A DNA stretch of 64,000 nucleotides from Opitutia bacterium (GTDB lineage Bacteria; Verrucomicrobiota; Verrucomicrobiia; Opitutales; Seribacteraceae), in the NCBI GenBank assembly GCA_002716045.1, contig PAZC01000060.1:1-64000 (forward strand), written 5' to 3'. Below, in pieces: positions 1 through 64,000 of this stretch. Under the pieces are notes generated by a model. The model was given only the letters and a program-made list of their open reading frames with translations. It ran no database searches and was not told the DNA's origin. The position numbers were made by a program, and so were the translations under genes. Each line of letters starts with the position of its first letter. Within the stretch, counting starts at the first letter, position 1.

Positions 1-144
1 CTTTACCCTTATTGCCCAAAATTTTCCGCGTGAGGTAATCGATATAGTACGATATCGAGCATGATGTGGCCAACCCGACCCCCCTTGGCGTGGAACATTT
101 CAAACATCACGGAACAGGATGGAACATCAATAAATATCCACGAA

Positions 145-167
145 TCCGTTGTGAGTTCCGTTGTGAG
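145..167. repeat. short tandem repeat, two 11-bp copies
   Basis: The 11-mer TCCGTTGTGAG occurs at 145-155 and again at 157-167, giving a 12-bp period. It lies about 50 bases beyond the 3' end of the tRNA-Gly gene. GGAACA also recurs at 92, 111 and 121. I see no convincing gene in bases 1-218; the stretch may be intergenic or eroded sequence. There is no copy of the tRNA 3' end, so no evidence of an attachment site. Confidence 0.4.
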
Positions 168-218
168 AATAGCGGTCCCCTACCCTTCGAATTCCCTAAA
201 TTATTGAGCAACAACAAC

Positions 219-292
219 TGGTGCGGGCGGCGGGAATCGAACCCGCCCCTCAAGCTTGGGAAGCTCACGTACTACCGATATACTACGCCCGC
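219..292 (-). tRNA. tRNA-Gly (anticodon CCC)
   Basis: The reverse complement folds as a 74-nt cloverleaf. The 7-bp acceptor stem is GCGGGCG paired with CGCCCGC, followed by discriminator A and an encoded CCA end (219-221). The T arm carries GGTTCGATTCC. The anticodon loop reads TTCCCAA, giving anticodon CCC, on a 5-bp stem with two G-T wobble pairs. It decodes GGG glycine codons. It stands alone, with no other tRNA nearby. Confidence 0.95.
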
Positions 293-408
293 ATTCGATG
301 GGAAGAGTCATCCTGTAAGGGCAAGCACTGGCGGCAAGTGGTTTTTGGCTTATAGGATATTGCTTTGTGTTTGCAGTGAGAGGGATTTGTGGGGATAGGT
401 AAAAGTAG

Positions 409-738
409 ATGGCCCTAAAAGATATCATTCCCCTGGATGCTCTCCTTGGTAACCCCAAGAAGAAAAAAAAGAAGGTGGATCGCGAAGCCTTGGCATCCCC
501 CATGATGCGGATACCTCGGATGGATGTGAGAGCGGCGCGAGACCTCATAGACATTGGGGTGCGCGAACTATACCAGTTGCAGGGACGCTCGGCGGAATCC
601 CTTTTTGAGGACCTGAAGGCCAAAAAACCGGAAACGCCTGAATATCGTCTGCCTTATTTTCGCATGGCTATCTATTTCGCGGAACACGAGGACCCTGACC
701 CAAAATTACTTCATCCCACGGAATGGGAGGAAGATTAA
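409..738 (+). CDS. Cdd1-family helix-hairpin-helix protein
   Basis: A 109-residue protein resembling the small Cdd1 ('pathogenicity locus') family, which has a helix-hairpin-helix-like fold. Residues about 38-60 (RMDVRAARDLIDIGVREL) give the hairpin core. A C-terminal YFRMAIYFAE and PKLLHPTEWEED match the family's usual ending with Trp and acidic residues. A run of six lysines (residues 18-23) precedes the domain and could touch nucleic acid. The biochemical role of the family is unknown. It is a single-gene unit, convergent with the next gene. Confidence 0.75.
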   Translation: MALKDIIPLDALLGNPKKKKKKVDREALASPMMRIPRMDVRAARDLIDIGVRELYQLQGRSAESLFEDLKAKKPETPEYRLPYFRMAIYFAEHEDPDPKLLHPTEWEED

Positions 739-754
739 TAAAGATCCATTCCGC

Positions 755-774
755 TGGCATGGAAAGCCGTGCCA
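755..774. terminator. possible bidirectional hairpin between convergent genes
   Basis: TGGCATG (755-761) pairs with CGTGCCA (768-774) across a 6-base loop, with one G-T wobble. It lies in the 42-base gap between two convergent genes. No U-run follows on either strand, so it would be a weak intrinsic terminator at best. Confidence 0.35.
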
Positions 775-780
775 TAAAGC

Positions 781-1038
781 TCAATCAGCATCGGGTGGAG
801 ACAGCTTTCTTTCGTACTTGGCCGACTGCCAGCGCATGAAGATTCCGTAGGCGACGCAGAAACCTCCATTGATCTTAAGAAAAACATCGCCCTGTGTCTG
901 CAAACCAAAGAACAAGACCACTGCCCCTACTCCGGCAAGCGCGACACCGGCGATTTTGCGATAACGGAGGGTTTTGCGAAAACTCTCTACGCGTTTGTCA
1001 AGTTCCTCGTCGGACAACTCGGGTTTCTTGCTAGCCAC
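781..1038 (-). CDS. small two-helix membrane protein, unknown function
   Basis: 85 residues beginning at GTG. A charged, probably cytoplasmic N terminus (1-28) is followed by two hydrophobic segments, about residues 30-47 (IAGVALAGVGAVVLFFG) and 54-68, and a charged tail. No family recognised. Its GTG start overlaps the TAG stop of the upstream Lon-domain gene by one base (TAGTG), so the two genes are probably co-transcribed and translationally coupled. Confidence 0.6.
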   Translation of the reverse strand: MASKKPELSDEELDKRVESFRKTLRYRKIAGVALAGVGAVVLFFGLQTQGDVFLKINGGFCVAYGIFMRWQSAKYERKLSPPDAD

Positions 1039-1712
1039 TAGTTTGCTTCCAGATTTTCGCCGGGGAAATCTCCCATGGTCTCCTTGAAGAGACGGAGGCG
1101 TTCGTTTTCCGACCTGAAGTGATCGGCTAGGAGAGCCGCTCTTTCAGTCAAGTCGAGAGCCTCCAGCATGCGTTGTTTGCGCAGGGTTTCCTTGCATAGC
1201 GCGAATGCGGCCAAGTCAACGTAAGCTTCGTCGTCGTCGATTGGGTTTAGAAAATCAAGCATTTCCTCGGTTGCATCTCCTCCCAGATCACGATTCTCCT
1301 CAAGTAATTGGGAAAGCTCGGGGCGTGTAATTGGCGTAGCCTCATCCACAATGGTGGAAAGCTTTTCGATCTTCACCATCCGATAAGGCTCTTCGCTCAC
1401 AATTGAAAGGACCCGTATTCGAGAGATCCCCTGTAGGACGAGATTGGATGTGCCGTCGTCGTTCTTCCTGCAAATACGTACCATGCCAGCGGATGCAGTC
1501 ATGACTGGCGGTTCGTGGGATTCATTGCTCTGGGCTGCGTTTTCATCAAGCCCCAAAAGCGCGAACATACGATGTGTCTCCAGAACTTCGGACAACATCT
1601 GGCGATAGCGAGGCTCAAAGATGTGCAAAGGCACCATGGCCTTTGGAAAGAAGACTATACCAGGCAAGGTCATGGCCGGTATTTCAGTAGGTATATCGAA
1701 GTTATCTGACAT
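1038..1712 (-). CDS. Lon N-terminal (LAN) domain protein
   Basis: About 224 residues from MSDNFDIP. An upstream in-frame ATG at 1739 would add nine residues. The sequence TLPGIVFFPKAMVPLHIFEP followed by RYRQML is the hallmark opening of the Lon protease N-terminal substrate-binding domain. There is no AAA+ or Ser-Lys protease domain, so this is the stand-alone form common in bacteria. By analogy it may bind unfolded or peptide substrates, but the role is not established. It is upstream of, and overlaps by one base, the two-helix membrane protein. Confidence 0.85.
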   Translation of the reverse strand: MSDNFDIPTEIPAMTLPGIVFFPKAMVPLHIFEPRYRQMLSEVLETHRMFALLGLDENAAQSNESHEPPVMTASAGMVRICRKNDDGTSNLVLQGISRIRVLSIVSEEPYRMVKIEKLSTIVDEATPITRPELSQLLEENRDLGGDATEEMLDFLNPIDDDEAYVDLAAFALCKETLRKQRMLEALDLTERAALLADHFRSENERLRLFKETMGDFPGENLEAN

Positions 1713-1768
1713 TTGAGTACAATGAACTGCTTGAAACAAAAAAGGGATCTATGGAAAAAAGCCAGAAA

Positions 1769-3046
1769 TTAGAGAAGAAGCCCTGCCACGCATGCCGTCA
1801 TAAGGCAGGCGATAGTTCCTCCGAGAAGAGCTTTCCACGCAAGAGTGGCAAGATTTTCGCGTTGCTTGGGAGCCAGTATGGCTATGCCGGCAACCTGTAT
1901 TCCTACCGAAGCGAAATTGGCGAATCCACAAAGTGCATAGGCGGTCACGGCCAAGGTGCGTTCATCGGTGATGATATCGCTATCACGAAAAACACCGAGA
2001 TGTTGGTAGGCAAAGAATTCATTGAGCACGATTTTTTCGCCGAGCAGTTGTCCCACTAAAGTAATGTCTTGCGGGGCTACGCCCATCAGCCAGGCAAAGG
2101 GTGCGAATGCGAAGCCGAGGACATATTGCAGAGTCAATCCGCTGAAGTCTCCACTCGTGGCCTCAGCGATACTCGCATTCAGATCGGTCCATTCTCCGAG
2201 TATGTCCTTGGTGACATAATTCAGCATTGCCACCAGGGCCGTAAACACAATCAGGATGGCTCCGACGTTGAAGGCCAGAAGAAGTCCTTGTGAGGTGCCC
2301 TTGGCGGCTGCGTCGAAAACATTTGCTCCGACGTCGCCTTTGCCAAGCTTGAGGCGTGAATCCACCTGCTTGGTCTCGGGCAGAAGAATCTTGGCGCAAA
2401 CAATAGCCGCTGGCGCGGACATTAGGGACGCGGTCATGAGGTGTTTTGCGAAAATCGCTTTGCTGGCAGGATCATCGCCGCCAAGAAAACTAACGTAGGC
2501 TGCAAAAACCCCACCGGCGATAGTTGCAAACCCACCCGTCATCAAACAGAGAATCTCCGAACGCGTCATTTTGTCCAAGTATGGTCGCACTAACAAAGGC
2601 GCTTCAGTCTGGCCAACGAAGACGTTTGCAGCTGCAGCCAGACACTCGGCTCCGGAAAGCTTCATGGTGCGCTTCATGATCCATGCAAGCCCGTACACGA
2701 TCCGTTGCAGCACACCCAGATAATAGAGGATGGAGGACAGGGCGGAGAAGAACAAGATGGATGGGAGGATGGAAAAGCCAAAGCCATAGATTGTCTCGGT
2801 CGCAAGTTCTCCGAAGACAAATTTGGCTCCATCACTGGAAAAACTGGTTAAGGTGACGAAGAAAATAGAGCATGCGGTCATGGCTTCCTCCATCAAAGGA
2901 ACCTTCAGCAATAGAACGGCGAAGAGAAGTTGCAGACCGAGTCCACCGGCTACCAGTCTCCAGGAAATGGCACGCTTCTTTTTGCTGAATACCCAACAGA
3001 GGCCAATAAAAACCAAGATGCCAAACAAGTTGCGAAAAATGTCCAT
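1769..3046 (-). CDS. concentrative nucleoside transporter (NupC/CNT family)
   Basis: A 425-residue inner-membrane protein of standard CNT length, predicted to import nucleosides with H+ or Na+. The core motif GQTEAPLLVRPYL (around residues 146-158) and the following MTGGFATIAGGVFAAYVSFLG are diagnostic for the family. The first helix starts at residue 8, and hydrophobic segments continue to the C terminus. It is divergent from the SDR gene at 3152, with a 105-base shared upstream region. Substrate preference (pyrimidine or purine) and the coupling ion cannot be read here. Confidence 0.92.
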   Translation of the reverse strand: MDIFRNLFGILVFIGLCWVFSKKKRAISWRLVAGGLGLQLLFAVLLLKVPLMEEAMTACSIFFVTLTSFSSDGAKFVFGELATETIYGFGFSILPSILFFSALSSILYYLGVLQRIVYGLAWIMKRTMKLSGAECLAAAANVFVGQTEAPLLVRPYLDKMTRSEILCLMTGGFATIAGGVFAAYVSFLGGDDPASKAIFAKHLMTASLMSAPAAIVCAKILLPETKQVDSRLKLGKGDVGANVFDAAAKGTSQGLLLAFNVGAILIVFTALVAMLNYVTKDILGEWTDLNASIAEATSGDFSGLTLQYVLGFAFAPFAWLMGVAPQDITLVGQLLGEKIVLNEFFAYQHLGVFRDSDIITDERTLAVTAYALCGFANFASVGIQVAGIAILAPKQRENLATLAWKALLGGTIACLMTACVAGLLL

Positions 3047-3151
3047 CGGAACTCAATTTATTGCCGAAATTAGAAATGGAAGGCAATTTGTTTCCAATTA
3101 GAGGTTAATAAGCGTTGACCTAACACTAATCATACTAAGAACCTCGCCCTC

Positions 3152-3895
3152 ATGAGCGAAGACAAATCACTTTCCGGAAAAAATGCACTGGTGATTGGTG
3201 GCGGTTCAGGCATGGGGGCTGCCGCGGCCCTCGCTCTGGCCCGCTCCGGGGCGCAGGTGGCCGTCTCGGGACGCAGGGAGGGCAAGTTGCGGGAAATCGC
3301 CGAAGGGGCTCCACAAGGGGCCTTGCTGCAAGGCTATGCTGCAGATGTGAGAGATCGTGGAAGCTTAACGGCGCTTTTCGAGTGGCATGACTCCAATTTC
3401 CCATCCCTCGACATTTTCATTAACGCAGCTGGCATTAACATTCCCAACAGGACCATGGAAGATCTCTCCCCGAATGATTGGGACAAAGTGATCGGCATTA
3501 ACCTTACGGGCGCCTACGACTGCCTGCGTCTTGCCATCGAAAGGATGCGCCCCCGGAAGGATGGTCTCGTAGTGATGATTAATTCGGTCTCCGGCAAACG
3601 CTCCAATCCCTTGGGTGGCGTGGCTTATAACGCCTCTAAGTTCGGAATGACCGCGCTCGGTGCCTGCGTGGCGGAAGAAGAGCGAGAAAATGGCATTCGT
3701 ATTACGAATATCTTCCCTGGAGAAGTGAACACGCCAATTTTGGATCAACGACCAGTCCCGCCAACCGAAGAGCATAGGGCGGGCATATTGCAATCTGAAG
3801 ACATTGCTGCTGCTGTACTCATGTTGGCAAAGCTCGATTCACGGGCCCATGTGCCGGAACTCGTGATAAAGCCAACCAGCCAAAGCTACCTCTAA
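3152..3895 (+). CDS. SDR family oxidoreductase
   Basis: A 247-residue classical short-chain dehydrogenase. The cofactor motif GGGSGMG is at residues 16-22, NAAG at about 91-94, a catalytic Ser in NSVSGK, and YNASK at about 158-162. FPGEVNTPIL follows, typical of enzymes acting on small hydroxyl substrates. It stands alone, with its stop only 5 bases from the end of convergent dapL. Substrate unknown; NAD(P)+-dependent by family. Confidence 0.85.
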   Translation: MSEDKSLSGKNALVIGGGSGMGAAAALALARSGAQVAVSGRREGKLREIAEGAPQGALLQGYAADVRDRGSLTALFEWHDSNFPSLDIFINAAGINIPNRTMEDLSPNDWDKVIGINLTGAYDCLRLAIERMRPRKDGLVVMINSVSGKRSNPLGGVAYNASKFGMTALGACVAEEERENGIRITNIFPGEVNTPILDQRPVPPTEEHRAGILQSEDIAAAVLMLAKLDSRAHVPELVIKPTSQSYL

Positions 3896-3900
3896 GCTGC

Positions 3901-5124
3901 CTAGAGCTTCAGGTTGGTCTGTATGCTGGCAATAGCCTGCTCCACGTCCTGTCGGTGCCCGAACGCGCTGAGGCGAAAGAACCCTTCGCCCGAAGGCCCG
4001 AATCCAGAACCTGGAGTTCCCACAACATGGCACTCACCAAGCAACTTGTCGAAAAATTCCCAAGAACTTAATCCTCCAGGCGTTTTCATCCACACATAAG
4101 GGGCGTTGTCTCCGCCATACGTGGTAATGCCGATGGACTGGAGTCCCTCGCGTATTATTCGGGCATTCTCCAAGTAGAAGGCAACTTGCTCTCCAGTTTG
4201 GACAAGCCCTTCCGAACCGAGGACCGCGAGGCCCCCTTGCTGCACGACATTGGAGGCACCATTGAAGAAAGTATTCTGTCGCCTTGTCCAAAGGGCATGC
4301 AGCTTGCCTGGCTCCGCATCCTCTGCAACGCAATCATGCGGCACGATAGTCCAAGCAAGGCGAACTCCTGTGAAACCAGCGGTCTTGGAGAAACTGTTGA
4401 GCTCAATGGCACATTCGCGAGCACCGTCGAGTTCGTAGATGCTACGAGGAAGATCGGGGTCGGTGATGAAAGCCGCATAAGCGGAATCATACAGTATTAC
4501 GGCCCGATTCTTGCGGGCATATTCAACGAAGGTTGCCAGTTGATCTTTGGTGGCAACTGCACCGGTCGGATTATTGGGGCTACAAATATAAATGAGGTCC
4601 ACTTTTCCATCGGGCACCTCAGGAAAGAAACCGTTTTCTTCCCTGCAAGGCATGTACACCAAGCCTTCGTATCCAGAGTCTGTGGCGTCACCGGTGCGAC
4701 CAGCTATAACGTTGCTGTCTACGTATACTGGATATGCGGGGTCCTGTACGGCTACTACGTTTCCTTTAGCAAAAATGCCTTGGATGTTAGCTGAATCGGA
4801 TTTTGCGCCATCGCTGACGAAGATCTCAGAAGCCTGTACGTCAGCTCCTCCATTTCGGTATTGGGTGGCGATTGCCTCGCGCAAAGATTCCACGCCCTCG
4901 GAGGCACCATACCCTGAATAGGTTTCTGCATTGCCGAGCTTATCAACGCCTTGCCGCAACCCGTCCAGAACTACTGGCACAATAGGTTCAGTGGTGTCCC
5001 CAATGCCTAGTCGCATGACCTGGACACCCTCGTTGGTTTCTAGAAATGCACTGGTTCGTCGGGCGATCTCAGGAAAGAGATACCCAGCGGCCAGCTTGTC
5101 GTAATTTGAATTGATTTTAGCCAT
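3901..5124 (-). CDS. dapL: LL-diaminopimelate aminotransferase
   Basis: A 407-residue fold-type I PLP enzyme. It transaminates tetrahydrodipicolinate with glutamate to LL-diaminopimelate, a one-step route to lysine and peptidoglycan DAP. N-terminal MRLGIGDTTEPIVP, YSGYGASEGVESLREAIA, CSPNNPTGA and the PLP lysine in SFSKTAGFTGVRLAW (Lys247) match the family, and length is typical. DapL is found in plants, cyanobacteria, Chlamydiae, Verrucomicrobia and some others, so it helps place the organism. It is downstream of the ABC transporter genes on the same strand, with a 54-base gap. Confidence 0.95.
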   Translation of the reverse strand: MAKINSNYDKLAAGYLFPEIARRTSAFLETNEGVQVMRLGIGDTTEPIVPVVLDGLRQGVDKLGNAETYSGYGASEGVESLREAIATQYRNGGADVQASEIFVSDGAKSDSANIQGIFAKGNVVAVQDPAYPVYVDSNVIAGRTGDATDSGYEGLVYMPCREENGFFPEVPDGKVDLIYICSPNNPTGAVATKDQLATFVEYARKNRAVILYDSAYAAFITDPDLPRSIYELDGARECAIELNSFSKTAGFTGVRLAWTIVPHDCVAEDAEPGKLHALWTRRQNTFFNGASNVVQQGGLAVLGSEGLVQTGEQVAFYLENARIIREGLQSIGITTYGGDNAPYVWMKTPGGLSSWEFFDKLLGECHVVGTPGSGFGPSGEGFFRLSAFGHRQDVEQAIASIQTNLKL

Positions 5125-5158
5125 ATCTTAAAAGGAAACTACAAAGTAAATTTCATGC

Positions 5159-5172
5159 CTCATTGCAATGAG
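5159..5172. other. 14-bp perfect palindrome upstream of dapL
   Basis: CTCATTGCAATGAG is a perfect inverted repeat in the 54-base gap between the ABC permease stop and the dapL start. It could be a short operator or a weak hairpin. It has no U-run, so I do not call it a terminator. Confidence 0.3.
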
Positions 5173-5178
5173 CAAAGT

Positions 5179-5985
5179 CTATTCGCCCACTTGCAGGAGG
5201 AGGCCATGCTTGCGTGCTGAGCGGAAGGCGGCCATGAAGGATGTGAAGCCAATGCACAAATAGAGCAAGTTCAGAAGATAGGCATTGGCCATGAGGTCCA
5301 TCCGTAATTCACCCTCCAGCAAGAGTGCGCGCATGCCCTCGAATATATGTGAAGCGGAGACATAGGCAGCAATTGCCTGGAGCCATTCGGGAAGTGTTGA
5401 GACGGGATAATAAATGCAAGAAACGGGTGCTATGAGAAAAGGTAGAACCCAAGTAAGGCTTTCCGCACCAAGCCCATAGCGAATCAATATGCCCGTAACC
5501 GTGAGTGATATGGCCCATCCCGTCAGGACCAAGCTCATGAAGAAGGCGAGCAAGGGCAGTCCCATCTCAAAAACGGATACGTCAAAAAAAGGAATCGCCA
5601 GAACGGCGGCGGGGACGATGCCTATGAGCGTCCGCAAGACACTGATCGAGGTTAGCCCAACCACCAGTTCCCATGGACGAAGAGGAGCCACGAAGAGGTT
5701 GCCTAAATTGCGTGACCACATTTCCTCAAGGAAGGAGAGTGTATAGCTGACATGAGAGCGAAAAAGTGAATCCCAGACCAGAACAGCTGAAATCAGCAAG
5801 CCGGTGAGATCAGGTTCTTGAGGATTCCTTGAAAAATGGGTGGCGATGAACCCCCATATGATTAGTTGCATCGTGGGCCAGTAAGAAATCTCGATGATTC
5901 TAGGCCAAGAACTTCGCAAAAGATAAACGTAACGCAGAACCAAAGCACCAATCCGGCGAACAGGAGAATGTGATCGAGCATTCAA
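5179..5985 (-). CDS. ABC-2 type transporter permease
   Basis: A 268-residue membrane protein with about six hydrophobic segments, consistent with the ABC-2 permease fold. Recognisable parts include LGNLFVAPLRPWELVVGLTS before the central helices and the later PVSTLPEWLQAIAAYVSASH near the conserved periplasmic loop. It overlaps the upstream ATPase gene by 4 bases (ATGA), so the two form one exporter. Substrate unknown; this class handles drugs, polysaccharides and other cargo. Confidence 0.88.
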   Translation of the reverse strand: MNARSHSPVRRIGALVLRYVYLLRSSWPRIIEISYWPTMQLIIWGFIATHFSRNPQEPDLTGLLISAVLVWDSLFRSHVSYTLSFLEEMWSRNLGNLFVAPLRPWELVVGLTSISVLRTLIGIVPAAVLAIPFFDVSVFEMGLPLLAFFMSLVLTGWAISLTVTGILIRYGLGAESLTWVLPFLIAPVSCIYYPVSTLPEWLQAIAAYVSASHIFEGMRALLLEGELRMDLMANAYLLNLLYLCIGFTSFMAAFRSARKHGLLLQVGE

Positions 5986-6719
5986 TTTTCCTCACCCCCT
6001 CCCCTGGCGACGTCCAAAAAGACTTCCTCCAAGGTTTGAAGGCCAAATCGCTCAATCAAGTCTTTGGGCGAGCCTCGTTCCACTAGTTTTCCATGGCGAA
6101 GCAAGACAAGGTCTTCACAAAGGAGTTCCACTTCTCTCATGTCATGACTGGCAAACAAGATGGAGGCATTCCGTTGCTGGCAATAAGTTTGCAGAAAACC
6201 GCGGATCCAAGATGCCGTTTCGGGATCCAGACTAGCTGTTGGTTCGTCTAGCAAAAGTAAGTCTGGTTCGTTGACGAATGCCTTGGCCAAGGAAACCCGC
6301 GTTTTCTGACCGGAAGAAAGGCGTCGCACACGCCGGTCGAGGAATTCTGTTAGTTGAAGCTCATCCGCAAGTCGCTCGACGATGGGTTTGGCCTTTTGGA
6401 ATCCATAGAGCTTGGCATATACAGTGAGATTTTCACGTACAGTGAGTCGTTGCGGTAGATCTGCATAAGGGGAAGAAAAGTTCATCCGAGCAAGGGCAGG
6501 AAATCGATTGCCAACGAAATCCTCGCCAAAGATGCGTATTTCTCCCGAGGTGGGAGACAACAATCCAAGCAACATGGAGAGTGTGGTCGTCTTGCCAGCC
6601 CCATTACCGCCCAAAAGACCAGTCACGACACCCTTGCCGACACTCAAGTCCAAACGATCCACCGCGACTACGTCACGAAAGCACTTCGTAAGGTTACGTG
6701 TTTCGATGACAGCATCCAT
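5982..6719 (-). CDS. ABC transporter ATP-binding protein
   Basis: A 245-residue nucleotide-binding subunit for the ABC-2 permease just downstream. Walker A GGNGAGKTT is at residues 37-45, the Q-loop region follows, the signature LSSGQKTRVSLAKAF is near 134-148, Walker B LLLLDEPTASLDP at about 154-166, and the switch His in ASHD. It probably energises export of an unknown substrate. It is first in its two-gene unit, with 226 bases between it and the end of csrA. Confidence 0.93.
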   Translation of the reverse strand: MDAVIETRNLTKCFRDVVAVDRLDLSVGKGVVTGLLGGNGAGKTTTLSMLLGLLSPTSGEIRIFGEDFVGNRFPALARMNFSSPYADLPQRLTVRENLTVYAKLYGFQKAKPIVERLADELQLTEFLDRRVRRLSSGQKTRVSLAKAFVNEPDLLLLDEPTASLDPETASWIRGFLQTYCQQRNASILFASHDMREVELLCEDLVLLRHGKLVERGSPKDLIERFGLQTLEEVFLDVARGGGEEN

Positions 6720-6945
6720 TTGTTCCTAGAAAACGGAAAAGGGAAGCGTTTTAGTGATTGCCCGCAAGCGGAAACAACTCGAAGAAGATATCTTGTGAAG
6801 AAAGGGAAGGTGGGCGATGGGTTAGCCAGCTTGACTACAAAGGCTAAGTCTTTATAGAGTGAACTGTTAGCAAAACAAGCTGACAGGCCTCATTTAATCC
6901 CCTTGGACCCATTTGACCATCCATTCCACGCGGCGAGGAATATGG
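6720..6945. other. intergenic gap between the csrA end and the ABC operon
   Basis: 226 bases hold no supported gene. This is where transcription of the long flagellar locus should end, but I find no clear GC hairpin with a U-run. The promoter of the ABC transporter operon must also lie here, and I cannot identify its elements with confidence. Confidence 0.5.
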
Positions 6946-7266
6946 TCAGGATTCTCTATCGGATGCTTTCGGTGATTGCTGCTTCTTATCCTTCAGGTTG
7001 CGCATGAGTTGCTGAGCCGACGATGCCAAGGCAGTCTTTGGCAAACTAGGCATTGCAGTTTGGCCAGTCGTGGCAGGTGCTGCCATGGAAACAGCCTCCT
7101 TGTTGAAAGCGTGCATTTCGTCTATGATCTCCTTGCGCAAAATGGAAATTTCGCGAGGAGCGGAAATACCGATCTTAACGGAATCTCCCTCGATCTTGGT
7201 GACCGAGATCTCAATGTCACTGCCGATGGTGATCGACTGATTTTTCTTTCGGGATAAAATCAGCAT
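6946..7266 (-). CDS. csrA: CsrA translational regulator with C-terminal extension
   Basis: An RNA-binding global regulator that represses translation by binding GGA motifs near start codons; with FliW it controls flagellin synthesis in many bacteria. The core [33 protein letters not shown] fills residues 1-55. The protein is 106 residues against roughly 60-75 usual. The extra part is an Ala/Gln/Lys-rich, probably disordered tail. It is last in the flagellar locus, and its ATG overlaps the fliW TGA by 7 bases. The tail is the odd feature; function is otherwise secure. Confidence 0.95.
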
Positions 7267-7754
7267 GCGGTCGATTCCGATTCCGTCGTTTCATCCGGAG
7301 CCCCCACGTTAATCACATGGCGGGCGGAATACTGCTCGTGGTTGTTGATGATGCATTGCTTGCCCTCACGAGTGTTCCTGTTGATCACGATAGGACCGAC
7401 CAAATTGACGGAGATTGTCCCGGGTTGCTCGGGGTTGAGCGTGACGATGTTTAGTATCATCGTGTCATCGGCACCGGTAATACCTAGCGACTCGACGTCG
7501 GCGTCAGAAATCTCAACCAAGTAATTTGGCACTATCCCCGTAGGTTCGATCACGACAAAGGCCAGGCCTTCTTTATTGCTTTCTCGAAGCCACATGAACG
7601 GCAGTTCTTCCTGCGCGAATACTATCTCCATAGAACGAGCGTCCGGAAAACCAAAAAGCCCGGAATTCAAGATAACCTCATTCTGAATCTCTGGAGACGT
7701 GTCCTCTGGATTCAGGGACTCCGGAAAAGAGTCCTGATGTGTATCGACTTTCAC
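7260..7754 (-). CDS. fliW: flagellar assembly factor FliW
   Basis: A 164-residue protein that antagonises CsrA and binds flagellin, releasing flagellin translation when secretion is active. The FliW core starts near residue 27 ([20 protein letters not shown]). It continues through LPFMWLRE, the acidic [14 protein letters not shown] and [20 protein letters not shown]. About 25 acidic N-terminal residues precede the core. It overlaps csrA by 7 bases and follows flgL by 48 bases. Flagellin itself is not in the window. Confidence 0.93.
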
Positions 7755-7802
7755 TTGTTACTGGGGTTCATAATAATGTTTTGGTAAAGATAGATAAACG
7801 GC

Positions 7803-10595
7803 TTAAAGGAAGTTGAGGAGCGATGTGTTCATCATGTGGGCACCAACTTGTATGGCGGCTTGATAAGCAGTGGTTGCCCGTGTCATTCGAACGATGGCCT
7901 CGGAAAGGTCGACGTCGATGTCCTTGGCAATCCGCTGATCCAAGCCCATGAAGTATTCCTCGTCATGCTTTTGGACAGTTTCCATTCGAGCCATTTTTGC
8001 CGCTACTTCCCCCATTTTATCGACAACCTTGTCTTCCAGAGCAATCAGCTTCTGATTCGCAGCTTCTACTTCCGTCGCATAAGTGGAGGGCTTTGCATTC
8101 CTGAGAGCGTCTCGCAAGCTAATCATGGAGTCAACCACGTCACCCAAGTCCTTTGTGCCACCATTACTGGCTTCCAGATAATAAGATATCTTACTTCCCT
8201 TACCTATGTAAGTCTCGGCATTTTTTTCGTTGCCGTTGTAGGTGACGTCTATGACCTCACCTTTGGAATTTCTATGCGAGAGGAAGGTCTCGGAACCCGT
8301 GGCAAAAGAAAAGGTGTCTTGCAGTCTTGGTGAAGTCGGAAGGTTCATGTCGGCTGCCTCGGCAGGCATTTTGAAACCGAAAACTTTGCCATTGTCACCT
8401 ATCACGTCGACTGTGATCTCTACGCCTTCAGAGGTGCGAACCACAGCGCTCTGCGGCATTTCGTCCTCATAGGTGTAGCTGCCGGCCTTCGTTAAGCGCA
8501 AGCCCACCAGGCGACCACTGGCGTCAACGACAGCTTCGGCCTCGGCTCCTTCTCCTCCTCGAGTGGGCGGGGCAATGATCACCTCGGGCCAATCCGAGCG
8601 ATCCGCCCGGAATTTAGCGACGTGTCCGAAAGATTCACCAATCGGCAACCATGCGTCGTTTTGAACAAGATCTCCATTGGAGTTGTGGATGTATTCATCA
8701 TCCGGGTAGACCAGATAATTATCCACCAAGTCAAGGGGATCAAAAGCCAAATTCTTGAAGTTGTCCTGTAAGCATTGCCAGTAGCGATTCTTGTGGTAAA
8801 CAATGTCACCAGTGTTGTAAGTGCGCCCCTGATTCCAGTCTAAGCCCTGAGGGCTCTCGTAAATCGAGACCTCTTCAAGCTTGGAGGCATTTGTGGGATT
8901 GCTGGGATCAAAGGCGGCAACATCGCCATCCGTGGTGAAGTCCGAAAGAACGAAATAAAATTTATTTGCTGAAAGATCGTGGAGATATTCTCCCTTTATC
9001 AGGCTTTGGTTTTTGGTGGAATCAAGAACCGTATTAAAGCCCGATCTGGGCAAAACTTTCCCCAAGTTCAAGAAATCTGCAGTTGATTCAGCGGGGCTTG
9101 AGGGCAATCCAGATAGATCAGCTTCTTTAGGTACTGATTGGAGAGCTTTGTAGTATTGGCCATCATATACAAATATGTCATTCTGCTGATACGCACTGTT
9201 GGTCAATCCTCCAGTCCCTGGCTCTCTAAGTAGATTGCCAGTTATTTTGCTACCTCCCACATTTTCACCATTGGCCGAAGCGGTCAAAGTGTACTCCAAT
9301 GTACGGGGATCGAAACTAACGCGGGCGGCAGCGCTTTCAGAGCCAATCGCTTCAAACTGAGCCACACTCATCGTAACTTGACTTATTCCGGTATACATCG
9401 AGTCCAGCGTAGCTTGTGGTGTTTCGACGTCGGCGCTTTGATTAAGAACGGAGATGACATGATTTTGGGCATCCGTCAGGTCTTCGAAAAGCCAACCATC
9501 TGGCGTGAGATTGTAGGCCTTATACTCATGCGACGAAACATTCAGGTTCCAATCTTCTCGCAGAACGTCGTAGGTCGAATCGACCTCTTTCCACGCTTTT
9601 GCTAGATTAGTATCAGGGAAGCGGTTGAAGTTCTCGTCTGTCTGAGACTCCCAGATCTTGTCGTTGTAATAGACGAGTTCGCCTCTGTTGTATGAAGTGA
9701 GGCGTTGCCAGTCGGCTGGATGCGTGAGCGCGATATTGGTAGCTTCAGAAACTTTACTCGATGTTACTGAGAGGCTTCTGGTCCAACGACTCCCCTGTCG
9801 TCTCGTATCATTCGGGAATTCATATTCAGGGTCAGCGTCCGTTTCATATTCTGCGGTAAATTCGAAGTCTTCGTCAACTGCGCCATAAAGAAGAAGGTTA
9901 TTCTGGACATCCAATTTGGCCTGAATGCCAGTCTTGCGATTATCAGCATTTATTTTGTCTCGCAAAAATGCCGCAACAGCAGAAGCACTTTGAGCTACAT
10001 CACCAGTTTTATCATTAATGACAGTAGCAGTATCGATGACGTAAGGTCCCTGCCCCGCGACTTGAAAAGTAAATTTGTCGCCTACTTTAAGATTTTCGGG
10101 AATATAATTATCTGCCAACGACAATTTCTTTTCAAACCTTTGTCCTTGAATTACGTCTGTTGATCCAAACTTAGGAGTAGTGTATGTACCTCCAAACAGG
10201 GCTTTCTTTCGGTGTGTGGCATTAATCCGATTGAGGGCTTCCTCCAAGAGTTGGTTCATCTCCTGGGCATTTGTTTCCATCGCGACGTAGTTCAATCCAG
10301 AGCCTGAAGTACGGGCAAGCTCTTGAGATCGGACACCCAGCTCTCGGAGTTTATCGAGATTAAGGTGTGAGGCGTTTAGATATTCCGTGGCGTATGAAGC
10401 ATTGCGCTGATACTGGACGAGGCTATTTTTTTCCGTCTCCATTCGAACGAGACGCCCCATCTTCATCCCATCGTCCTCGGGCAAAGTAATCGATTGCCCG
10501 TCTGAAATTTGCTTCTGGAGATTTAGCTGGCGCTGATCCAGCTTCTTGATCACGTCGAGAAGATTCTCGGAAGTCGTGACATTTGGTACTCTCAT
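7803..10595 (-). CDS. flgL: hook-filament junction protein FlgL, with large insert
   Basis: Flagellar hook-associated protein 3, which joins hook to filament outside the cell. The N terminus (residues 1-140: MRVPNVTTSENLLDVIKKL, then the D1 helices) and C terminus (about 810-930, ending in ATTAYQAAIQVGAHMMNTSLLNFL) are the D0/D1 coiled-coil pair shared with flagellin. At 930 residues it is two to three times normal. The extra central part, about residues 145-800, has four aromatic repeats at 301-318, 469-486, 532-552 and 592-609. These resemble carbohydrate-binding CBM5/12 units and are shared with FlgK. It follows flgK by 26 bases. Confidence 0.88.
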   Translation of the reverse strand: MRVPNVTTSENLLDVIKKLDQRQLNLQKQISDGQSITLPEDDGMKMGRLVRMETEKNSLVQYQRNASYATEYLNASHLNLDKLRELGVRSQELARTSGSGLNYVAMETNAQEMNQLLEEALNRINATHRKKALFGGTYTTPKFGSTDVIQGQRFEKKLSLADNYIPENLKVGDKFTFQVAGQGPYVIDTATVINDKTGDVAQSASAVAAFLRDKINADNRKTGIQAKLDVQNNLLLYGAVDEDFEFTAEYETDADPEYEFPNDTRRQGSRWTRSLSVTSSKVSEATNIALTHPADWQRLTSYNRGELVYYNDKIWESQTDENFNRFPDTNLAKAWKEVDSTYDVLREDWNLNVSSHEYKAYNLTPDGWLFEDLTDAQNHVISVLNQSADVETPQATLDSMYTGISQVTMSVAQFEAIGSESAAARVSFDPRTLEYTLTASANGENVGGSKITGNLLREPGTGGLTNSAYQQNDIFVYDGQYYKALQSVPKEADLSGLPSSPAESTADFLNLGKVLPRSGFNTVLDSTKNQSLIKGEYLHDLSANKFYFVLSDFTTDGDVAAFDPSNPTNASKLEEVSIYESPQGLDWNQGRTYNTGDIVYHKNRYWQCLQDNFKNLAFDPLDLVDNYLVYPDDEYIHNSNGDLVQNDAWLPIGESFGHVAKFRADRSDWPEVIIAPPTRGGEGAEAEAVVDASGRLVGLRLTKAGSYTYEDEMPQSAVVRTSEGVEITVDVIGDNGKVFGFKMPAEAADMNLPTSPRLQDTFSFATGSETFLSHRNSKGEVIDVTYNGNEKNAETYIGKGSKISYYLEASNGGTKDLGDVVDSMISLRDALRNAKPSTYATEVEAANQKLIALEDKVVDKMGEVAAKMARMETVQKHDEEYFMGLDQRIAKDIDVDLSEAIVRMTRATTAYQAAIQVGAHMMNTSLLNFL
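8766..9701 (-). repeat. four CBM5/12-like repeats inside flgL
   Basis: Encoded residues 299-610 contain four copies of a loose motif, Y-x-x-G-[DE]-[ILV]-V-x4-5-[YW]-[YW]-x-[AC]. They are YNRGELVYYNDKIWES, YQQNDIFVYDGQYYKAL, IKGEYLHD...KFYFVL and YNTGDIVYHKNRYWQCL. The pattern matches the aromatic core of chitin-binding type 3 modules. Residues 468-578 also align end to end with FlgK residues 510-625. The assignment to a carbohydrate-binding fold is inference from the motif. Confidence 0.65.
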
Positions 10596-10621
10596 GATCG
10601 TTTATTCCTGAAATTCAACAA

Positions 10622-13600
10622 TTAACGAATCAAGCCCATGACGACTAACTCAAGCATGCTGTCCAATGTAGTCACAACCCTTGCCGAAGCCTGAAAAGCT
10701 TTTTGGTAGCGCATCAAGTTGGCCACTTCTTCATCTATGGAGACGGCGCTGATTGCCTGACGCTCATCTATCAGCAAACCTTCCACCATTTGTTGATGCT
10801 CCAAGTTGTCCACTACATCGCCCAAGGTGTTGCCGACATCCGTGACGAGCACAGAGAGTTGTTCGGTGAAATCCCCGTTGCCCAACTCGGCAATGCCGAG
10901 GGCAACGTCGTTGGCTTCAGGTTCGGATGAATTGCTGGCAACAAGATTATCTAGCGTAAAGCCATTATCGAGATTCAATGCCTTGGCCAAATTTCGATCA
11001 TCTTTGATTAAGGTATCAAATGTGAAATTGTCGCCAAAGATAAAGGTATTAGTACCTTGCTCCATGCGAAAGGGGATCTCGTCATAAGCAAGGATGTGGC
11101 TTCGTCCGTCATCTTTGGTGTTCGCCAAGCCATCTGCCCCGACATAATCCATGTCATTCTCGATGGTGACGTTTTTCATCCGTCGAGCCCCAACGTAAAT
11201 CTTGCTGAAGCTTGGATCTTCAACCAATAATTCACGATCCGTGTTTCGATCCTCAGGAAAAAATGCAGAGGCATTGACGATGGTGAATGTGTCTGTCTCG
11301 GAATATGGAATCGTTATGTCGACCTCATCTCGATATAGATTAAGGTTTCCATCGCCCTGTTGATCAGGATACAACTCGTTCTTTCCTTGAGTTGCGCGAG
11401 ATAGCATGCCGGGAAATCCGAATACATACTTGCCCGGTTCGTCTTCCGGATTGTAGATTTGATTGACCTTGGCCACGACGTCGCCGACCAAAGTGTTCAG
11501 CTTCTTCCTGAAGCTCTCCATCTCAACGTGGCGAGCTTGCTGATAACCATGAATTGAGCCCGAGGTGACGTCCAAAGCGACGTCATCGATGAAAATGCTG
11601 TCTACAAGCGAATAACCGGAGCCCGCATTGGTGATCTTGAATCCAACAATTTGACCTTCCTTCACTATGGCTTCTGCAGTTGCGACTGGGCTACTGGCGG
11701 TACTGCCGGAACCAGTGGCGTCACTTGGATAGACGTAACTGAGGTTGACTGCAGTGAATTTGTCGGCGTCAAATGCCTGACCAGTGCGAGAAGCGATAGT
11801 GCCATCCGCTAGCTTGAAAGCATTGACCTCTGCTAAGTTAGCGGAAGTATTTGGGGCGAATCCTCCCGAAGTGGTATTTCCTGAAGTGCTGAAATCAGCG
11901 AGAGCTTGGTAGTAACGATTGTTTTCTCCATCGAAAAGATAGTCGCCCTTGACGAAAGACTGATCCTGTGTGCGTGAAAGAATCTGCTCTTGGCCGAGAA
12001 TAGGCAGGTCCGCTCCCAGTGTGAGAAAAGCCGTGCCGCCAGCAGTGAGATCCTTTTCTCCGGCAGTGGCAGCAAGATTATCTAGGCTGGCTCCTTTGGC
12101 CAAGTCTAGAGTGGCTTGATAATAGATGCCATTGTAGGAAACAACATCCCCTGCTTGGTATGCTTGGGTTGCCACAGCTCCAGCTGCATTTGGATCAACG
12201 CCTGTTTCCGTGACAACTGGTCCGATGGAACCAATGGCTTGATAATACTTTCCGCCGTTTTCGACGAGATCGCCTACCTTGTATCCAGTGGTCCGAGTTT
12301 TGGCCAAGTCATAGCTGGCTACGCTCATCGCATCAGGTATGGCTGTTAGCTTAAGAAATTTCGTGGTGTCTGAAAGCTGTGCGCCAGTTTGAGCAGTCGC
12401 ATCCGCTTCCGTAACATCCCAGGGCAAAGTATCAACCAGGGCTTGATAATAGTTTTCTCCATCAACAACAACGTCACCAGCCTTGTAAGGTCTCAGCGTG
12501 ATATCTGCCGGGAAACCGTTTACTACGACATCAGTGGTGGAATCAGTCAGTCCATCGGTTGTTCGAGTATATTTGGTTGAGGAAGTTGTTAGGTTCTCGA
12601 CAAGACCAGAGGCAACAAATGCAGCTATCTTTTCTGCTACGGTTGCGGCGGCAGCGGCAGTAGTGGTTGCTGTAGTAGCGGTAGCGGAAGGATGCGTGAA
12701 GGTAAAATTAATTGCAGCGGCGGTGTCATCGTAACCACTTCCGCCATCGAGTATCTCCACTCCGGCCAACTTGCCTTCGGAGTCGATGACAGCTCGTATC
12801 TTGGCGGCAGTGGCACCATCCGCTGCCGGGGTGTTCATTGTGTAATTGAGCTTATCGTCAGCGGATAAGGTTTTGGCTCCGGTGGAATCAAGTAAAACAA
12901 TGGCAGCGCCATCCTTGCCCTTGACCGAAAGATTGATTAAGCCAGTCCCTTCTCCCGTGGCTGCGTCAACGTCGTCGGTTGCGGTGTAGTCTAAAATCTT
13001 GGAAAGATCCTCTAGAGCTTTTTGTCGAAGATCTCTCAGGTCTGTTGCCCGCCCCTTGCCCTGTAGTTCGAAACGACGAATATCCCGATTCAGGAGATGG
13101 ATTTTGGCCAACAAATCATTGGCTGTCTTGACTTCATTTGCAACCGTCTCGGTGAGGTCGTCCTCAAGCCCCTCGAAGCTCTCGCCCATTTCATTGATTC
13201 GGGCAACTAAAGCCTTGGCCTTGTGCATTAACTCCTGACGAACCGATTCCTCAGTTGGAGCAGCAGATAATTCCTGATAAGCATTGAAGAAGTCATTCAG
13301 GGCGCGGGTCAAGCTTCCGGGAGCAAGATCCGACTCATGCATGTCGTCAAGTCCGGCGTTAAGCGACTGGCGGTTTACTTTTTCACCTAAAATCAGTTGA
13401 AGCAAATCGAGGATTTCCTTACGAGCTTCCAGCGACCCGCCTCCGCCGACTTCTGCAATGACTCGTCGATCCAGTAAATCGCTCCTGAAGTGGTCGAGTC
13501 CATCCGCGCGCAAGCCACCAGTGGAAAGCGAGAAATCGTCAGCATACATGTAGGCTTCTTTGGCAAGAACCCTTTGGCGAGCGTAATTGGGATCATTTAC

Positions 13601-13690
13601 ATTGGATAGATTCTTCCCTGCAACATCCGCTGACTTCGCGTGATAACGCAAAGCCTGCGAGTTTTTGAGAATTTCTCCTATGAGTCCCAT
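10622..13690 (-). CDS. flgK: hook-filament junction protein FlgK, with large insert
   Basis: Flagellar hook-associated protein 1. The N terminus (residues 1-240) has MGLIGEILKNSQALRYH, the conserved NLSNVNDPNYARQR and the long D1 helices. The C terminus (about 955-1022) has DNLEHQQMVEGLLIDERQAI, SAVSIDEEVANLMRYQKAFQ and ASARVVTTLDSMLELVV, the family's closing signature. At 1022 residues it is about twice normal. Residues 240-710 are an insert with two GGSGY/AGSGY strands (near 316-320 and 689-693), an Ala/Thr run (333-355) and four CBM5/12-like repeats (402-418, 470-486, 511-527, 579-599). It lies between flgN and flgL. Confidence 0.9.
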   Translation of the reverse strand: MGLIGEILKNSQALRYHAKSADVAGKNLSNVNDPNYARQRVLAKEAYMYADDFSLSTGGLRADGLDHFRSDLLDRRVIAEVGGGGSLEARKEILDLLQLILGEKVNRQSLNAGLDDMHESDLAPGSLTRALNDFFNAYQELSAAPTEESVRQELMHKAKALVARINEMGESFEGLEDDLTETVANEVKTANDLLAKIHLLNRDIRRFELQGKGRATDLRDLRQKALEDLSKILDYTATDDVDAATGEGTGLINLSVKGKDGAAIVLLDSTGAKTLSADDKLNYTMNTPAADGATAAKIRAVIDSEGKLAGVEILDGGSGYDDTAAAINFTFTHPSATATTATTTAAAAATVAEKIAAFVASGLVENLTTSSTKYTRTTDGLTDSTTDVVVNGFPADITLRPYKAGDVVVDGENYYQALVDTLPWDVTEADATAQTGAQLSDTTKFLKLTAIPDAMSVASYDLAKTRTTGYKVGDLVENGGKYYQAIGSIGPVVTETGVDPNAAGAVATQAYQAGDVVSYNGIYYQATLDLAKGASLDNLAATAGEKDLTAGGTAFLTLGADLPILGQEQILSRTQDQSFVKGDYLFDGENNRYYQALADFSTSGNTTSGGFAPNTSANLAEVNAFKLADGTIASRTGQAFDADKFTAVNLSYVYPSDATGSGSTASSPVATAEAIVKEGQIVGFKITNAGSGYSLVDSIFIDDVALDVTSGSIHGYQQARHVEMESFRKKLNTLVGDVVAKVNQIYNPEDEPGKYVFGFPGMLSRATQGKNELYPDQQGDGNLNLYRDEVDITIPYSETDTFTIVNASAFFPEDRNTDRELLVEDPSFSKIYVGARRMKNVTIENDMDYVGADGLANTKDDGRSHILAYDEIPFRMEQGTNTFIFGDNFTFDTLIKDDRNLAKALNLDNGFTLDNLVASNSSEPEANDVALGIAELGNGDFTEQLSVLVTDVGNTLGDVVDNLEHQQMVEGLLIDERQAISAVSIDEEVANLMRYQKAFQASARVVTTLDSMLELVVMGLIR
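11891..12490 (-). repeat. four CBM5/12-like repeats inside flgK
   Basis: Encoded residues 401-600 hold YKAGDVVVDGENYYQAL, YKVGDLVENGGKYYQAI, YQAGDVVSYNGIYYQAT and VKGDYLFDGENNRYYQAL. They are separated by linkers of about 24-52 residues. The first three match each other and the chitin-binding type 3 aromatic motif closely. The fourth aligns best with the third repeat of FlgL, including the residues on either side. The fold assignment is inference. Confidence 0.7.
12641..12687 (-). repeat. low-complexity Ala/Thr-coding tract in flgK
   Basis: The plus strand shows iterated GCGGCAGCGGCAG / TAGTAGCGGTAGCGG triplets. They encode an Ala/Thr-rich run (FlgK residues about 335-350) that looks like a flexible linker just before the repeat region. 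Such triplet runs are prone to length change. Confidence 0.6.
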
Positions 13691-13705
13691 GATTCCTGAT
13701 GCAAA

Positions 13706-14236
13706 TTAGGCAGATTCACTTAGGGAGGATCCTCGAACATCTGCAGCGACGGACACTCCGCCAACACGATCGTATGTTTTCGTGCGCATTTGTGGATTCA
13801 AGGAGGTGAGTAAATCATCAGTAACTTCAGTCAACCGAGAGAGTAGGCGACGGTTCTGGTCGAGCTTACGGCGAACATTGCCAATCAATGCATTGATCTC
13901 CTCCACGATGCTTTCGAACATCGGGCGTGTCACCGCTGGAAACAAGGGTAACAAATCGGACAAGCTTGCCTCTTGATCCTGTCCATGGTTTGTGGCCAGT
14001 TGAGAAACAAAGCCCTGACGCTTGGACAAAAGAAGTTGATTGGCTTCCATTTGATCGCGAACCGATTGATTGACATGCATCAGCGCATCCGGGTCTCGCG
14101 ACAATATACGGTCCTGCTGATCGTTCAGCAGACCGACAAGACCGCCATATTCCTGCAGTTCAGTCCGCAGAAGTTTGAGCAATTCCTCCCATTGAAAGGG
14201 AGCGAAATTTTCAGTAGGTGGATTTATTGTTACCAT
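13706..14236 (-). CDS. flgN: FlgN-family export chaperone
   Basis: About 176 residues from MVTINPPTENF. The open frame extends 49 codons further upstream (to 14383), but that part lies inside flgJ. A long helical protein with heptads throughout (for example LKLLRTELQEYGGLVGLLNDQQ and VRDQMEANQLLLSKRQGFV), typical of FlgN. The family chaperones FlgK and FlgL to the export apparatus. Its place immediately before flgK and flgL supports the call. Sequence similarity in this family is low, so helix pattern and context carry the weight. Confidence 0.75.
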   Translation of the reverse strand: MVTINPPTENFAPFQWEELLKLLRTELQEYGGLVGLLNDQQDRILSRDPDALMHVNQSVRDQMEANQLLLSKRQGFVSQLATNHGQDQEASLSDLLPLFPAVTRPMFESIVEEINALIGNVRRKLDQNRRLLSRLTEVTDDLLTSLNPQMRTKTYDRVGGVSVAADVRGSSLSESA

Positions 14237-14543
14237 TTTCGGAAATTTGCATGATTTGTTGCTGAAGAACGTCCGAGAGACCGAATCCGCCACCACGAGC
14301 AACCCCTTCTGCAATGGCGTCGGTGAAGAAATAACGGTACATGTCGTGAGCTCCACCAGTTTCTTCCAGAAACCCTCCGCCAAAAACTGGCTTTAGGGCG
14401 TCCTTGAGGTACTGCCTGAGTAGTAGTGATTCGAATTGCGTGCTCACTTCCTTGGTCGCAGCTTCGGCGGCATGCCTGGACAAGGCTAATTCCTTGAGTT
14501 GGCGGGCATCTCCCCCTAGGGAAGCTATGGCTGATGTATCCAT
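14211..14543 (-). CDS. flgJ: rod-binding protein (FlgJ N-terminal domain)
   Basis: About 110 residues from MDTSAIASLGG; an upstream in-frame start (14630) would lie inside flgI. The rod-binding signature is clear: TQFESLLLRQYLKDALKP, then GGFLEETGGAHDMYRYFFTDAIAEGVA. It acts as a rod cap or scaffold in the periplasm. There is no C-terminal muramidase domain, so a separate peptidoglycan hydrolase is presumably needed. It follows flgI directly (1-base gap) and overlaps the flgN start by 26 bases. Confidence 0.85.
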   Translation of the reverse strand: MDTSAIASLGGDARQLKELALSRHAAEAATKEVSTQFESLLLRQYLKDALKPVFGGGFLEETGGAHDMYRYFFTDAIAEGVARGGGFGLSDVLQQQIMQISENGNNKSTY

Positions 14544-14544
14544 C

Positions 14545-15660
14545 TTAGTTGACAATGAGCTCGGCCTGCAGGGAACCAGCTCGTTTAATGGATTGCAAAA
14601 TGGCAGACATTTCGCGGGTTGTGACGCCAAGCTTGTTGAGTGCGCCAGTTAGGTCTTGCACTGTCGCAGCACCTCCTGCCTCGGGGAATTCAAGAGGCTT
14701 GAAGCGCCCCACTTCCTCGATCAAATCGACGTTGTTTTGTTGGATCACGGCAGGGACGCCAGCAGTAAAGGGAGAGGGCATAATCGCCATATCGTTAGGA
14801 TTAACAAAGACAGTAATATTACTGTGGCTCACGGTAACTGGTGAGATTCGAACCGATTCCGTCGCCACAATTGTACCAGTACGCTCGTTCACGATGATTC
14901 GAGCAGGCACTTCCGGGTTAACCTCCAAGTTACCTACGGTAGCAATGAAATTGACTGCTTGACCGGTAAAAAGTTCCGGAACTCTTAGGTTGACCGTGCC
15001 AAAATCAGCTGCCAATGCGGTGCCTGGATAAGCAACGTTGATGGCATCGGCGACCTTGACCGCAGTGCTGGAGTCATGATTGCGTAGGAGTAAGTCAATT
15101 TGGCCATCACGAACCACTTGAATTGGAATTTCTCGCTCAACAATGGCACCATCAGTCATTGAGGCGACCGTGGGATGGTTGATCTGAACGTTGGCGCCGC
15201 CCTGCCCTGCAGATAGACCACCCATAGCCAATGGGCCCTGAGCGACCGCATACACCTTGCCGTCGGCACCAAGCAAAGGTGCCTGAAGAAGGACGCCCCC
15301 TTGCAGGGAATCTGCATCCCCTGCGGAAGAAACCAGCACGTCGATCTTGGATCCTTCCTTTGCGAAGGGTCCTATGTCGGCAGTGATGATTACAGCAGCA
15401 ATGTTTCGAGACTTGTCGGCTTTGTCGACTCGTATGCCCAAGCTTTCCAATGCATTCAGGATTCCAACTTGGGTATATTCTATCTTCGAGTCTCCCTGAC
15501 CAGCCAATCCGACCACGATCCCGTACCCATAAAGCTGGTTGGACCGGGCCCCCTTCACCGTAGTAATATCCTTGATGCGCGCACCGGAAAGGGACGCGAC
15601 AACAAACAAGTAAAACGAGACTGCTAAGATTCTTTTTAAGGAGATTGGCATGGGTTTCAC
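14545..15660 (-). CDS. flgI: flagellar P-ring protein FlgI
   Basis: A 371-residue periplasmic protein forming the P ring in the peptidoglycan layer. A signal peptide (about residues 1-26, ILAVSFYLFVVASLSGA) is followed by the family opening RIKDITTVKGARSNQLYGYG and IVVGLAGQGDS. Later SAGQGGANVQINHPTVA and the C-terminal LGVTTREMSAILQSIKRAGS match FlgI throughout. Length is normal. It is one base from flgH's stop. Its presence shows a Gram-negative envelope. Confidence 0.95.
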   Translation of the reverse strand: MKPMPISLKRILAVSFYLFVVASLSGARIKDITTVKGARSNQLYGYGIVVGLAGQGDSKIEYTQVGILNALESLGIRVDKADKSRNIAAVIITADIGPFAKEGSKIDVLVSSAGDADSLQGGVLLQAPLLGADGKVYAVAQGPLAMGGLSAGQGGANVQINHPTVASMTDGAIVEREIPIQVVRDGQIDLLLRNHDSSTAVKVADAINVAYPGTALAADFGTVNLRVPELFTGQAVNFIATVGNLEVNPEVPARIIVNERTGTIVATESVRISPVTVSHSNITVFVNPNDMAIMPSPFTAGVPAVIQQNNVDLIEEVGRFKPLEFPEAGGAATVQDLTGALNKLGVTTREMSAILQSIKRAGSLQAELIVN

Positions 15661-15661
15661 C

Positions 15662-16330
15662 TCAGAAGGGATTCACTATGCTGGAGAGTTTTTGATACCA
15701 AGACTGCTTTTGGGTATCCGACAGACTGCCTTTTGAAACATACTCGATTTGGGCGTCTGCTACATATTGAGAAGACACTGTGTTTCGATATCTCAAGCCC
15801 TGGCGAAACCCAAATCCGATGTCTTCGGTTCTCACTAAGCCCTTGAGGACGGCATAATAAGTTTCTCCGCCAAGGGAAATGAGCCTTGCTCCTTCAAGCA
15901 CGAGGACACCATTGGGCAACACGTCGATGACGACTACACTGACTTGAGCCTGAAGGTTTTGGGAGTTCGTGAGATCTCCACCGCCTTTGGAAGAGTTCTT
16001 GGCTTCAATTTGAGTCTTGGGCAACTCGCCTCCATGCGTGCCGAGCTTGCTGTTTGCGAAAAGAAACTGGGTGACTGCGTTCTCGATTTTTGAATCCCGT
16101 GAGCGGGAGGTGTTTTGAGATGCGTTCAGGCTCGATGCTTCGTTCACGCTAATGGTTAGGATGTCGCCGACGCCAAAAGCTCGTTTGTCGGCATATAGGC
16201 CCCGCTCGCGATTGGAGCTTTTGATCCACAGTGACACACCAAAGGCACTGGGCGCAATGGCCAGTGCAATCACTGCCAAAACGATATGATTTCGGAAAAA
16301 ATCAGAAGTATACTTTGACGCTGTTTTCAT
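15662..16330 (-). CDS. flgH: flagellar L-ring protein FlgH, no lipobox
   Basis: A 222-residue outer-membrane ring protein. The core motifs are LYADKRAFGVGDILTISVNEASSLN, LQAQVSVVVIDVLPNGVLVLEG, GLVRTEDIGFGFRQGLRYRNTVSSQYVADAQIEYVSKG and a C-terminal WYQKLSSIVNPF. It has a hydrophobic leader (residues about 15-31). Unlike classical FlgH it has no cysteine after the leader, and none in the protein, so it cannot be lipidated at Cys. Its start overlaps the flgA end by 29 bases. Confidence 0.92.
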   Translation of the reverse strand: MKTASKYTSDFFRNHIVLAVIALAIAPSAFGVSLWIKSSNRERGLYADKRAFGVGDILTISVNEASSLNASQNTSRSRDSKIENAVTQFLFANSKLGTHGGELPKTQIEAKNSSKGGGDLTNSQNLQAQVSVVVIDVLPNGVLVLEGARLISLGGETYYAVLKGLVRTEDIGFGFRQGLRYRNTVSSQYVADAQIEYVSKGSLSDTQKQSWYQKLSSIVNPF

Positions 16331-17144
16331 TCAATACCTTGGCTTGGAACTCTTGCTTGGAACTCAAGTTGCGAATTTTAATGTATTCCCCATTTCCGCC
16401 GTCCTGCATGGCTAGACCCTTCATGGAGATATAAAGACCTTTCCCGGCCGCATAGACATCCACCACTTGACCTTTTCGGATCGATGGGATGGAACTGACA
16501 TGATTCCAGCGAATGGGAGAACCTGGCGAAACGGAGCCGATGAATTCATATCCTTCTAAATCAACGTCTCCGGATATAGTCCGTACGTTTTCACGAAGGA
16601 TATCCACCACTCGCTTTTGCAAAGCATCTGAGGACAATCGATCTCCTCGATTCAAAGCACGTTCCGCAACATATATTTCTTTCATGTGCCGACAGCGGAC
16701 TGGCAAGGTGATTGGGCCTAAATTGCCAGATGAAGAATTGATAGAGAAACGGACAGTCGCGGATGAAGCGGGTTTCTCGGGTGAAACTTGAACCAGCTCC
16801 AGTGACCATTGCTTGGACACTTCCGGCAAATTCAATGGGCCAACTTCCACTTGCATTTCACCGCTGACACCGAATCGTCGAACAAGAGCTTCCCCCAGCC
16901 TCGCCTGGAGGCTTTCTTTGTCAATGGAAGCAAGGGCGGGCTTTGGCGGGGCAATGTACCGCGCGGGAGATATGGGTACTTTTTGTGGGGAAAGCGCAAT
17001 GACAGCTGGTTGTTTTTTGTAGGCCGAAAAATCTATCGGCTCGAGCAAATCTTCTACTCCAGCCCAAAGCGGGAACGCCCCGCCACACAAAAGCATGGCG
17101 AAGGCGGTGAAAAAGCGCATTTGTCGCGGGTTAGGTTTCATCAT
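16302..17144 (-). CDS. flgA: P-ring assembly chaperone FlgA
   Basis: A 280-residue periplasmic protein with a leader (residues 10-28), needed to assemble FlgI. A SAF-type domain is visible: EIYVAERALNRGDRLSSDAL, GYEFIGSVSPGSPIRWNHV and GQVVDVYAAGKGLYISMKG. It ends with the family's IKIRNLSSKQEFQAKVLNEN. Its start overlaps the flgG stop (ATGA). Genes flgG-flgA-flgH-flgI-flgJ form the rod and ring block. Confidence 0.88.
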   Translation of the reverse strand: MMKPNPRQMRFFTAFAMLLCGGAFPLWAGVEDLLEPIDFSAYKKQPAVIALSPQKVPISPARYIAPPKPALASIDKESLQARLGEALVRRFGVSGEMQVEVGPLNLPEVSKQWSLELVQVSPEKPASSATVRFSINSSSGNLGPITLPVRCRHMKEIYVAERALNRGDRLSSDALQKRVVDILRENVRTISGDVDLEGYEFIGSVSPGSPIRWNHVSSIPSIRKGQVVDVYAAGKGLYISMKGLAMQDGGNGEYIKIRNLSSKQEFQAKVLNENSVKVYF

Positions 17145-17923
17145 CTCTTCAATTGATTGATGCGAGAAAGCATTTCGTCGGAAGTTTGGATTGATTTTGA
17201 ATTAATCTCATATGCGCGTTGCGCGATAATCATATTAACCATTTCCTCGACCACATTGACGTTGGACATCTCAAGATAACCCTGCTTGATCGTCCCGAAT
17301 CCGTTTTGTCCGGCAGCCCCAATCTCGGGAGGTCCGCTGGCTTCGGTCTCAAGATAAAGGTTCCCTCCAATGCTCTTCAGGCCACTGGCATTTGGGAAGC
17401 GAACCAATTCCATTACCCCGGCAACAACGGTACCGTCCACAGTTTCAACTGAAATTTCTCCAGTAGGAGCAACGAAAACGTTAGTTGCTTCAGGATCAAT
17501 CGTCAGTCCAAGAGCAAGGGGAAGCCCATCACTCGTTGTGACCAAACCGTCCGGGCCTACCTTGAAGGCGCCGTCTCGAGTGAACGACTCAGTGCCGTCG
17601 GGGCGCTCTACGCGAAAGAAGCCAGAGCCTTCGATCGCCATATCCATCTTCTCTCCGGTCTTGGTCAAGGTGCCTTGGGTAAAGACCTTGGCCGTCGACA
17701 CGACCTTTGTGCCATTGCCCATTTCAACTCCGGTTGGGACTACTTGGCCAGCACCCGTCTCACCTCCAGCTTGACGAGGATTTTGGTAGAGCAAATCCTG
17801 GAACTCGATCTTGTTCTTCTTGTAGCCAGTGGTATTAACGTTGGCTATATTGTTCGAGATCACGTTTAGATTGAGCTGCTGAGCTTGCATGCCCGTTGCT
17901 CCGGAATAGAGTGATAGGTTCAT
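17141..17923 (-). CDS. flgG: distal rod protein FlgG
   Basis: 260 residues, the normal FlgG length. N-terminal MNLSLYSGATGMQAQQLNLN, then VISNNIANVNTTGYKKNKIEF, is the rod/hook signature. The central GFFRVERPDGTESFTRDGAF and C-terminal GYLEMSNVNVVEEMVNMIIA, then QRAYEINSKSIQTSDEMLSR, are diagnostic for FlgG. It forms the distal rod crossing the P and L rings. It follows flgF by 26 bases. Confidence 0.95.
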   Translation of the reverse strand: MNLSLYSGATGMQAQQLNLNVISNNIANVNTTGYKKNKIEFQDLLYQNPRQAGGETGAGQVVPTGVEMGNGTKVVSTAKVFTQGTLTKTGEKMDMAIEGSGFFRVERPDGTESFTRDGAFKVGPDGLVTTSDGLPLALGLTIDPEATNVFVAPTGEISVETVDGTVVAGVMELVRFPNASGLKSIGGNLYLETEASGPPEIGAAGQNGFGTIKQGYLEMSNVNVVEEMVNMIIAQRAYEINSKSIQTSDEMLSRINQLKR

Positions 17924-17949
17924 TTTCTAGTTCCTTGGTTAAGAAAGTT

Positions 17950-18711
17950 TTAGGATGTATGACCGAGAGTCCCGATGGCTCGGCCGACGTTTTGATCAAA
18001 AGCCTGAATCATTTTTTGGTTAGCCTCATGGGCTCGTCCGACTTCAATGAGGTTAATCATTTCACGAATGGCTGAGACGTTGCTGTTCTCAAGAAAGCCT
18101 TGCATTACTTGAAATTGGCCTTCTTCAGCTTCAACCGGCACGGCATCCTCGCGGCGGGTCATGAACCCCCCGCCAACCTTGCGCAGGTCAGCAGCTGGAT
18201 TCTCGAAAGTGAAAACACCGATTTTGGAGACCTGTTCGCCGTCTTGAAAAATTTGGCCCTCTTTGTCTATAGTGAGAGGACCGCTTCCTGCATTAACACG
18301 AATGTTGCTTCCACTGTCGTCGGAAAATTCATGCCCCATGACATTGACGAGGATCCCGTCGGCATTGACGTAAAACTGCCCGTCCCTGGTGAATACGGTG
18401 TCGCCGTTGACGCTCGAGAGGGCAAAGAATCCGTCGCCATGCAAAGCCAAATCCATTTCGTTGCCAGTTTGGCGCAATTCCCCGGCAGCATAATCAATCT
18501 CGCTTCGAATTAGCGGAAAGGAACCGGGCAATTCGTTCTTAAGCCGATCGTGGGTACTGCGGGCGATTTCCCCACCTTCCACTGCCTCAAATCCAACTGC
18601 TCCTGCCTTGAAGCCTGCAACATGGCTTGCCGCAATGTTGTTAGCGATGATGTCCTGGTATTCCTGTAACCCTCGAAGGGCAGCTGCGTTTTCGTAGAGC
18701 GATAAATTCAC
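17950..18711 (-). CDS. flgF: proximal rod protein FlgF
   Basis: 253 residues with the rod-protein plan but more divergent than FlgG. The N terminus MNLSLYENAAALRGLQEYQD, IIANNIAASHVAGFKAG is followed by GDGFFALSSVNGDTVFTRDGQF and the C-terminal QGFLENSNVSAIREMINLIE, VGRAHEANQKMIQAFDQNVG. It starts with GTG, has no visible Shine-Dalgarno, and lies immediately downstream of a sigma-54 promoter. It heads the late rod/ring/junction block. FlgF is the best call because FlgG and FlgE are accounted for. Confidence 0.85.
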   Translation of the reverse strand: MNLSLYENAAALRGLQEYQDIIANNIAASHVAGFKAGAVGFEAVEGGEIARSTHDRLKNELPGSFPLIRSEIDYAAGELRQTGNEMDLALHGDGFFALSSVNGDTVFTRDGQFYVNADGILVNVMGHEFSDDSGSNIRVNAGSGPLTIDKEGQIFQDGEQVSKIGVFTFENPAADLRKVGGGFMTRREDAVPVEAEEGQFQVMQGFLENSNVSAIREMINLIEVGRAHEANQKMIQAFDQNVGRAIGTLGHTS

Positions 18712-18722
18712 GTCATGCGTGA

Positions 18723-18738
18723 AGCATTCGCTGTGCCA
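18723..18738 (-). promoter_or_regulatory. sigma-54 (-24/-12) promoter of flgF
   Basis: The minus strand reads TGGCACAGCGAATGCT. It has the -24 GG and -12 GC with exactly 10 bases between them, and TGGCAC matches consensus fully. The expected transcription start (12 bases past the GC) is at about 18712, one base before the flgF GTG. The transcript would be leaderless. Confidence 0.8.
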
Positions 18739-18849
18739 ATAACGTAACTACTTGACCTGCAAGCTAATGGAAATTTTGAGAAAGGCAAGTGGGTAATATT
18801 TTCCGCAAGTTATGGTAAAAGTTGACGGGTACTCTGCCGTTAAGTAGTT

Positions 18850-18868
18850 CCAACCATTCAAAGGTTGG
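18850..18868. terminator. small hairpin between the 81-aa gene and flgF
   Basis: CCAACC (18850-18855) pairs with GGTTGG (18863-18868) across a 7-base loop, just after the stop of the 81-residue gene. No U-run follows, so termination is uncertain. It may partly separate the upstream transcription unit from the sigma-54 unit starting at flgF. Confidence 0.3.
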
Positions 18869-18879
18869 CTCTCGGAATC

Positions 18880-19125
18880 TCAATACTCGCAATGGAGATT
18901 CAGAATCTTACCGTTTTCCAAGTGAACTAAGACACGAGTCACGCGCCCTTCTACACTAACGACCTCAACCTTGGGACCGCCAGGTTCATCGTGCAGGGTT
19001 TGCACGGTTTCGTCGACGGCGGGAGCAGATGGCTCAGTTGGCTCAACAAAGGCACTGAATGGGGGGGATTCCTTGGAGGGGGAAGGTTCTCCATCTGGTG
19101 ATCTGCCTGACAAATAACTTTCCAT
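18880..19125 (-). CDS. 81-residue protein downstream of motB, unknown
   Basis: The first half is Pro/Ser/Glu-rich and probably disordered. Residues about 50-81 form a compact basic/hydrophobic unit (PKVEVVSVEGRVTRVLVHLE, NGKILNLHCEY) that looks like a small beta-strand module. No family recognised. It starts 6 bases after the motB stop, so it is probably co-translated with the stator. An accessory motor or regulatory role is only inferred from position. Confidence 0.6.
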   Translation of the reverse strand: MESYLSGRSPDGEPSPSKESPPFSAFVEPTEPSAPAVDETVQTLHDEPGGPKVEVVSVEGRVTRVLVHLENGKILNLHCEY

Positions 19126-19131
19126 CAGAGT

Positions 19132-20019
19132 TCAGGGGTTTGTCTTGGCCGGTTCTGCAACAGGCGGCAAATTTGAGTAGTAGGTAAGGTTTTCCTCACT
19201 GACATCGAGTTTCAGGCTTAGTTCGACTCTCCTATTCTTCTCGGCGCGATTGGGGAAACGATGGTTTGGCTTGGTGTAACCATGACCAATAACGCTTTCC
19301 ACCTTGCGAGCGAGGTCTCCATCGGAATAATGGACCAATGCGCCCAAGACCTCATCTGCTTGACGAAGGCTCATTTGAAAAGCGGATCTTGCCCTTTGGG
19401 CATTTAGTTCCGCAGGCGTCATGTCGATAAGCTCATCCGCTGTTGGGACAAAGCCGGAACCAGACGAATCATGCGATGTGTGAGTATCCACTGTAAAAGT
19501 GAGAACATGCCGAGCTAACAACCATGACATCCTCTGCATGACGTCGTTGCCATAGTTTGTCAGTTCGTTTGATGAATTCTCAAAAATGGGAAATTCATCA
19601 CCATGATAGAGCGTGATCTTCAGACCTTCGTTATTGGCTTCTATCTGGATGGGCTCATCCACGTCCAAGTCATCATGCATCTTAATCTTCTTATACCAGT
19701 CCTGAGCAATGCGATGGAGCACATCAATATCTATGGAGGTGGATAAGTCCGAATTCCTCATAGTGGTGTCGGATCGACCCACTATTTGATCCACCATGCT
19801 GCCCGGGCGAGCATCGCGCTGTTCCACGGGAGTGGATTTCGGGACGCCAGCCATCCAAGGGTCGCGGAAAAAGCGCGTTGTCGCAATAATGACTTCCTCG
19901 TCTTGCGATAAAATCCAAAGAACCAGAAAAAGTGACATCATTCCAGTCACGAAATCCGCATAGGCTACCTTCCACGCCCCCGCGTGGCTGCCTTTACGCC
20001 ATCTTCTCGGGATTCTCAT
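19132..20019 (-). CDS. motB: stator protein MotB
   Basis: 295 residues. A basic cytoplasmic N terminus leads into the single membrane helix KVAYADFVTGMMSLFLVLWI, with the ion-binding Asp22. The plug and linker follow, then an OmpA-like peptidoglycan-binding domain (about 150-285) with RARSAFQMSLRQADEVLGAL and the conserved PNRAEKNRRVELSL. The helix sequence resembles proton-type MotB more than sodium-type PomB. It follows motA by 23 bases. Confidence 0.94.
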   Translation of the reverse strand: MRIPRRWRKGSHAGAWKVAYADFVTGMMSLFLVLWILSQDEEVIIATTRFFRDPWMAGVPKSTPVEQRDARPGSMVDQIVGRSDTTMRNSDLSTSIDIDVLHRIAQDWYKKIKMHDDLDVDEPIQIEANNEGLKITLYHGDEFPIFENSSNELTNYGNDVMQRMSWLLARHVLTFTVDTHTSHDSSGSGFVPTADELIDMTPAELNAQRARSAFQMSLRQADEVLGALVHYSDGDLARKVESVIGHGYTKPNHRFPNRAEKNRRVELSLKLDVSEENLTYYSNLPPVAEPAKTNP

Positions 20020-20042
20020 TATTTGAACTTTAAGCCACTAAA

Positions 20043-20903
20043 TCAGCCGCCTTTGGCGGCATCTTTGCAACGTTCCTCTAGTTCGTCTGCTGTAGGCTGA
20101 ACCGTCAAGTCAAGGGATCGACGGCCTATTTCAACTGCCATGATTGGTGAAAGCCCAGTGGCAAAGCCGGTAACCGAACGTTCGACAATGCGAAAATAGA
20201 GGAACTCCTGCCCTTGATTGAGTGAGATCAAGCGGGCTAGAGGTATGCCAATGCCGTAGGCCAAAAAGATGCCAAGGAAGGTTCCGCTAAGAGCCGCTGC
20301 CACTTTCTTTCCTACCATTTCGGGGTCTTCCAAGTTAGACATCGTGTTAATGATACCAAGAACAGCTGCGACAATGCCTACACCAGGCAGCGCATCAGCG
20401 ACCATCTCGACAACCTTGACCCCACGACCAGCCTCAGCTTCTCTACTGGATAGCTCCGCTTGCAAAATGCCGCCAATTTCAGCGGGCTTGCATCGACCGT
20501 CAACAATTGGACGAAGTGAGTTGCAAAGGAATTCAACCAAGCGAGCATCGTTGAGAAAGGATGGGTATTTTGTGAAAATCGAGCTATTTTCAGCATCACT
20601 GACATGCTCGTCCAAGGCTGGAGTCCCTTTGCGGCGTCCAAGCATGAAGAGTTCATACAACAAGACGAGCAGATCGATGAATTTGTCCTTGTTGGAAACA
20701 TTCCCCGCGAAGGCCTTCTTGATATCCCCCACAAGTCCCATCAGGACGCTCTTTGGGCTAGACACAATCACGATACCGATGCCAATGCCAACGATAATCA
20801 TAATCTCACCAGCGTGTATGAGCCACATGGGATTACCTCCGGCAACGGAGAAACCACCAATACAGGATACGAAAACTACGATTATGCCAATGACGAGTAA
20901 CAT
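20043..20903 (-). CDS. motA: stator protein MotA
   Basis: 286 residues of the longer, E. coli-like MotA class. Two N-terminal helices (residues 1-50), a cytoplasmic loop with FTKYPSFLNDARLVEFLCNS, and two C-terminal helices (LPGVGIVAAVLGIINTMSNL and AAALSGTFLGIFLAYGIGIP) follow the family plan, including the P-G-x-G motif before helix 3. With MotB it forms the torque-generating ion channel. It lies between fliA and motB. Confidence 0.95.
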   Translation of the reverse strand: MLLVIGIIVVFVSCIGGFSVAGGNPMWLIHAGEIMIIVGIGIGIVIVSSPKSVLMGLVGDIKKAFAGNVSNKDKFIDLLVLLYELFMLGRRKGTPALDEHVSDAENSSIFTKYPSFLNDARLVEFLCNSLRPIVDGRCKPAEIGGILQAELSSREAEAGRGVKVVEMVADALPGVGIVAAVLGIINTMSNLEDPEMVGKKVAAALSGTFLGIFLAYGIGIPLARLISLNQGQEFLYFRIVERSVTGFATGLSPIMAVEIGRRSLDLTVQPTADELEERCKDAAKGG

Positions 20904-20918
20904 GTTATTGCAGTAATG

Positions 20919-21740
20919 TCAGGTAGAGCGGATTCTGGAGACTTTGGCGAAATATGATCGTAGACTTACGACCGTATGAGACAGGATTTGACTTATACGC
21001 GATTCGGTCAAGCCAAAGATTTCCGCGATTTCCGCAAGCTTGAGACCTTCATAATAGTATAAGACGAGGGTCTTCTTTTGCATGTCTGGCAGTTCCTTGA
21101 TCCGATCGCGTAGCATTAGAATGCGTTCACGATCTGCCACGACTTCTCGAATATCGGGTTCGTTCGGGTCAGCTAATGCCTCCTCAAGGGAAGGTGCGGC
21201 TTCATCTGCGGAGCTTTCCCCCACAGAACCATCTATTGGAACGAAAGTCACCGGTTGGGTATCTCGCAAAAGGGATTGGTATTGATGCTCAGTCAAATCA
21301 AGCTCTGCGCGAACCTCGTCTTCCGAAACCGGTCTTTTCAAACGAGCTTCCAGCTTCTCGATGGTAGCTTGCAGTGATTTCGCCTTCGCTCGGTTGGAGC
21401 GTGGCAAGCAATCAATCCTGCGCAGCTCATCGAGCAAGGCACCTTTAATTCGCAAGCCTGCGTAACCTCCGAAAGAACGCCCTTTGGATGGGTCGAATTT
21501 GTTGACGGCCATAACCAGTCCCTGCACACCTAGCCCGTACAAGTCGTCCGTCTCAACGGTCTCGGGAAAGCTATGGCGCATCCGAGAAATAATTGATTTG
21601 ACCAAGGGAAGGTAATTCTCGATCAAGCGATCCCGTTCTTCTCCATCAAGCATTGCACCGCGATAAGCCTGAGCGGCCTTGCGGAGCATTCCCGTAGATT
21701 CGGGAATTTTCTTTGGATCCGATGTACTCGAAGTTTTCAC
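20919..21740 (-). CDS. fliA: flagellar sigma factor FliA (sigma-28)
   Basis: 273 residues. Region 2 (about 39-110) has LIENYLPLVKSIISRMRHS and DDLYGLGVQGLVMAVNKFDP. Region 3 (about 120-190) is present. Region 4 (about 215-265) has LPDMQKKTLVLYYYEGLKLA and EIFGLTESRISQIL. It should direct late flagellar genes (flagellin, caps, chemotaxis) elsewhere in the genome. The anti-sigma factor FlgM is not in the window. Its start overlaps the preceding 118-residue gene by 4 bases. Confidence 0.93.
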   Translation of the reverse strand: MKTSSTSDPKKIPESTGMLRKAAQAYRGAMLDGEERDRLIENYLPLVKSIISRMRHSFPETVETDDLYGLGVQGLVMAVNKFDPSKGRSFGGYAGLRIKGALLDELRRIDCLPRSNRAKAKSLQATIEKLEARLKRPVSEDEVRAELDLTEHQYQSLLRDTQPVTFVPIDGSVGESSADEAAPSLEEALADPNEPDIREVVADRERILMLRDRIKELPDMQKKTLVLYYYEGLKLAEIAEIFGLTESRISQILSHTVVSLRSYFAKVSRIRST

Positions 21741-22093
21741 GCAGCAACAGTTTCAGCTACAGTGGGAGGTGGATCAGAAACAGCCTCCGCAGTTGCGGTC
21801 TCCACAGATTTTCGGGCAACAGATTCGGGTTCCATCTTTGCCGAATCTTCTTGTTCGGGCTCAGAAGGCGGCGTCACAATGTCCGTGCCATTCACACGGT
21901 TACTGGATGTAGACACAGATGAGAGGACCAGGTGAAGGATTCCCCTGGTGCAGAGTGCGCAAAAGAGGCATCCGACACTGCCTCTGAGGACTGAGGCCAG
22001 AGCATCCTCTCCCAGCAAAAGGCTAATCGCAAAGAAGGAAAGGAAGCCGGCGAAGCCTCCGATGCAACAAATGTATTTAGCTTCGTTTCTCAT
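21737..22093 (-). CDS. 118-residue membrane protein between flhF and fliA
   Basis: Two hydrophobic segments (residues about 7-27, YICCIGGFAGFLSFFAISLLL, and 35-57) are followed by an acidic Pro/Glu/Thr-rich cytoplasmic or disordered tail (65-118). There are four cysteines in the membrane part. No family recognised. It overlaps flhF at its start and fliA at its end by 4 bases each, so it is translationally coupled to both. This is the position where many bacteria carry flhG; it has no P-loop and is not FlhG. Confidence 0.65.
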   Translation of the reverse strand: MRNEAKYICCIGGFAGFLSFFAISLLLGEDALASVLRGSVGCLFCALCTRGILHLVLSSVSTSSNRVNGTDIVTPPSEPEQEDSAKMEPESVARKSVETATAEAVSDPPPTVAETVAA

Positions 22094-23202
22094 GCTCGAG
22101 ATCGGGCCAGAACTTGTTGTGGAAATGTGCTAGCCATCAATTGATTGAGAACGTTCGCAGTGAAGTCGCCAGTCACGTTTTGCCCTGTGCAAATGCACAA
22201 TGGGGTCAATCCACCACCCAAAGCCAAAGGCCAAATCTTCGTTGAATTGGGCAGTTCGTCAAAATGCGTGAAAACTACATGCGTTGCCCTTGCGCGCGCC
22301 CCCAAATTATAGAGTTTTTTAGCGATGGCCCCATCGTATGCCGCATTTATCACGAGGGCACGGGTGTCTACGCCTAATTCATCCAGCCTGCGACCCATTA
22401 GGTTCCATTCGTCCTGTTTTGAAACTGAAAGCCCAGGAAAATCCAGATAGAGCTGACTTCCATCAGTATCGGCGGGCAATTCAGCTGCATCCCTAAAGAG
22501 AGTGACCCCCAAAACCTCACAGAATATCCTCAGTGCGTCATCCGGATTCGGTGTGCCATTCTCAAGCTTTAGCACATGAGGGATACGTTGGTTGAGAAAG
22601 ACATCGTTTGCGAGGAACTTGCACAAGGTGGTTGTTTTCCCAGCACCCGGGGGGCCGAAAAAGGCCACTTTGCCAGTGGTTGGCCTAGGCTCTATTTCCC
22701 TGAACCGGTCTCGAAGAGCCAAGGAGATTTCATTGAGTGCTTCGGGAATGGACATTTCACTTATGCTCTGCCATCGAGGCCAAGATTGGACTGTGGTGAG
22801 GAAGTCGCGATCAAATCCAGCCCGCTCAAGCAAACCAGTGATATTGACGGACTCATTCAGCAGATTGTCAGCATCATCGGGTTCTTCATTCGGTGCTGCA
22901 TCCTCCTTATGGGCTTCTTTCTCCGGCATGGGTTGTATGTCTGTTTCCGAAGAAGCAAGGCCGGGCAACTCATCGTCGGAACTGTTTGGACCAGGCACCT
23001 CGACGACAACTTCCAGCTTGGGTGATGATATGAACTTTGACAGGCCTTGGCCATCTAACTGACGAACTGAAAGGACTCGAGCCGTGGCTCCTAATTTATC
23101 CCTAATTACACGAACAGCCTCTTCGGCGGATTTCACGACAAGTCGGTATTTCTTGCCTTCATCCGCAGTTGGCTGAACGGGGGTTTCTGCTTCTACTGAC
23201 AT
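22090..23202 (-). CDS. flhF: flagellar SRP-like GTPase FlhF
   Basis: 370 residues. The N-terminal B domain (19-70) opens with YRLVVKSAEEAVRVIRDKLG. An acidic linker follows to residue 120, then the N and G domains with P-loop GPPGAGKTTTL (183-193). It recruits the basal body to the pole. The GTPase motifs are unusual: G3 reads DFPG (254-257) instead of DTAG, and G4 reads THFDE (312-316) instead of TKxD. It may be a weakened or altered GTPase. It lies 18 bases after flhA. Confidence 0.88.
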   Translation of the reverse strand: MSVEAETPVQPTADEGKKYRLVVKSAEEAVRVIRDKLGATARVLSVRQLDGQGLSKFISSPKLEVVVEVPGPNSSDDELPGLASSETDIQPMPEKEAHKEDAAPNEEPDDADNLLNESVNITGLLERAGFDRDFLTTVQSWPRWQSISEMSIPEALNEISLALRDRFREIEPRPTTGKVAFFGPPGAGKTTTLCKFLANDVFLNQRIPHVLKLENGTPNPDDALRIFCEVLGVTLFRDAAELPADTDGSQLYLDFPGLSVSKQDEWNLMGRRLDELGVDTRALVINAAYDGAIAKKLYNLGARARATHVVFTHFDELPNSTKIWPLALGGGLTPLCICTGQNVTGDFTANVLNQLMASTFPQQVLARSRA

Positions 23203-23220
23203 TGTAGTGTGATGTTTTCG

Positions 23221-25446
23221 TTAAGCTGCGACTGGAACAGGGCTTTCGGCTTCAGTTGCATGGGTATCTTTTGTCGTTGCTTGAGCTAAGTCCTCGGGCA
23301 AAGCACTGACTGGCAGGGTGATGGCGGCAAAATTGTTCACTTGAGTTTCGTTCGGGAGTTCGTGGAAAGCCAATACCGCAAGTTTGGGATAAGAAGGCTC
23401 CATGAATCTTCGGAAGGCGAGTCTTAGATCAGAAGAAGTAACCAAGACCTGCGGTAATCCCTTGTCTGCCATTTCCTTGAGGCGTGGTACGATCTCGTTG
23501 AGAATGCCCTCCGTCAGAGAAGGGTCCATCATCAGTCCAATATCGAACTGGCTCTTGCGCACGCGAGAAATTAAGATTTGCTCCAGTCGAGGTTCCAAGG
23601 TCAGGGCTGTCAACTGGGCTGGCTCAGCCTCGTACTCCTTAACGAAATATATACCGAGTCGACGACGCGCTTGCTCCGATAGATCATCCGGGTTTTTGGT
23701 AATTGGAGCAACATCCGCAATTGTTTCCAAAATCAGGGTTAAACTCTTGATGGAAATTTTTTCTCGCAGAAGATTTTGCAGGACTCGCTGAATTACTCCA
23801 ACGCTAACCAAGTCGGGTAATAATTCGCTTACTAAGGTTGGGTTCTTCTCCTTGACCAAATCAATGAGCTTCTGGACGCCTTCTCGTTCCAAAATCAAAT
23901 GCGCCACTTCCCTCATGGAGTCGGAAAGATGAGTCACGAGGACAGATGATGCATCAACCACGGTAAATCCGGCGATTTCAGCGTCTCGCTTGTCTTCATC
24001 TGCAATCCAGGTGGCAGGTAGCCCGAATACGGGTTCAATCATTTCTATTCCCTCAAGTTTCTTGTCGCCTCCAGCAACATTCATGGCAAGGAATCTTTCT
24101 GGAATCACTTTGGATCGAGCGACTTCCTTGCCACGCAAAAGAAAACGATATTCGTTGGCCTCGAGCTCGATGTTGTCTCGCACTGCAATAGTAGGCAGCA
24201 ACATGCCCATTTCCTTTGTAAAGTTCTTGCGCGCCCCAGTGATGCGATCCAGCAGGTCTCCACCTTTCTTTCGATCGGCCAAGGCGAGAAGCCCGTATCC
24301 TACTTCGAGGGCAAACACCTCCTCTTCGATGACGCTAAGGTCACCGCCCTCCTTGCCCGGCTCAGATGGATCGGCGCCTCCTGCCCCGACGGAACTTGCC
24401 GCAGGACCACTGGCCGAGACTGGCTCGTCTCCTGCGATTTCCTCTAGATCCGGCTCACGCGCTTCTCGTTTCGCCAAAAGGTACGCGATTGAAAAACAGC
24501 AAAGCGAGAGTATGAAGAAAGGCCAAAAGGTGGATGTGAGGAAGAGACCAAAACCAAGCAACATCGCACCGCATATTGCCACAGCTCTTGGATAAATTGT
24601 AAGCTGGCGTCCGACGAATTCGCCGAGGTTGGATTCTTCCGAGGATCGGGTAACCAAAATACCTGCTGCAATGGAGACTATAATGGCAGGCACTTGAGTG
24701 ACCAGCCCATCACCTATGGACAATATGGTGTAAGTCTGCAGGGCTTGGGTGATGGGAAAGTCTTTTTGGAAATAGCCAATAAGGATTCCTCCTATGACAT
24801 TAATAACGGTAATGAATATGCCTGCCACGGCATCCCCTCGCACGAATTTGCTGGCACCATCCATGGCCCCATAGAAGTCAGCGTCCTTTTGGATGCGTTG
24901 GCGACGCTGCGTTGCTTCTGACTCCGTAATGACGCCAGCATTAAGCTCCGCATCAATGGACATTTGCTTGCCTGGCATTGCGTCCAGAGTGAATCGAGCA
25001 GTGACCTCGGCAATTCGGCCAGCGCCCTTGGTAATTACAACAAAATTGATTATCACCAAAATCAGGAAAACAACCGCACCAACAACATAATTGCCTCCAA
25101 CGACGAATTTACCGAAAGCATCAATCACTGAACCCGCATCAGCATCCAGCAGAATCAAGCGGGTCGAGGCGACGTTTAGCCCAAGGCGATAAAGCGTAAC
25201 TGCCAGGAGCAATGTGGGGAAAACCGAGAATTCAGGCGGATCCTTGACATAAATGACAGTTAGGAGAATCAGCAAGGAGATAGCTATGCTGAAAACGAGC
25301 AAAAGACTAAGCAAATCCTTGTGGACGGGTATGACCAAAAGGACAATTGCTCCGAATAGACCAAGAATGAAGGCAAGATCAGTATTTCCGCCCAAACGTC
25401 CCAGGCGATCATTCACTTTTTGGAGAAAAGCAGCCATATCAACCAT
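23221..25446 (-). CDS. flhA: flagellar export gate protein FlhA
   Basis: 741 residues. Eight N-terminal membrane helices (to about residue 330) contain the FHIPEP-region motif PPEFSVFPTLLLAVTLYRLG, then LNVASTRLIL, and RFTLDAMPGKQMSIDAELNA. The cytoplasmic domain (about 370-741) docks chaperone-substrate complexes. It forms the proton-driven export gate with FliP, FliQ, FliR and FlhB. The start overlaps the flhB end by 8 bases. Confidence 0.96.
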   Translation of the reverse strand: MVDMAAFLQKVNDRLGRLGGNTDLAFILGLFGAIVLLVIPVHKDLLSLLLVFSIAISLLILLTVIYVKDPPEFSVFPTLLLAVTLYRLGLNVASTRLILLDADAGSVIDAFGKFVVGGNYVVGAVVFLILVIINFVVITKGAGRIAEVTARFTLDAMPGKQMSIDAELNAGVITESEATQRRQRIQKDADFYGAMDGASKFVRGDAVAGIFITVINVIGGILIGYFQKDFPITQALQTYTILSIGDGLVTQVPAIIVSIAAGILVTRSSEESNLGEFVGRQLTIYPRAVAICGAMLLGFGLFLTSTFWPFFILSLCCFSIAYLLAKREAREPDLEEIAGDEPVSASGPAASSVGAGGADPSEPGKEGGDLSVIEEEVFALEVGYGLLALADRKKGGDLLDRITGARKNFTKEMGMLLPTIAVRDNIELEANEYRFLLRGKEVARSKVIPERFLAMNVAGGDKKLEGIEMIEPVFGLPATWIADEDKRDAEIAGFTVVDASSVLVTHLSDSMREVAHLILEREGVQKLIDLVKEKNPTLVSELLPDLVSVGVIQRVLQNLLREKISIKSLTLILETIADVAPITKNPDDLSEQARRRLGIYFVKEYEAEPAQLTALTLEPRLEQILISRVRKSQFDIGLMMDPSLTEGILNEIVPRLKEMADKGLPQVLVTSSDLRLAFRRFMEPSYPKLAVLAFHELPNETQVNNFAAITLPVSALPEDLAQATTKDTHATEAESPVPVAA

Positions 25447-26542
25447 TCGACACTAGGCGCCGCGCTTTTAGACGATGAAAATAATAGGCGTGAGTTCGAT
25501 AAACAAAAGCGAGGATTTCAGCTATCACATTGTACATTTCAAGAGGAATGGGCGAACCTACGCGGCCCAAACGGTAGAGGCTTTGGGCCACGGGCTTGTT
25601 CTCCACCATGGGGACTTCGTATTCTTTTGCTATCATTTTGATTCGTCTTGCAAACAGTTGCTCGCCTTTCGCGACTACTATCGGAGCAAGATCCGTGCCT
25701 CTTTCATATTTTAGTGCGACAGCAAAGTGTGTGGGGTTTGTTACGACGACGTCTGCGGTAGGCACGTCATCAAGAGATTGGCGACCGGCAAACTCGAGAG
25801 CTTTTTTGCGTTGAGTGGTTTTGACCTCAGGTGATACCTCGCGGCTACGCCGCTCTTCTTTAACTTCTTCTTTAGTCATCATCATCTCCTTGTTGTGCTT
25901 TCGTTTCTGGAGGAGAAAGTTGATGACAGCAATGATCACCATTAGTACTGTAAGTATCAACAGCATGATCACGAACAGTTTATAGATGAAAACGCCTACA
26001 TGCTTGATGGGCACTGGCGCGAAGAAAATGGGGTCATTCGTGATGTATCCGAGAGACAGCACCACAACAGTGCCAATGGCAAAGAACTTCAGGAAATCTA
26101 TACCAAATGTGGTTAACGCCTGAGTGCCGAAGATGCGTTTTGCGCCAGTTACTGGATTCAACTTATCCATCTTCGGCTCAAGAACCTTGGGGGTTAGGCG
26201 AAATCCGGTTTGGAGACCTTCCGCTATCAGTGCGGCGACAAAACAGCACAACAACATCGGAAAAACGATGGAAACTAATGCATAATATGATGTTGTAAAG
26301 GCACTTACGATTCCCTCTTGGGTTGCCTTGAAGGTATCAATATTCTCGAATATACTTCGTGTGAAAAAACCGAGAGTTTCAGCTTTTTGGACTCCAAATG
26401 CCAATATCACGACAACTCCAGCCGCTAAAGTAAAGGCGACACCAATTTCAGGAGCTTTAGCGAATTGGCCACGGCTCCTGGCTTCGTTAAGCCGCTTTTC
26501 CGTGGGAGGTTCGGTCTTTGAGCTTTTGTCTACGTCAGCCAT
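25439..26542 (-). CDS. flhB: export switch protein FlhB
   Basis: 367 residues. An amphipathic basic N terminus (SSKTEPPTEKRLNEARSRGQ), four membrane helices, and a cytoplasmic domain with the autocleavage motif NPTH (269-272) in VVTNPTHFAVALKYERG. Cleavage between Asn and Pro switches export from rod/hook to filament substrates. It ends near family length. It lies 15 bases after fliR. Confidence 0.95.
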   Translation of the reverse strand: MADVDKSSKTEPPTEKRLNEARSRGQFAKAPEIGVAFTLAAGVVVILAFGVQKAETLGFFTRSIFENIDTFKATQEGIVSAFTTSYYALVSIVFPMLLCCFVAALIAEGLQTGFRLTPKVLEPKMDKLNPVTGAKRIFGTQALTTFGIDFLKFFAIGTVVVLSLGYITNDPIFFAPVPIKHVGVFIYKLFVIMLLILTVLMVIIAVINFLLQKRKHNKEMMMTKEEVKEERRSREVSPEVKTTQRKKALEFAGRQSLDDVPTADVVVTNPTHFAVALKYERGTDLAPIVVAKGEQLFARRIKMIAKEYEVPMVENKPVAQSLYRLGRVGSPIPLEMYNVIAEILAFVYRTHAYYFHRLKARRLVSNG

Positions 26543-26557
26543 GTCAAAAGCGAATGA

Positions 26558-27319
26558 TCACTGAGAAACAATCACTAAGGCTTTGCCGGCTGATTGCCTG
26601 CCAGCCTCAATCACATACGCTGTGATGAGGAGAGTACAAGAGACTAGCAACAGTAAGCCGCACAGGATTCGCACCGCAAAACTAGTGAGAAAAACATTCA
26701 TCTTGGGAACAGCCTTGCCAAGTACGGCAAAAGAAATGTTCACGAGAAAGTTTAGGGCGATGAATGGGGCTGCCATTAAAGTTCCAATGATGAATATTTG
26801 GGTGGTATCTCGCACAAATTCATCCACGGGATTTGTACTGGTGAGAAATTTCCCCACAGGCATTGCCTCAAAGCTGCCTGCCAATGCCCGAAGGACATCG
26901 TAGTGAATTCCAGTTACGAAAAAGAGCAAAAGACCGAAGTAGTATAACAAAGAGGTGATGGTTGAATCACTTGAGCCAAGCAAGGGATTCACACTATTAC
27001 TTGCCATTAGACCAATTTCGTAGGAAATGACATGCCCGGCGAACTCGAGAGCAAAAAAGATCATACGTATGACGATAGCCATCATGAGGCCAATGCATAT
27101 CTCATTCATTGCCAATAGGATGAGTCCGAAGAAATGCCCTGCCAATTCTAGGTTGGCAGGGGCGAACTCACTGAGAAGCAAGGCAAGAAGCAGACCAAAT
27201 CCGACCCGAACACGAACTGGAACCATTTCACCTGCAAACAGTGGAATTCCAAGGAAAAAAGCACCCGTCCGCAGAAAGACGAGTATCGCTACTAAAATCC
27301 CTTCTGTTTCTATTGTCAC
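26558..27319 (-). CDS. fliR: export gate protein FliR
   Basis: 253 residues, polytopic. Motifs GAFFLGIPLFAGEMVPVRVR near the N terminus and EFAGHVISYEIGLMASNSVN, then PLLGSSDSTITSLLYYFGLL, are characteristic. It forms the export gate core with FliP and FliQ. Its start overlaps the fliQ stop by 4 bases. Confidence 0.94.
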   Translation of the reverse strand: MTIETEGILVAILVFLRTGAFFLGIPLFAGEMVPVRVRVGFGLLLALLLSEFAPANLELAGHFFGLILLAMNEICIGLMMAIVIRMIFFALEFAGHVISYEIGLMASNSVNPLLGSSDSTITSLLYYFGLLLFFVTGIHYDVLRALAGSFEAMPVGKFLTSTNPVDEFVRDTTQIFIIGTLMAAPFIALNFLVNISFAVLGKAVPKMNVFLTSFAVRILCGLLLLVSCTLLITAYVIEAGRQSAGKALVIVSQ

Positions 27320-27585
27320 GGCGCCATTACTGGCATTAGGTTAATCATGTCGGTGCAAAATTCGGTCATCGTGTTGAGTATGAAATTGGCCGAGATGATC
27401 AGGGCTAAAGAAACCGCAACCAACTTGGGCACGAAAGTCAGCGTTTGCTCCTGTAAGCTAGTAATTGATTGGATTAAGCTGACCGTCACTCCAATTGCAA
27501 GGGCAGTTCCGAGTATGGGCACTGCTATGATGAGCCCTGTTCGTAAAAGGTTTGCGAGCAAATCAACTGCTAGTTCCAGAGTCAT
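27316..27585 (-). CDS. fliQ: export gate protein FliQ
   Basis: About 89 residues from MTLELAVDLLANLLRTGLII, the normal size. The open frame extends 23 codons upstream into fliP, which I do not count. Two membrane helices; the motif GVTVSLIQSITSLQEQTLTF, then VPKLVAV, is diagnostic. It lies between fliP and fliR. Confidence 0.94.
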   Translation of the reverse strand: MTLELAVDLLANLLRTGLIIAVPILGTALAIGVTVSLIQSITSLQEQTLTFVPKLVAVSLALIISANFILNTMTEFCTDMINLMPVMAP

Positions 27586-27601
27586 AGGCGTATTCTCTTC
27601 G

Positions 27602-28360
27602 CTAAACGTTGAAACTCTCGACCAAGGATTGAACCACAAGATACCACCCATCAACCAGAACGAACAACAATAGCTTGAAAGGCATGGAGATAACTACGGG
27701 TGGCATCATCATCATGCCCATCGACATAAGTGACGATGCCACGATGAAGTCTACGATGATGAAAGGTATGAATATAAGAAAACCCATTTGAAACGCAGTC
27801 CGCAACTCGCTCATTACAAATGAAGGCAGCACTATGCTTAGAGGCAGTTCATTCCTTGTCATGGCTCCTTGACGGGAAAGTTCCAAAAAGAAGTTCACGT
27901 CTGCTCTACGCGTCTGATTGAGCATAAAATCCTTCATATGCCCATTGGCAGTCTCAAGGGCATCGCCCGAACGCATTTCATCTGCCATGTAGGGAACCAC
28001 GGCATCTTCATAAATTGAGTTCCATACGGGCCCCATGAGAAAGAAGGTCAGGAAAAGAGCCATGCCCACTATGATTTGACTTGAGGGGGCGGCATTTACG
28101 CCTACTGCGTTACGCACGAACCCGAGGACGATCACTATCCGAGTGAAACTGGTCATCAGCATCACAATGGATGGTCCAAGAGTAAGCAAAGTCATTGCGA
28201 CCACCATTTGGATCGCTACTCCGAAATCCGCATTGGGATCCCCGCCAGTAACATCTATGCGGAAGTTTTGGGCATCGGCGGGAGCAACCACCAGGAACAT
28301 CGCAAGGATAATCAGTGGGATCGATGTCTTCAGACGTGGCAATCGAAGAAACCTTTCCAT
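27602..28360 (-). CDS. fliP: export gate protein FliP
   Basis: 252 residues with a cleavable signal (residues 14-30, IPLIILAMFLVVAPADA), as in other FliP proteins. The motifs MLMTSFTRIVIVLGFVRNAV, PSSQIIVGMALFLTFFLMGP, FVMSELRTAFQMGFLIFIPF and MGMMMMPPVVISMPFKLLLF are all present. It forms the pore of the export gate. It lies two bases after fliO. Confidence 0.96.
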   Translation of the reverse strand: MERFLRLPRLKTSIPLIILAMFLVVAPADAQNFRIDVTGGDPNADFGVAIQMVVAMTLLTLGPSIVMLMTSFTRIVIVLGFVRNAVGVNAAPSSQIIVGMALFLTFFLMGPVWNSIYEDAVVPYMADEMRSGDALETANGHMKDFMLNQTRRADVNFFLELSRQGAMTRNELPLSIVLPSFVMSELRTAFQMGFLIFIPFIIVDFIVASSLMSMGMMMMPPVVISMPFKLLLFVLVDGWYLVVQSLVESFNV

Positions 28361-28362
28361 GC

Positions 28363-28806
28363 TTAGTCCTCCTCCTCGTCAACCGATTGCATCTGGGATG
28401 ATAACTGATTCTCGAACGAAGCATCCGTTGTCCCAGGCAAAGGAGAAAGGTATCTAATGCCGGTAGTCCAAGCTCCAACTAGGTGACGCTGGCCCTCGCA
28501 TTCAATTACAAAAACAAATTGACGGTTACCTAGCGCGCATACGTCTGCGACCCTGAGTCGTTTGGACCTATCACCCTTGAAGCGGCCAAGCCGTCGGTTT
28601 CTGAAGAAATCCGTGGCAAAATAAGCCATCGCCCCCAAAAGCATCAGCAAGCCAACGACCTTCAGTACACCAAGGAAAAATTTGTCGCCTGCCTCCTCGG
28701 AAACGCCGGGCAGAGACTTTGCCGACAGGTCTCCTAAAAGAAGGGGCGGAGACAAGGCAAGAGTCAGTAGGAGGAGGAAGACCGCGATTTGGCGGCTTAC
28801 CTTCAC
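28363..28806 (-). CDS. fliO: FliO-like export gate assembly protein
   Basis: 147 residues. A signal or first hydrophobic stretch (6-25) is followed by a membrane helix (about 43-62, FFLGVLKVVGLLMLLGAMAY) and a small cytoplasmic domain (LRVADVCALGNRQFVFVIEC, then GQRHLVGA) matching the FliO beta-strand pattern. FliO stabilises FliP during gate assembly. Similarity is low, as usual for FliO; position between fliN and fliP makes the call. Confidence 0.82.
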   Translation of the reverse strand: MKVSRQIAVFLLLLTLALSPPLLLGDLSAKSLPGVSEEAGDKFFLGVLKVVGLLMLLGAMAYFATDFFRNRRLGRFKGDRSKRLRVADVCALGNRQFVFVIECEGQRHLVGAWTTGIRYLSPLPGTTDASFENQLSSQMQSVDEEED

Positions 28807-29051
28807 GCTGGACTATCCAAAATCTCCGTGACTTTGAGGCCGAATTTATCCTCAACCACGACCACCTCACCATGGGCGATCAGTTTGCCATTGACGAGCA
28901 AGCCAACGGGGTCCTTGGCCTGCTGTTTCAATTGAATGATGGCGCCGGGACTCAGTTCCACAACTTCCCGCATGGGCAACTCGGCCGTTCCCAACTGAAC
29001 GGTTACGTTTACCTTAACGTCCATCACGATATCCATTTTTTCACTATTCAT
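28803..29051 (-). CDS. fliN: switch protein FliN, SpoA domain only
   Basis: 82 residues, essentially one SpoA domain: VKVNVTVQLGTAELPMREVV, LSPGAIIQLKQQAKDPVGLL, VNGKLIAHGEVVVVEDKFGL. It forms the lower C ring with FliM and FliG. It is shorter than the E. coli protein (137) because the N-terminal extension is missing. Its start overlaps the fliM end by 8 bases and its end overlaps the fliO start by 4. Confidence 0.93.
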   Translation of the reverse strand: MNSEKMDIVMDVKVNVTVQLGTAELPMREVVELSPGAIIQLKQQAKDPVGLLVNGKLIAHGEVVVVEDKFGLKVTEILDSPA

Positions 29052-30072
29052 GGCTTTTTTCTGTTAAATTGTTGGTATCCACTTCTGTTTCAGTGATGCG
29101 GAAGGCAACCCTTTTGCCTTCCTTTCCGATTTCACCTTTAAAATAGGTCTTTCCCTCGATGCGCAGTTGCGTTTCAGAAAGTAAGCGCATGGGCATTTCG
29201 ATGATATCTCCGACGCCTAGGTTCACCAAATCACGAACAGTCATGGTGAAAGCATCCCACTCCGCAGACATGGGAACGGTGATATCGTCATAACTTTCGT
29301 GCCAGCGAGCAGGCTTTGACTTTTCCTTTGCGGATGCCGCGGCGTCTGTGGCCAAGGCTTTATGAACCAAAGGCTCGATAGTATAAAAAGGAGTGGCTAT
29401 GCGTATAGGGCCAGAGACATCACCAAAGGATGCTTCCATCGTAAGCGTCAAAACCATGGCGTCAGGAGGAGAGGTTTGGAGGAACCGCCCGCTGGATTCT
29501 CGCCCGATTATGGTCGGATGGAGTTCCATGTATTCATCCCATTGCCTGCACCATTCTTCGATAATTATGCTGTTAAAGTCATCAACCAAGGCATTTTCGA
29601 TATCAGTTAACCCACGTTCTTCCGGCATTGTGGATCCCTTGCCGCCAAGCAGGCGGTCAACGACAGTGACGGCTAAATGTGAATTGACGTCCAGCAAGCA
29701 AACACCGTTTAATTCTTGAATCTTAAATAAACTGACGCAAGCCGGAGCCTTCACCTCTCCAGTGAAGTTCTTATATAAATCAGCGGTCAAATTCTCCAAC
29801 TGAAGGTCAAATTCCGTGCTCAAGAACATGGATAAATGACCTGCAAGATAATATACGAAACGCTCACTTTTTTCCTTCAGTTTCTCGAGATCCGAGTCGC
29901 TCAAGGCAATAGGGTTCGTAAAGTCATACTTGACAGCTCGAATGCCTGCTTCCGGTGGGATCTGCTCGCCATCACAACGGAAAATCGGAGCAACTGACCC
30001 ACTGGCCAAGTCCTCGATTTCACTGACGTCAAAAACGTCTTCTGAACCACCTAGAGATTCGTCGGACATCAC
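29044..30072 (-). CDS. fliM: switch protein FliM
   Basis: 342 residues. An acidic N-terminal segment (1-25) leads to the CheC-like middle domain with FVYYLAGHLSMFLSTEFDLQ and LLDVNSHLAVTVVDRLLGGK, then a C-terminal SpoA domain (about 250-325, LVNLGVGDIIEMPMRLLSET). It is the C-ring protein that binds CheY-P. The classical EIDALL N-terminal CheY-binding motif is not obvious; the N terminus reads DVFDVSEIEDLASG, which may serve this role. Confidence 0.92.
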   Translation of the reverse strand: MMSDESLGGSEDVFDVSEIEDLASGSVAPIFRCDGEQIPPEAGIRAVKYDFTNPIALSDSDLEKLKEKSERFVYYLAGHLSMFLSTEFDLQLENLTADLYKNFTGEVKAPACVSLFKIQELNGVCLLDVNSHLAVTVVDRLLGGKGSTMPEERGLTDIENALVDDFNSIIIEEWCRQWDEYMELHPTIIGRESSGRFLQTSPPDAMVLTLTMEASFGDVSGPIRIATPFYTIEPLVHKALATDAAASAKEKSKPARWHESYDDITVPMSAEWDAFTMTVRDLVNLGVGDIIEMPMRLLSETQLRIEGKTYFKGEIGKEGKRVAFRITETEVDTNNLTEKSHE

Positions 30073-30080
30073 TTTTCCCG

Positions 30081-30617
30081 TTATTGGATAACGAACTTCG
30101 TGAAATAAAGTTGGGTGATCAAATCGCTGTCACCCTTGCGATGCTTTTGAAGTACATCGGCAAACCGTTTGCGCAAGTCAATTTTGACTCGCTCCATAAA
30201 GCCGTTTTGCTGAGCCTCTTCATAGCCGTAACTGCCGAGAACGTTGAGGGCCTCGTTTCGGATTCGATACTCATTCTCTTCCATTACTTTTTCGAAAGTA
30301 GAAGCAAAGCCTTCCATCACGATATCACAGGACAAATAGCGCGTCTTAACTGGCCCGCTCATGTTAGTGATGAGGTCTTTCACCTCATAGGTTTTCTCCT
30401 GGCCAGTAGGCTCGGCATCCAATGAATGACCACCGCTACCGCCAACACTGTCGTGTTCTGGCTTGGGGACATATTTTTCAGCGAGGAAGAAGGCTCCTCC
30501 CACTGAAATTCCTCCCGCCAGGACAGCAACCACGATCAAGGGAAGGAGGCCGCCTCCATTTCCTCCACCTTGATTGCCTCCTTCTCCTCCGGGCAATTCG
30601 TCAATTTGAGCGCTCAT
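30081..30617 (-). CDS. fliL: FliL, stator-associated basal body protein
   Basis: 178 residues. A Gly-rich cytoplasmic N terminus (8-24) precedes one membrane helix (about 25-45, LLPLIVVAVLAGGISVGGAF). A periplasmic domain with VKDLITNMSGPVKTRYLSCD and a C-terminal KGDSDLITQLYFTKFVIQ match the family. FliL rings stabilise active stators. It lies 8 bases upstream of fliM. Confidence 0.9.
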   Translation of the reverse strand: MSAQIDELPGGEGGNQGGGNGGGLLPLIVVAVLAGGISVGGAFFLAEKYVPKPEHDSVGGSGGHSLDAEPTGQEKTYEVKDLITNMSGPVKTRYLSCDIVMEGFASTFEKVMEENEYRIRNEALNVLGSYGYEEAQQNGFMERVKIDLRKRFADVLQKHRKGDSDLITQLYFTKFVIQ

Positions 30618-30642
30618 TTCGAGATCCTTTCCTTCGTTAACG

Positions 30643-31494
30643 TCAACGTTTCAAGTTCACTGCTTCTTGCAAGATAGTATCGGAAACCGTAACTACCCGT
30701 GACCCTGCTTGAAAGGATCTTTGGTGGGTGATCATGGCTGCAAATTCATTGGTCAAGTCCACATTCGAGAGTTCCAGGGTATACTGTCGGACTTTTCCGA
30801 GGGGACCGGTGTCGGGTATAGTCCCGGCAGTCAGTCCGGCGATATTCGAACCGCCCGGACCATTAGAGTAAAGCCCATTGCCTTCCCTGATCAAGTTTTG
30901 AGATGCTGTGAAGTTCACTAACTTCAATTGCCCGATCTCTCTTCTGAGATCTTGAGTGCCATCGTTGATCAAAGCGAAAACCTTGCCTTTTTCATCTATT
31001 TGTCGAGCTAAGAGGGTTTCTCCTTCTGCTGCGGCAATTTTCAGATCTCCCTCTTGAGATTGCAGGCGATATTGATTTGAGTCACGGGTGACGATTGTGC
31101 CGTCAACCAAACTCTCAAAACTGCCAGCACGAGTATAGAAGGTTTCGGCGGTAGTTGGATTTACGACAACAAAGAAGCCTCCTCCATTGGGACGATTACC
31201 CCCATCGATCGCAAAATCGAGATCAAGCCCAGTAACATCGAAGGCTCCTTGCTTGAAGTTAGAGGCAACGGAAGAAATATCAGTTCCCGATCCATATTCA
31301 GCGACTTGATTGGAAGGATTTCCTCCAACCGGAGTTTGGGAACGTTGTTCGTACTGATAAAAATTGTCAGTAAAACGGGCACGAGCTCCTTTGTAACCGA
31401 CGGAGTTTACGTTAGAAATGTTATTACCAAGCAACTGCATGCCCTTAGTTATACTCTTCAGGGCAGAAACTCCGTTGTATAGTGAGGAAATCAT
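30643..31494 (-). CDS. flgE: hook protein FlgE (short form)
   Basis: 283 residues. N-terminal MISSLYNGVSALKSITKGMQ, LLGNNISNVNSVGYKGAR and C-terminal YTLELSNVDLTNEFAAMITH, QRSFQAGSRVVTVSDTILQE are the hook/rod signatures. Adjacent flgD (hook cap) favours FlgE over a rod protein. It is short, without the extra outer domains of 400-residue hooks; short hook proteins are known (B. subtilis FlgE is of similar size). Confidence 0.85.
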   Translation of the reverse strand: MISSLYNGVSALKSITKGMQLLGNNISNVNSVGYKGARARFTDNFYQYEQRSQTPVGGNPSNQVAEYGSGTDISSVASNFKQGAFDVTGLDLDFAIDGGNRPNGGGFFVVVNPTTAETFYTRAGSFESLVDGTIVTRDSNQYRLQSQEGDLKIAAAEGETLLARQIDEKGKVFALINDGTQDLRREIGQLKLVNFTASQNLIREGNGLYSNGPGGSNIAGLTAGTIPDTGPLGKVRQYTLELSNVDLTNEFAAMITHQRSFQAGSRVVTVSDTILQEAVNLKR

Positions 31495-31526
31495 AATGGC
31501 TTCTTGGTTGTGAGTTCGAAGAATCT

Positions 31527-31964
31527 TCAGTTCTTTTCGACAAGTTCTATTTTGGTGATGGATGCGGCAGGGAAGGTCTGTCCGTTGACAGTAACCAACA
31601 ATTCTCCGCCGGTACCTTTCTCAACTGCCTGAGCAATGCCCGTAATTGGCGCAGATTCTCCGTCCTGCGCCGTCACTTGCTTGCCGAGATAGGCTTGTGC
31701 TGCTATTTCGCGATGGCTCGCTGTGAAATCCTTGAAACTTGTCGCAAACTGTTGCATTTGCTCAACCGATGAAATGCTAGCCATTTGGGCGATGAACTCT
31801 GTGTCCTTCATCGGTTCCATTGGATCTTGATTGGCGATTTGCGTGGTAAGCAACCGAAGGAAATCTTCCATTCCCATGGCTTTCTCGGCTGTACCGCCGA
31901 TCGTTCCAGTTCTTTCGGGTTTTACGTGCTCTATTTCGCTTGCAGGAATAGTGGCTTCTATCAT
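31527..31964 (-). CDS. flgD: hook cap protein FlgD
   Basis: 145 residues. The conserved N-terminal block is clear: MGMEDFLRLLTTQIANQDPM, EPMKDTEFIAQMASISSVEQ, MQQFATSF. The C-terminal part is short, lacking the Ig-like/tudor domains of longer FlgD proteins. It scaffolds hook polymerisation. It lies between fliK and flgE. Confidence 0.9.
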   Translation of the reverse strand: MIEATIPASEIEHVKPERTGTIGGTAEKAMGMEDFLRLLTTQIANQDPMEPMKDTEFIAQMASISSVEQMQQFATSFKDFTASHREIAAQAYLGKQVTAQDGESAPITGIAQAVEKGTGGELLVTVNGQTFPAASITKIELVEKN

Positions 31965-31991
31965 GTCATCAGTTGGTTAAAGTTATATTAC

Positions 31992-33104
31992 TTAAGCAGC
32001 TTCGTCCCATTGACCGCGGACAATGCCCTCATAATTTTCCTGTGCGAATGCTGGCGGTAAAAGATTGGAGCCCGCCTTACCCATGTCCTGTGCCAATCGT
32101 TTCCAATCCTCTGAAATAGCGGCTCGAAGAGACATGTCTTCGGTTGCGAAAATCACCTCCAGCTGATCGCCCAGGAAACGCATCTTGATTCCAAGGCGAC
32201 CGCCACCAGGCAGATCAATGGCCATCCGAGCCACTCGAGTTTCACCATTCATGAATCCCGCAATGCGGCTCCGAATTTCAACAAATCCACGGCGAGCGTC
32301 GCGTTGAGACTTGGCATCGGAGCGCAAAAAGGACTGACCTTTCATTTCGGTGTTGGCGACTTCAGCAAGCCCCGCTTTCAGTGTGACCTTATTTTCCGTT
32401 TCGCCACTGCTCAATGGGGTGGCTTGCTGGCATTCTTTGACGATGGGGCTCATTGGCTTCTCTGCTGACTTACTTGAAACGGGTGAAGATGATTTGTGAT
32501 GCTCACGCTTAGCATTTCTCATGCCATCATCCTGCGCGTTTTGCTCACCACTGCCCTCTTGGTCTCCCAAATATCGTTCTTTGCTGTCCTTTGCGTGTTT
32601 AATGACCTCTTGAAGTTCTTTTTTATTTGAGGTTTGCTGAACAGGTTTGTCTGCCACTACTCGCTCCGATCCCAAGTTCCCAGCATTGGCTTTGGATGAA
32701 TGAGTGGTTCCCAGGCGTCCGCTAACAATTGTCTGCTGTGGAGCATTTGGGGTAAGTTTCGACTGAGATGGTCTGGAGGGTACGGCTTGCGACTTGGATT
32801 TACCTATTTTGGCAGCTGGCGAACTGTTGGCGCCACTTTGCCTAATGTCTTGTTTCTGGCGGATGAGGTCGCGAAAAGAGGTACGTTCAGTGTTTTTCTG
32901 GGTAGCAGCACCTTTGTCTTTGGGACCGAGTTCTTTTCCACTAGATTCCTGATTGTGTCGGGCACCGGTTCGCTGGGCTATTTCCTGGGGGCTCTTAGGC
33001 ATCCAGAAGGTGCCGAACTTACCCAAGCCGCCTACACGCTCAACCGGAGGCGCCTGACTAGTGCTCGGGTTGCCTCGAGACAGATTCTGTAGGGATGATT
33101 CCAT
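31992..33104 (-). CDS. fliK: hook-length control protein FliK-like
   Basis: 370 residues. Residues 1-250 are Ser/Gln/Lys-rich, low complexity and probably disordered, as in FliK rulers. The C-terminal part (about 285-350) has MAIDLPGGGRLGIKMRFLGD, QLEVIFATEDMSLRAAISED, matching the FliK substrate-switch domain. It measures hook length and triggers the FlhB switch. It lies directly upstream of flgD. Confidence 0.82.
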   Translation of the reverse strand: MESSLQNLSRGNPSTSQAPPVERVGGLGKFGTFWMPKSPQEIAQRTGARHNQESSGKELGPKDKGAATQKNTERTSFRDLIRQKQDIRQSGANSSPAAKIGKSKSQAVPSRPSQSKLTPNAPQQTIVSGRLGTTHSSKANAGNLGSERVVADKPVQQTSNKKELQEVIKHAKDSKERYLGDQEGSGEQNAQDDGMRNAKREHHKSSSPVSSKSAEKPMSPIVKECQQATPLSSGETENKVTLKAGLAEVANTEMKGQSFLRSDAKSQRDARRGFVEIRSRIAGFMNGETRVARMAIDLPGGGRLGIKMRFLGDQLEVIFATEDMSLRAAISEDWKRLAQDMGKAGSNLLPPAFAQENYEGIVRGQWDEAA

Positions 33105-33130
33105 GAGAAAAAAGCAAACAATAGATCTTG

Positions 33131-33781
33131 TCAGTTATTACCCGCCGTGGGATCCCTGAAAAGTAACCTCAATCGCTCTGTTATGTCTTCGACCAACTTG
33201 GTGCTCGCATCGTCGTCTTCTTTCATCATCTCGTCGAATATAGGAGCGATTTCACCGGGTTTGAGATACTCGAGCATCTTGACGATCTGATCGATCTTGT
33301 TGCCCTTGTTGTACTGCTTGATCAAAGTAACAGCACCTTTGGGAGAAAGCTCCACGATGGTTTGGGCGAGTTTTTTGAGATTCTTTTCCTCGCTTGCGGA
33401 AACCTGTTCGAAGCCGGCCATGTAGCCAGTGATCTTTGTTTCCAGTTCTTTTTGCCTGCGCTCGAGATCTGCATTTCCTTTGACAAGATCTCGGGCAGCG
33501 GAATCTAGAATGCGTTCGCGCTCATTCAATTCGCTTTCTTTCTCGAGAATAGAATCGCGAGCGGCTTCCAATTCCTTTGAAAGTTGATCCATGGCGTGTG
33601 TTTCGGCGGGAGAATAACTGGATGCATCGGGATCAAACACCAAGCTCGGAAAACGAGGCGCTTCGACTTTTTTCGGAGGAAACAAGGCGTCCCATTTCCA
33701 AAATGCGAAACCGACAATGGTACTTACACTAATAATGAATGCCACCGCGGCGAGAACTGCTGGAGAACTAAGAACTTTCAT
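33131..33781 (-). CDS. MotE/FlbB-like protein with MgtE-N domain
   Basis: 216 residues. One N-terminal membrane helix (about 8-29) leads to a coiled coil (65-125, rich in Glu/Arg/Lys heptads). A C-terminal MgtE N-like domain (about 130-205) contains LAQTIVELSPKGAVTLIKQY and VKMLEYLKPGEIAPIFDEMM. This layout matches MotE of alphaproteobacteria and the FlbB-type proteins of spirochetes. It lies between fliJ and fliK. A scaffold or chaperone role at the motor is inferred from family and position. Confidence 0.75.
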   Translation of the reverse strand: MKVLSSPAVLAAVAFIISVSTIVGFAFWKWDALFPPKKVEAPRFPSLVFDPDASSYSPAETHAMDQLSKELEAARDSILEKESELNERERILDSAARDLVKGNADLERRQKELETKITGYMAGFEQVSASEEKNLKKLAQTIVELSPKGAVTLIKQYNKGNKIDQIVKMLEYLKPGEIAPIFDEMMKEDDDASTKLVEDITERLRLLFRDPTAGNN

Positions 33782-33784
33782 AAC

Positions 33785-34237
33785 TTACTCTGTTGGTAAA
33801 AGAATTCCAAATCTGGCTCCTATAACATCTTCCAAAGCACGATCCTCTTTCGCTTCCTGAAGTCGGATATGTTCTTCTTTGCGACGCTCCTTGAGCCGTA
33901 ATAAAATTTTTTCTGCGGTATCAGCCTCCAGATAGGATTTTTTTGACTCCTCTTCGGCTGCAAGAGATTTGACGACTACTTCCCGCTGCTTCTTCAGGGA
34001 TTCCCTCGCATGCTCAATTGAAGCGAGGAAGGCATCTTGGTCATGACCGGCAATGCCTTGCTCGCGTTGGGCAGCCACACTTCTTTCTATATCATCTAAT
34101 CGCTGAGAAATTTGTTCGCATCGAAGCTCGTCGCTTTTTCTCTTGTTTATAGCCTGAGCATAATCCTTGAGACATTTTTCGCGAGTTAGCCCGCGGAAAT
34201 GCAAGAGGGATTCCAAACGAAAACGAAAGACCTTCAT
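33785..34237 (-). CDS. fliJ: export chaperone FliJ
   Basis: 150 residues, almost wholly coiled coil. It begins MKVFRFRLESLLHFRGLTRE, the typical FliJ start (RFRL-x-x-LL). Long Glu/Lys/Arg heptads run from 20 to 135. It couples the FliI ATPase to FlhA. It overlaps fliI by 4 bases and is followed three bases later by the MotE-like gene. Confidence 0.88.
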   Translation of the reverse strand: MKVFRFRLESLLHFRGLTREKCLKDYAQAINKRKSDELRCEQISQRLDDIERSVAAQREQGIAGHDQDAFLASIEHARESLKKQREVVVKSLAAEEESKKSYLEADTAEKILLRLKERRKEEHIRLQEAKEDRALEDVIGARFGILLPTE

Positions 34238-35559
34238 GAAGCGAAAATAGTTCGTAGTTGCTCAAATGCGTCGTCCCTGGTGAAAAGGGTGTCATATCGC
34301 TGCTTGAGGAAACCGTCTATGCCGGGCTGCTTTTCGATAGCCTGATCAATGGGTGGATTTGTGTTAGGGACATAGGCTCCTACATTGATGAGGTCTTCGT
34401 TATGTTGATATACCGCCATTAGGTCACGAGCTTCAGAAATTAGCTCAATCTCATCTTCCGTGCATACGGCTCGGTCCAGGCGACTAACACTACGCAAAAC
34501 GTCTACGGCTGGATAGTGGTTGGCATTAGCCAGTCGTCGACTCAACACGACATGCCCATCCAGAAATCCGCGGACTGCATCTGCCACTGGTTCGTTCATG
34601 TCATCACCTTCCACCAACACAGTGTAAATGGAAGTAATGGCACCAAGGTCACTTGTCCCTGTACGCTCGAGAAGGCGGGGCAACATTGAAAAGACTGAAG
34701 GTGTGTAGCCTCGAGAGGCCGGCGGCTCTCCCACAGCCAAGCCTATTTCACGTTGCGCCATGGCTACTCGAGTAAGCGAATCCAGAAGGAGCAGGACATT
34801 CTTACCTTCGTTCCGAAAGCCTTCAGACAAAGCAGTTGCCAAACGAGCTGCCCGAATTCTCATTGGGGCCGTCTGGTCAGCCGTAGACACCACCACAACG
34901 GATTTGGCCAAACCTTCCGGCCCAAGGTCATTCTCCACGAATTCACGCAGTTCCCTGCCGCGCTCACCAACAAGAGCAATCACGTTGACATCGGCTTCCG
35001 ACCCACGGGCAATCATGCCCAGCAAAATCGATTTCCCTACACCACTGCCCGAGAAAACCCCCATTCGTTGGCCTCGCCCCATTGGAACAAATGCATCAAG
35101 GGATTTAATACCTGTGCGAAATGGCGTTTTGATGACCCTTCTGTCAAGAGGGTTGGGAGGATCGGCATGATACCCATCGCGGGTTGGTGTCCTTAGAGGC
35201 CCTAAGTCATCGAGCGGGCGACCCATGCCATCTATTACGCGCCCGAGCAAGGCGTTGCCAGTGGGAACCTGATTAGATTCGCCAGCTGCCTTGACCTTAC
35301 ATCCTGGATGGATGTGGTGAACGCTTTCCAAGGCCATCAATAAAGTAAGATTTTCACGAAATCCAACGACTTCAGCGTCAACTGACTCCTTATTCTGAGG
35401 GGAGGTAATACGGCAAATCTGACCGATACTTGCCTCCGGCCCCTCAGATTCTATTATCAGTCCGGTGACTCGCAGCACAGAACCAACCTTCTCCACTGCT
35501 CGGGCACCACGTACAGTGCCTTCAATCCAATCAAGTTGCGAGCGGAGCTCCTGAATCAT
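34234..35559 (-). CDS. fliI: flagellar export ATPase FliI
   Basis: 441 residues, F1-beta-like. The N-terminal barrel is at 1-95. Walker A GSGVGKS is at 171-177 in MGVFSGSGVGKSILLGMIAR. VALVGERGRELREFVENDLG, VLLLLDSLTRVAMAQREIGL and RGYTPSVFSMLPRLLERTG follow. A dedicated ATPase of the type III flagellar export apparatus. It overlaps both fliH and fliJ by 4 bases. Confidence 0.96.
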   Translation of the reverse strand: MIQELRSQLDWIEGTVRGARAVEKVGSVLRVTGLIIESEGPEASIGQICRITSPQNKESVDAEVVGFRENLTLLMALESVHHIHPGCKVKAAGESNQVPTGNALLGRVIDGMGRPLDDLGPLRTPTRDGYHADPPNPLDRRVIKTPFRTGIKSLDAFVPMGRGQRMGVFSGSGVGKSILLGMIARGSEADVNVIALVGERGRELREFVENDLGPEGLAKSVVVVSTADQTAPMRIRAARLATALSEGFRNEGKNVLLLLDSLTRVAMAQREIGLAVGEPPASRGYTPSVFSMLPRLLERTGTSDLGAITSIYTVLVEGDDMNEPVADAVRGFLDGHVVLSRRLANANHYPAVDVLRSVSRLDRAVCTEDEIELISEARDLMAVYQHNEDLINVGAYVPNTNPPIDQAIEKQPGIDGFLKQRYDTLFTRDDAFEQLRTIFAS

Positions 35560-36224
35560 TGGTCAAGTTCCTCGGCTACTTTGTTCAACTTGGTTAAAAT
35601 ACGTCCATCGACCAAGCCGAAACGACTTTTGATCTGGCAATCGCCACGACCAAGTTCGGTGTCTTCATGAAAGACGACGTTCGGGTAGCCTTCCAGCAAA
35701 GCGTCGGCCCCACCGATTCCATCAAAAAGTCCAGCTAAGGCACCGGAGAAATCATCCGTATCCGAAACTTCCTCAGGCTCTTCCTTGGACAATTTATCAC
35801 CAGCTTTCAAAAGATTGAGATCTTCCGGTGAGAGAAAAACCTCCAGTTTCTCATCTTCTGTAGCAAATTCGCCGATCAAGTTCGTGACGACTCCCACGAT
35901 CATTTCTCGGTCTAGGGAAATCTCGCCTAAAATCCGTTCGGTCAAGGCAATGGTTAGTTCAGGCAATCGCTTGATAAGCTCCTGGGTCATCTCTGAGAAT
36001 TGGTTTTGCAGAGTGGCCAACACTTGGTCATGTCTGTCACCAAATTCGACTCGCATGCGCTGGAGCTCTTGGCGAGCTTCGTCAAGGGCCTCTCGCTTGC
36101 CGAGTTCGCGCGCAGCCCTCTCCCTGTTCTCAACCTCTGCAGCCGGGACAGGCTCAGGGCCAAGATAATCTACCGTAAACCCTTTCGGTTGCTCGGTGAA
36201 GGATATGGTTCTATTGTACGACAA
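35556..36224 (-). CDS. fliH: FliI regulator FliH
   Basis: About 222 residues. The helical part (60-110, AARELGKREALDEARQELQR) and the C-terminal domain (LTERILGEISLDREMIVGVV and later DCQIKSRFGLVDGRI) fit the FliH/YscL family. The start is uncertain. The longest frame begins at an ATG at 36281 but overlaps fliG by 71 bases. A TTG at 36224, just before the fliG stop, gives a 14-base overlap and is used here. FliH tethers and restrains FliI. Confidence 0.85.
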   Translation of the reverse strand: MSYNRTISFTEQPKGFTVDYLGPEPVPAAEVENRERAARELGKREALDEARQELQRMRVEFGDRHDQVLATLQNQFSEMTQELIKRLPELTIALTERILGEISLDREMIVGVVTNLIGEFATEDEKLEVFLSPEDLNLLKAGDKLSKEEPEEVSDTDDFSGALAGLFDGIGGADALLEGYPNVVFHEDTELGRGDCQIKSRFGLVDGRILTKLNKVAEELDQ

Positions 36225-37257
36225 CGTCTCCTCCGCCGGTATCGAGTACGATTTCCTCGTCGTCCTCAAGTTCACGAACAATCTGAATCACGCGGTCTTG
36301 AGCTGCTTCAATTTCGGAAAGGCGCTTAGGTCCTAGGAATTCCAACTGTTCCTCCAAGTTTTCCACTGCCCTTCTGGACATCGTGGCGAAAACCACTTTT
36401 TTCAATTCGTGTGAAGCATTCTTCATCGCCAAGATGAGATCGTCTTGATCCACCTCCTTGACGATCTTGGCAACATCTGTGGGACTAAGTCGAACAAGAT
36501 CCTCGAAGCGGAACATTCGTTTCCGAATGGAAGAACCAAGTTTTGGATTCCTTTTCTCCAAATTCTTGATCAGTTCCTTGCCCTCCTCCTTGTCGATCCA
36601 ATTGAGCATATCGGCAGCAGCCTTAACACCGCCCATCTTGATGCGAGTTGCCCTTTCCTTGCGGGCCATGCGCCCCGTCAAAGTGTTTGCGACAAGCAAA
36701 GCTTGATCAGACTGCGTGGTTTCCATTGCTGCCACGCGTTCAATGATCTGTTCCTGCATCTGCAGTGGGAACATCTTCAACACATCCGATCCTTTTTCCG
36801 AATCGACGTTGGAAAGTACGAATGAGACGGTCTGCATCTGCTCAAAGCGCAAAACATTGTAGATTTGGCCCGGCTCCATGTCATCAATTTCATCCATAAG
36901 ATCCAAGTCGTCTCGCACCGGAGCTATCTTGTTCATCATGGAATTAGCCCGGAAATCGCCATGCGCTAGCTTTAAAGCCTTTTGGGCAAAGTCCATTCCG
37001 CCCAACTGAGAGTTCACGCTCTCCTCTATGATTTCCGAAAACTCTTCCAGTACCATTTCCTGCATTTCGGTATCAATGATACTGTATTCTGAGATTTCCT
37101 TGCAGATTGCCTGCGCCTGCTTCGAATCAAATCGCTTTAGCAAGGAAGCTGAGGTTTCAGGCCCCAAAACAACCATGAGCATCGCAAGTCGCTTGACCCG
37201 GCTCATTCTCCGGTAACGGTCATACGGTGATTCTTCGAGTACGTCTTCGGTTGCCAT
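36211..37257 (-). CDS. fliG: rotor protein FliG
   Basis: 348 residues, full length. SRVKRLAMLMVVLGPETSAS at the N terminus (FliF-binding domain), the middle domain, and a C-terminal torque domain with MFRFEDLVRLSPTDVAKIVK, EVDQDDLILAMKNASHELKK and MSRRAVENLEEQLEFLGPKR. The charged torque helix is intact. It is the C-ring protein contacting MotA. It lies 18 bases after fliF. Confidence 0.95.
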   Translation of the reverse strand: MATEDVLEESPYDRYRRMSRVKRLAMLMVVLGPETSASLLKRFDSKQAQAICKEISEYSIIDTEMQEMVLEEFSEIIEESVNSQLGGMDFAQKALKLAHGDFRANSMMNKIAPVRDDLDLMDEIDDMEPGQIYNVLRFEQMQTVSFVLSNVDSEKGSDVLKMFPLQMQEQIIERVAAMETTQSDQALLVANTLTGRMARKERATRIKMGGVKAAADMLNWIDKEEGKELIKNLEKRNPKLGSSIRKRMFRFEDLVRLSPTDVAKIVKEVDQDDLILAMKNASHELKKVVFATMSRRAVENLEEQLEFLGPKRLSEIEAAQDRVIQIVRELEDDEEIVLDTGGGDVVVQ

Positions 37258-37275
37258 GACTTTGTCTCCTTTAAC

Positions 37276-38829
37276 TTACTGTCCAGTGTTAACCCAATTC
37301 TTGAGCGCAGTGCTCACGTTCTCGGGTTTTTCCTGAATTAGGTCGTTAAGCAATTCCGGGGTAAGTCCCTTGCCAATGCCTCGGGTTCCTGCCAAAGCCT
37401 GGGCATCCGCCTCGTCCAAAATCTCTACTTCGGTGGCAGTGGGCTTGAACTTCTTCAGCATGCGCAAGAAAACGAGGAAAATGCCAACTGCAATCACAAT
37501 GCCGACGACATTTTTCATCAGGGGACCCCATTGATCCAAAAAATCTTGCATTTCATTAAGTGTCGCGCCTGCGGCACCCATGAAAGGCTGGAACGGCACT
37601 TGTGCCACAGTTACGCTCAAGGCGTCGTCCACCGAGTCAAAACGAGCTCCGATTGCATTAATCACAGCCGTGTGAATCTGCTCCATCTCCGCTTCTGGCC
37701 GAGGCCCATCTTCGGGCAATGCGATGAGGACTGCAGCAGAAATCTCTTTGATGTCTCCCGGTTCGTCAACCGTCTCAGTGAGCTCACGGCTGATTTCAAA
37801 ATCGGTTGAAGTGGACTCTCTGGTCTCCTCGCTCATGCTTTGCAGAGACTGCTGGGCAGACGCATCTTGCGGCAAATTAGGCGTGTTAACGCTGGCACCA
37901 GTCCCTTTTGTGCTGGGAGCGGTTTCAGTCGTGGTCGCCTCATCCTTGTCCTTGGTTACTGTGCGTGGCACTTGACCTTCTGGATCGAAAAACTCCTTGA
38001 GATGTGTTTTGGACGAGTGTTCGAGCGAAACCGAGACCCGAGCGACAACGTTCTTTGGGCCAACTATGCGCGTGAGCATTGTTTCAATTTTCGCCTCGAG
38101 CCTTTTCTCGTGTCCTTCGCGAACCTTCATGTGGCCAGACGCGCTTGAAGCAAAACCACTCGCTGCAGATTCATCGGAAAGAGTATTCCCTTGATTATCC
38201 ATCACAGATACTCGGTCGCGTGAAACCCCCTTTACCGAGTTGGCAACAAGGAACTGAATCGCACTAACCGTCTTCTTTTCCAATATATTCCCGCCTGAAT
38301 TAACGAAAACAGATGCACTTGGACGATCATTGGGGTCTTCGGACAGGATTAGTTCGTTTTGTGGCTGAACGACCATCACGCGAGCCGACTTCACCTCATC
38401 CAGAGAAGAGATCGTACGAGCCAATTCTCCTTGCAAAGCCCTGACGTAATTAGTGCGTTGCACGAAATCACTGATCCCGAAGCCACCCTCGTCGAAAATC
38501 TCGAATCCAACGGATCCAGTGTTAGGCATGCCTTTGGCGGCCAAAGCCATCTTCAGCTTCGATGCTTCTTCCTGTGGAACTTTGACCGATGTGCCCGAGG
38601 GATCCAGTTCATATTCAACGTTACTGGCCTCGATGATCTCAATCACCTTGGGCATTTCCTCGGGTGCCACGTCCCTAACTAGTGGGACCAAACCGGAACC
38701 TCCGCTTGAGTAAGCGAGAAAAGCAATCGCAGCAATCAGAACACCAGCAGTGGCAGCTCCGAGGGTTAGTTTTTGGCCGGCGCTAGTGCCGGACCAGAAT
38801 TCCTTAATTTTTTCCAAGACTTCGTTCAT
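37276..38829 (-). CDS. fliF: MS-ring protein FliF
   Basis: 517 residues. Membrane helix 1 (about 21-41, LGAATAGVLIAAIAFLAYSS), then ring-building motifs GMPNTGSVGFEIFDEGGFGI and ARTISSLDEVKSARVMVVQP. A large periplasmic region leads to helix 2 (about 438-457, VVGIVIAVGIFLVFLRMLKK), and a C-terminal tail ending at the FliG-binding segment. It forms the base of the basal body. A 57-base gap separates it from fliE. Confidence 0.95.
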   Translation of the reverse strand: MNEVLEKIKEFWSGTSAGQKLTLGAATAGVLIAAIAFLAYSSGGSGLVPLVRDVAPEEMPKVIEIIEASNVEYELDPSGTSVKVPQEEASKLKMALAAKGMPNTGSVGFEIFDEGGFGISDFVQRTNYVRALQGELARTISSLDEVKSARVMVVQPQNELILSEDPNDRPSASVFVNSGGNILEKKTVSAIQFLVANSVKGVSRDRVSVMDNQGNTLSDESAASGFASSASGHMKVREGHEKRLEAKIETMLTRIVGPKNVVARVSVSLEHSSKTHLKEFFDPEGQVPRTVTKDKDEATTTETAPSTKGTGASVNTPNLPQDASAQQSLQSMSEETRESTSTDFEISRELTETVDEPGDIKEISAAVLIALPEDGPRPEAEMEQIHTAVINAIGARFDSVDDALSVTVAQVPFQPFMGAAGATLNEMQDFLDQWGPLMKNVVGIVIAVGIFLVFLRMLKKFKPTATEVEILDEADAQALAGTRGIGKGLTPELLNDLIQEKPENVSTALKNWVNTGQ

Positions 38830-38886
38830 AAAATGTTCCGTTCAAAGGTTCGATACTTTGCTGTATTATAATCAAAGAATAATAAA

Positions 38887-39321
38887 CTACACGCGCATGC
38901 GCATGAGCTCTTTATAAGAATCGACTAGCTTGTTTCGCACTTGGATCATCAGATTGAAAGAAACTCCTGCTTCCTGAACCTTCACCATTGCTTCGTGGAT
39001 ATTGTCCGACTTACCGAGGATGAGGTCTTGCACTTCGTTTTTCGCTACCTTTTTCTTGTGGTCGACTCCCTTTACAAAGCTCTCGAACATTTGAGCAAAT
39101 CCAGGAGCAGTGACGCGATCCGCGGCAGGCCCTTGAACCGTGGGCACTCCCGGGGCTCTAACTGTGGGGTCCGCAACCGATGGCTCGGCAACACGGAGAC
39201 CGCCGCCCATATTGGCGCCAATTTCGTTGTTTGAAGCGAAATCCTCTAGCGAGGAAGGTCGCATATTCGGATTTTGATTAAGCAAATCCGCTAGACTTGG
39301 AAGGCTGGATATTTCATTCAT
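38887..39321 (-). CDS. fliE: MS ring-rod adapter FliE
   Basis: 144 residues; the conserved FliE core is the C-terminal half: FAQMFESFVKGVDHKKKVAK, DNIHEAMVKVQEAGVSFNLM, then IQVRNKLVDSYKELMRMRV. About 70 N-terminal Pro/Ala/Gly-rich residues are extra compared with the usual ~100-residue protein. It links the MS ring to the rod. It lies 20 bases after flgC. Confidence 0.92.
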   Translation of the reverse strand: MNEISSLPSLADLLNQNPNMRPSSLEDFASNNEIGANMGGGLRVAEPSVADPTVRAPGVPTVQGPAADRVTAPGFAQMFESFVKGVDHKKKVAKNEVQDLILGKSDNIHEAMVKVQEAGVSFNLMIQVRNKLVDSYKELMRMRV

Positions 39322-39341
39322 GGCGTTACCTTAAATTTCGT

Positions 39342-39782
39342 TCATCGCCCTATCGCGATAGCTTGCTGGGCCATCCGACGAGATGTTTTGACGACGGTGA
39401 GATTGGCCTCGTAAGCTCTAGATGCACTGATCAAATCGACCATTTCACGAGACATCTCGACATTTGGCATTTCCACCATGCCATTGTCATCAGCATGGGG
39501 GTGACCGGGATTATAAACCATTTTCCCGGGGGATGGGTCATCATAGACGTCGACAACCTTGACCCCTTTATACAGATTTTCGTCAACAAAGCCGGGAGTT
39601 CGCCGCTCGGGGCTAGTGATATACTCCTCAAAAACTACTTCCTTGCGTCTGTAGACGTTGCCTTCGTGGTCCTGCGTGGTATTGGCGTTCGCAATGTTTT
39701 GGGCAATGATTTCGAGTCTGATTTTCTCGGCCGACAAAGCACTGCCGGTGGACTCGACTCCAGGAATAAGGTTCATCGTCAT
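39342..39782 (-). CDS. flgC: proximal rod protein FlgC
   Basis: 146 residues, normal size. MTMNLIPGVESTGSALSAEK, IRLEIIAQNIANANTT at the N terminus; NPGHPHADDNGMVEMPNVEM, SREMVDLISASRAYEANLTV at the C terminus. It forms the proximal rod with FlgB and FlgF. It lies 23 bases after flgB. Confidence 0.95.
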   Translation of the reverse strand: MTMNLIPGVESTGSALSAEKIRLEIIAQNIANANTTQDHEGNVYRRKEVVFEEYITSPERRTPGFVDENLYKGVKVVDVYDDPSPGKMVYNPGHPHADDNGMVEMPNVEMSREMVDLISASRAYEANLTVVKTSRRMAQQAIAIGR

Positions 39783-39805
39783 TGTTCGGAAGAGGGCTTG
39801 AGTTC

Positions 39806-40201
39806 TTAGATGCGGCCCTTAATGGCCAAGTTTAGTTCCTTGATCGAGCCACTAACCATTTGGGTTAGGTACTCGTAGTTGAGTGAATTTCGATTCATCG
39901 CGAGCAACTCCTCGTCCAATTGGACGGTATTCCCATCCATTCTCACAGGCTTAGCCTGAAGGTCCTCACGACTACGAGGCAGCAGGGACTTTACGCGGCG
40001 AAAGTCCTTTCTCTCCACGGCACGCCTCAATTCAACGGAAAAGTTTTTCGGGAGATCCCGACGCTTGAAGCCAGGCGTCTCTACGTTCGCCAAGTTGTTG
40101 GACAAGGTTTCGTGACGCAAATGGGTCGCGTCGAGCAACTTCTTGGCGACCAGGTAATTTTCCTGTTCGTAAAGGTTTTGTAATAGCACTGGCACAGCCA
40201 T
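39806..40201 (-). CDS. flgB: proximal rod protein FlgB
   Basis: 131 residues from MAVPVLLQNLYEQEN; a GTG two codons upstream (40207) is also possible. The rod motif LDATHLRHETLSNNLANVET, PGFKRRDLP and the C-terminal NYEYLTQMVSGSIKELNLAI are diagnostic. It is first in the 38-gene locus. No Shine-Dalgarno precedes the ATG. A sigma-54 promoter ends 13 bases upstream of it, so the mRNA is predicted leaderless. Confidence 0.92.
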   Translation of the reverse strand: MAVPVLLQNLYEQENYLVAKKLLDATHLRHETLSNNLANVETPGFKRRDLPKNFSVELRRAVERKDFRRVKSLLPRSREDLQAKPVRMDGNTVQLDEELLAMNRNSLNYEYLTQMVSGSIKELNLAIKGRI

Positions 40202-40213
40202 GGACACGCACGA

Positions 40214-40229
40214 TGCAAAACTTGTGCCA
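40214..40229 (-). promoter_or_regulatory. sigma-54 (-24/-12) promoter of the flgB operon
   Basis: The minus strand reads TGGCACAAGTTTTGCA, a full match to the sigma-54 consensus TGGCAC-R-N4-TTGC-W. GG and GC are separated by exactly 10 bases. The predicted start site (12 bases past the GC) is near 40203, two bases before the flgB ATG. An enhancer-binding protein of the NtrC family would be required; none is encoded in the window. Confidence 0.88.
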
Positions 40230-40421
40230 AAAATTTTGGGAGTTCCTTAATTCGTTGATAATAAGTGAGTAAAAATTGCAAACACTGAAATACACTCCAT
40301 TGGCTTAGTCGCGATTGGCAGAATTTTCCTAGGTGGTCTCAACTTAGAGACAAAGCCCGTTTTCCTTGCTAATCGGAAGAAAAAAGGCATAAATTCAACC
40401 CTTTCCAATCAGTGTTTCACC

Positions 40422-42008
40422 TTGAAAGCACCATCGTTTGAAGCCTCGGATTTAATACTCGACCACGAAGGATCAATTCTTCGTTGCGGGCAGGATTTTG
40501 CCGATTGGCTTGGGTTGAGTATTAAGGAGCTTACAGGACAAGCTTTTCACTTGACCCTCCTGAGTCGCCAACCCGAATGGAAAACATTGTTGAGAAAGGG
40601 CTTTCACCTGAAGGAGAAAATCGTACATCTGCCCCTTTATGAAAATGGTCTGTCTTCAGGTACTGGCGTAAATTTGAGGATAAATCCGTATGAAAACGTA
40701 TGTTTCGTTAGTGTAGTCCATGCCCTGGCTCCTCATGATGAGTTCAAGAAGTCGTTTTTTGGTGACATTCCACTGAACCCTGAAGTTTTCGGCCGTATGT
40801 TCCTTAGGCTGCAGACTGCAGAGGCTAGGCTTGCTGACTACATAAGCAACTTCCCGGGAATCTTCTTCACTCAACGGCCCGACCTCTCTTTTAGCTATCT
40901 TAGTAAAGGGATTCGCAATCTCTTTCCAAACGACTGGGAAGGCTTCGCAAAGAACAGCGGTCTTTTCCTCAGCTTCATCTACGAACAAGATCGGGAATAT
41001 TTTCACCAACAGCTTTTTGAAAAGCAGAGCCAAGGTGAGACCTTTTCGCTGAACTATCGCGTAAAACTGCCTCCGTCGGGGCAGGTCGTCTATCTCATGG
41101 ACGTGCGCACTCCCAAGATCACCGCCAACGGGAAACTGCTAGGGTATGATGGAGTTTTCTTGGACGTAACCCGCCAATCGATAGCGGAGCATCGTTTGTC
41201 TAATGCTGTTTGGCGGGAAGGTCTGTCAACTTTAACCAATGGTTTGGTTCATGACTTCAGCAATGTCATGGGGGGAATATTTTCCCTCAGTGAGCTTTAT
41301 CATGGCATGATGCAAAAAGATGACCCCATGACCAAGGGCATGGAGCAAATCAAACGAAGTGCAATGGATGCCCAAAAGCTAGTTCGCCGCATTATTGACT
41401 TACATCGTGAAACCTCGATTACGCGGTCTTTGCACGATCTGCGATTTCTGCTCAAAGACCAGATCGATCTCATTCAAATAATTATCCCGCGCAGCGCTAG
41501 CTTGGAAGTCGAGAACAAAGGGGGTCCTCTGCCCGCTTACGTGGAGGAAAACGGCTTTCGACAGACGATCCTGAATCTTTGCATCAATGCCAGAGATGCC
41601 ATTTCGAGAGGTGGCAAAGTTCAGGTCCGCTTGCGACGAGTGGCAAAAGGAGACTCCATAATGCGAGGAGCTTTCGCCAACAGCTACAAAGCCCCTCACA
41701 CCGGAGCTGAAATCGCCATTGCCGATGATGGTTCGGGCATTCCGCCCGAGAACAGCGAGAAGGTGTTTGACCCTTTCTTCACAACGAAGGATTCCGATTC
41801 GGGGTCGGGATTCGGGCTATATAATGCGAAGTTATATGTAGAAGATCACAATGGCAAAATTGGCTACAAGTCTCAACCGGACGTAGGGACAATCTTCTAT
41901 ATTTATCTCCCCTTGGCCGAAAAAGAGTCAGAATCGGATACGGATGTCACCAAGCAGCGGCACAAAAGCGCTCGTCGCAGTACGCGAGGATTGATGCCCA
42001 AGCAATGA
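40422..42008 (+). CDS. PAS-domain sensor histidine kinase (NtrB-like), orphan
   Basis: 528 residues, starting at TTG (no ATG or GTG is available upstream in frame). There are no membrane helices, so it is cytoplasmic. A first PAS-like region is at about 8-60 and a second at about 135-255 (FSYLSKGIRNLFPNDWEGFA, then DGVFLDVTRQ). The H box GLVHDFSNVMGG has phospho-acceptor His277. The N box is NLCINARDAI (Asn389), G1 DDGSGIP (435-441), F box FDPFFTTK, G2 GSGFGLYNAK. It resembles NtrB/AtoS kinases that act on sigma-54 activators. No response regulator is adjacent. It is divergent from flgB (220-base shared region), suggesting it may control flagellar genes. Confidence 0.85.
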   Translation: MKAPSFEASDLILDHEGSILRCGQDFADWLGLSIKELTGQAFHLTLLSRQPEWKTLLRKGFHLKEKIVHLPLYENGLSSGTGVNLRINPYENVCFVSVVHALAPHDEFKKSFFGDIPLNPEVFGRMFLRLQTAEARLADYISNFPGIFFTQRPDLSFSYLSKGIRNLFPNDWEGFAKNSGLFLSFIYEQDREYFHQQLFEKQSQGETFSLNYRVKLPPSGQVVYLMDVRTPKITANGKLLGYDGVFLDVTRQSIAEHRLSNAVWREGLSTLTNGLVHDFSNVMGGIFSLSELYHGMMQKDDPMTKGMEQIKRSAMDAQKLVRRIIDLHRETSITRSLHDLRFLLKDQIDLIQIIIPRSASLEVENKGGPLPAYVEENGFRQTILNLCINARDAISRGGKVQVRLRRVAKGDSIMRGAFANSYKAPHTGAEIAIADDGSGIPPENSEKVFDPFFTTKDSDSGSGFGLYNAKLYVEDHNGKIGYKSQPDVGTIFYIYLPLAEKESESDTDVTKQRHKSARRSTRGLMPKQ

Positions 42009-42015
42009 ACAAGGC

Positions 42016-42600
42016 TTAATCGACTTGCCGCCAAGTTCTCCAAAAATCCAAACAATCACTGGGACAATCGTTCCCAAGGGTAACTGGAATAATGGAACGA
42101 ACAAGTACGATTAGATTTAGGCAAAGAAATGTGGTGGCGAATAATTTCCCCAAAAATTGCTCAAAAACATCCATGGTTAGCCAAGCGCCAAATCCACATG
42201 CCATGAGCGAAAGGAATGGACCACCAGCTATAACTCCAAGCAATGCTTTTCTGCTCAGGGACTCCCTGTCATAGCCAGTGAAACCCTGAAGGCTTGACCG
42301 GAAACTGAAAGCCCAGCGCAAGCGACCCGTTTTCTGTGGCGGCAAACCCGTCTCGAGTTGTTGACTGCCGAGTTCCTTGCCTCCAAGCTCTACTTCATCT
42401 GGTTTGCCAATTTGAATTTCCACTATTTCCTTAGTCAAAATCAAGGCTGGCAAAGCGTGTCCCATTTCGTGAATCAAGGCTGCCACGGGACGAAGCAACC
42501 AAATCAAGAGTAGAATCAATGCAAAACATATGGCCATCATCAACCAATCAGATTGCGACCAACCCAAGGATGCCGAGGCTAAGGAATAGCTAAATCTCAT
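42016..42600 (-). CDS. putative membrane metallopeptidase (M50-like)
   Basis: 194 residues. A helix (about 20-42) runs into HEMGH (44-48), the zinc-binding motif of metallopeptidases placed at the membrane as in site-2 proteases. Two more hydrophobic segments follow (about 124-147 and 150-172). The usual third zinc ligand motif (NxxPxxxxDG) is not clear; LGNDCPSDCLDFWRTW near the C terminus supplies Asp residues in roughly the right place. Function unknown. It converges with the kinase gene at an 8-base distance. Confidence 0.6.
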   Translation of the reverse strand: MRFSYSLASASLGWSQSDWLMMAICFALILLLIWLLRPVAALIHEMGHALPALILTKEIVEIQIGKPDEVELGGKELGSQQLETGLPPQKTGRLRWAFSFRSSLQGFTGYDRESLSRKALLGVIAGGPFLSLMACGFGAWLTMDVFEQFLGKLFATTFLCLNLIVLVRSIIPVTLGNDCPSDCLDFWRTWRQVD

Positions 42601-42678
42601 CTTTCACTAGGGAAACGTCTTGTCAGTCGGGAGGCAACCCTTAGGGTACATCAATCTCTTGCCCCTTTGTTTTAACCC

Positions 42679-43125
42679 GTGTTCGATTCAATAAAAAAAG
42701 CTCTTTCGGGCAAACCCAAGGTTACAGTACCACATACCAAAGGACTACCCTTGACTGACAACGAACAATTTGGCGCGGGTGAAGAAAAGCAATGGATCGG
42801 GGTAGATCTCGACGGCACTCTTTGTCATACGGAGTCTTGGAAAGGTTTCGAGCATATTGGGAAACCTGTGCCCCTGATGCTGAAGCGAGTTAAAATTTGG
42901 ATTGAGATGGGCTATAGGGTCAAAATCGTAACTGCTCGCGCAGCTGACCCCGAGCAAGCAATTCCTCCAATCAAGGCATGGCTAAAGCAACAGGGCTTGC
43001 CAGACTTGGAAGTGACCAATGGAAAAGACATGGATATGATCGAGTTATGGGACGATCGATGCGTTCAGGTCATTCCCAACACAGGAAAGCCGGTTACTCC
43101 TATGGAGCGCGATGCCCGGCGCTAG
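42679..43125 (+). CDS. HAD-like phosphatase, small
   Basis: 148 residues with a GTG start and no clear Shine-Dalgarno. The first HAD motif is VDLDGTL (residues 42-48, nucleophile Asp43 and Asp45), the second is VKIVTARAAD (about 91-100), and the last acidic pair is ELWDDRCVQV (about 127-136). No cap domain is visible. Substrate unknown; similar small HAD proteins act on nucleotides or nucleic acid ends. Confidence 0.7.
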   Translation: MFDSIKKALSGKPKVTVPHTKGLPLTDNEQFGAGEEKQWIGVDLDGTLCHTESWKGFEHIGKPVPLMLKRVKIWIEMGYRVKIVTARAADPEQAIPPIKAWLKQQGLPDLEVTNGKDMDMIELWDDRCVQVIPNTGKPVTPMERDARR

Positions 43126-43234
43126 GAATCATGCTCCCAGTTGAATTTTGAAACTTTGCCCGATGTAATGCGTTATCATAAAAAAGCGCTAGTCGTTGGA
43201 CATATGGAAATATAAACCACCACTCAGGAATATT

Positions 43235-43807
43235 ATGAAGCTTACTAGTATGATTCTCTCCTTTTTGATGACATTCTGTGTTGTCAACATGCTTGCGGAA
43301 GACCGCAAGAAACCAGATCGGCGCCCCGGTCCTCAATCAGCCCCCGATCGCCCTTCCCGTGAAGAATTGCTTAAGAAATTCGACAAAGACGGTGATGGGA
43401 AGCTCGGCAAGGAAGAGCAGGCAGCTCTTCGTGCTGAGTTCGCAAAAAACCGAGGTCAAGGCGGACGCCCCCCAAGAGGTGGTGACCGCAAGCCCCCTGC
43501 CCAACTCCTTGAGAGATTCGACAAGGACGGTGATGGCGAGATCAGTGAAGAAGAACGTGGTGCAATGCGTGAAGAATTCGCTAAGCGTCGAGCTGAAACG
43601 ATGAAGAAATTCGACAAGGACGGGGACGGGAAACTGAACGAAGAAGAACGTGCTGCCCTCCGCAAGGAAATGGGGCAACGCCCTCGACCCGACGGCAAGC
43701 CAGGTGCTCGTCCTGGCGGCGGTGGCCGCCCCGGTGGCAAGCAAGGTGGTCGCCCTCCTCGCGAAGGCGGTCGTCCAAGCGGCAAGCCTGCTCCTAAAGA
43801 TGGCTGA
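43235..43807 (+). CDS. secreted EF-hand protein with Arg/Gly/Pro tail
   Basis: About 190 residues from MKLTSMILSF; a Shine-Dalgarno-like CAGGAA is 8 bases upstream. The signal peptide is about residues 1-22. Three EF-hand loops of the form FDKDGDGKLGKEE, FDKDGDGEISEEE and FDKDGDGKLNEEE keep all acidic calcium ligands. A Gly/Arg/Pro/Lys-rich C-terminal tail (about 140-190) ends the protein. Likely a periplasmic or surface calcium-binding protein; family members abound in Planctomycetes and Verrucomicrobia. Role unknown. A strong terminator follows. Confidence 0.85.
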   Translation: MKLTSMILSFLMTFCVVNMLAEDRKKPDRRPGPQSAPDRPSREELLKKFDKDGDGKLGKEEQAALRAEFAKNRGQGGRPPRGGDRKPPAQLLERFDKDGDGEISEEERGAMREEFAKRRAETMKKFDKDGDGKLNEEERAALRKEMGQRPRPDGKPGARPGGGGRPGGKQGGRPPREGGRPSGKPAPKDG

Positions 43808-43828
43808 GATTTCAAGCAATTAAGTCTG

Positions 43829-43860
43829 AAAGGGGCGAGGCTTTGGTCTCGCCCCTTTTT
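43829..43860 (+). terminator. rho-independent terminator of the EF-hand gene
   Basis: AAGGGGCGAG (43830-43839) pairs with CTCGCCCCTT (43848-43857) across an 8-base loop, followed directly by a T-run. A strong intrinsic terminator placed 22 bases after the EF-hand stop. It separates that gene from the ketoacyl synthase operon. Confidence 0.9.
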
Positions 43861-43924
43861 GCGTTGCTTTGAGGAGGGAGGCGAAACTAGATTCCCTCGC
43901 TCCTCATCCAGATAATCGAAAGGC

Positions 43925-45187
43925 ATGCCAAGGGTATTTGTAACAGGCTTAGGATTCGTCACCAGCATCGGAAACGATTCTGCCACGGTGGAAAAGCACC
44001 TGCGCGACATGGAAGGGGGTATTGGCCTGCATCCTGAACTGCAAGTTGAATCATCACCCGTAAAGGTGGCTGGCATCATAAAAGGTTTCGATGTCTCCTC
44101 ACTGGACCCGGAGGATTGGACTTATCCCGAACAATACCAAGTTCGACGAGACATGATTCGCAGTTTCTCGCCCCATGTTTTATATGCCTATTGCGCGATG
44201 AAGCAGGCAATCGAAGATGCCAATCTCGAGGCCGATGAAGTGAGTGATCCGGATTGCGGCTTGTACACAGCCTCGGGCGGCTCCATGCGTAGCGTGCACA
44301 AACATTTTGAGAAAATGGACCAACGGGGAGTAATGGCCTGCAATCCACTGGCCATAGTAGCTTCTGTGGCTGGTACCCTTAGTTTCAATCTAGTTGCGAT
44401 TTTTGGGATACGAGGATTTTCCGCGGGGATGGTTTCCGCATGCGCATCGTCTGGCCATTCCCTTGGGTTCGCTTTTGATGAGGTGAAGCGAGGGCGCCAA
44501 AAGCGAATGATCGTGGTTGGAGGCGAAGACTGCAATTTCGAGAGCATTGCGCCTTTTGCTGGAATGAGAGCGCTCTCCTTGGACCGCGATCCAAGCACTG
44601 CATCTCGACCATTTGACAAAACGCGCAACGGCTTCGTCGGAAGTGGTGGAGCCACCTGCCTTATCTTGGAAAGTGAAGAGGAAGTGGCGAGGCGTGAAGT
44701 TGCTCCATACGCAGAAATGATCGGATGGGGGCAATCAGCTGATGGCTACAACGTGGCAATTTCACATCCGGAAGGAAGAGGATTGAAAGAAGCAATGGTC
44801 AGAGCTTTGCGAGATGCAGAACTGAAACCGGAAGCAGTGGATTACGTTAACGCGCATGCACCCTCAACCCCAATTGGTGACGCATCTGAACTTAAGGCGC
44901 TGAAGACCGTTTTCCCAGAACCTATGCATGTGAAGGTTAGCAGTACGAAAGCTCTAACCGGACACGGATTGTCGCTTTCAAGTATAATGGAGGCGGGCTT
45001 CTGTTGCATTTCGCTCAAGGAGGGTTTCCTTCCTGGTTCAGCCAACATCGTCGAACTTGACCCCGAAACAGGGCATCTGGATGTTATCCTGAAATCAGAA
45101 GACACCCAAGCGGAAGTCACTCTCAGCAATAGCAGTGGATTCGGTGGCGCCAACGTTTCTGTTGTCTTCCGCAAATGCCAAATATGA
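43925..45187 (+). CDS. beta-ketoacyl-ACP synthase (FabF-like)
   Basis: 420 residues, thiolase fold. The active-site Cys173 lies in VSACASSGHS; His311 in NAHAPSTPIGD; Lys342 and His347 in STKALTGHGLS. These form the Cys-His-His triad of KAS I/II enzymes. It condenses acyl groups with malonyl-ACP in fatty acid or related synthesis. There is no acyl carrier protein or fab gene beside it, so a specialised role is possible. First gene of a four-gene overlapping operon. Confidence 0.9.
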   Translation: MPRVFVTGLGFVTSIGNDSATVEKHLRDMEGGIGLHPELQVESSPVKVAGIIKGFDVSSLDPEDWTYPEQYQVRRDMIRSFSPHVLYAYCAMKQAIEDANLEADEVSDPDCGLYTASGGSMRSVHKHFEKMDQRGVMACNPLAIVASVAGTLSFNLVAIFGIRGFSAGMVSACASSGHSLGFAFDEVKRGRQKRMIVVGGEDCNFESIAPFAGMRALSLDRDPSTASRPFDKTRNGFVGSGGATCLILESEEEVARREVAPYAEMIGWGQSADGYNVAISHPEGRGLKEAMVRALRDAELKPEAVDYVNAHAPSTPIGDASELKALKTVFPEPMHVKVSSTKALTGHGLSLSSIMEAGFCCISLKEGFLPGSANIVELDPETGHLDVILKSEDTQAEVTLSNSSGFGGANVSVVFRKCQI

Positions 45188-45819
45188 GCACGACTGAGGG
45201 AAGGATCGTGCCGCAGTCGGATCTCGAATCCTTGATTGCCACGCGGCGGACGAGCAAACCAGCGACTTTTGAGGGTCCGGAACCTGACCGATCTCTCATT
45301 CGCAATTGCATAGAAGTTGCACGCAAGGCCCCTAATCATCATCGCACCGAACCTGCTTATTTCTACCTGCTCAATCGCCGGCAAATCCAAGAGTTAGCTG
45401 AACTGAATGCAGCCCGAGTGGCTGACTCGCCCTCTCCCAAAGCTAATTTGGAGAAAGCTGAAAGGAAGCTTAAGGAATGGGGACAAACACCTGGCCTGCT
45501 GATCGTCACTTGTCACACGGACCCTGGGTCAACACTCGCAAGAAGCAAACCTGCGCTTTTTGAGGAGGATTACGCTGCGGTATGCTGCATGACTCAAAAC
45601 CTTTTGCTCCTTCTTCACAATCTAGGCATTGCCACAAAGTGGAGTACTGCCCCGATTTGGAAACATTCGGATTTTGCGAGAATTATCGGCTTGAAACATG
45701 GTGAGCCCTCAGAACGCGTGGTGGCCTTACTTTTTTACGGGTGGTCCCAAGATTTCCCCAAGACGCGCCAGTTCCGCCCGCTCGATGAAATTCTAATCGA
45801 TGGAGATGACTCTAGATGA
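45184..45819 (+). CDS. nitroreductase family protein
   Basis: About 211 residues from MSTTEGRIVP, whose ATG overlaps the ketoacyl synthase stop by 4 bases; an ATG three codons upstream also exists. LESLIATRRTSKP opens the FMN-binding fold, CIEVARKAPNHHRTEPAYFY carries the typical P-N-H-x-x-x-P motif, and LLLLLHNLGIATKWSTAPIW is the conserved second half. An NAD(P)H-dependent flavin oxidoreductase; substrate unknown. Confidence 0.88.
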   Translation: MSTTEGRIVPQSDLESLIATRRTSKPATFEGPEPDRSLIRNCIEVARKAPNHHRTEPAYFYLLNRRQIQELAELNAARVADSPSPKANLEKAERKLKEWGQTPGLLIVTCHTDPGSTLARSKPALFEEDYAAVCCMTQNLLLLLHNLGIATKWSTAPIWKHSDFARIIGLKHGEPSERVVALLFYGWSQDFPKTRQFRPLDEILIDGDDSR

Positions 45820-46670
45820 GCACCGTTGATCAGTTCGAAAGCGTCTTCAAAGCAGCCGCTAAATCAACTTATTTGCACAAGATTTCGGTAATGAGCAAAG
45901 TGCTTGTGGCAACTGACCTTGAAGGAGCGGAAGCCAATTATTTTCTGCAAGCCACCAAAAAATTCTTAGCTGAAGCCGCACCTGAAGCCGTCTGGCAATT
46001 ACTGGAAAGCAGTGATTTCAATGGTTCTCGAGACCTCTTGGGGAAAGTTGAGGAGATTCACCCGGACCTTATTGTCACTTATCGTCATCTGGATAGTGAG
46101 TCATGGAGATGGCCTTATGGCTTGGGTGAATGCCTTGATGTCTTAACTCAATCCACCCCCAACCCCATCTTGGTCCTGCCACATCCCGAGAATAAGGATA
46201 CTGCCGAAAGTCTTAGCGAGCCACCCCATGAGGTTATGGCTGTGTCCGGCCATCTTCAAGATGACTATCAATTGGTGAGGCTCGCCATACATTTTACGGC
46301 CGCCCAAGGCAGGCTGACTCTGAGTCATGTCGAAGATCAAACTACTTTTGATCGATATCTTGATGCTATCTCAAAAATTCCGGAAATTGAAACCGATATA
46401 GCAAAGGAATTTATTCTGGAACGGTTGCTGAACGATGCCCGTGACTTTGCGGAATCCGTCCGGTTGGAAGTTGAGAATAGGAATCTGGAATTAGACGTGA
46501 AAGGGTTGGTCAAGGTGGGAAAACGCTTGTCTGACTATAGTGAAATGATCGAAGAGGGAAAAATCGACCTGCTCGTAATGAATGCCAAAGATGAGGATCA
46601 GATGGCCATGCACGGCATGGCATATCCGCTTGCCGTTGAATTGAGGTCCACTCCCTTGTTATTGCTGTGA
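45816..46670 (+). CDS. universal stress protein-like, tandem UspA domains
   Basis: 284 residues; ATG overlaps the nitroreductase stop (ATGA). VLVATDLEGAEANYFLQATK starts the first UspA-like fold (about 28-140); a second, more divergent one (about 150-284) ends in AYPLAVELRSTPLLLL. The classical ATP-binding G-2x-G-9x-G(S/T) motif is not clear. Usp domains often regulate transporters; here the next gene is an ion transporter whose start overlaps this stop. Confidence 0.75.
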   Translation: MSTVDQFESVFKAAAKSTYLHKISVMSKVLVATDLEGAEANYFLQATKKFLAEAAPEAVWQLLESSDFNGSRDLLGKVEEIHPDLIVTYRHLDSESWRWPYGLGECLDVLTQSTPNPILVLPHPENKDTAESLSEPPHEVMAVSGHLQDDYQLVRLAIHFTAAQGRLTLSHVEDQTTFDRYLDAISKIPEIETDIAKEFILERLLNDARDFAESVRLEVENRNLELDVKGLVKVGKRLSDYSEMIEEGKIDLLVMNAKDEDQMAMHGMAYPLAVELRSTPLLLL

Positions 46671-48097
46671 AGGACCTTTTAGCCGAAATCTCAACTGCCA
46701 TTGGTCACGCTGACTATCATGCCAGCGAAGTTTCCACGTCAGTTACTTACTTCTTTGTCGGCCTCTTGGTGGTAATGATCGTATGCCTTGCCTTGGAGGA
46801 AAAGATTCATGCCAAGAAATCAGTGATCGTCGGCGGAATTGCCTTAGTCGCCCTATTTTTTGGGACATGGTTCGAGTTGCTCCCATTTGCCGACGTCAAG
46901 GCGCTCCCCATCGGTGGACATGAAATATCCATTCCGGTCTATATTCCAGGAGTGGACTGGGAAGTGATTGCAATAATACTAGGGTCATCTCTTTTTGTCG
47001 ACGTGACAAGTAAATCGGGCTTGTTCACTTGGGTCGCGGTTAAGTTAACCAAGTTTTCTCGAGGTGACCCCCTGTATCTATTGTGCCTCTACGGTGTAAT
47101 GACGGTTATTTTCTCCGCTGCACTTAATAACGTAACTGCAATGATCATTGTTGGTTCACTGACAGGTGTTTCGCTCAAAAAGCTAGGCCAGGAGGATAAG
47201 CTGCTGGGCTTCTTGCTGGTGGAAGGCCTCCTGACTAACATTGGCGGCTTGCTCACCCTAATCTCGTCAGTTCCGAACATTATAGTCGGCAGCGCAGCTG
47301 GAATCAGCTTCATCGACTTTTTCATGAAAGCTGCTCCCTATGTGGTAGTTGCAACTATAGCAACTATCGCCCTTGGGGCAAAACTGTTTGGCATATCCCG
47401 TTTGCGAAAAGAGGAAGAAAAAGCTGAGGCTGTCCAACTGGTCTCTGGCTTTGACGAAAAAGAAGGCGTTGAATCCACCGGTTTCTTCTTCTTCGGAGCC
47501 ATCATGATGCTGCTTTTTATTGCCACCGTGGCGAGCGCATCGCAACTTCCGGTCATCAAGGATCTGGGACTGGGATACGTTGCATTGGCATTCGGAGGCA
47601 TCATGCTGTTTCGTTTCAAAGCCACGGCAGACCGCTTTTACAAAGCAATTGACTGGGATCTATTAGCCTTTTTCGCTTGTTTGTTTGCGGTCATAAACGT
47701 GATGGAGCACGCTCAAGTCCTTGCATTAATAGGCACTTGGCTGTCTCCCATCATAGGAATGGGAGAAGTCAGCGGACCATCTTTCCTTTTAGTGGCAGCC
47801 GCAGGAGCCAGTTCAGTCACTGACAACATTCCATTGGCAGCCATGCTCGCGAAGATACTAGGAGGTATGCCGGAAATCTCCGGAGCTCCAGATTCTCCTT
47901 TTTGGTGGGCAGTTATTTTCGGAGCCAATCTCGGAGGAAATCTCACCCCGATCGGATCCGCCTCCACCTTGGTGGCAGTGACTATCATTCACAAGCAAGG
48001 CCTTCGTTTGCCCTTCGCTACTTTCGTGAAAACGGCCCTGCCCTACGCCATGTTGCAACTTGTGCTAGCAGCGGTCTATCTTTTGCTGGTGAATTAA
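46667..48097 (+). CDS. ArsB/NhaD-type ion transporter
   Basis: 476 residues, GTG start overlapping the preceding stop (GTGA). About 11-12 membrane segments. Motifs ALNNVTAMIIVGSLTGVSLK and DNIPLAAMLAKILG, and the inverted-repeat N-terminal halves of the ion-transporter superfamily are visible; ANLGGNLTPIGSASTLVAVT is the classic C-terminal signature. Sodium/proton antiport (NhaD-like) is the best guess from SSVTDNIPLAAML; arsenite or dicarboxylate transport is not excluded. Last gene of the operon. Confidence 0.85.
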   Translation: MKDLLAEISTAIGHADYHASEVSTSVTYFFVGLLVVMIVCLALEEKIHAKKSVIVGGIALVALFFGTWFELLPFADVKALPIGGHEISIPVYIPGVDWEVIAIILGSSLFVDVTSKSGLFTWVAVKLTKFSRGDPLYLLCLYGVMTVIFSAALNNVTAMIIVGSLTGVSLKKLGQEDKLLGFLLVEGLLTNIGGLLTLISSVPNIIVGSAAGISFIDFFMKAAPYVVVATIATIALGAKLFGISRLRKEEEKAEAVQLVSGFDEKEGVESTGFFFFGAIMMLLFIATVASASQLPVIKDLGLGYVALAFGGIMLFRFKATADRFYKAIDWDLLAFFACLFAVINVMEHAQVLALIGTWLSPIIGMGEVSGPSFLLVAAAGASSVTDNIPLAAMLAKILGGMPEISGAPDSPFWWAVIFGANLGGNLTPIGSASTLVAVTIIHKQGLRLPFATFVKTALPYAMLQLVLAAVYLLLVN

Positions 48098-48160
48098 GTC
48101 AAGGCGCCGCCCATTTCGTTTCGGATTGTATCGCCGCTCACCCGACACTAGGGAAAAACT

Positions 48161-49819
48161 ATGATTTCAAAGCACACGGCTGCCATCAGGATCACACCGG
48201 AGGACAACCTCTTGGTGGCCTTGCGTGACTTGCCCGAAGGGGAAATCATTGAAGTCAATGGCGAACGCATCGTAATTGGACAAGCAATCAGCGCCAAACA
48301 CAAGATTGCGGGTCGAGATTTTGCCCAAGGAGATCTCGCCACTATGTATGGTGTCGTGGTCGGAAAAACCACCGCAAAGGTAAGCAAGGGGCATGCCTTG
48401 ACGACCGACAATCTCGCACATAGCTCCGCCGCTTATGGCGAAAAAGACGAGGAAGTCGAATGGTCTCCACCCGATGCTTCTAAATGGATGAATCGATCTT
48501 TTCTCGGCTACCATAGGTCGGATGGAAGTGTTGGTACAGCAAACTACTGGCTGTTTCTTCCCATGGTGTTTTGCGAAGAAGGCAATCTGGTTATGCTTCG
48601 TGAAGCCTTTACCAAAGCGTTGGGTTATGAGCGGCGACAACGCTATCATGCTTTCGTCGCTTCCCTTGCTTCGGCTCACCGCGCAGGTGGGGACGAGCAA
48701 TTGTTGTCAAAGATCGAATTACCTGATGAGAGGGATTATGCGGAAGATCCGATCTTCCCTGGGCTGGATGGAGTCAAATTCCTCGTTCATGGCATGGGAT
48801 GCGGAGAAACGCGCGATGTATCCAACGAACTTTGCGGCTTGCTAGCCGGCTACGTAAATCACCCGAACGTTGCCGGGGCAACGATCTTGAGCTTGGGCTG
48901 CCAGCACGCCCAAGTCTCCATCCTGGAAAAAGAAATCGCAAAGAGGAATCCACTTTTCGACAAACCTTTGCTCGTCTATGAGCAGCACAAGCATGAATCC
49001 GAGAGAGCAATGCTGGAAAATGCTATCCGTGACACCTTTCTCCAGTTGCGCAAGGCAAACGAACTACAAAGGGAACCTGCTCCACTATCGAAGCTTACCA
49101 TCGGCATGGAATGTGGTGCATCCGATGGTTTTTCAGGTATCTCCTCCAATCCCGTACTAGGTCGAGTGGCGGACTTGATAGTGGCGCTAGGTGGAAAAGT
49201 GATACTCTCTGAGTTCCCAGAACTCTGCGGCGTGGAGCAAGAACTGGTCAATCGTTGCGCCTCGCCCGAGATCGGGCAGCGATTCGTCGAAATCATGCGA
49301 AATTATGAGGCTCGAGCTGAGGAAGCAGGCTCAGGCTTCCACATGAATCCCTCGCCTGGCAACGTAAAGGACGGATTGATCACTGATGCAATCAAGTCCG
49401 CAGGAGCAGCGCGCAAGGGAGGGACCTCCCCTGTCGTCGACGTTCTGGACTATCCTGAATGGGTGAATCGACCAGGCCTTAGCCTACTTTGCACTGCAGG
49501 AAATGACGTCGAATCTACCACTGCAATGGCGGGGGCAGGAGCCAATCTGCAGCTATTTTCCACTGGGCTAGGTACACCAACTGGAAATCCCGTGTCTCCC
49601 ATCGTCAAAGTCTCCAGTAACACCCGCATAGCCAAATCTTTTTCCCAGTACATAGACTTTGACGCGGGCCCCGTAATAAGCGGTGAGCAGAGCGTGAATT
49701 CACTAGGTGACGACTTGATGGATGCTGTTATTGAATATGCAAGTGGCGAAAAAACTCCCAAGAGCGTCCTTAGTGGACGTGACGATTTCCTTCCTTGGAA
49801 ACGAGGCATTTCCCTGTGA
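48161..49819 (+). CDS. UxaA-family sugar-acid dehydratase
   Basis: 552 residues. An N-terminal SAF domain (about 8-100) is fused to the altronate dehydratase-like catalytic part (125-550). Motifs: HGMGCGETRDV, LGCQHAQVS, GMECGASDGFSGISSNPVLG and STGLGTPTGNPVSPIVKVSS. Members dehydrate aldonic acids such as altronate or galactarate, with conserved Cys residues likely binding iron. In its context, dehydration of L-fuconate or a similar 6-deoxy acid is plausible. Shine-Dalgarno AGGGA lies 8 bases before the ATG. First gene of the catabolic operon. Confidence 0.88.
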   Translation: MISKHTAAIRITPEDNLLVALRDLPEGEIIEVNGERIVIGQAISAKHKIAGRDFAQGDLATMYGVVVGKTTAKVSKGHALTTDNLAHSSAAYGEKDEEVEWSPPDASKWMNRSFLGYHRSDGSVGTANYWLFLPMVFCEEGNLVMLREAFTKALGYERRQRYHAFVASLASAHRAGGDEQLLSKIELPDERDYAEDPIFPGLDGVKFLVHGMGCGETRDVSNELCGLLAGYVNHPNVAGATILSLGCQHAQVSILEKEIAKRNPLFDKPLLVYEQHKHESERAMLENAIRDTFLQLRKANELQREPAPLSKLTIGMECGASDGFSGISSNPVLGRVADLIVALGGKVILSEFPELCGVEQELVNRCASPEIGQRFVEIMRNYEARAEEAGSGFHMNPSPGNVKDGLITDAIKSAGAARKGGTSPVVDVLDYPEWVNRPGLSLLCTAGNDVESTTAMAGAGANLQLFSTGLGTPTGNPVSPIVKVSSNTRIAKSFSQYIDFDAGPVISGEQSVNSLGDDLMDAVIEYASGEKTPKSVLSGRDDFLPWKRGISL

Positions 49820-49829
49820 TACTTGACCA

Positions 49830-50615
49830 ATGAGCTCGAAACGCATGCAAGACAAGATAGCCGTGGTGACAGGTGGAGGAAAAGGAATCGGGCAAGCTAT
49901 TGCCCGCCGCTTGGCAACCGAAGGAGCTAAAGTTGCAGTCTGGGAAACCGATGAAGCATCCGCTCAAGCCAACGTACTTTCCATTCAAGGCGATGGGGGA
50001 ACCGCAATTGCCGTCACTTGTGACGTGACAGACAGCAGCACTGTGCTCGCTGCCATCGCTACCACGGAAAGCGATCTCGGAAAAGTCTCGGTGTTAGTCA
50101 ACAATGCCGGCATTGCTCACGTTGGCACAGTCGAAGACACCTCCGAAGAAGATTTTGATCGCGTGCAGCAAGTGAACGTAAAGGGCACCTTCAACTGCCT
50201 CCGCGCCTTGGTGCCCCGTATGGTGGAAAATGGCGGAGGAGCCATTCTGAACCTAGCATCGATTGCTTCGCGCCTCGGCATATCCGAGCGCTTCGCTTAT
50301 TCGGCCAGCAAGGGAGCTGTGTTAGCGATGACCCTTAGTGTCGCGAAGGATTACGTTAACAAGGGAATTCGGTGCAATTGCATTTGCCCTGGACGGGTCC
50401 ACACTCCATTTGTGGACGGCTATCTGGAAAAATACTATGATGACGATGCCGAACGGTTGGAAATGTTCCAAAAATTATCCGAATACCAACCTGTCGGGCG
50501 AATGGGCAAGCCCGAAGAAATCGCTGCTGTGGCTGCTTTCTTGTGCTCGGATGAATCATCCTTCGTGACAGGCTCTGCCTATGACGTGGATGGTGGAACC
50601 ACGCTTCTTCGCTGA
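49830..50615 (+). CDS. SDR, likely 2-keto-3-deoxy-L-fuconate dehydrogenase
   Basis: 261 residues. Cofactor motif TGGGKGIGQA (14-23), NNAG at about 91-94, catalytic Ser in LASIASR, YSASK around 153-157. After it comes CPGRVHTPFVDGYLEKYY, a segment resembling SDRs encoded beside UxaA and FAH genes in L-fucose clusters. NAD-dependent oxidation of a 2-keto-3-deoxy acid at C4 is the expected step. It lies 10 bases after the UxaA gene. Exact substrate is inference. Confidence 0.75.
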   Translation: MSSKRMQDKIAVVTGGGKGIGQAIARRLATEGAKVAVWETDEASAQANVLSIQGDGGTAIAVTCDVTDSSTVLAAIATTESDLGKVSVLVNNAGIAHVGTVEDTSEEDFDRVQQVNVKGTFNCLRALVPRMVENGGGAILNLASIASRLGISERFAYSASKGAVLAMTLSVAKDYVNKGIRCNCICPGRVHTPFVDGYLEKYYDDDAERLEMFQKLSEYQPVGRMGKPEEIAAVAAFLCSDESSFVTGSAYDVDGGTTLLR

Positions 50616-50643
50616 CATTTTACAAAATTCCGAAAAATAAATA

Positions 50644-51498
50644 ATGAAGTTAATTCGTAAAGGAAACTTAGGTGCAGAGACCCCTGGACTACTGCTTCAG
50701 GATAGTCGCGAAGTCGATGTCTCTGCCTTTGGCGAAGACTTTGACGAAGCCTTTTTTGATTCAAGTGGCATCGATCGTCTGCAAGAATGGGCAACGACAC
50801 ATGCTGATACTGCTCCCGAGTTCCCAAGTGGCATGCGATACGGAACTCCCGTCGCTCGACCAAGCAAGATTGTCTGCATTGGATTGAACTACAAGGATCA
50901 TGCAGAGGAGTCCGGACTGGAAATACCAAGGGAGCCAGTCATCTTCTTCAAAGCCACATCCGCCTTTTGCGGTCCTAACGACAACTTGATCATACCAAGA
51001 AAAAGCGAAAAGACAGACTGGGAAGTGGAACTCGCATTCGTCATCGGCAAAAGAGCCAGCTACGTTGAGGAAAGCAATGCCCTTGATCATTTAGCGGGCT
51101 ATGTCCTGCACAACGACTACAGTGAACGTGAATTCCAAATCGATCGATGCGGTCAATGGGTAAAAGGCAAAAGCTGCGACTCATTTGCCCCTGTGGGTCC
51201 GTGGTTGGTCACGCCAGATGAAATAGAAGACATCGACAATCTGGGCATGTGGCTTACCTTGAATGGCAAGACCGTTCAGAAAAGCAACACCTCGAACTTG
51301 GTCTACAAAATCCCTTTCCTCATCAGTTACGTAAGCCAATTCATGACCCTGCTACCTGGAGACATCGTATCAACGGGCACACCTCCGGGAGTCGGCTTGG
51401 GGATGGACCCTCCTCTATACATAAAGTCAGGAGATGTCGTGAAGCTGGGTATCGACGGTCTTGGCGAATCCACGCAAACCGCTGTAAATGCATCATGA
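50644..51498 (+). CDS. FAH-family hydrolase, likely 2,4-diketo-3-deoxy acid
   Basis: 284 residues. IVCIGLNYKDHAEESGLEIP and PVIFFKATSAFCGPNDNLII open the fumarylacetoacetase fold; DWEVELAFVIGKRA supplies metal-binding Glu residues; HNDYSEREFQ, KSCDSFAPVGPWLV and STGTPPGVGLG follow. The family cleaves C-C bonds of diketo acids. Here the likely reaction is 2,4-diketo-3-deoxy-L-fuconate (or rhamnonate) to pyruvate and L-lactate. Many relatives are labelled 'ureidoglycolate lyase' in error. Its stop overlaps the next start (ATGA). Confidence 0.82.
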   Translation: MKLIRKGNLGAETPGLLLQDSREVDVSAFGEDFDEAFFDSSGIDRLQEWATTHADTAPEFPSGMRYGTPVARPSKIVCIGLNYKDHAEESGLEIPREPVIFFKATSAFCGPNDNLIIPRKSEKTDWEVELAFVIGKRASYVEESNALDHLAGYVLHNDYSEREFQIDRCGQWVKGKSCDSFAPVGPWLVTPDEIEDIDNLGMWLTLNGKTVQKSNTSNLVYKIPFLISYVSQFMTLLPGDIVSTGTPPGVGLGMDPPLYIKSGDVVKLGIDGLGESTQTAVNAS

Positions 51499-52289
51499 AT
51501 CTTGGGCTTGAGGGCAAAGCGGTTCTTGTCACCGGTGGGGCCAAGGGAATCGGGGCGGGGATCGTGCGCTCCTTCGTGAAAGAGGGGGCCAAGGTATCGA
51601 TTGTGGATCGAAACCCAGACGTAGCAGCCCTGTTGATCGAAGAACTGCAAGACTTTGACGGTGAAGCTATCTGCGTTCCAACTGAGTTGACCGACGAGTC
51701 GGCTTGCAGGGAGGCCATTGGCGAAACCGTGGACTGGTGTGGGAGATTGGACGTGTTGGTCCACAATGCCGGAGTCAACGATGGCGTGGGTCTGGAAGCA
51801 TCACCCCAAGAATTTCTCGGCTCATTGCAAAAGAATCTGATGCATGTATTCAGCCTCACCCATCACGCCCTTCCACATCTGGAGAAAGCCAAAGGGACGA
51901 TCATCAACATAGGCTCAAAGGTTGCCGAAACAGGTCAAGGCGGCACTTCTGGGTACGCCGCCTCCAAGGGAGCCCTCAATGCTCTTACGCGAGAGTGGGC
52001 GCTCGACCTTTCAAGCAAAGGTATTCGCGTGAATGCAGTCATTCCCGCTGAGGTCATGACACCCCTTTATGAAAAGTGGCTTGCCACTCTAAAGGACCCC
52101 AAAGCCACACTTGATTCCATTCATGCAAATATACCGCTAGGCAACCGAATGACCACAGCCGAGGAAATAGCCGATTCCGTGGTTTTTCTCGCATCCGAAC
52201 GCTCCTCTCACACCACGGGGCAAATCTTTCATCCGGACGGCGGATACGTGCATTTTGATCGAGCCTTTGGCAAGGTCAAGGTAGACTAG
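51495..52289 (+). CDS. SDR, possible L-fucose (sugar) dehydrogenase
   Basis: 264 residues from [15 protein letters not shown], whose ATG overlaps the FAH stop; a longer frame starting at 51249 lies inside the FAH gene and is not used. [10 protein letters not shown] (14-23), [19 protein letters not shown] and [15 protein letters not shown]. The PAEVMTP segment resembles SDR L-fucose dehydrogenases. Oxidation of the free sugar to its lactone would feed the pathway encoded around it. Substrate is inference. Confidence 0.75.
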
Positions 52290-52302
52290 GCGAAAACCTA
52301 TC

Positions 52303-53499
52303 GTGAAGAAAGACGTATGCATCGTGGGGGGAGGCATAGTAGGGCTTGCCACTGCGTACCGCCTTTCCCAAAGCCATCCTGACAAGAAAATCATCATTCT
52401 GGAAAAGGAAGCCCGGCTCGCGGCTCACCAAACTGGCCACAATTCAGGTGTTCTTCATTCCGGGATTTACTATAAACCGGGATCATTGAAATCGACCAAT
52501 TTCCGTGAAGGAAAGAAGGCAATGGAGGCCTTTTGCGAAAAAGAGGAAATAGACCACGAAATTTGCGGGAAAGTCATCGTTGCCCTGGATGACAGTGAGG
52601 TCGAGCGAATGCAAAATATCCACGAACGGGGGAAAGCCAATGGAGTGAACTGCTCATTGATTTCAAAGGAGCGATTGGCTGAGATCGAGCCGCATGCAGC
52701 TGGTGTTGGCGCCATACACGTACCAGAGGCAGGTATCGTTAACTATAGCCAGGTCTCCGAGCGTCTGGCCCAACGCGTCACCGAAAAAGAAGGTAATCAA
52801 ATCATTCTGGAGGCCAAGGTGACGGGGATTCGACAGACTTCCAGCGGCGTGGTGGTGCAGTCTACAAAAGGCGATCACGAAGCATCCCTTCTGGTCAACT
52901 GCGCCGGTCTGCATTCAGATCGGGTGACTGCTCTCGGGGGTGAACGAGCCCCTGCCAAAATCATCCCCTTCAAGGGGGAGTACTACGAACTGAAGGATGA
53001 AGTGAAAGGACTTTGCCGACATCTTATATATCCCGTGCCCGATCCACAATTCCCCTTTCTCGGAGTACATTTCACGCGCATGATAAATGGTGACGTCGAG
53101 TGCGGTCCAAATGCAGTCCTTGCATTTGGGCGCGAAGCCTACGGAAAACTAGACATGAACCTCAGGGACCTTTTCGAGTCTCTCACCTACCCCGGGTTTA
53201 TAAAAATGGCCTGCAAGCACTGGAAAATGGGCCTCGGCGAAATGTGGCGGTCTTACAACAAGGCCGCATTTGTAAAAGCCCTGCAAAGGCTCGTCCCTGA
53301 AATCAGAGCGAAACATCTCAAATCTGTTCCCGCTGGCATAAGGGCGCAAGCCGTGACTCCGGACGGCGGGCTGGCTGATGATTTCCTGATCGAGGATTCC
53401 GCCCATGTCGTGAATGTTTGCAACGCCCCATCACCAGCCGCCACTGCCTCGCTGAACATTGGCAAGAGCATCGTGACGAGACTGGCCGAACGTTTCTGA
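52303..53499 (+). CDS. LhgO-like FAD-dependent 2-hydroxy acid oxidase
   Basis: 398 residues, GTG start. A dinucleotide-binding [14 protein letters not shown] (about 8-21) begins the DAO-type FAD fold; [20 protein letters not shown] is the LhgO family's FAD/substrate motif, and the C-terminal [20 protein letters not shown] is conserved. LhgO oxidises L-2-hydroxyglutarate to 2-oxoglutarate, passing electrons to quinone. Within this operon it may act on another L-2-hydroxy acid, for example L-lactate; that is inference. Confidence 0.85.
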
Positions 53500-53547
53500 A
53501 TCCCATTTGCCTTGACTGGAAGATAATAACTCAAAAGGCAGTCGAAA

Positions 53548-54639
53548 ATGTCCAATCCCGAGCTCACATTATTGCCAAGCGAACGACTTGCCGAATTCTC
53601 TCGTCGTGTATTCGAGCACTTCGGAATACCTGCGGATGATGCCGCTTTGGCCTCCGAGGTCCTCGCGGCAAGCGATATTCGAGGAATCGATTCCCATGGA
53701 GTGGCTCGCCTGCATGCCTATTTCGAAATGCTCACTGCAGGGCGAATCAATCCATGCCCTCAACTGACCATCCTGAGAGAGAGCCCCAGCACGGCGACCG
53801 TGGACGGCGACAACGGCCTCGGTCTGGTGGTTGGACCCAAGGCAAACGAAATTGCCATGAGCAAGGCGGAAGACGCTGGTACGGGTTGGGTTAGCGTAAG
53901 TAACACCAATCATTATGGAATCGCCGGCTATTACGTTTTGAAAGCTCTTGAAAAAGATCTCATTGGCTGGTCAATGACCAACACTACGAAATTGGTTGCT
54001 CCTTTATGGGGGACTGAACGCAAATTAGGCACTAATCCGATCGCCATTGCCTTTCCTGGCAAGGAGGAGCCTCCAATTGTGATCGACATGGCAAGTTGCT
54101 CCGCGGCCTATGGCAAGATCGAGATTGCTTTGCGCAAAGGCGCAGAGATACCTCGTGGCTGGGCCATCGACGGGCAGGGGCAAGATACTTTGGACCCAGG
54201 GGAAATGATCGAGGAAGGCGCCCTACTCCCTCTTGGCTCAGATCGGGAACGGGGTGGTCACAAGGGGTATGGTCTCGCCATTATGGTAGATGTGCTGAGC
54301 TGTGTCCTCAGTGGAGCAAACTGGGGGCCCTTCGCTCCGCCTTTTGCCTTGCGACAGGAAATTCCAGACAAGCAAGTGGGCAAAGGCATCGGCCACTTCT
54401 TCGGCGCCATGCGAATCGACGCCTTCATCGATCCGGATGAATTCAAGTCGCAAATAGATGCTTACCGAAGGGAAATGCAAAGTTCCCATCCATCCCCCGG
54501 AACGGATGGCCCACTGATCCCAGGCGACCCGGAACTCGAGGCTGAGAAAATTCGTTCCAAGGAAGGAATCCCCTTGCTTCCTGCTGTGGTCGAGGATTTG
54601 CGAGACATTTCAAAACATACCGGGGTCCCTTTTGATTAA
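53548..54639 (+). CDS. malate/L-lactate dehydrogenase (Ldh2/MDH2 family)
   Basis: 363 residues. DIRGIDSHGVARLHAYFEML, VSNTNHYGIAGYYVLKALEK and LGTNPIAIAFPGKE are family signatures; the conserved catalytic His lies in NTNHYG, and HKGYGLAIMVDVLSCVLSGA is the second signature. NAD(P)-dependent oxidation of 2-hydroxy acids (malate, lactate, sulfolactate, ureidoglycolate in different members). If the operon yields L-lactate, this could return it to pyruvate. Confidence 0.85.
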   Translation: MSNPELTLLPSERLAEFSRRVFEHFGIPADDAALASEVLAASDIRGIDSHGVARLHAYFEMLTAGRINPCPQLTILRESPSTATVDGDNGLGLVVGPKANEIAMSKAEDAGTGWVSVSNTNHYGIAGYYVLKALEKDLIGWSMTNTTKLVAPLWGTERKLGTNPIAIAFPGKEEPPIVIDMASCSAAYGKIEIALRKGAEIPRGWAIDGQGQDTLDPGEMIEEGALLPLGSDRERGGHKGYGLAIMVDVLSCVLSGANWGPFAPPFALRQEIPDKQVGKGIGHFFGAMRIDAFIDPDEFKSQIDAYRREMQSSHPSPGTDGPLIPGDPELEAEKIRSKEGIPLLPAVVEDLRDISKHTGVPFD

Positions 54640-54651
54640 AGGCCGGCATTT

Positions 54652-55704
54652 ATGACAATGAAAGCGTTTCGAAGATACGAAAAAGCTCCCAAAGCTGCCC
54701 GCTTGGAAGAAGTCGACAGACCGACTCCAGATGACGATGAAGTACTGTTGAAGGTGAGCCATTGCGGATTATGCGGATCAGACCTACACGCATGGCTGGA
54801 TCATCCCGGCTATGAGTTCGTCCTGCCACAGGTTACCTTTGGCCATGAAGTCTCTGGTGTGATCGAGGACAAGGGTGGCGGAGTAAGTAAATGGAACGTC
54901 GGCGACCATGCGGTCATGATAGCCGTGCAGACCTTTCATGATGAAAATTGTCGGTTTTGCAGGGAAGGTTCGCCCCAACTCTCCCCCAAACGACGTGTAC
55001 AAGGGCTCTCGCTGGATGGCGGAATGGCGGAACATGTCACGATTAATGAACAATTCCTTGTCCCTATCCCAGAGGGCTTGTCCTTAAATTTGGCCGCGTT
55101 GACCGAACCATTGTCCGTGGCAGATCATTGCGTTACAGATCGTTCATCAATTGGCAGGGATAGCAAAGTTATCGTGTCAGGCCCTGGGGTGATCGGAGCC
55201 TTGTGCGGCATCGTAGCTAGGCACAAGGGTGCGAAAGTTCTCATGGTGGGCACTGAGCGGGACGAATCCTCCAGGTTGAGCAGACTCAGGCAAATAGGCT
55301 TTGAAACAGCCATCGTTGGTCCGGACGTATCACCCTTGGATGATCAAGCAAGGGAATTCTTCCAAGGCGAAGAAGCCGATGCCATGGTGGAGGCTTCCGG
55401 TGCAGCGGTTGCCTTGAGTGATGCGTGGAAAAGCGTACGCCCGGATGGAGAAATTACGGCTGTTGCCTTGTATGGACAAAACGTCGACTTCAACGCCACC
55501 CAGTTCGTTCGAAAGCAAATTGACCTCAGGACAACATACGCTTCCTCACCCAGAAACTACCAGCAAGCGATACGTCTTTTGCAGGAAGATGCCGTCGATT
55601 TCGATGCATTGACCACAGTTTATGACTTGCAAGATGCCAGCAAGGCCTTCGTTGATGCAGAGAATCAGGCCGTGCTCAAACCGGTCCTTGCGTGTAGCGA
55701 TTGA
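54652..55704 (+). CDS. zinc-type alcohol dehydrogenase (MDR family)
   Basis: 350 residues. Catalytic zinc ligands Cys and His/Glu are in SHCGLCGSDLHAW and FGHEVSGVIED. The structural zinc loop keeps only two of the usual four cysteines (ENCRFCREGS, then no further Cys), so structural zinc may be absent. The Rossmann motif SGPGVIGALCGIVA is at about 180-193. A sorbitol/threonine dehydrogenase-like enzyme likely oxidising a sugar or sugar alcohol. Last gene of the operon, 12 bases after the Ldh2 gene. Confidence 0.82.
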   Translation: MTMKAFRRYEKAPKAARLEEVDRPTPDDDEVLLKVSHCGLCGSDLHAWLDHPGYEFVLPQVTFGHEVSGVIEDKGGGVSKWNVGDHAVMIAVQTFHDENCRFCREGSPQLSPKRRVQGLSLDGGMAEHVTINEQFLVPIPEGLSLNLAALTEPLSVADHCVTDRSSIGRDSKVIVSGPGVIGALCGIVARHKGAKVLMVGTERDESSRLSRLRQIGFETAIVGPDVSPLDDQAREFFQGEEADAMVEASGAAVALSDAWKSVRPDGEITAVALYGQNVDFNATQFVRKQIDLRTTYASSPRNYQQAIRLLQEDAVDFDALTTVYDLQDASKAFVDAENQAVLKPVLACSD

Positions 55705-55761
55705 CTCCTCTCTGGATAGATTCCCCTTGCCTGAGACCCACAAGAAGTAATCAATTCAACA

Positions 55762-56223
55762 ATGGCTTCCCCGAAACCCACCCAAGCAGTTCTATCTTCG
55801 ATTCGCCGCAATACTTGCTATAGTTCAGCCAGAACCATATTGTTGGTCAGTTCCGTGATCCTGGCCTTGCTTGCCTTGGTCACGGGCACCTCGCTTTTTA
55901 GTTTGCTGGACAAGGAAGACCCCATGGCCGTTCTGCTTTCGGCAAGTGTTGTGCTCGGCGGAGGCTTGCTTGCATTTCTGGTGAATTGCCTCGGGAACGT
56001 TTACCTCGATGCTGCGGACGCGCTTCTGCAAATTGCCAAGTTCGAGGAACGAGGCAACCGCAGCAGAAACGAAGCCTTGGAACTGGCTCGCAAAGCGGTT
56101 GAAGACGATGAAGACGAAGAAGTCGCGCCACAGGAAAAGAACGAGCCAGAACGGAAGCCCGCGTCCCCAACTGAGGCGAAAGAAGACGAGTCGGCAGACG
56201 AGACCGATGAGGAAGATGATTAA
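55762..56223 (+). CDS. small two-helix membrane protein with acidic tail
   Basis: 153 residues. Two hydrophobic segments (about 23-46 and 54-78) are followed by a helix (85-110) and a very acidic tail of Glu/Asp/Lys repeats (112-153). No family recognised with confidence; the membrane part recalls small DUF4282-like proteins. It is separated by 57 bases from the ADH gene and converges with the epimerase gene. Confidence 0.6.
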   Translation: MASPKPTQAVLSSIRRNTCYSSARTILLVSSVILALLALVTGTSLFSLLDKEDPMAVLLSASVVLGGGLLAFLVNCLGNVYLDAADALLQIAKFEERGNRSRNEALELARKAVEDDEDEEVAPQEKNEPERKPASPTEAKEDESADETDEEDD

Positions 56224-56230
56224 AGATACT

Positions 56231-57217
56231 TCAGTCCAGATCTGACGGGAGCAATTCTCCGCGCTTGACTGCCTCAAGGTAGTGCTGCAGTGATTCGCGC
56301 AAACCATCTTCAAGTTCAGTTAACGGCATTTGGGGAAAAGCCGCTTCCGCTGTATCTGAACTGAGATCATAAACGAATGGTGTTTTCTCGGCATCGGGCG
56401 AGATGTTCACCTTGAACCGATCCCCCACCCCGCAACTTTCTGCCGCCTCCCGAAGCAAGTCGAGGAATTGTTCAACTGTTCGTGTTTCACCTCTCAGATT
56501 GAAAGCCTCATACCCAGTGAAAGGATGCAACGCGGCGCAACCGAATCCTGCCCCTATGTCACCTACGAAATGATAATGCTCGCTTCCCGCATACGGGATC
56601 ACAAAGGGTTCGCCTAAAGCGACTGACTTGATCGCACGCGTGCCGGCTGCCGTATAACCACGGTCTCGGCCAGGACCATAGGTGGTCGCAAGGCGCAAAG
56701 AGACAGTGGGGATGCCCGTTTCCTGAGCGAAAGCCCGAGCAATGCCCTCGCCTGCAATCTTCCAATAACCATATAGGCTGTGAGGAAGATAGGCGTCATC
56801 GGGCTGGACGCCATCAACGCCATACATCGACCGGGGGCCGAACACACCTCCCGAGCTAGCGAAGACAACACGCTCCAAGCCGTTGGTCAATGAGGCGCAC
56901 GCCTTGAATAGATTGATTGTTCCAGCCAAATTGACCTCCAACCCAAGAATTGGATGATCACGGCAATCAGGGGTCTGCAAGGCAGCCAAATGAATGACAT
57001 GGGTTGGGTGGAGCTTATCGAAAATTCCTTGCAGGGCATTAGCATCGGTGACGTCACACTTCATGTTGCAAAGACGTCTATCTTGGAGCGAGCCTGCATC
57101 ACTTCGCGTAAGGCCAATGACCTCATCAGCACCGTTCTCCAGAAGCCAATTTACTGTAGCCGACCCGATGCAACCACTCGAGCCAGTAACCAAAACTCGT
57201 TTTAGCCCATTCGCCAT
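56231..57217 (-). CDS. NAD-dependent epimerase/dehydratase (extended SDR)
   Basis: 328 residues. VLVTGSSGCIGSATVNWLLE (9-28), CDVTDANALQGIFDKLHPTH, ASSGGVFG, the catalytic YGYWK and RLATTYGPGRDRGYTAAGTR follow the extended SDR plan. By fold it acts on a nucleotide sugar or a sugar lactone/acid. Its position beside sugar catabolic genes suggests carbohydrate metabolism. Substrate unknown. A terminator lies between it and the upstream isomerase gene. Confidence 0.83.
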   Translation of the reverse strand: MANGLKRVLVTGSSGCIGSATVNWLLENGADEVIGLTRSDAGSLQDRRLCNMKCDVTDANALQGIFDKLHPTHVIHLAALQTPDCRDHPILGLEVNLAGTINLFKACASLTNGLERVVFASSGGVFGPRSMYGVDGVQPDDAYLPHSLYGYWKIAGEGIARAFAQETGIPTVSLRLATTYGPGRDRGYTAAGTRAIKSVALGEPFVIPYAGSEHYHFVGDIGAGFGCAALHPFTGYEAFNLRGETRTVEQFLDLLREAAESCGVGDRFKVNISPDAEKTPFVYDLSSDTAEAAFPQMPLTELEDGLRESLQHYLEAVKRGELLPSDLD

Positions 57218-57235
57218 TTCACCCCTTGGTTTTCA

Positions 57236-57266
57236 CGAAAAAGCCCCTTCTGAAACAAGGGGCTCC
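57236..57266 (-). terminator. rho-independent terminator of the sugar isomerase gene
   Basis: On the minus strand AGCCCCTT pairs with AAGGGGCT (57242-57249 and 57257-57264) across a 7-base loop, followed by a T-run at 57238-57242. It lies 24 bases after the isomerase stop and just upstream of the epimerase start, so the two genes are separate units. Confidence 0.9.
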
Positions 57267-57287
57267 TTCAATTAAATCGCTCTTGCC

Positions 57288-58319
57288 TTAGCTCCATCCA
57301 TGGGCATCGCTAACATCGATCATGGCCTTCAGGATGACGTTCCAAGTATCGGGATTTTCCAAGGTGGCGTTAGGGAACATGCAGCCATCCCAGCAGATGT
57401 GCTCGATGCCACGCGAGGTCGCATCCTTTAGCCAGTAGCCGGAGCATTTCACGATGTCCAGTTTCCCGTTGGGATCGTCGGCCGGACAATGCTTGCCCGT
57501 CTTGTCATGACTGCCTGCGCCATGTACTTGGCCATCGTTCTGCGCTACGTGGAAGTCGATTGTCCAAGGACGCAACTTGTCGGTCATCGTCTCATAGGCT
57601 GCATAAAACTCTTCTTCGGAGTAACCTTCCTGAAGAAGCGCATGCTCAGGGGCATTGTAGCCGAGAGTGTAGAGATAGGTGTGAGCGAGATCAGCCTGAA
57701 AGCCCAATGTTTCAGGCATGCCGACTTCTTCAAGCAGGTCCAACATGTCTTTCCAACTATGCATGCCGGCCCAACATATCTCACCTTCAGCTGCAAGCCG
57801 CTCGCCGTGTCCTTCGGCTATCTGGGCTGCCTCCCTGAAGGTCTTGGCAATTTTCGCGGTATTGGCAGCTTTGTCCTCGCGCCACTTCTCAACGCCAAAT
57901 TCTGCTGAATCTATGCGAATGACCCCCCGCTTGCGGACGCCGTGATCATTGAAAACACCTGCAATGCGACAGGCCATCTTCACGGCATCCAGGAATTTCC
58001 CAGTGGCCTCATCATCTCCCATGGCAGAGTCACCGACCGTACCAGGCCAAACCGGGGCAACCAGAGACCCGACGTCAAAACCTTTACTTTCGATGAGATC
58101 GGCGATGACCTTCAGTTCGTCATCGGAGGCCTCAGGGTTGGTATGAGGGAGAAAAAGAAAGTAATCAATGCCATCGAACTTGCGTCCGTCAACCTCGGCG
58201 GCAGCTGATAAATCTAGCATGCGCTCGAGGCTGATCGGAGGCTCTTGCCCCTCTTCGTCTCCTTTGCCCACGAGCCCGGGCCACATGGCATTATGTAATT
58301 TTGGTGATGGGTTGCTCAT
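57288..58319 (-). CDS. sugar phosphate isomerase/epimerase-like TIM barrel
   Basis: 343 residues with the xylose-isomerase-like barrel. Likely metal ligands are the Glu in [14 protein letters not shown], the Asp/His in [16 protein letters not shown], the His in [20 protein letters not shown] and the Asp in CWDGCMFPN. Family members isomerise or epimerise keto sugars. No sugar kinase or transporter sits beside it. Substrate unknown. Confidence 0.78.
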
Positions 58320-58443
58320 CTTTGCTTAGTCCTTTCGGTCAGGGTTCGGAAAATTTTACGGGGTAACATGTGCGCCTAAAAAGGATGCTTCGGGCAAGAA
58401 AAAAAACTTCTTGTCGCTTGCCTTGTGGAGTCAAGGAACTAAT

Positions 58444-58456
58444 GTTTTCTGAAAAC
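58444..58456. other. 13-bp inverted repeat upstream of the thioredoxin gene
   Basis: GTTTTC-T-GAAAAC is a perfect inverted repeat about 30 bases before the start of the thioredoxin-like gene, beside an AT-rich TATTAT that could be a -10 element. It might be an operator. Nearby, CAAGAA (58395-58400) and TTCTTG (58408-58413) form another short hairpin. Both are weak calls. Confidence 0.3.
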
Positions 58457-58486
58457 TTACACTATTATTAATCGTAGCTTAAAACC

Positions 58487-59182
58487 ATGAAAATCATCAT
58501 CACGACCTTTCTGGCTCTTTCCATAGCCTGCCTTCTTCAAGCTCGCACCTGGACAAGCACTGCAGGAACTACAGTGGAAGGAGAGTTGACCAATTTCGCC
58601 AATAGCACTGCATTCATCATGACCTCGGATGGCCGTCAGCTTCCAGTCCAACTTCAATTGCTTAGCCCCGCAGACCAAGAGTACATCAAGGAATGGTACG
58701 TGGCCAAAAAGGAAGGCAGAACCTTACCGCAATCCGGAGGAGGAGGAGGAAAACTGAGCGAAGGCTTGGCTGAGATACTTCCTGAAAAGCTGCTGGACTC
58801 CAAAGGCGAAGAAGTTTCGCGTAACGAACTAGCCGGCAAGACCGTGGGTTTCTACTTTTCGGCTCACTGGTGCCCTCCTTGCCGAGCTTTCACTCCACGG
58901 TTGGTTGATTTTCGTGACACCAACAAAAAGGATTTCGAGGTTGTTTTCGTTAGCTCGGACAGAAATCCCGCCGCTCAAATGGGATATATGAAAGAAGCAA
59001 AGATGAAATGGCTCACTATGAAACATCGCTCGAAGGAAGCCAATGCGCTTGCCAAGAAATATGGAGTGAGTGGCATACCCGCTCTAATCATCGTCTCACC
59101 GGATGGCGAGACCATCACCAAGAATGGTCGCGGCGACGTTTCATCCAACCCGAAGGGTGCTCTCGCCTCTTGGCAAAAGTAA
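58487..59182 (+). CDS. SHD1-like/thioredoxin fusion, secreted
   Basis: 231 residues. Signal peptide about 1-20. An SHD1-like module (about 20-65: RTWTSTAGTTVEGELTNFAN and LQLLSPADQEYIKEW). A Gly/Ser linker (residues 77-87) joins it to a thioredoxin-like domain (90-231) with the redox motif WCPPC in FSAHWCPPCRAFTP and the cis-Pro in GVSGIPALIIV. It resembles nucleoredoxin/tryparedoxin-type thioredoxins (TlpA-like). Probably a periplasmic thiol-disulfide protein. The SHD1-Trx arrangement is typical of Planctomycetes/Verrucomicrobia. Confidence 0.85.
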   Translation: MKIIITTFLALSIACLLQARTWTSTAGTTVEGELTNFANSTAFIMTSDGRQLPVQLQLLSPADQEYIKEWYVAKKEGRTLPQSGGGGGKLSEGLAEILPEKLLDSKGEEVSRNELAGKTVGFYFSAHWCPPCRAFTPRLVDFRDTNKKDFEVVFVSSDRNPAAQMGYMKEAKMKWLTMKHRSKEANALAKKYGVSGIPALIIVSPDGETITKNGRGDVSSNPKGALASWQK

Positions 59183-59196
59183 AAGCACTCAGAATA

Positions 59197-59215
59197 GTCA
59201 GGGGAAGGTCCTGAC
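59197..59215. terminator. hairpin between convergent genes
   Basis: GTCAGG (59197-59202) pairs with CCTGAC (59210-59215) over a 7-base loop in the 44-base gap between the thioredoxin gene and the convergent SHD1-like gene. No T-run directly abuts it, so it may be a weak bidirectional terminator. Confidence 0.4.
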
Positions 59216-59226
59216 CTCAAAAAGGC

Positions 59227-60387
59227 TTAACGTATCTCGATCTCGAGGCGGCGACCACGGTCAATTTCACCGCCGTTCCTGCTATCCCCGTAGATGAAGT
59301 GGTAATCTTGAAAAGGAAATACTCCGGTATAATGGGCCAACCTGAAACGCAGGTCTCGGAAGCTTCTGGAGGCCAAGGTCACCTTGCGTTTGCCAAACAG
59401 TTTGCCGTGTAATTCGGCTTGCTGTATTTCTCTGGGATAAATGCCTTTCTTCTGGAGATCCGCCCATTTCTCCAAGTAAGGCAAATCAACGGCTTGCCGC
59501 GCATTGGCGGGAATAGCCGAAATCGTGGTGTCATCAACAATGGGAGTCCAGTCAGGCGCTTTCCACTCGTCCTTAATTTCGAAGAAAGATGGGACAGTCA
59601 CGCTCAAAGCCATTACACTGGGATGATCAATTTGCCTTGGGTCCAGGGGCTCTCCTGTCACGGAAAGTTGGTTCGATGATAATTCAAATCCCATTTTCAG
59701 CTTCACTCCATCGCCATGATCGGCGATCAACTCGAGGCGGCGAAAACCCGAAGCTGAAGGCGGAGCTGAAGGGGTCTCGAAGGACTTCACTTTTCGAAGC
59801 TTGTAGTGGCGCTCCGCATAATCACGATAGTAAGCATGCGGCCAACCGAGCTTCGGGTCCTGCTTTGTATAATATCCCATGCGAAAGGAAACACGCAGCG
59901 GTTTTCCTATCACCTTGCCATCTGAATCCTTAAGAAAGATAAATACGCGCCCGCTGCCATGTACCGCGATGTCGAAGTTTCTGTTTTCGGCAACGGCATA
60001 GTAGCGAGCCCATTCTCCTTCGCCAATAGTTGGCAAGAGGATCTTTCCGCCAACGTTTTGTACAGCGTTATCAGGTTTGACATCAACGGGGGGCTTGGCG
60101 GGATTTCCAGGATCAGGCTTAACAAAGGGATTATTGCCATTAGGCGCAGGTGGGGGCTCTTCGCCGCCCAATTTCTTCGCCAAGGCTTGTGATTCAGGGG
60201 TTAACTTGGCCAACGGATAGGCGAATATTCGCCCGCCCATATTGATCGTTACAGTTTTGTCATCACTCTTGATATAACGGGCTTTGATGGTCTGGCCATC
60301 TACGTTGGTCCAATCGTAAATCGTATTATCCGCGTAAGAGTAAGCGGCGAAAAGCAAAGAGAGAAGAAAGGATTGCAGGAATTTCAT
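59227..60387 (-). CDS. secreted protein with N-terminal SHD1-like domain
   Basis: 386 residues. Signal peptide about 1-19. An SHD1-like module (about 22-72: IYDWTNVDGQTIKARYIKSD and IFAYPLAKLTPESQALAKKL) is followed by a Pro-rich linker (76-105). A larger domain of unknown family runs from 110 to 386; it is rich in beta-strand and aromatic residues. No catalytic motif recognised. Its SHD1 module is like that of the convergent thioredoxin protein, suggesting a shared location or partner. Confidence 0.7.
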   Translation of the reverse strand: MKFLQSFLLSLLFAAYSYADNTIYDWTNVDGQTIKARYIKSDDKTVTINMGGRIFAYPLAKLTPESQALAKKLGGEEPPPAPNGNNPFVKPDPGNPAKPPVDVKPDNAVQNVGGKILLPTIGEGEWARYYAVAENRNFDIAVHGSGRVFIFLKDSDGKVIGKPLRVSFRMGYYTKQDPKLGWPHAYYRDYAERHYKLRKVKSFETPSAPPSASGFRRLELIADHGDGVKLKMGFELSSNQLSVTGEPLDPRQIDHPSVMALSVTVPSFFEIKDEWKAPDWTPIVDDTTISAIPANARQAVDLPYLEKWADLQKKGIYPREIQQAELHGKLFGKRKVTLASRSFRDLRFRLAHYTGVFPFQDYHFIYGDSRNGGEIDRGRRLEIEIR

Positions 60388-60428
60388 GGCTTTATCTAAT
60401 TAAATATTCTGGGGGAAAGATCTTAATT

Positions 60429-61499
60429 TCAAGCCTGCGCTTCAGGGTAGCTGCCCAGGCATTTCACAAAGGGGCAAGTGTATTCCAACTCCTTCAAGGC
60501 CTCGCTAACCAAAGAGTCCTCACAGTGCCCCATGACATCTACGAAGAAATAGTAGTCCCATGCTTTCCGGCGGCTGGGGCGAGACTCTATTTTGCTCAGA
60601 TTCAGCTCCCGCTTGCTGAAAGGAGCCAGCGCTTCCTGCAAGGCTCCGGTTCGGTCGTTAACGGACAAGACCACACTCGTCTTGTAATTAACTTTCTCTC
60701 GGCGGGCTGGAGCTTTGGCTCCGATCACCAAAAATCGGGTAACGTTTTCCTTCTTGTCCTGTATTGCCTCGACCGCCACAGGCAAGCCTCTCATCTCGGC
60801 AGCCAAATTACTGGCAATCGCTGCCGCGTTGTCCTCCTCTTTGGCCCGATCAACCGCCGAGGAAGTACTTGCCACGGAAATGAGTTGAGCGTCAGGCAGA
60901 TTTCGACGCAACCATTCACGGCATTGCCCCAAGGCTTGGTTTTTGGAGAGAACGGTTTCAATCTCATTCAAATCGTGCCGTGAAATCAGGCAGTGAGAAA
61001 TATTCAGGTAAACTTGAGCAATAACCGTCAGGTCGGTTTCAACTAGCATGTCGAGGGAACGAAACACTGCCCCTTCGGTTGAGTTTTCAATCGGCACGAC
61101 ACCATAGTCACAATCGCCTCGCTCGACTTCTTCGAATACCTCGCATATGGTTTTGAGGGGCTTGTAGTCCAAACTATTCCCGAAATTTTTTATTGCAGCC
61201 TGATGCGTATAAGTCGCCTCAGGTCCGAGATAACCTATTATGAGTTTTTTTTCCAAGGCGATCGAGGCAGAAATAATCTCACGATAAATAGCTCTTAGCG
61301 AACTGTCTCCCAAAGGGCCTTCACCATGCTCGCACAGCTTGGTTAAAACCTCCTCTTCGCGAGCAGGGACATAGAGCGGTTCATCCTGTTCGTTCTTTAA
61401 TTTTCCGATCTCAGCAGCCAAGCGAACACGCTCGTGGAGGCGGTCGACAATCTCTCGATCCACCTCGTCAATCTTTCCTCGAAGATGCTCCATATCCAT
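60429..61499 (-). CDS. pheA: bifunctional chorismate mutase/prephenate dehydratase
   Basis: 356 residues. The AroQ chorismate mutase helix bundle (1-88) starts MDMEHLRGKIDEVDREIVDR. The prephenate dehydratase domain (about 92-270) has LGPEATYTHQAA, GVVPIENSTEGAVFRSLDML, and NVTRFLVIG. The ACT regulatory domain (about 278-355) has RTGALQEALAPFSKRELNLS and KIESRPSRRKAWDYYFFVD. It makes phenylpyruvate for phenylalanine and is normally feedback-inhibited through the ACT domain. Divergent from ilvD. Confidence 0.95.
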   Translation of the reverse strand: MDMEHLRGKIDEVDREIVDRLHERVRLAAEIGKLKNEQDEPLYVPAREEEVLTKLCEHGEGPLGDSSLRAIYREIISASIALEKKLIIGYLGPEATYTHQAAIKNFGNSLDYKPLKTICEVFEEVERGDCDYGVVPIENSTEGAVFRSLDMLVETDLTVIAQVYLNISHCLISRHDLNEIETVLSKNQALGQCREWLRRNLPDAQLISVASTSSAVDRAKEEDNAAAIASNLAAEMRGLPVAVEAIQDKKENVTRFLVIGAKAPARREKVNYKTSVVLSVNDRTGALQEALAPFSKRELNLSKIESRPSRRKAWDYYFFVDVMGHCEDSLVSEALKELEYTCPFVKCLGSYPEAQA

Positions 61500-61585
61500 G
61501 GCTAAATCGAAAAACAGGGTTGCACCTCAGCTCAGTTAAAGCTTTTTGAGGCTCTTTTGGAAAGCATTCAACCATAGATATAAGG

Positions 61586-63292
61586 ATGCCAGAAGCAATG
61601 AAAACTTCGGACTCTCGCCCTTTCTCGTCCATCATAGTGGACGGCAGTGACCGTGCACCCAATCGTTCCATGCTCCGTGCAGTCGGATTCGAGGATGAAG
61701 ATTTTGAAAAACCACAAGTAGCGGTCTGCTCCGCCTGGAGCATGGTCACGCCCTGCAACGCGCATTTGGACGAACTAGGGAAAATGGCTGTTGCCGGCGT
61801 CGACGCAGCGGGAGGCAAAGCGATCCCCTTTGGCACCATTACAGTCTCAGATGGAATAAGCATGGGGACTCAGGGCATGAGGTATTCTTTGGTTTCCCGT
61901 GAAGTGATAGCGGATTCCATCGAGACAGTTGTGGGAGCGGAAGGCATGGATGGACTGGTCGTCATTGGCGGATGCGACAAGAACATGCCAGCCAGTTTAA
62001 TGGCGCTGGCCCGCCTCAATCGCCCTGGAATATTTGTCTACGGCGGCACCATATTACCAGGTATTCACAAGGAGAAACCTGTCGATATCGTATCAGTTTT
62101 CGAGGCCGTCGGACAATATGCTGGAGGAAAGATCGACGAGCAGGAACTCAAGGACATAGAATCTTGCGCAATCCCCGGGCACGGGTCCTGCGGAGGAATG
62201 TATACGGCCAACACTATGTCCTCCGCAATCGAGGCACTCGGGATGAGCTTGCCCGACAGTTCTGCTCAACTTGCTGTCTCAGACGAAAAGAGACTTGATT
62301 CCGAAGCGGCTGGGGCAGCTGTTGTGAAGCTCATGGAGAGCAACCTGAAACCTCGAGACATCATGACAAGGGAGGCCTTCGAGAATGCCATCACAGTGGT
62401 AATCACTTTGGGCGGCTCCACGAATGCAGTGCTTCATCTACTTGCCATGGCCCACGCCGCCAACGTGCCACTTGAACTCGATGACTTCACGGAAATCGGG
62501 AAACGTGTACCGCTTCTTTGCGATCTCAAGCCTAGCGGCAAATACAACATGTCTCATTTCGTTCGAATTGGCGGACTAAGCCCTCTTCTCAAGACCTTGC
62601 TTGACGAAGGCCTCCTGCACGGCGACTGCCTGACTGTGACGGGCAAGACAGTACGGGAAAACGTAACTGGCTCAACCCCTTATGCCCCCTACCCCGATGG
62701 TCAAGATCTCGTTCGCCCCTTCAATGATCCGATCAAGGCGGACAGCCACCTGCGCATTCTCTATGGCAACTTGGCCAAGGATGGAGCTGTGGCCAAAATA
62801 ACAGGCAAGGAAGGTCTCCGGTTCAGTGGCAAAGCCATTGTATTTGAATCAGAGGAGGATTCCCTTCAGGGCATACTCAAGGGTGAAGTCCAGGCTGGCC
62901 ATGTCGTAGTTATTCGCAATGAAGGCCCCGTGGGAGGCCCAGGCATGAGGGAGATGCTCTCGCCCACAGGTGCAATCATGGGCAAAGGCTTGGGAGAAGA
63001 GGTGGCATTAATAACAGACGGGAGATTCTCTGGTGGAAGTCATGGTTTCGTGGTAGGACACGTGACGCCTGAGGCAGCAGTTGGAGGTCCCATCGGCATA
63101 ATCCGCAATGGCGATCCAATCACCATAGATGCTGAAAAGAATGAGTTGAATCTGGAGCTTGACGAACAAGAACTTGAAGCTCGCTTCAGGGCATGGTCTC
63201 CACCGGAGCCAAAGGAAACTCGTGGCGTCCTCGCCAAATACGCCAAGCTAGTCACTTCCGCTTCCTTGGGCGCCGTAACAGATGACTTTTGA
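61586..63292 (+). CDS. ilvD: dihydroxy-acid dehydratase
   Basis: 568 residues, normal length (a second ATG at 61598 is also a possible start). The iron-sulfur cysteines are in [16 protein letters not shown] and [15 protein letters not shown]-terminal motifs [20 protein letters not shown] and [20 protein letters not shown] are diagnostic. It dehydrates dihydroxy acids in valine, isoleucine and leucine synthesis. Sugar-acid dehydratases of the same family differ, and this has the IlvD features. Seven bases before pgi. Confidence 0.94.
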
Positions 63293-63298
63293 ATTCCA

Positions 63299-64000
63299 AT
63301 GAAGACAAACCATTATCTCACCTCTCCAGAAATCAAGTTTTCGGCCGACTTCTCATATGTCGACTTCCCTGAGGGGTTCCTCGAATCGATGCAAGACAAG
63401 GTTAGTAATGCCATCGCTGCCATGGAGGCACTTGAAAATGGTGCCATTGCAAACCCAGACGAAGGACGGATGGTTGGTCATTATTGGCTACGAGCGCCCG
63501 AGTTGGCTCCTGACGATAAACTGACGGAGGAGATCGTTGCCGTTCAGTCAAGGGTTATGGATCTAGCCGACAAAGTTCATCGAGGTGAACTGCAGGCTCC
63601 CGCAGGCCCTTTCACCGACCTGCTCGTAATAGGAATAGGCGGTTCGGCTCTTGGACCACAATTTGTTAGTCGTGCACTTGGTCATCCGAATCATGACAAA
63701 CTATCAAGCCATTTCTTTGATAACACTGACCCTGATGGCATAGACCTCACGCTTGCTCATCTTGGGAATCGACTGAAAACAACTCTGGCGATTGTTATCT
63801 CTAAGTCCGGCGGCACACCTGAAACGCGCAATGGCATGATGGAGGCCGAAGCAGCTTTTGCCAAACAAGGCCTCGATTTCGCCAAGCAGGCAATCGCCAT
63901 CACGGGAGATGGCAGCAAACTACATGCCCATGCGACCTCATGCGGTTGGCTCGACTTTCTCCCCATGTGGGATTGGATCGGAGGCCGTACCAGTGAAACC
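63299..64000 (+). CDS. pgi: glucose-6-phosphate isomerase (5' part only)
   Basis: The window ends inside the gene, after 234 codons with no stop. The ATG at 63299 follows the ilvD stop by 6 bases. VIGIGGSALGPQFVS binds the phosphate, SKSGGTPETRNGM is the Pgi signature region, and GGRTSET near the window edge is the next motif. It interconverts glucose- and fructose-6-phosphate. Likely co-transcribed with ilvD. Confidence 0.95.
   Translation, partial: MKTNHYLTSPEIKFSADFSYVDFPEGFLESMQDKVSNAIAAMEALENGAIANPDEGRMVGHYWLRAPELAPDDKLTEEIVAVQSRVMDLADKVHRGELQAPAGPFTDLLVIGIGGSALGPQFVSRALGHPNHDKLSSHFFDNTDPDGIDLTLAHLGNRLKTTLAIVISKSGGTPETRNGMMEAEAAFAKQGLDFAKQAIAITGDGSKLHAHATSCGWLDFLPMWDWIGGRTSET

Follow-up and report, generated by a model that had tools for sequence, protein, structure and literature searches.

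The two hook-filament junction proteins of an Opitutia bacterium, FlgK and FlgL, each carry a large insert in their centre, and both inserts are built from the same kind of repeated module. According to structure prediction the inserts adopt the small three-stranded 'ski-boot' beta fold of CBM5/12 modules. From the residues at the ligand site, however, these modules would not be expected to bind chitin in the canonical way. The proteins are encoded in the window, the whole 64,000-nucleotide stretch of DNA analysed here (contig PAZC01000060.1, positions 1 to 64,000). The genes flgK and flgL are adjacent within a flagellar cluster, flgL directly after flgK, and are followed by fliW and csrA. Positions are those of the window.

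10622..13690, minus strand: flgK, 1022 aa; TIGR02492 at 176 bits, over the cut-off, with FlgK_D1 and Flg_bbr_C in Pfam
11525..12988, minus strand: FlgK insert, residues about 235-722; AlphaFold and Foldseek
7803..10595, minus strand: flgL, 930 aa; a 660-aa insert between normal ends
8196..10175, minus strand: FlgL insert, residues 141-800; AlphaFold and Foldseek
7260..7754, minus strand: fliW, flagellar assembly factor
6946..7266, minus strand: csrA
30643..31494, minus strand: FlgE/FlgG-type axial protein, probably the hook protein; not enlarged, at 283 aa

FlgK passed the TIGR02492 equivalog model with a score of 176.1 (cut-off 170.75). FlgL scored 115.9 with TIGR02550, just below the cut-off of 127.2; the insert breaks up the match and has probably lowered the score. 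The ends of both proteins are normal, as the preliminary description of this DNA had stated: the N-terminal D0/D1 region of FlgK covers residues 1-234 and its C-terminus residues 723-1022, and the FlgL ends (1-140 and 801-930) both align to the FlgL of about 300 aa found in sister families. In these sister-family proteins residues 1-140 are joined straight to the C-terminal part. As the two D1 halves are contiguous there, we concluded that the insert in the enlarged FlgL has a clean boundary. FlgK is 463-544 aa and FlgL about 300 aa in other Opitutales families, without an insert, so that the earlier estimate of a doubled size was right for FlgK and too low for FlgL, which is about three times the usual length. 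The position of the inserts corresponds to the surface-exposed D2 region (PMC12221982) and agrees with the outward orientation at the junction that had been suggested.

Eight CBM5/12-like repeats, four per insert, were delimited together with a second type of module ending in G-S-G-Y, present twice in FlgK and once in FlgL.

12686..12841, minus strand: FlgK 284-335, 'GSGY' module GK1; FlgL-derived profile GL, i-E 1e-4
12341..12511, minus strand: FlgK 394-450, CBM5/12-like repeat K1; motif and repeat profiles
12191..12304, minus strand: FlgK 463-500, CBM5/12-like repeat K2, C-terminal strand degenerate; motif and repeat profiles
12005..12178, minus strand: FlgK 505-562, CBM5/12-like repeat K3; strongest Pfam match at 507-526, counterpart of FlgL L2
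11795..11983, minus strand: FlgK 570-632, CBM5/12-like repeat K4; FlgL-derived profile L3, E=2.2e-10
11555..11701, minus strand: FlgK 664-712, 'GSGY' module GK2; GSGY profile
9570..9722, minus strand: FlgL 292-342, repeat L1; fullest CBM5/12 module, with both its core Tyr and its terminal Trp
9051..9212, minus strand: FlgL 462-515, repeat L2; aligned with FlgK K3
8856..9026, minus strand: FlgL 524-580, repeat L3; counterpart of K4
8631..8849, minus strand: FlgL 583-655, repeat L4; strongest Pfam match at 587-611
8391..8594, minus strand: FlgL 668-735, 'GSGY' module GL; GSGY profile

The preliminary description had reported four copies of an aromatic motif in each insert, and repeats were indeed found at those residues. 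The strict form of the motif occurs in all four FlgK copies (402, 470, 511, 579) and, among the four of FlgL, in those at 469 and 593. The other two FlgL copies are looser: the copy at 301 has I-W in place of the two aromatics and the copy at 532 lacks the first Tyr. Shuffled proteins contained the strict motif 0.002 times on average, and none of 1000 shuffles reached the count of FlgK or, likewise, that of FlgL; chance similarity of the repeats was thereby ruled out. Pfam CBM_5_12 matched FlgL with 38.6 bits (E=1.1e-9, three stretches, cut-off 26.2) and FlgK with 27.4 bits, near the same threshold. In several repeats the Pfam match covered the front half of the module only. FlgK 504-630 and FlgL 462-584 shared 36% identity (E=4e-17), and the L4 profile matched the Vibrio cholerae deacetylase DA1 (E=4.7e-6) and the chitinase A1 chitin-binding domain 1ed7 (E=2.1e-4). 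Both the kinship of the two inserts and their resemblance to CBM5/12 were thus borne out. When the full proteins were compared with the PDB by phmmer, FlgK relatives and merely a weak match of a repeat to All3316 were obtained. A tandem-repeat search in the DNA of flgK and flgL found none, from which we concluded that the repeats are old. The search for CBM14 gave no signal in any control genome.

The inserts were modelled with AlphaFold using the family alignments. The FlgL insert reached a mean pLDDT of 79.7 and a pTM of 0.78; the FlgK model was weaker (mean pLDDT 67.4, pTM 0.42), with values of 80-89 over most repeats. The CBM5/12 fold was predicted for both inserts. In Foldseek searches against the PDB the first matches of both inserts were CBM5/12-bearing chitin oligosaccharide deacetylases of Vibrio, with a probability of about 1; the best E-values (3.2e-3 for the FlgL insert, 5.5e-4 for the FlgK insert) are modest values for whole models, and Foldseek also weighs sequence. 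These were followed by matches to chitinase B of Serratia, to All3316, a contractile-injection protein of Anabaena, and to baseplate and tail-fibre proteins of Agrobacterium phages. Many phage proteins annotated as chitin-binding in BFVD also match the insert fold. The phage structures that the flagellar insert fold matched in Foldseek include the tail fibres of 7-7-1, a flagellum-binding phage of Agrobacterium, and the phage Milano baseplate (9rkv, 8fqc).

Relatives with the enlarged proteins (28 FlgK and 24 FlgL) came from marine Opitutales metagenome and single-cell-type genomes, 'single-cell' being read from the record names. The inserts, whose absence in close relatives would have pointed to a sequencing artefact, were present family-wide, with FlgK of 1020-1724 aa and FlgL of 930-1500 aa. 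A profile of the FlgL insert matched in 29 of 273 sampled Opitutales genomes, all within this family, and the restriction to the family holds within the sampled Verrucomicrobiota. Pfam CBM_5_12 was matched in 22/24 of the family FlgL and, at E<0.01, in just 4/28 of the FlgK; across the two proteins, the K3 profile matched 22/24 FlgL and the L4 profile 27/28 FlgK. Between two species of the genus synonymous sites were saturated and pN was 0.09-0.36. We therefore concluded that the inserts are under purifying selection. L2-L3 is the fastest-evolving region of the insert, with 49% identity within the genus. Three of the 28 FlgK matched the biotin/lipoyl-type domain PF13533 (best E=2.9e-7; alignments A1/A3, e.g. 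L086, L094, L085), in a stretch that likely lies within the insert.

The preliminary description had confined the modules to FlgK and FlgL, where they do occur, and this proved too narrow, since FliD and a flagellin share them. FliD is enlarged to 1231 aa in this genome and up to 1951 aa in relatives. The FliD of relative G013 matched CBM_5_12 with 26.7 bits, above the cut-off of 26.2, and the repeat profiles matched FliD in four relatives. The FliD of this genome gave no match with the FlgK/FlgL repeat profiles; it has four tandem repeats of about 36 aa that look similar, at residues 430-620, and in every one of them a Trp follows the anchor Ala at a distance of four residues. The long flagellin adjoining fliD was matched by the K4 profile (E=2.3e-8). 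The repeat profiles gave no match in the probable hook protein.

Other flagellins varied widely. Flagellin-N matches, FlgL included, numbered 10 in this genome (G000) and 27 in G024, with lengths from about 300 to more than 2000 aa, and relatives had flagellin-N open frames of 1838-2307 aa. A flagellin of 1170 aa in a sister species (L129:12591-16100, plus strand) has about ten GSGY modules in its middle. In a 2065-aa flagellin of the same genome as the window (contig C15, L125:7291-13485, plus strand) Flagellin_N and Flagellin_C flank a PQQ/BamB-type beta-propeller at residues about 1057-1373.

CBM5 modules bind their ligand through two exposed aromatics, Y-W or W-W, that come right after YxAK, and the first-strand Tyr and the final Trp are part of the core (PMC8449059). 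In the family alignments (24-28 members) most core positions were conserved, but the positions of the exposed pair were aromatic in 0-4% of the repeats, and the pair was absent from all eight. The position of ChiA1 Trp687 (CBM12; +10 after the anchor) was placed in the repeats by way of the full ChiA1 sequence and its numbering. An aromatic residue stood there in 0% of the L1 copies and in 8% of the L4 copies; Phe618 of L4 in the window stands at this place and is not kept beyond the genus. L1 alone has the full set of core aromatics (the YxxG Tyr and the terminal Trp), and the other repeats have it in part; in K1, K3 and L2 the final Trp has given way to a Phe-containing strand (F-x-[LI]). 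The aromatics noticed at first, which had been taken for a glycan-binding surface, correspond instead to the Tyr of the core and to residues of the second strand. With the CBM5 pair lost and the CBM12 Trp position not conserved in L1 and L4, the two fullest repeats, we concluded that these aromatics are structural and that canonical chitin binding is not to be predicted. Glycan binding by another, non-canonical site is possible. In L1 the residues W296, R298, L299, N322, N324, P327 and W335 are invariant in the family, and the invariant polar or charged residues are R298, N322, N324, R346, E347 and D348; such residues could make up an alternative binding site or a subunit interface.

FlgK and FlgL each form a layer of 11 subunits with D2 exposed (PMC12221982), and flagellin-homologous proteins of Vibrio bind exopolysaccharide (PMC6692518). 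We tentatively propose that arrays of CBM5/12-fold and GSGY modules occupy the outward-facing D2 region of FlgK and FlgL. With four CBM5/12-fold modules in each of 11 FlgK and 11 FlgL, a thick collar with about 88 of them would surround the junction. This collar and the enlarged cap would touch polysaccharide-rich surfaces (marine particles, mucilage, extracellular matrix) weakly and multivalently, through a binding site unlike the canonical one for chitin. We rate such polysaccharide contact as the likeliest reading, if somewhat short of an even chance. The inserts, their homology, the predicted fold and the family-wide conservation enter this proposal as direct results, and the outward position and the copy number are taken from published flagellar structures. 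The presence of the same modules in FlgK, FlgL, FliD and a flagellin supports it, as do the invariant polar residues of L1. Against it count the lost ligand aromatics, the half-module Pfam matches and the fast evolution of L2-L3, and also that modules of this fold are common in phage tails and baseplates, some of them perhaps structural. A wider version, in which the whole exterior of the flagellum (FlgK/FlgL, FliD and some flagellins) would have been rebuilt from a shared pool of lectin folds into a polysaccharide-gripping organelle as well as a propeller, appears doubtful to us.

Only slightly less likely is that the modules are purely structural, small beta spacers or bracing without any ligand that thicken the junction and the cap and tune stiffness or the fit of the hook to a multi-flagellin filament. 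The loss of the canonical ligand aromatics from all eight repeats while core residues remain fits this well. The same is true of the intermixed non-CBM modules (GSGY and, in 3/28 FlgK, the lipoyl-like domain), of the many flagellins of very unequal size per genome, and of the CBM5/12-fold domains in phage baseplates and a contractile injection system. However, the invariant R298, N322, N324, R346, E347 and D348 of L1 are not obviously required by the fold, although a subunit interface could explain them, and the uptake of one lectin-like fold by three or more axial proteins suggests selection for some property of the surface.

Binding of the modules to the glycans of the cell's own flagellins, by which junction and cap would be locked to a glycosylated filament, is improbable; the outward orientation of the modules speaks against it. 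A point in its favour is an MptE-like protein of the same genome with a weak Maf glycosyltransferase match (L080:9364-11175, minus strand), which adjoins fliD and the long flagellin; from its sequence this neighbour suggests that flagellins may be glycosylated. Even less likely is that the modules bind chitin in the canonical manner and so hold cells to the chitin of crustaceans or diatoms. The fold is like that of chitin-active enzymes and this genome encodes a GH18 protein, but the chitin-contact aromatics are absent and only 3/5 of the family genomes tested have GH18. An assembly artefact or chimaeric genes, conceivable for a draft genome with 6% contamination, were ruled out by the same architecture in 28 independent genomes, some apparently single-cell, and by strong purifying selection.

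FlgK, FlgL and FliD generally count as invariable components of the assembly, and the functional insertions known so far are in flagellin. Here a whole family has junction and cap proteins of two to three times the usual size through one shared module type. The modules resemble CBM5/CBM12 (PF02839) of chitinases and deacetylases (ChiA1 1ed7, SmChiB 1e15, Vibrio COD 3wx7/4ny2) in the YxxGDxVxYxGxYYxA half, the predicted three-stranded fold and as top Foldseek matches. They differ in sitting in flagellar axial proteins, in lacking the exposed ligand aromatics and in a C-terminal half that is often degenerate or lengthened. Flagellinolysin, the proteolytic flagellin, likewise has a foreign functional domain in the exposed centre of an axial protein (PMC5595980), but there it is an enzyme in flagellin, whereas here non-enzymatic lectin-fold arrays are found in FlgK, FlgL and FliD. 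Extra mass in the exposed D2 is shared with the bulky FlgL D2 of Campylobacter (PMC12221982) and with the enlarged Campylobacter FlgK (PMC5691160). The long FlgL models of NCBIfam (749 and 827 aa) also have extra D2 mass. We know of no CBM5/12 module in the enlarged Campylobacter FlgK/FlgL or in the NCBIfam long FlgL.

Vibrio FlaE/FlaF are flagellin-type polysaccharide binders too, but they are secreted and not assembled, and for the Opitutales proteins such contact is what we infer. The FlaE/FlaF paper names no known carbohydrate-binding domain and urges study of a novel binding mode (PMC6692518). Phage proteins of this fold (Agrobacterium phages Milano and 7-7-1, many in BFVD) also repeat the modules in an extracellular fibre or baseplate, but are viral and not flagellar axial proteins. 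A search of open-access papers turned up no account of CBM modules in FlgK, FlgL or FliD, nor of CBM or chitin-binding domains in flagellin. Should the modules bind glycans, the flagellum itself could serve these ocean bacteria in recognising particles; if they bind none, a carbohydrate-binding fold would have been reused as a building block.

Two further proteins of the same genome contain related stretches. A 389-aa protein (L079:7744-8910, plus strand) has an N-terminal CBM_5_12 above the cut-off and no other Pfam match. A 4125-aa surface protein (L078:7217-19591, plus strand) combines a reprolysin-type peptidase with C-type lectin, laminin-G and Ig-like domains, and also has two weak CBM5/12 stretches.
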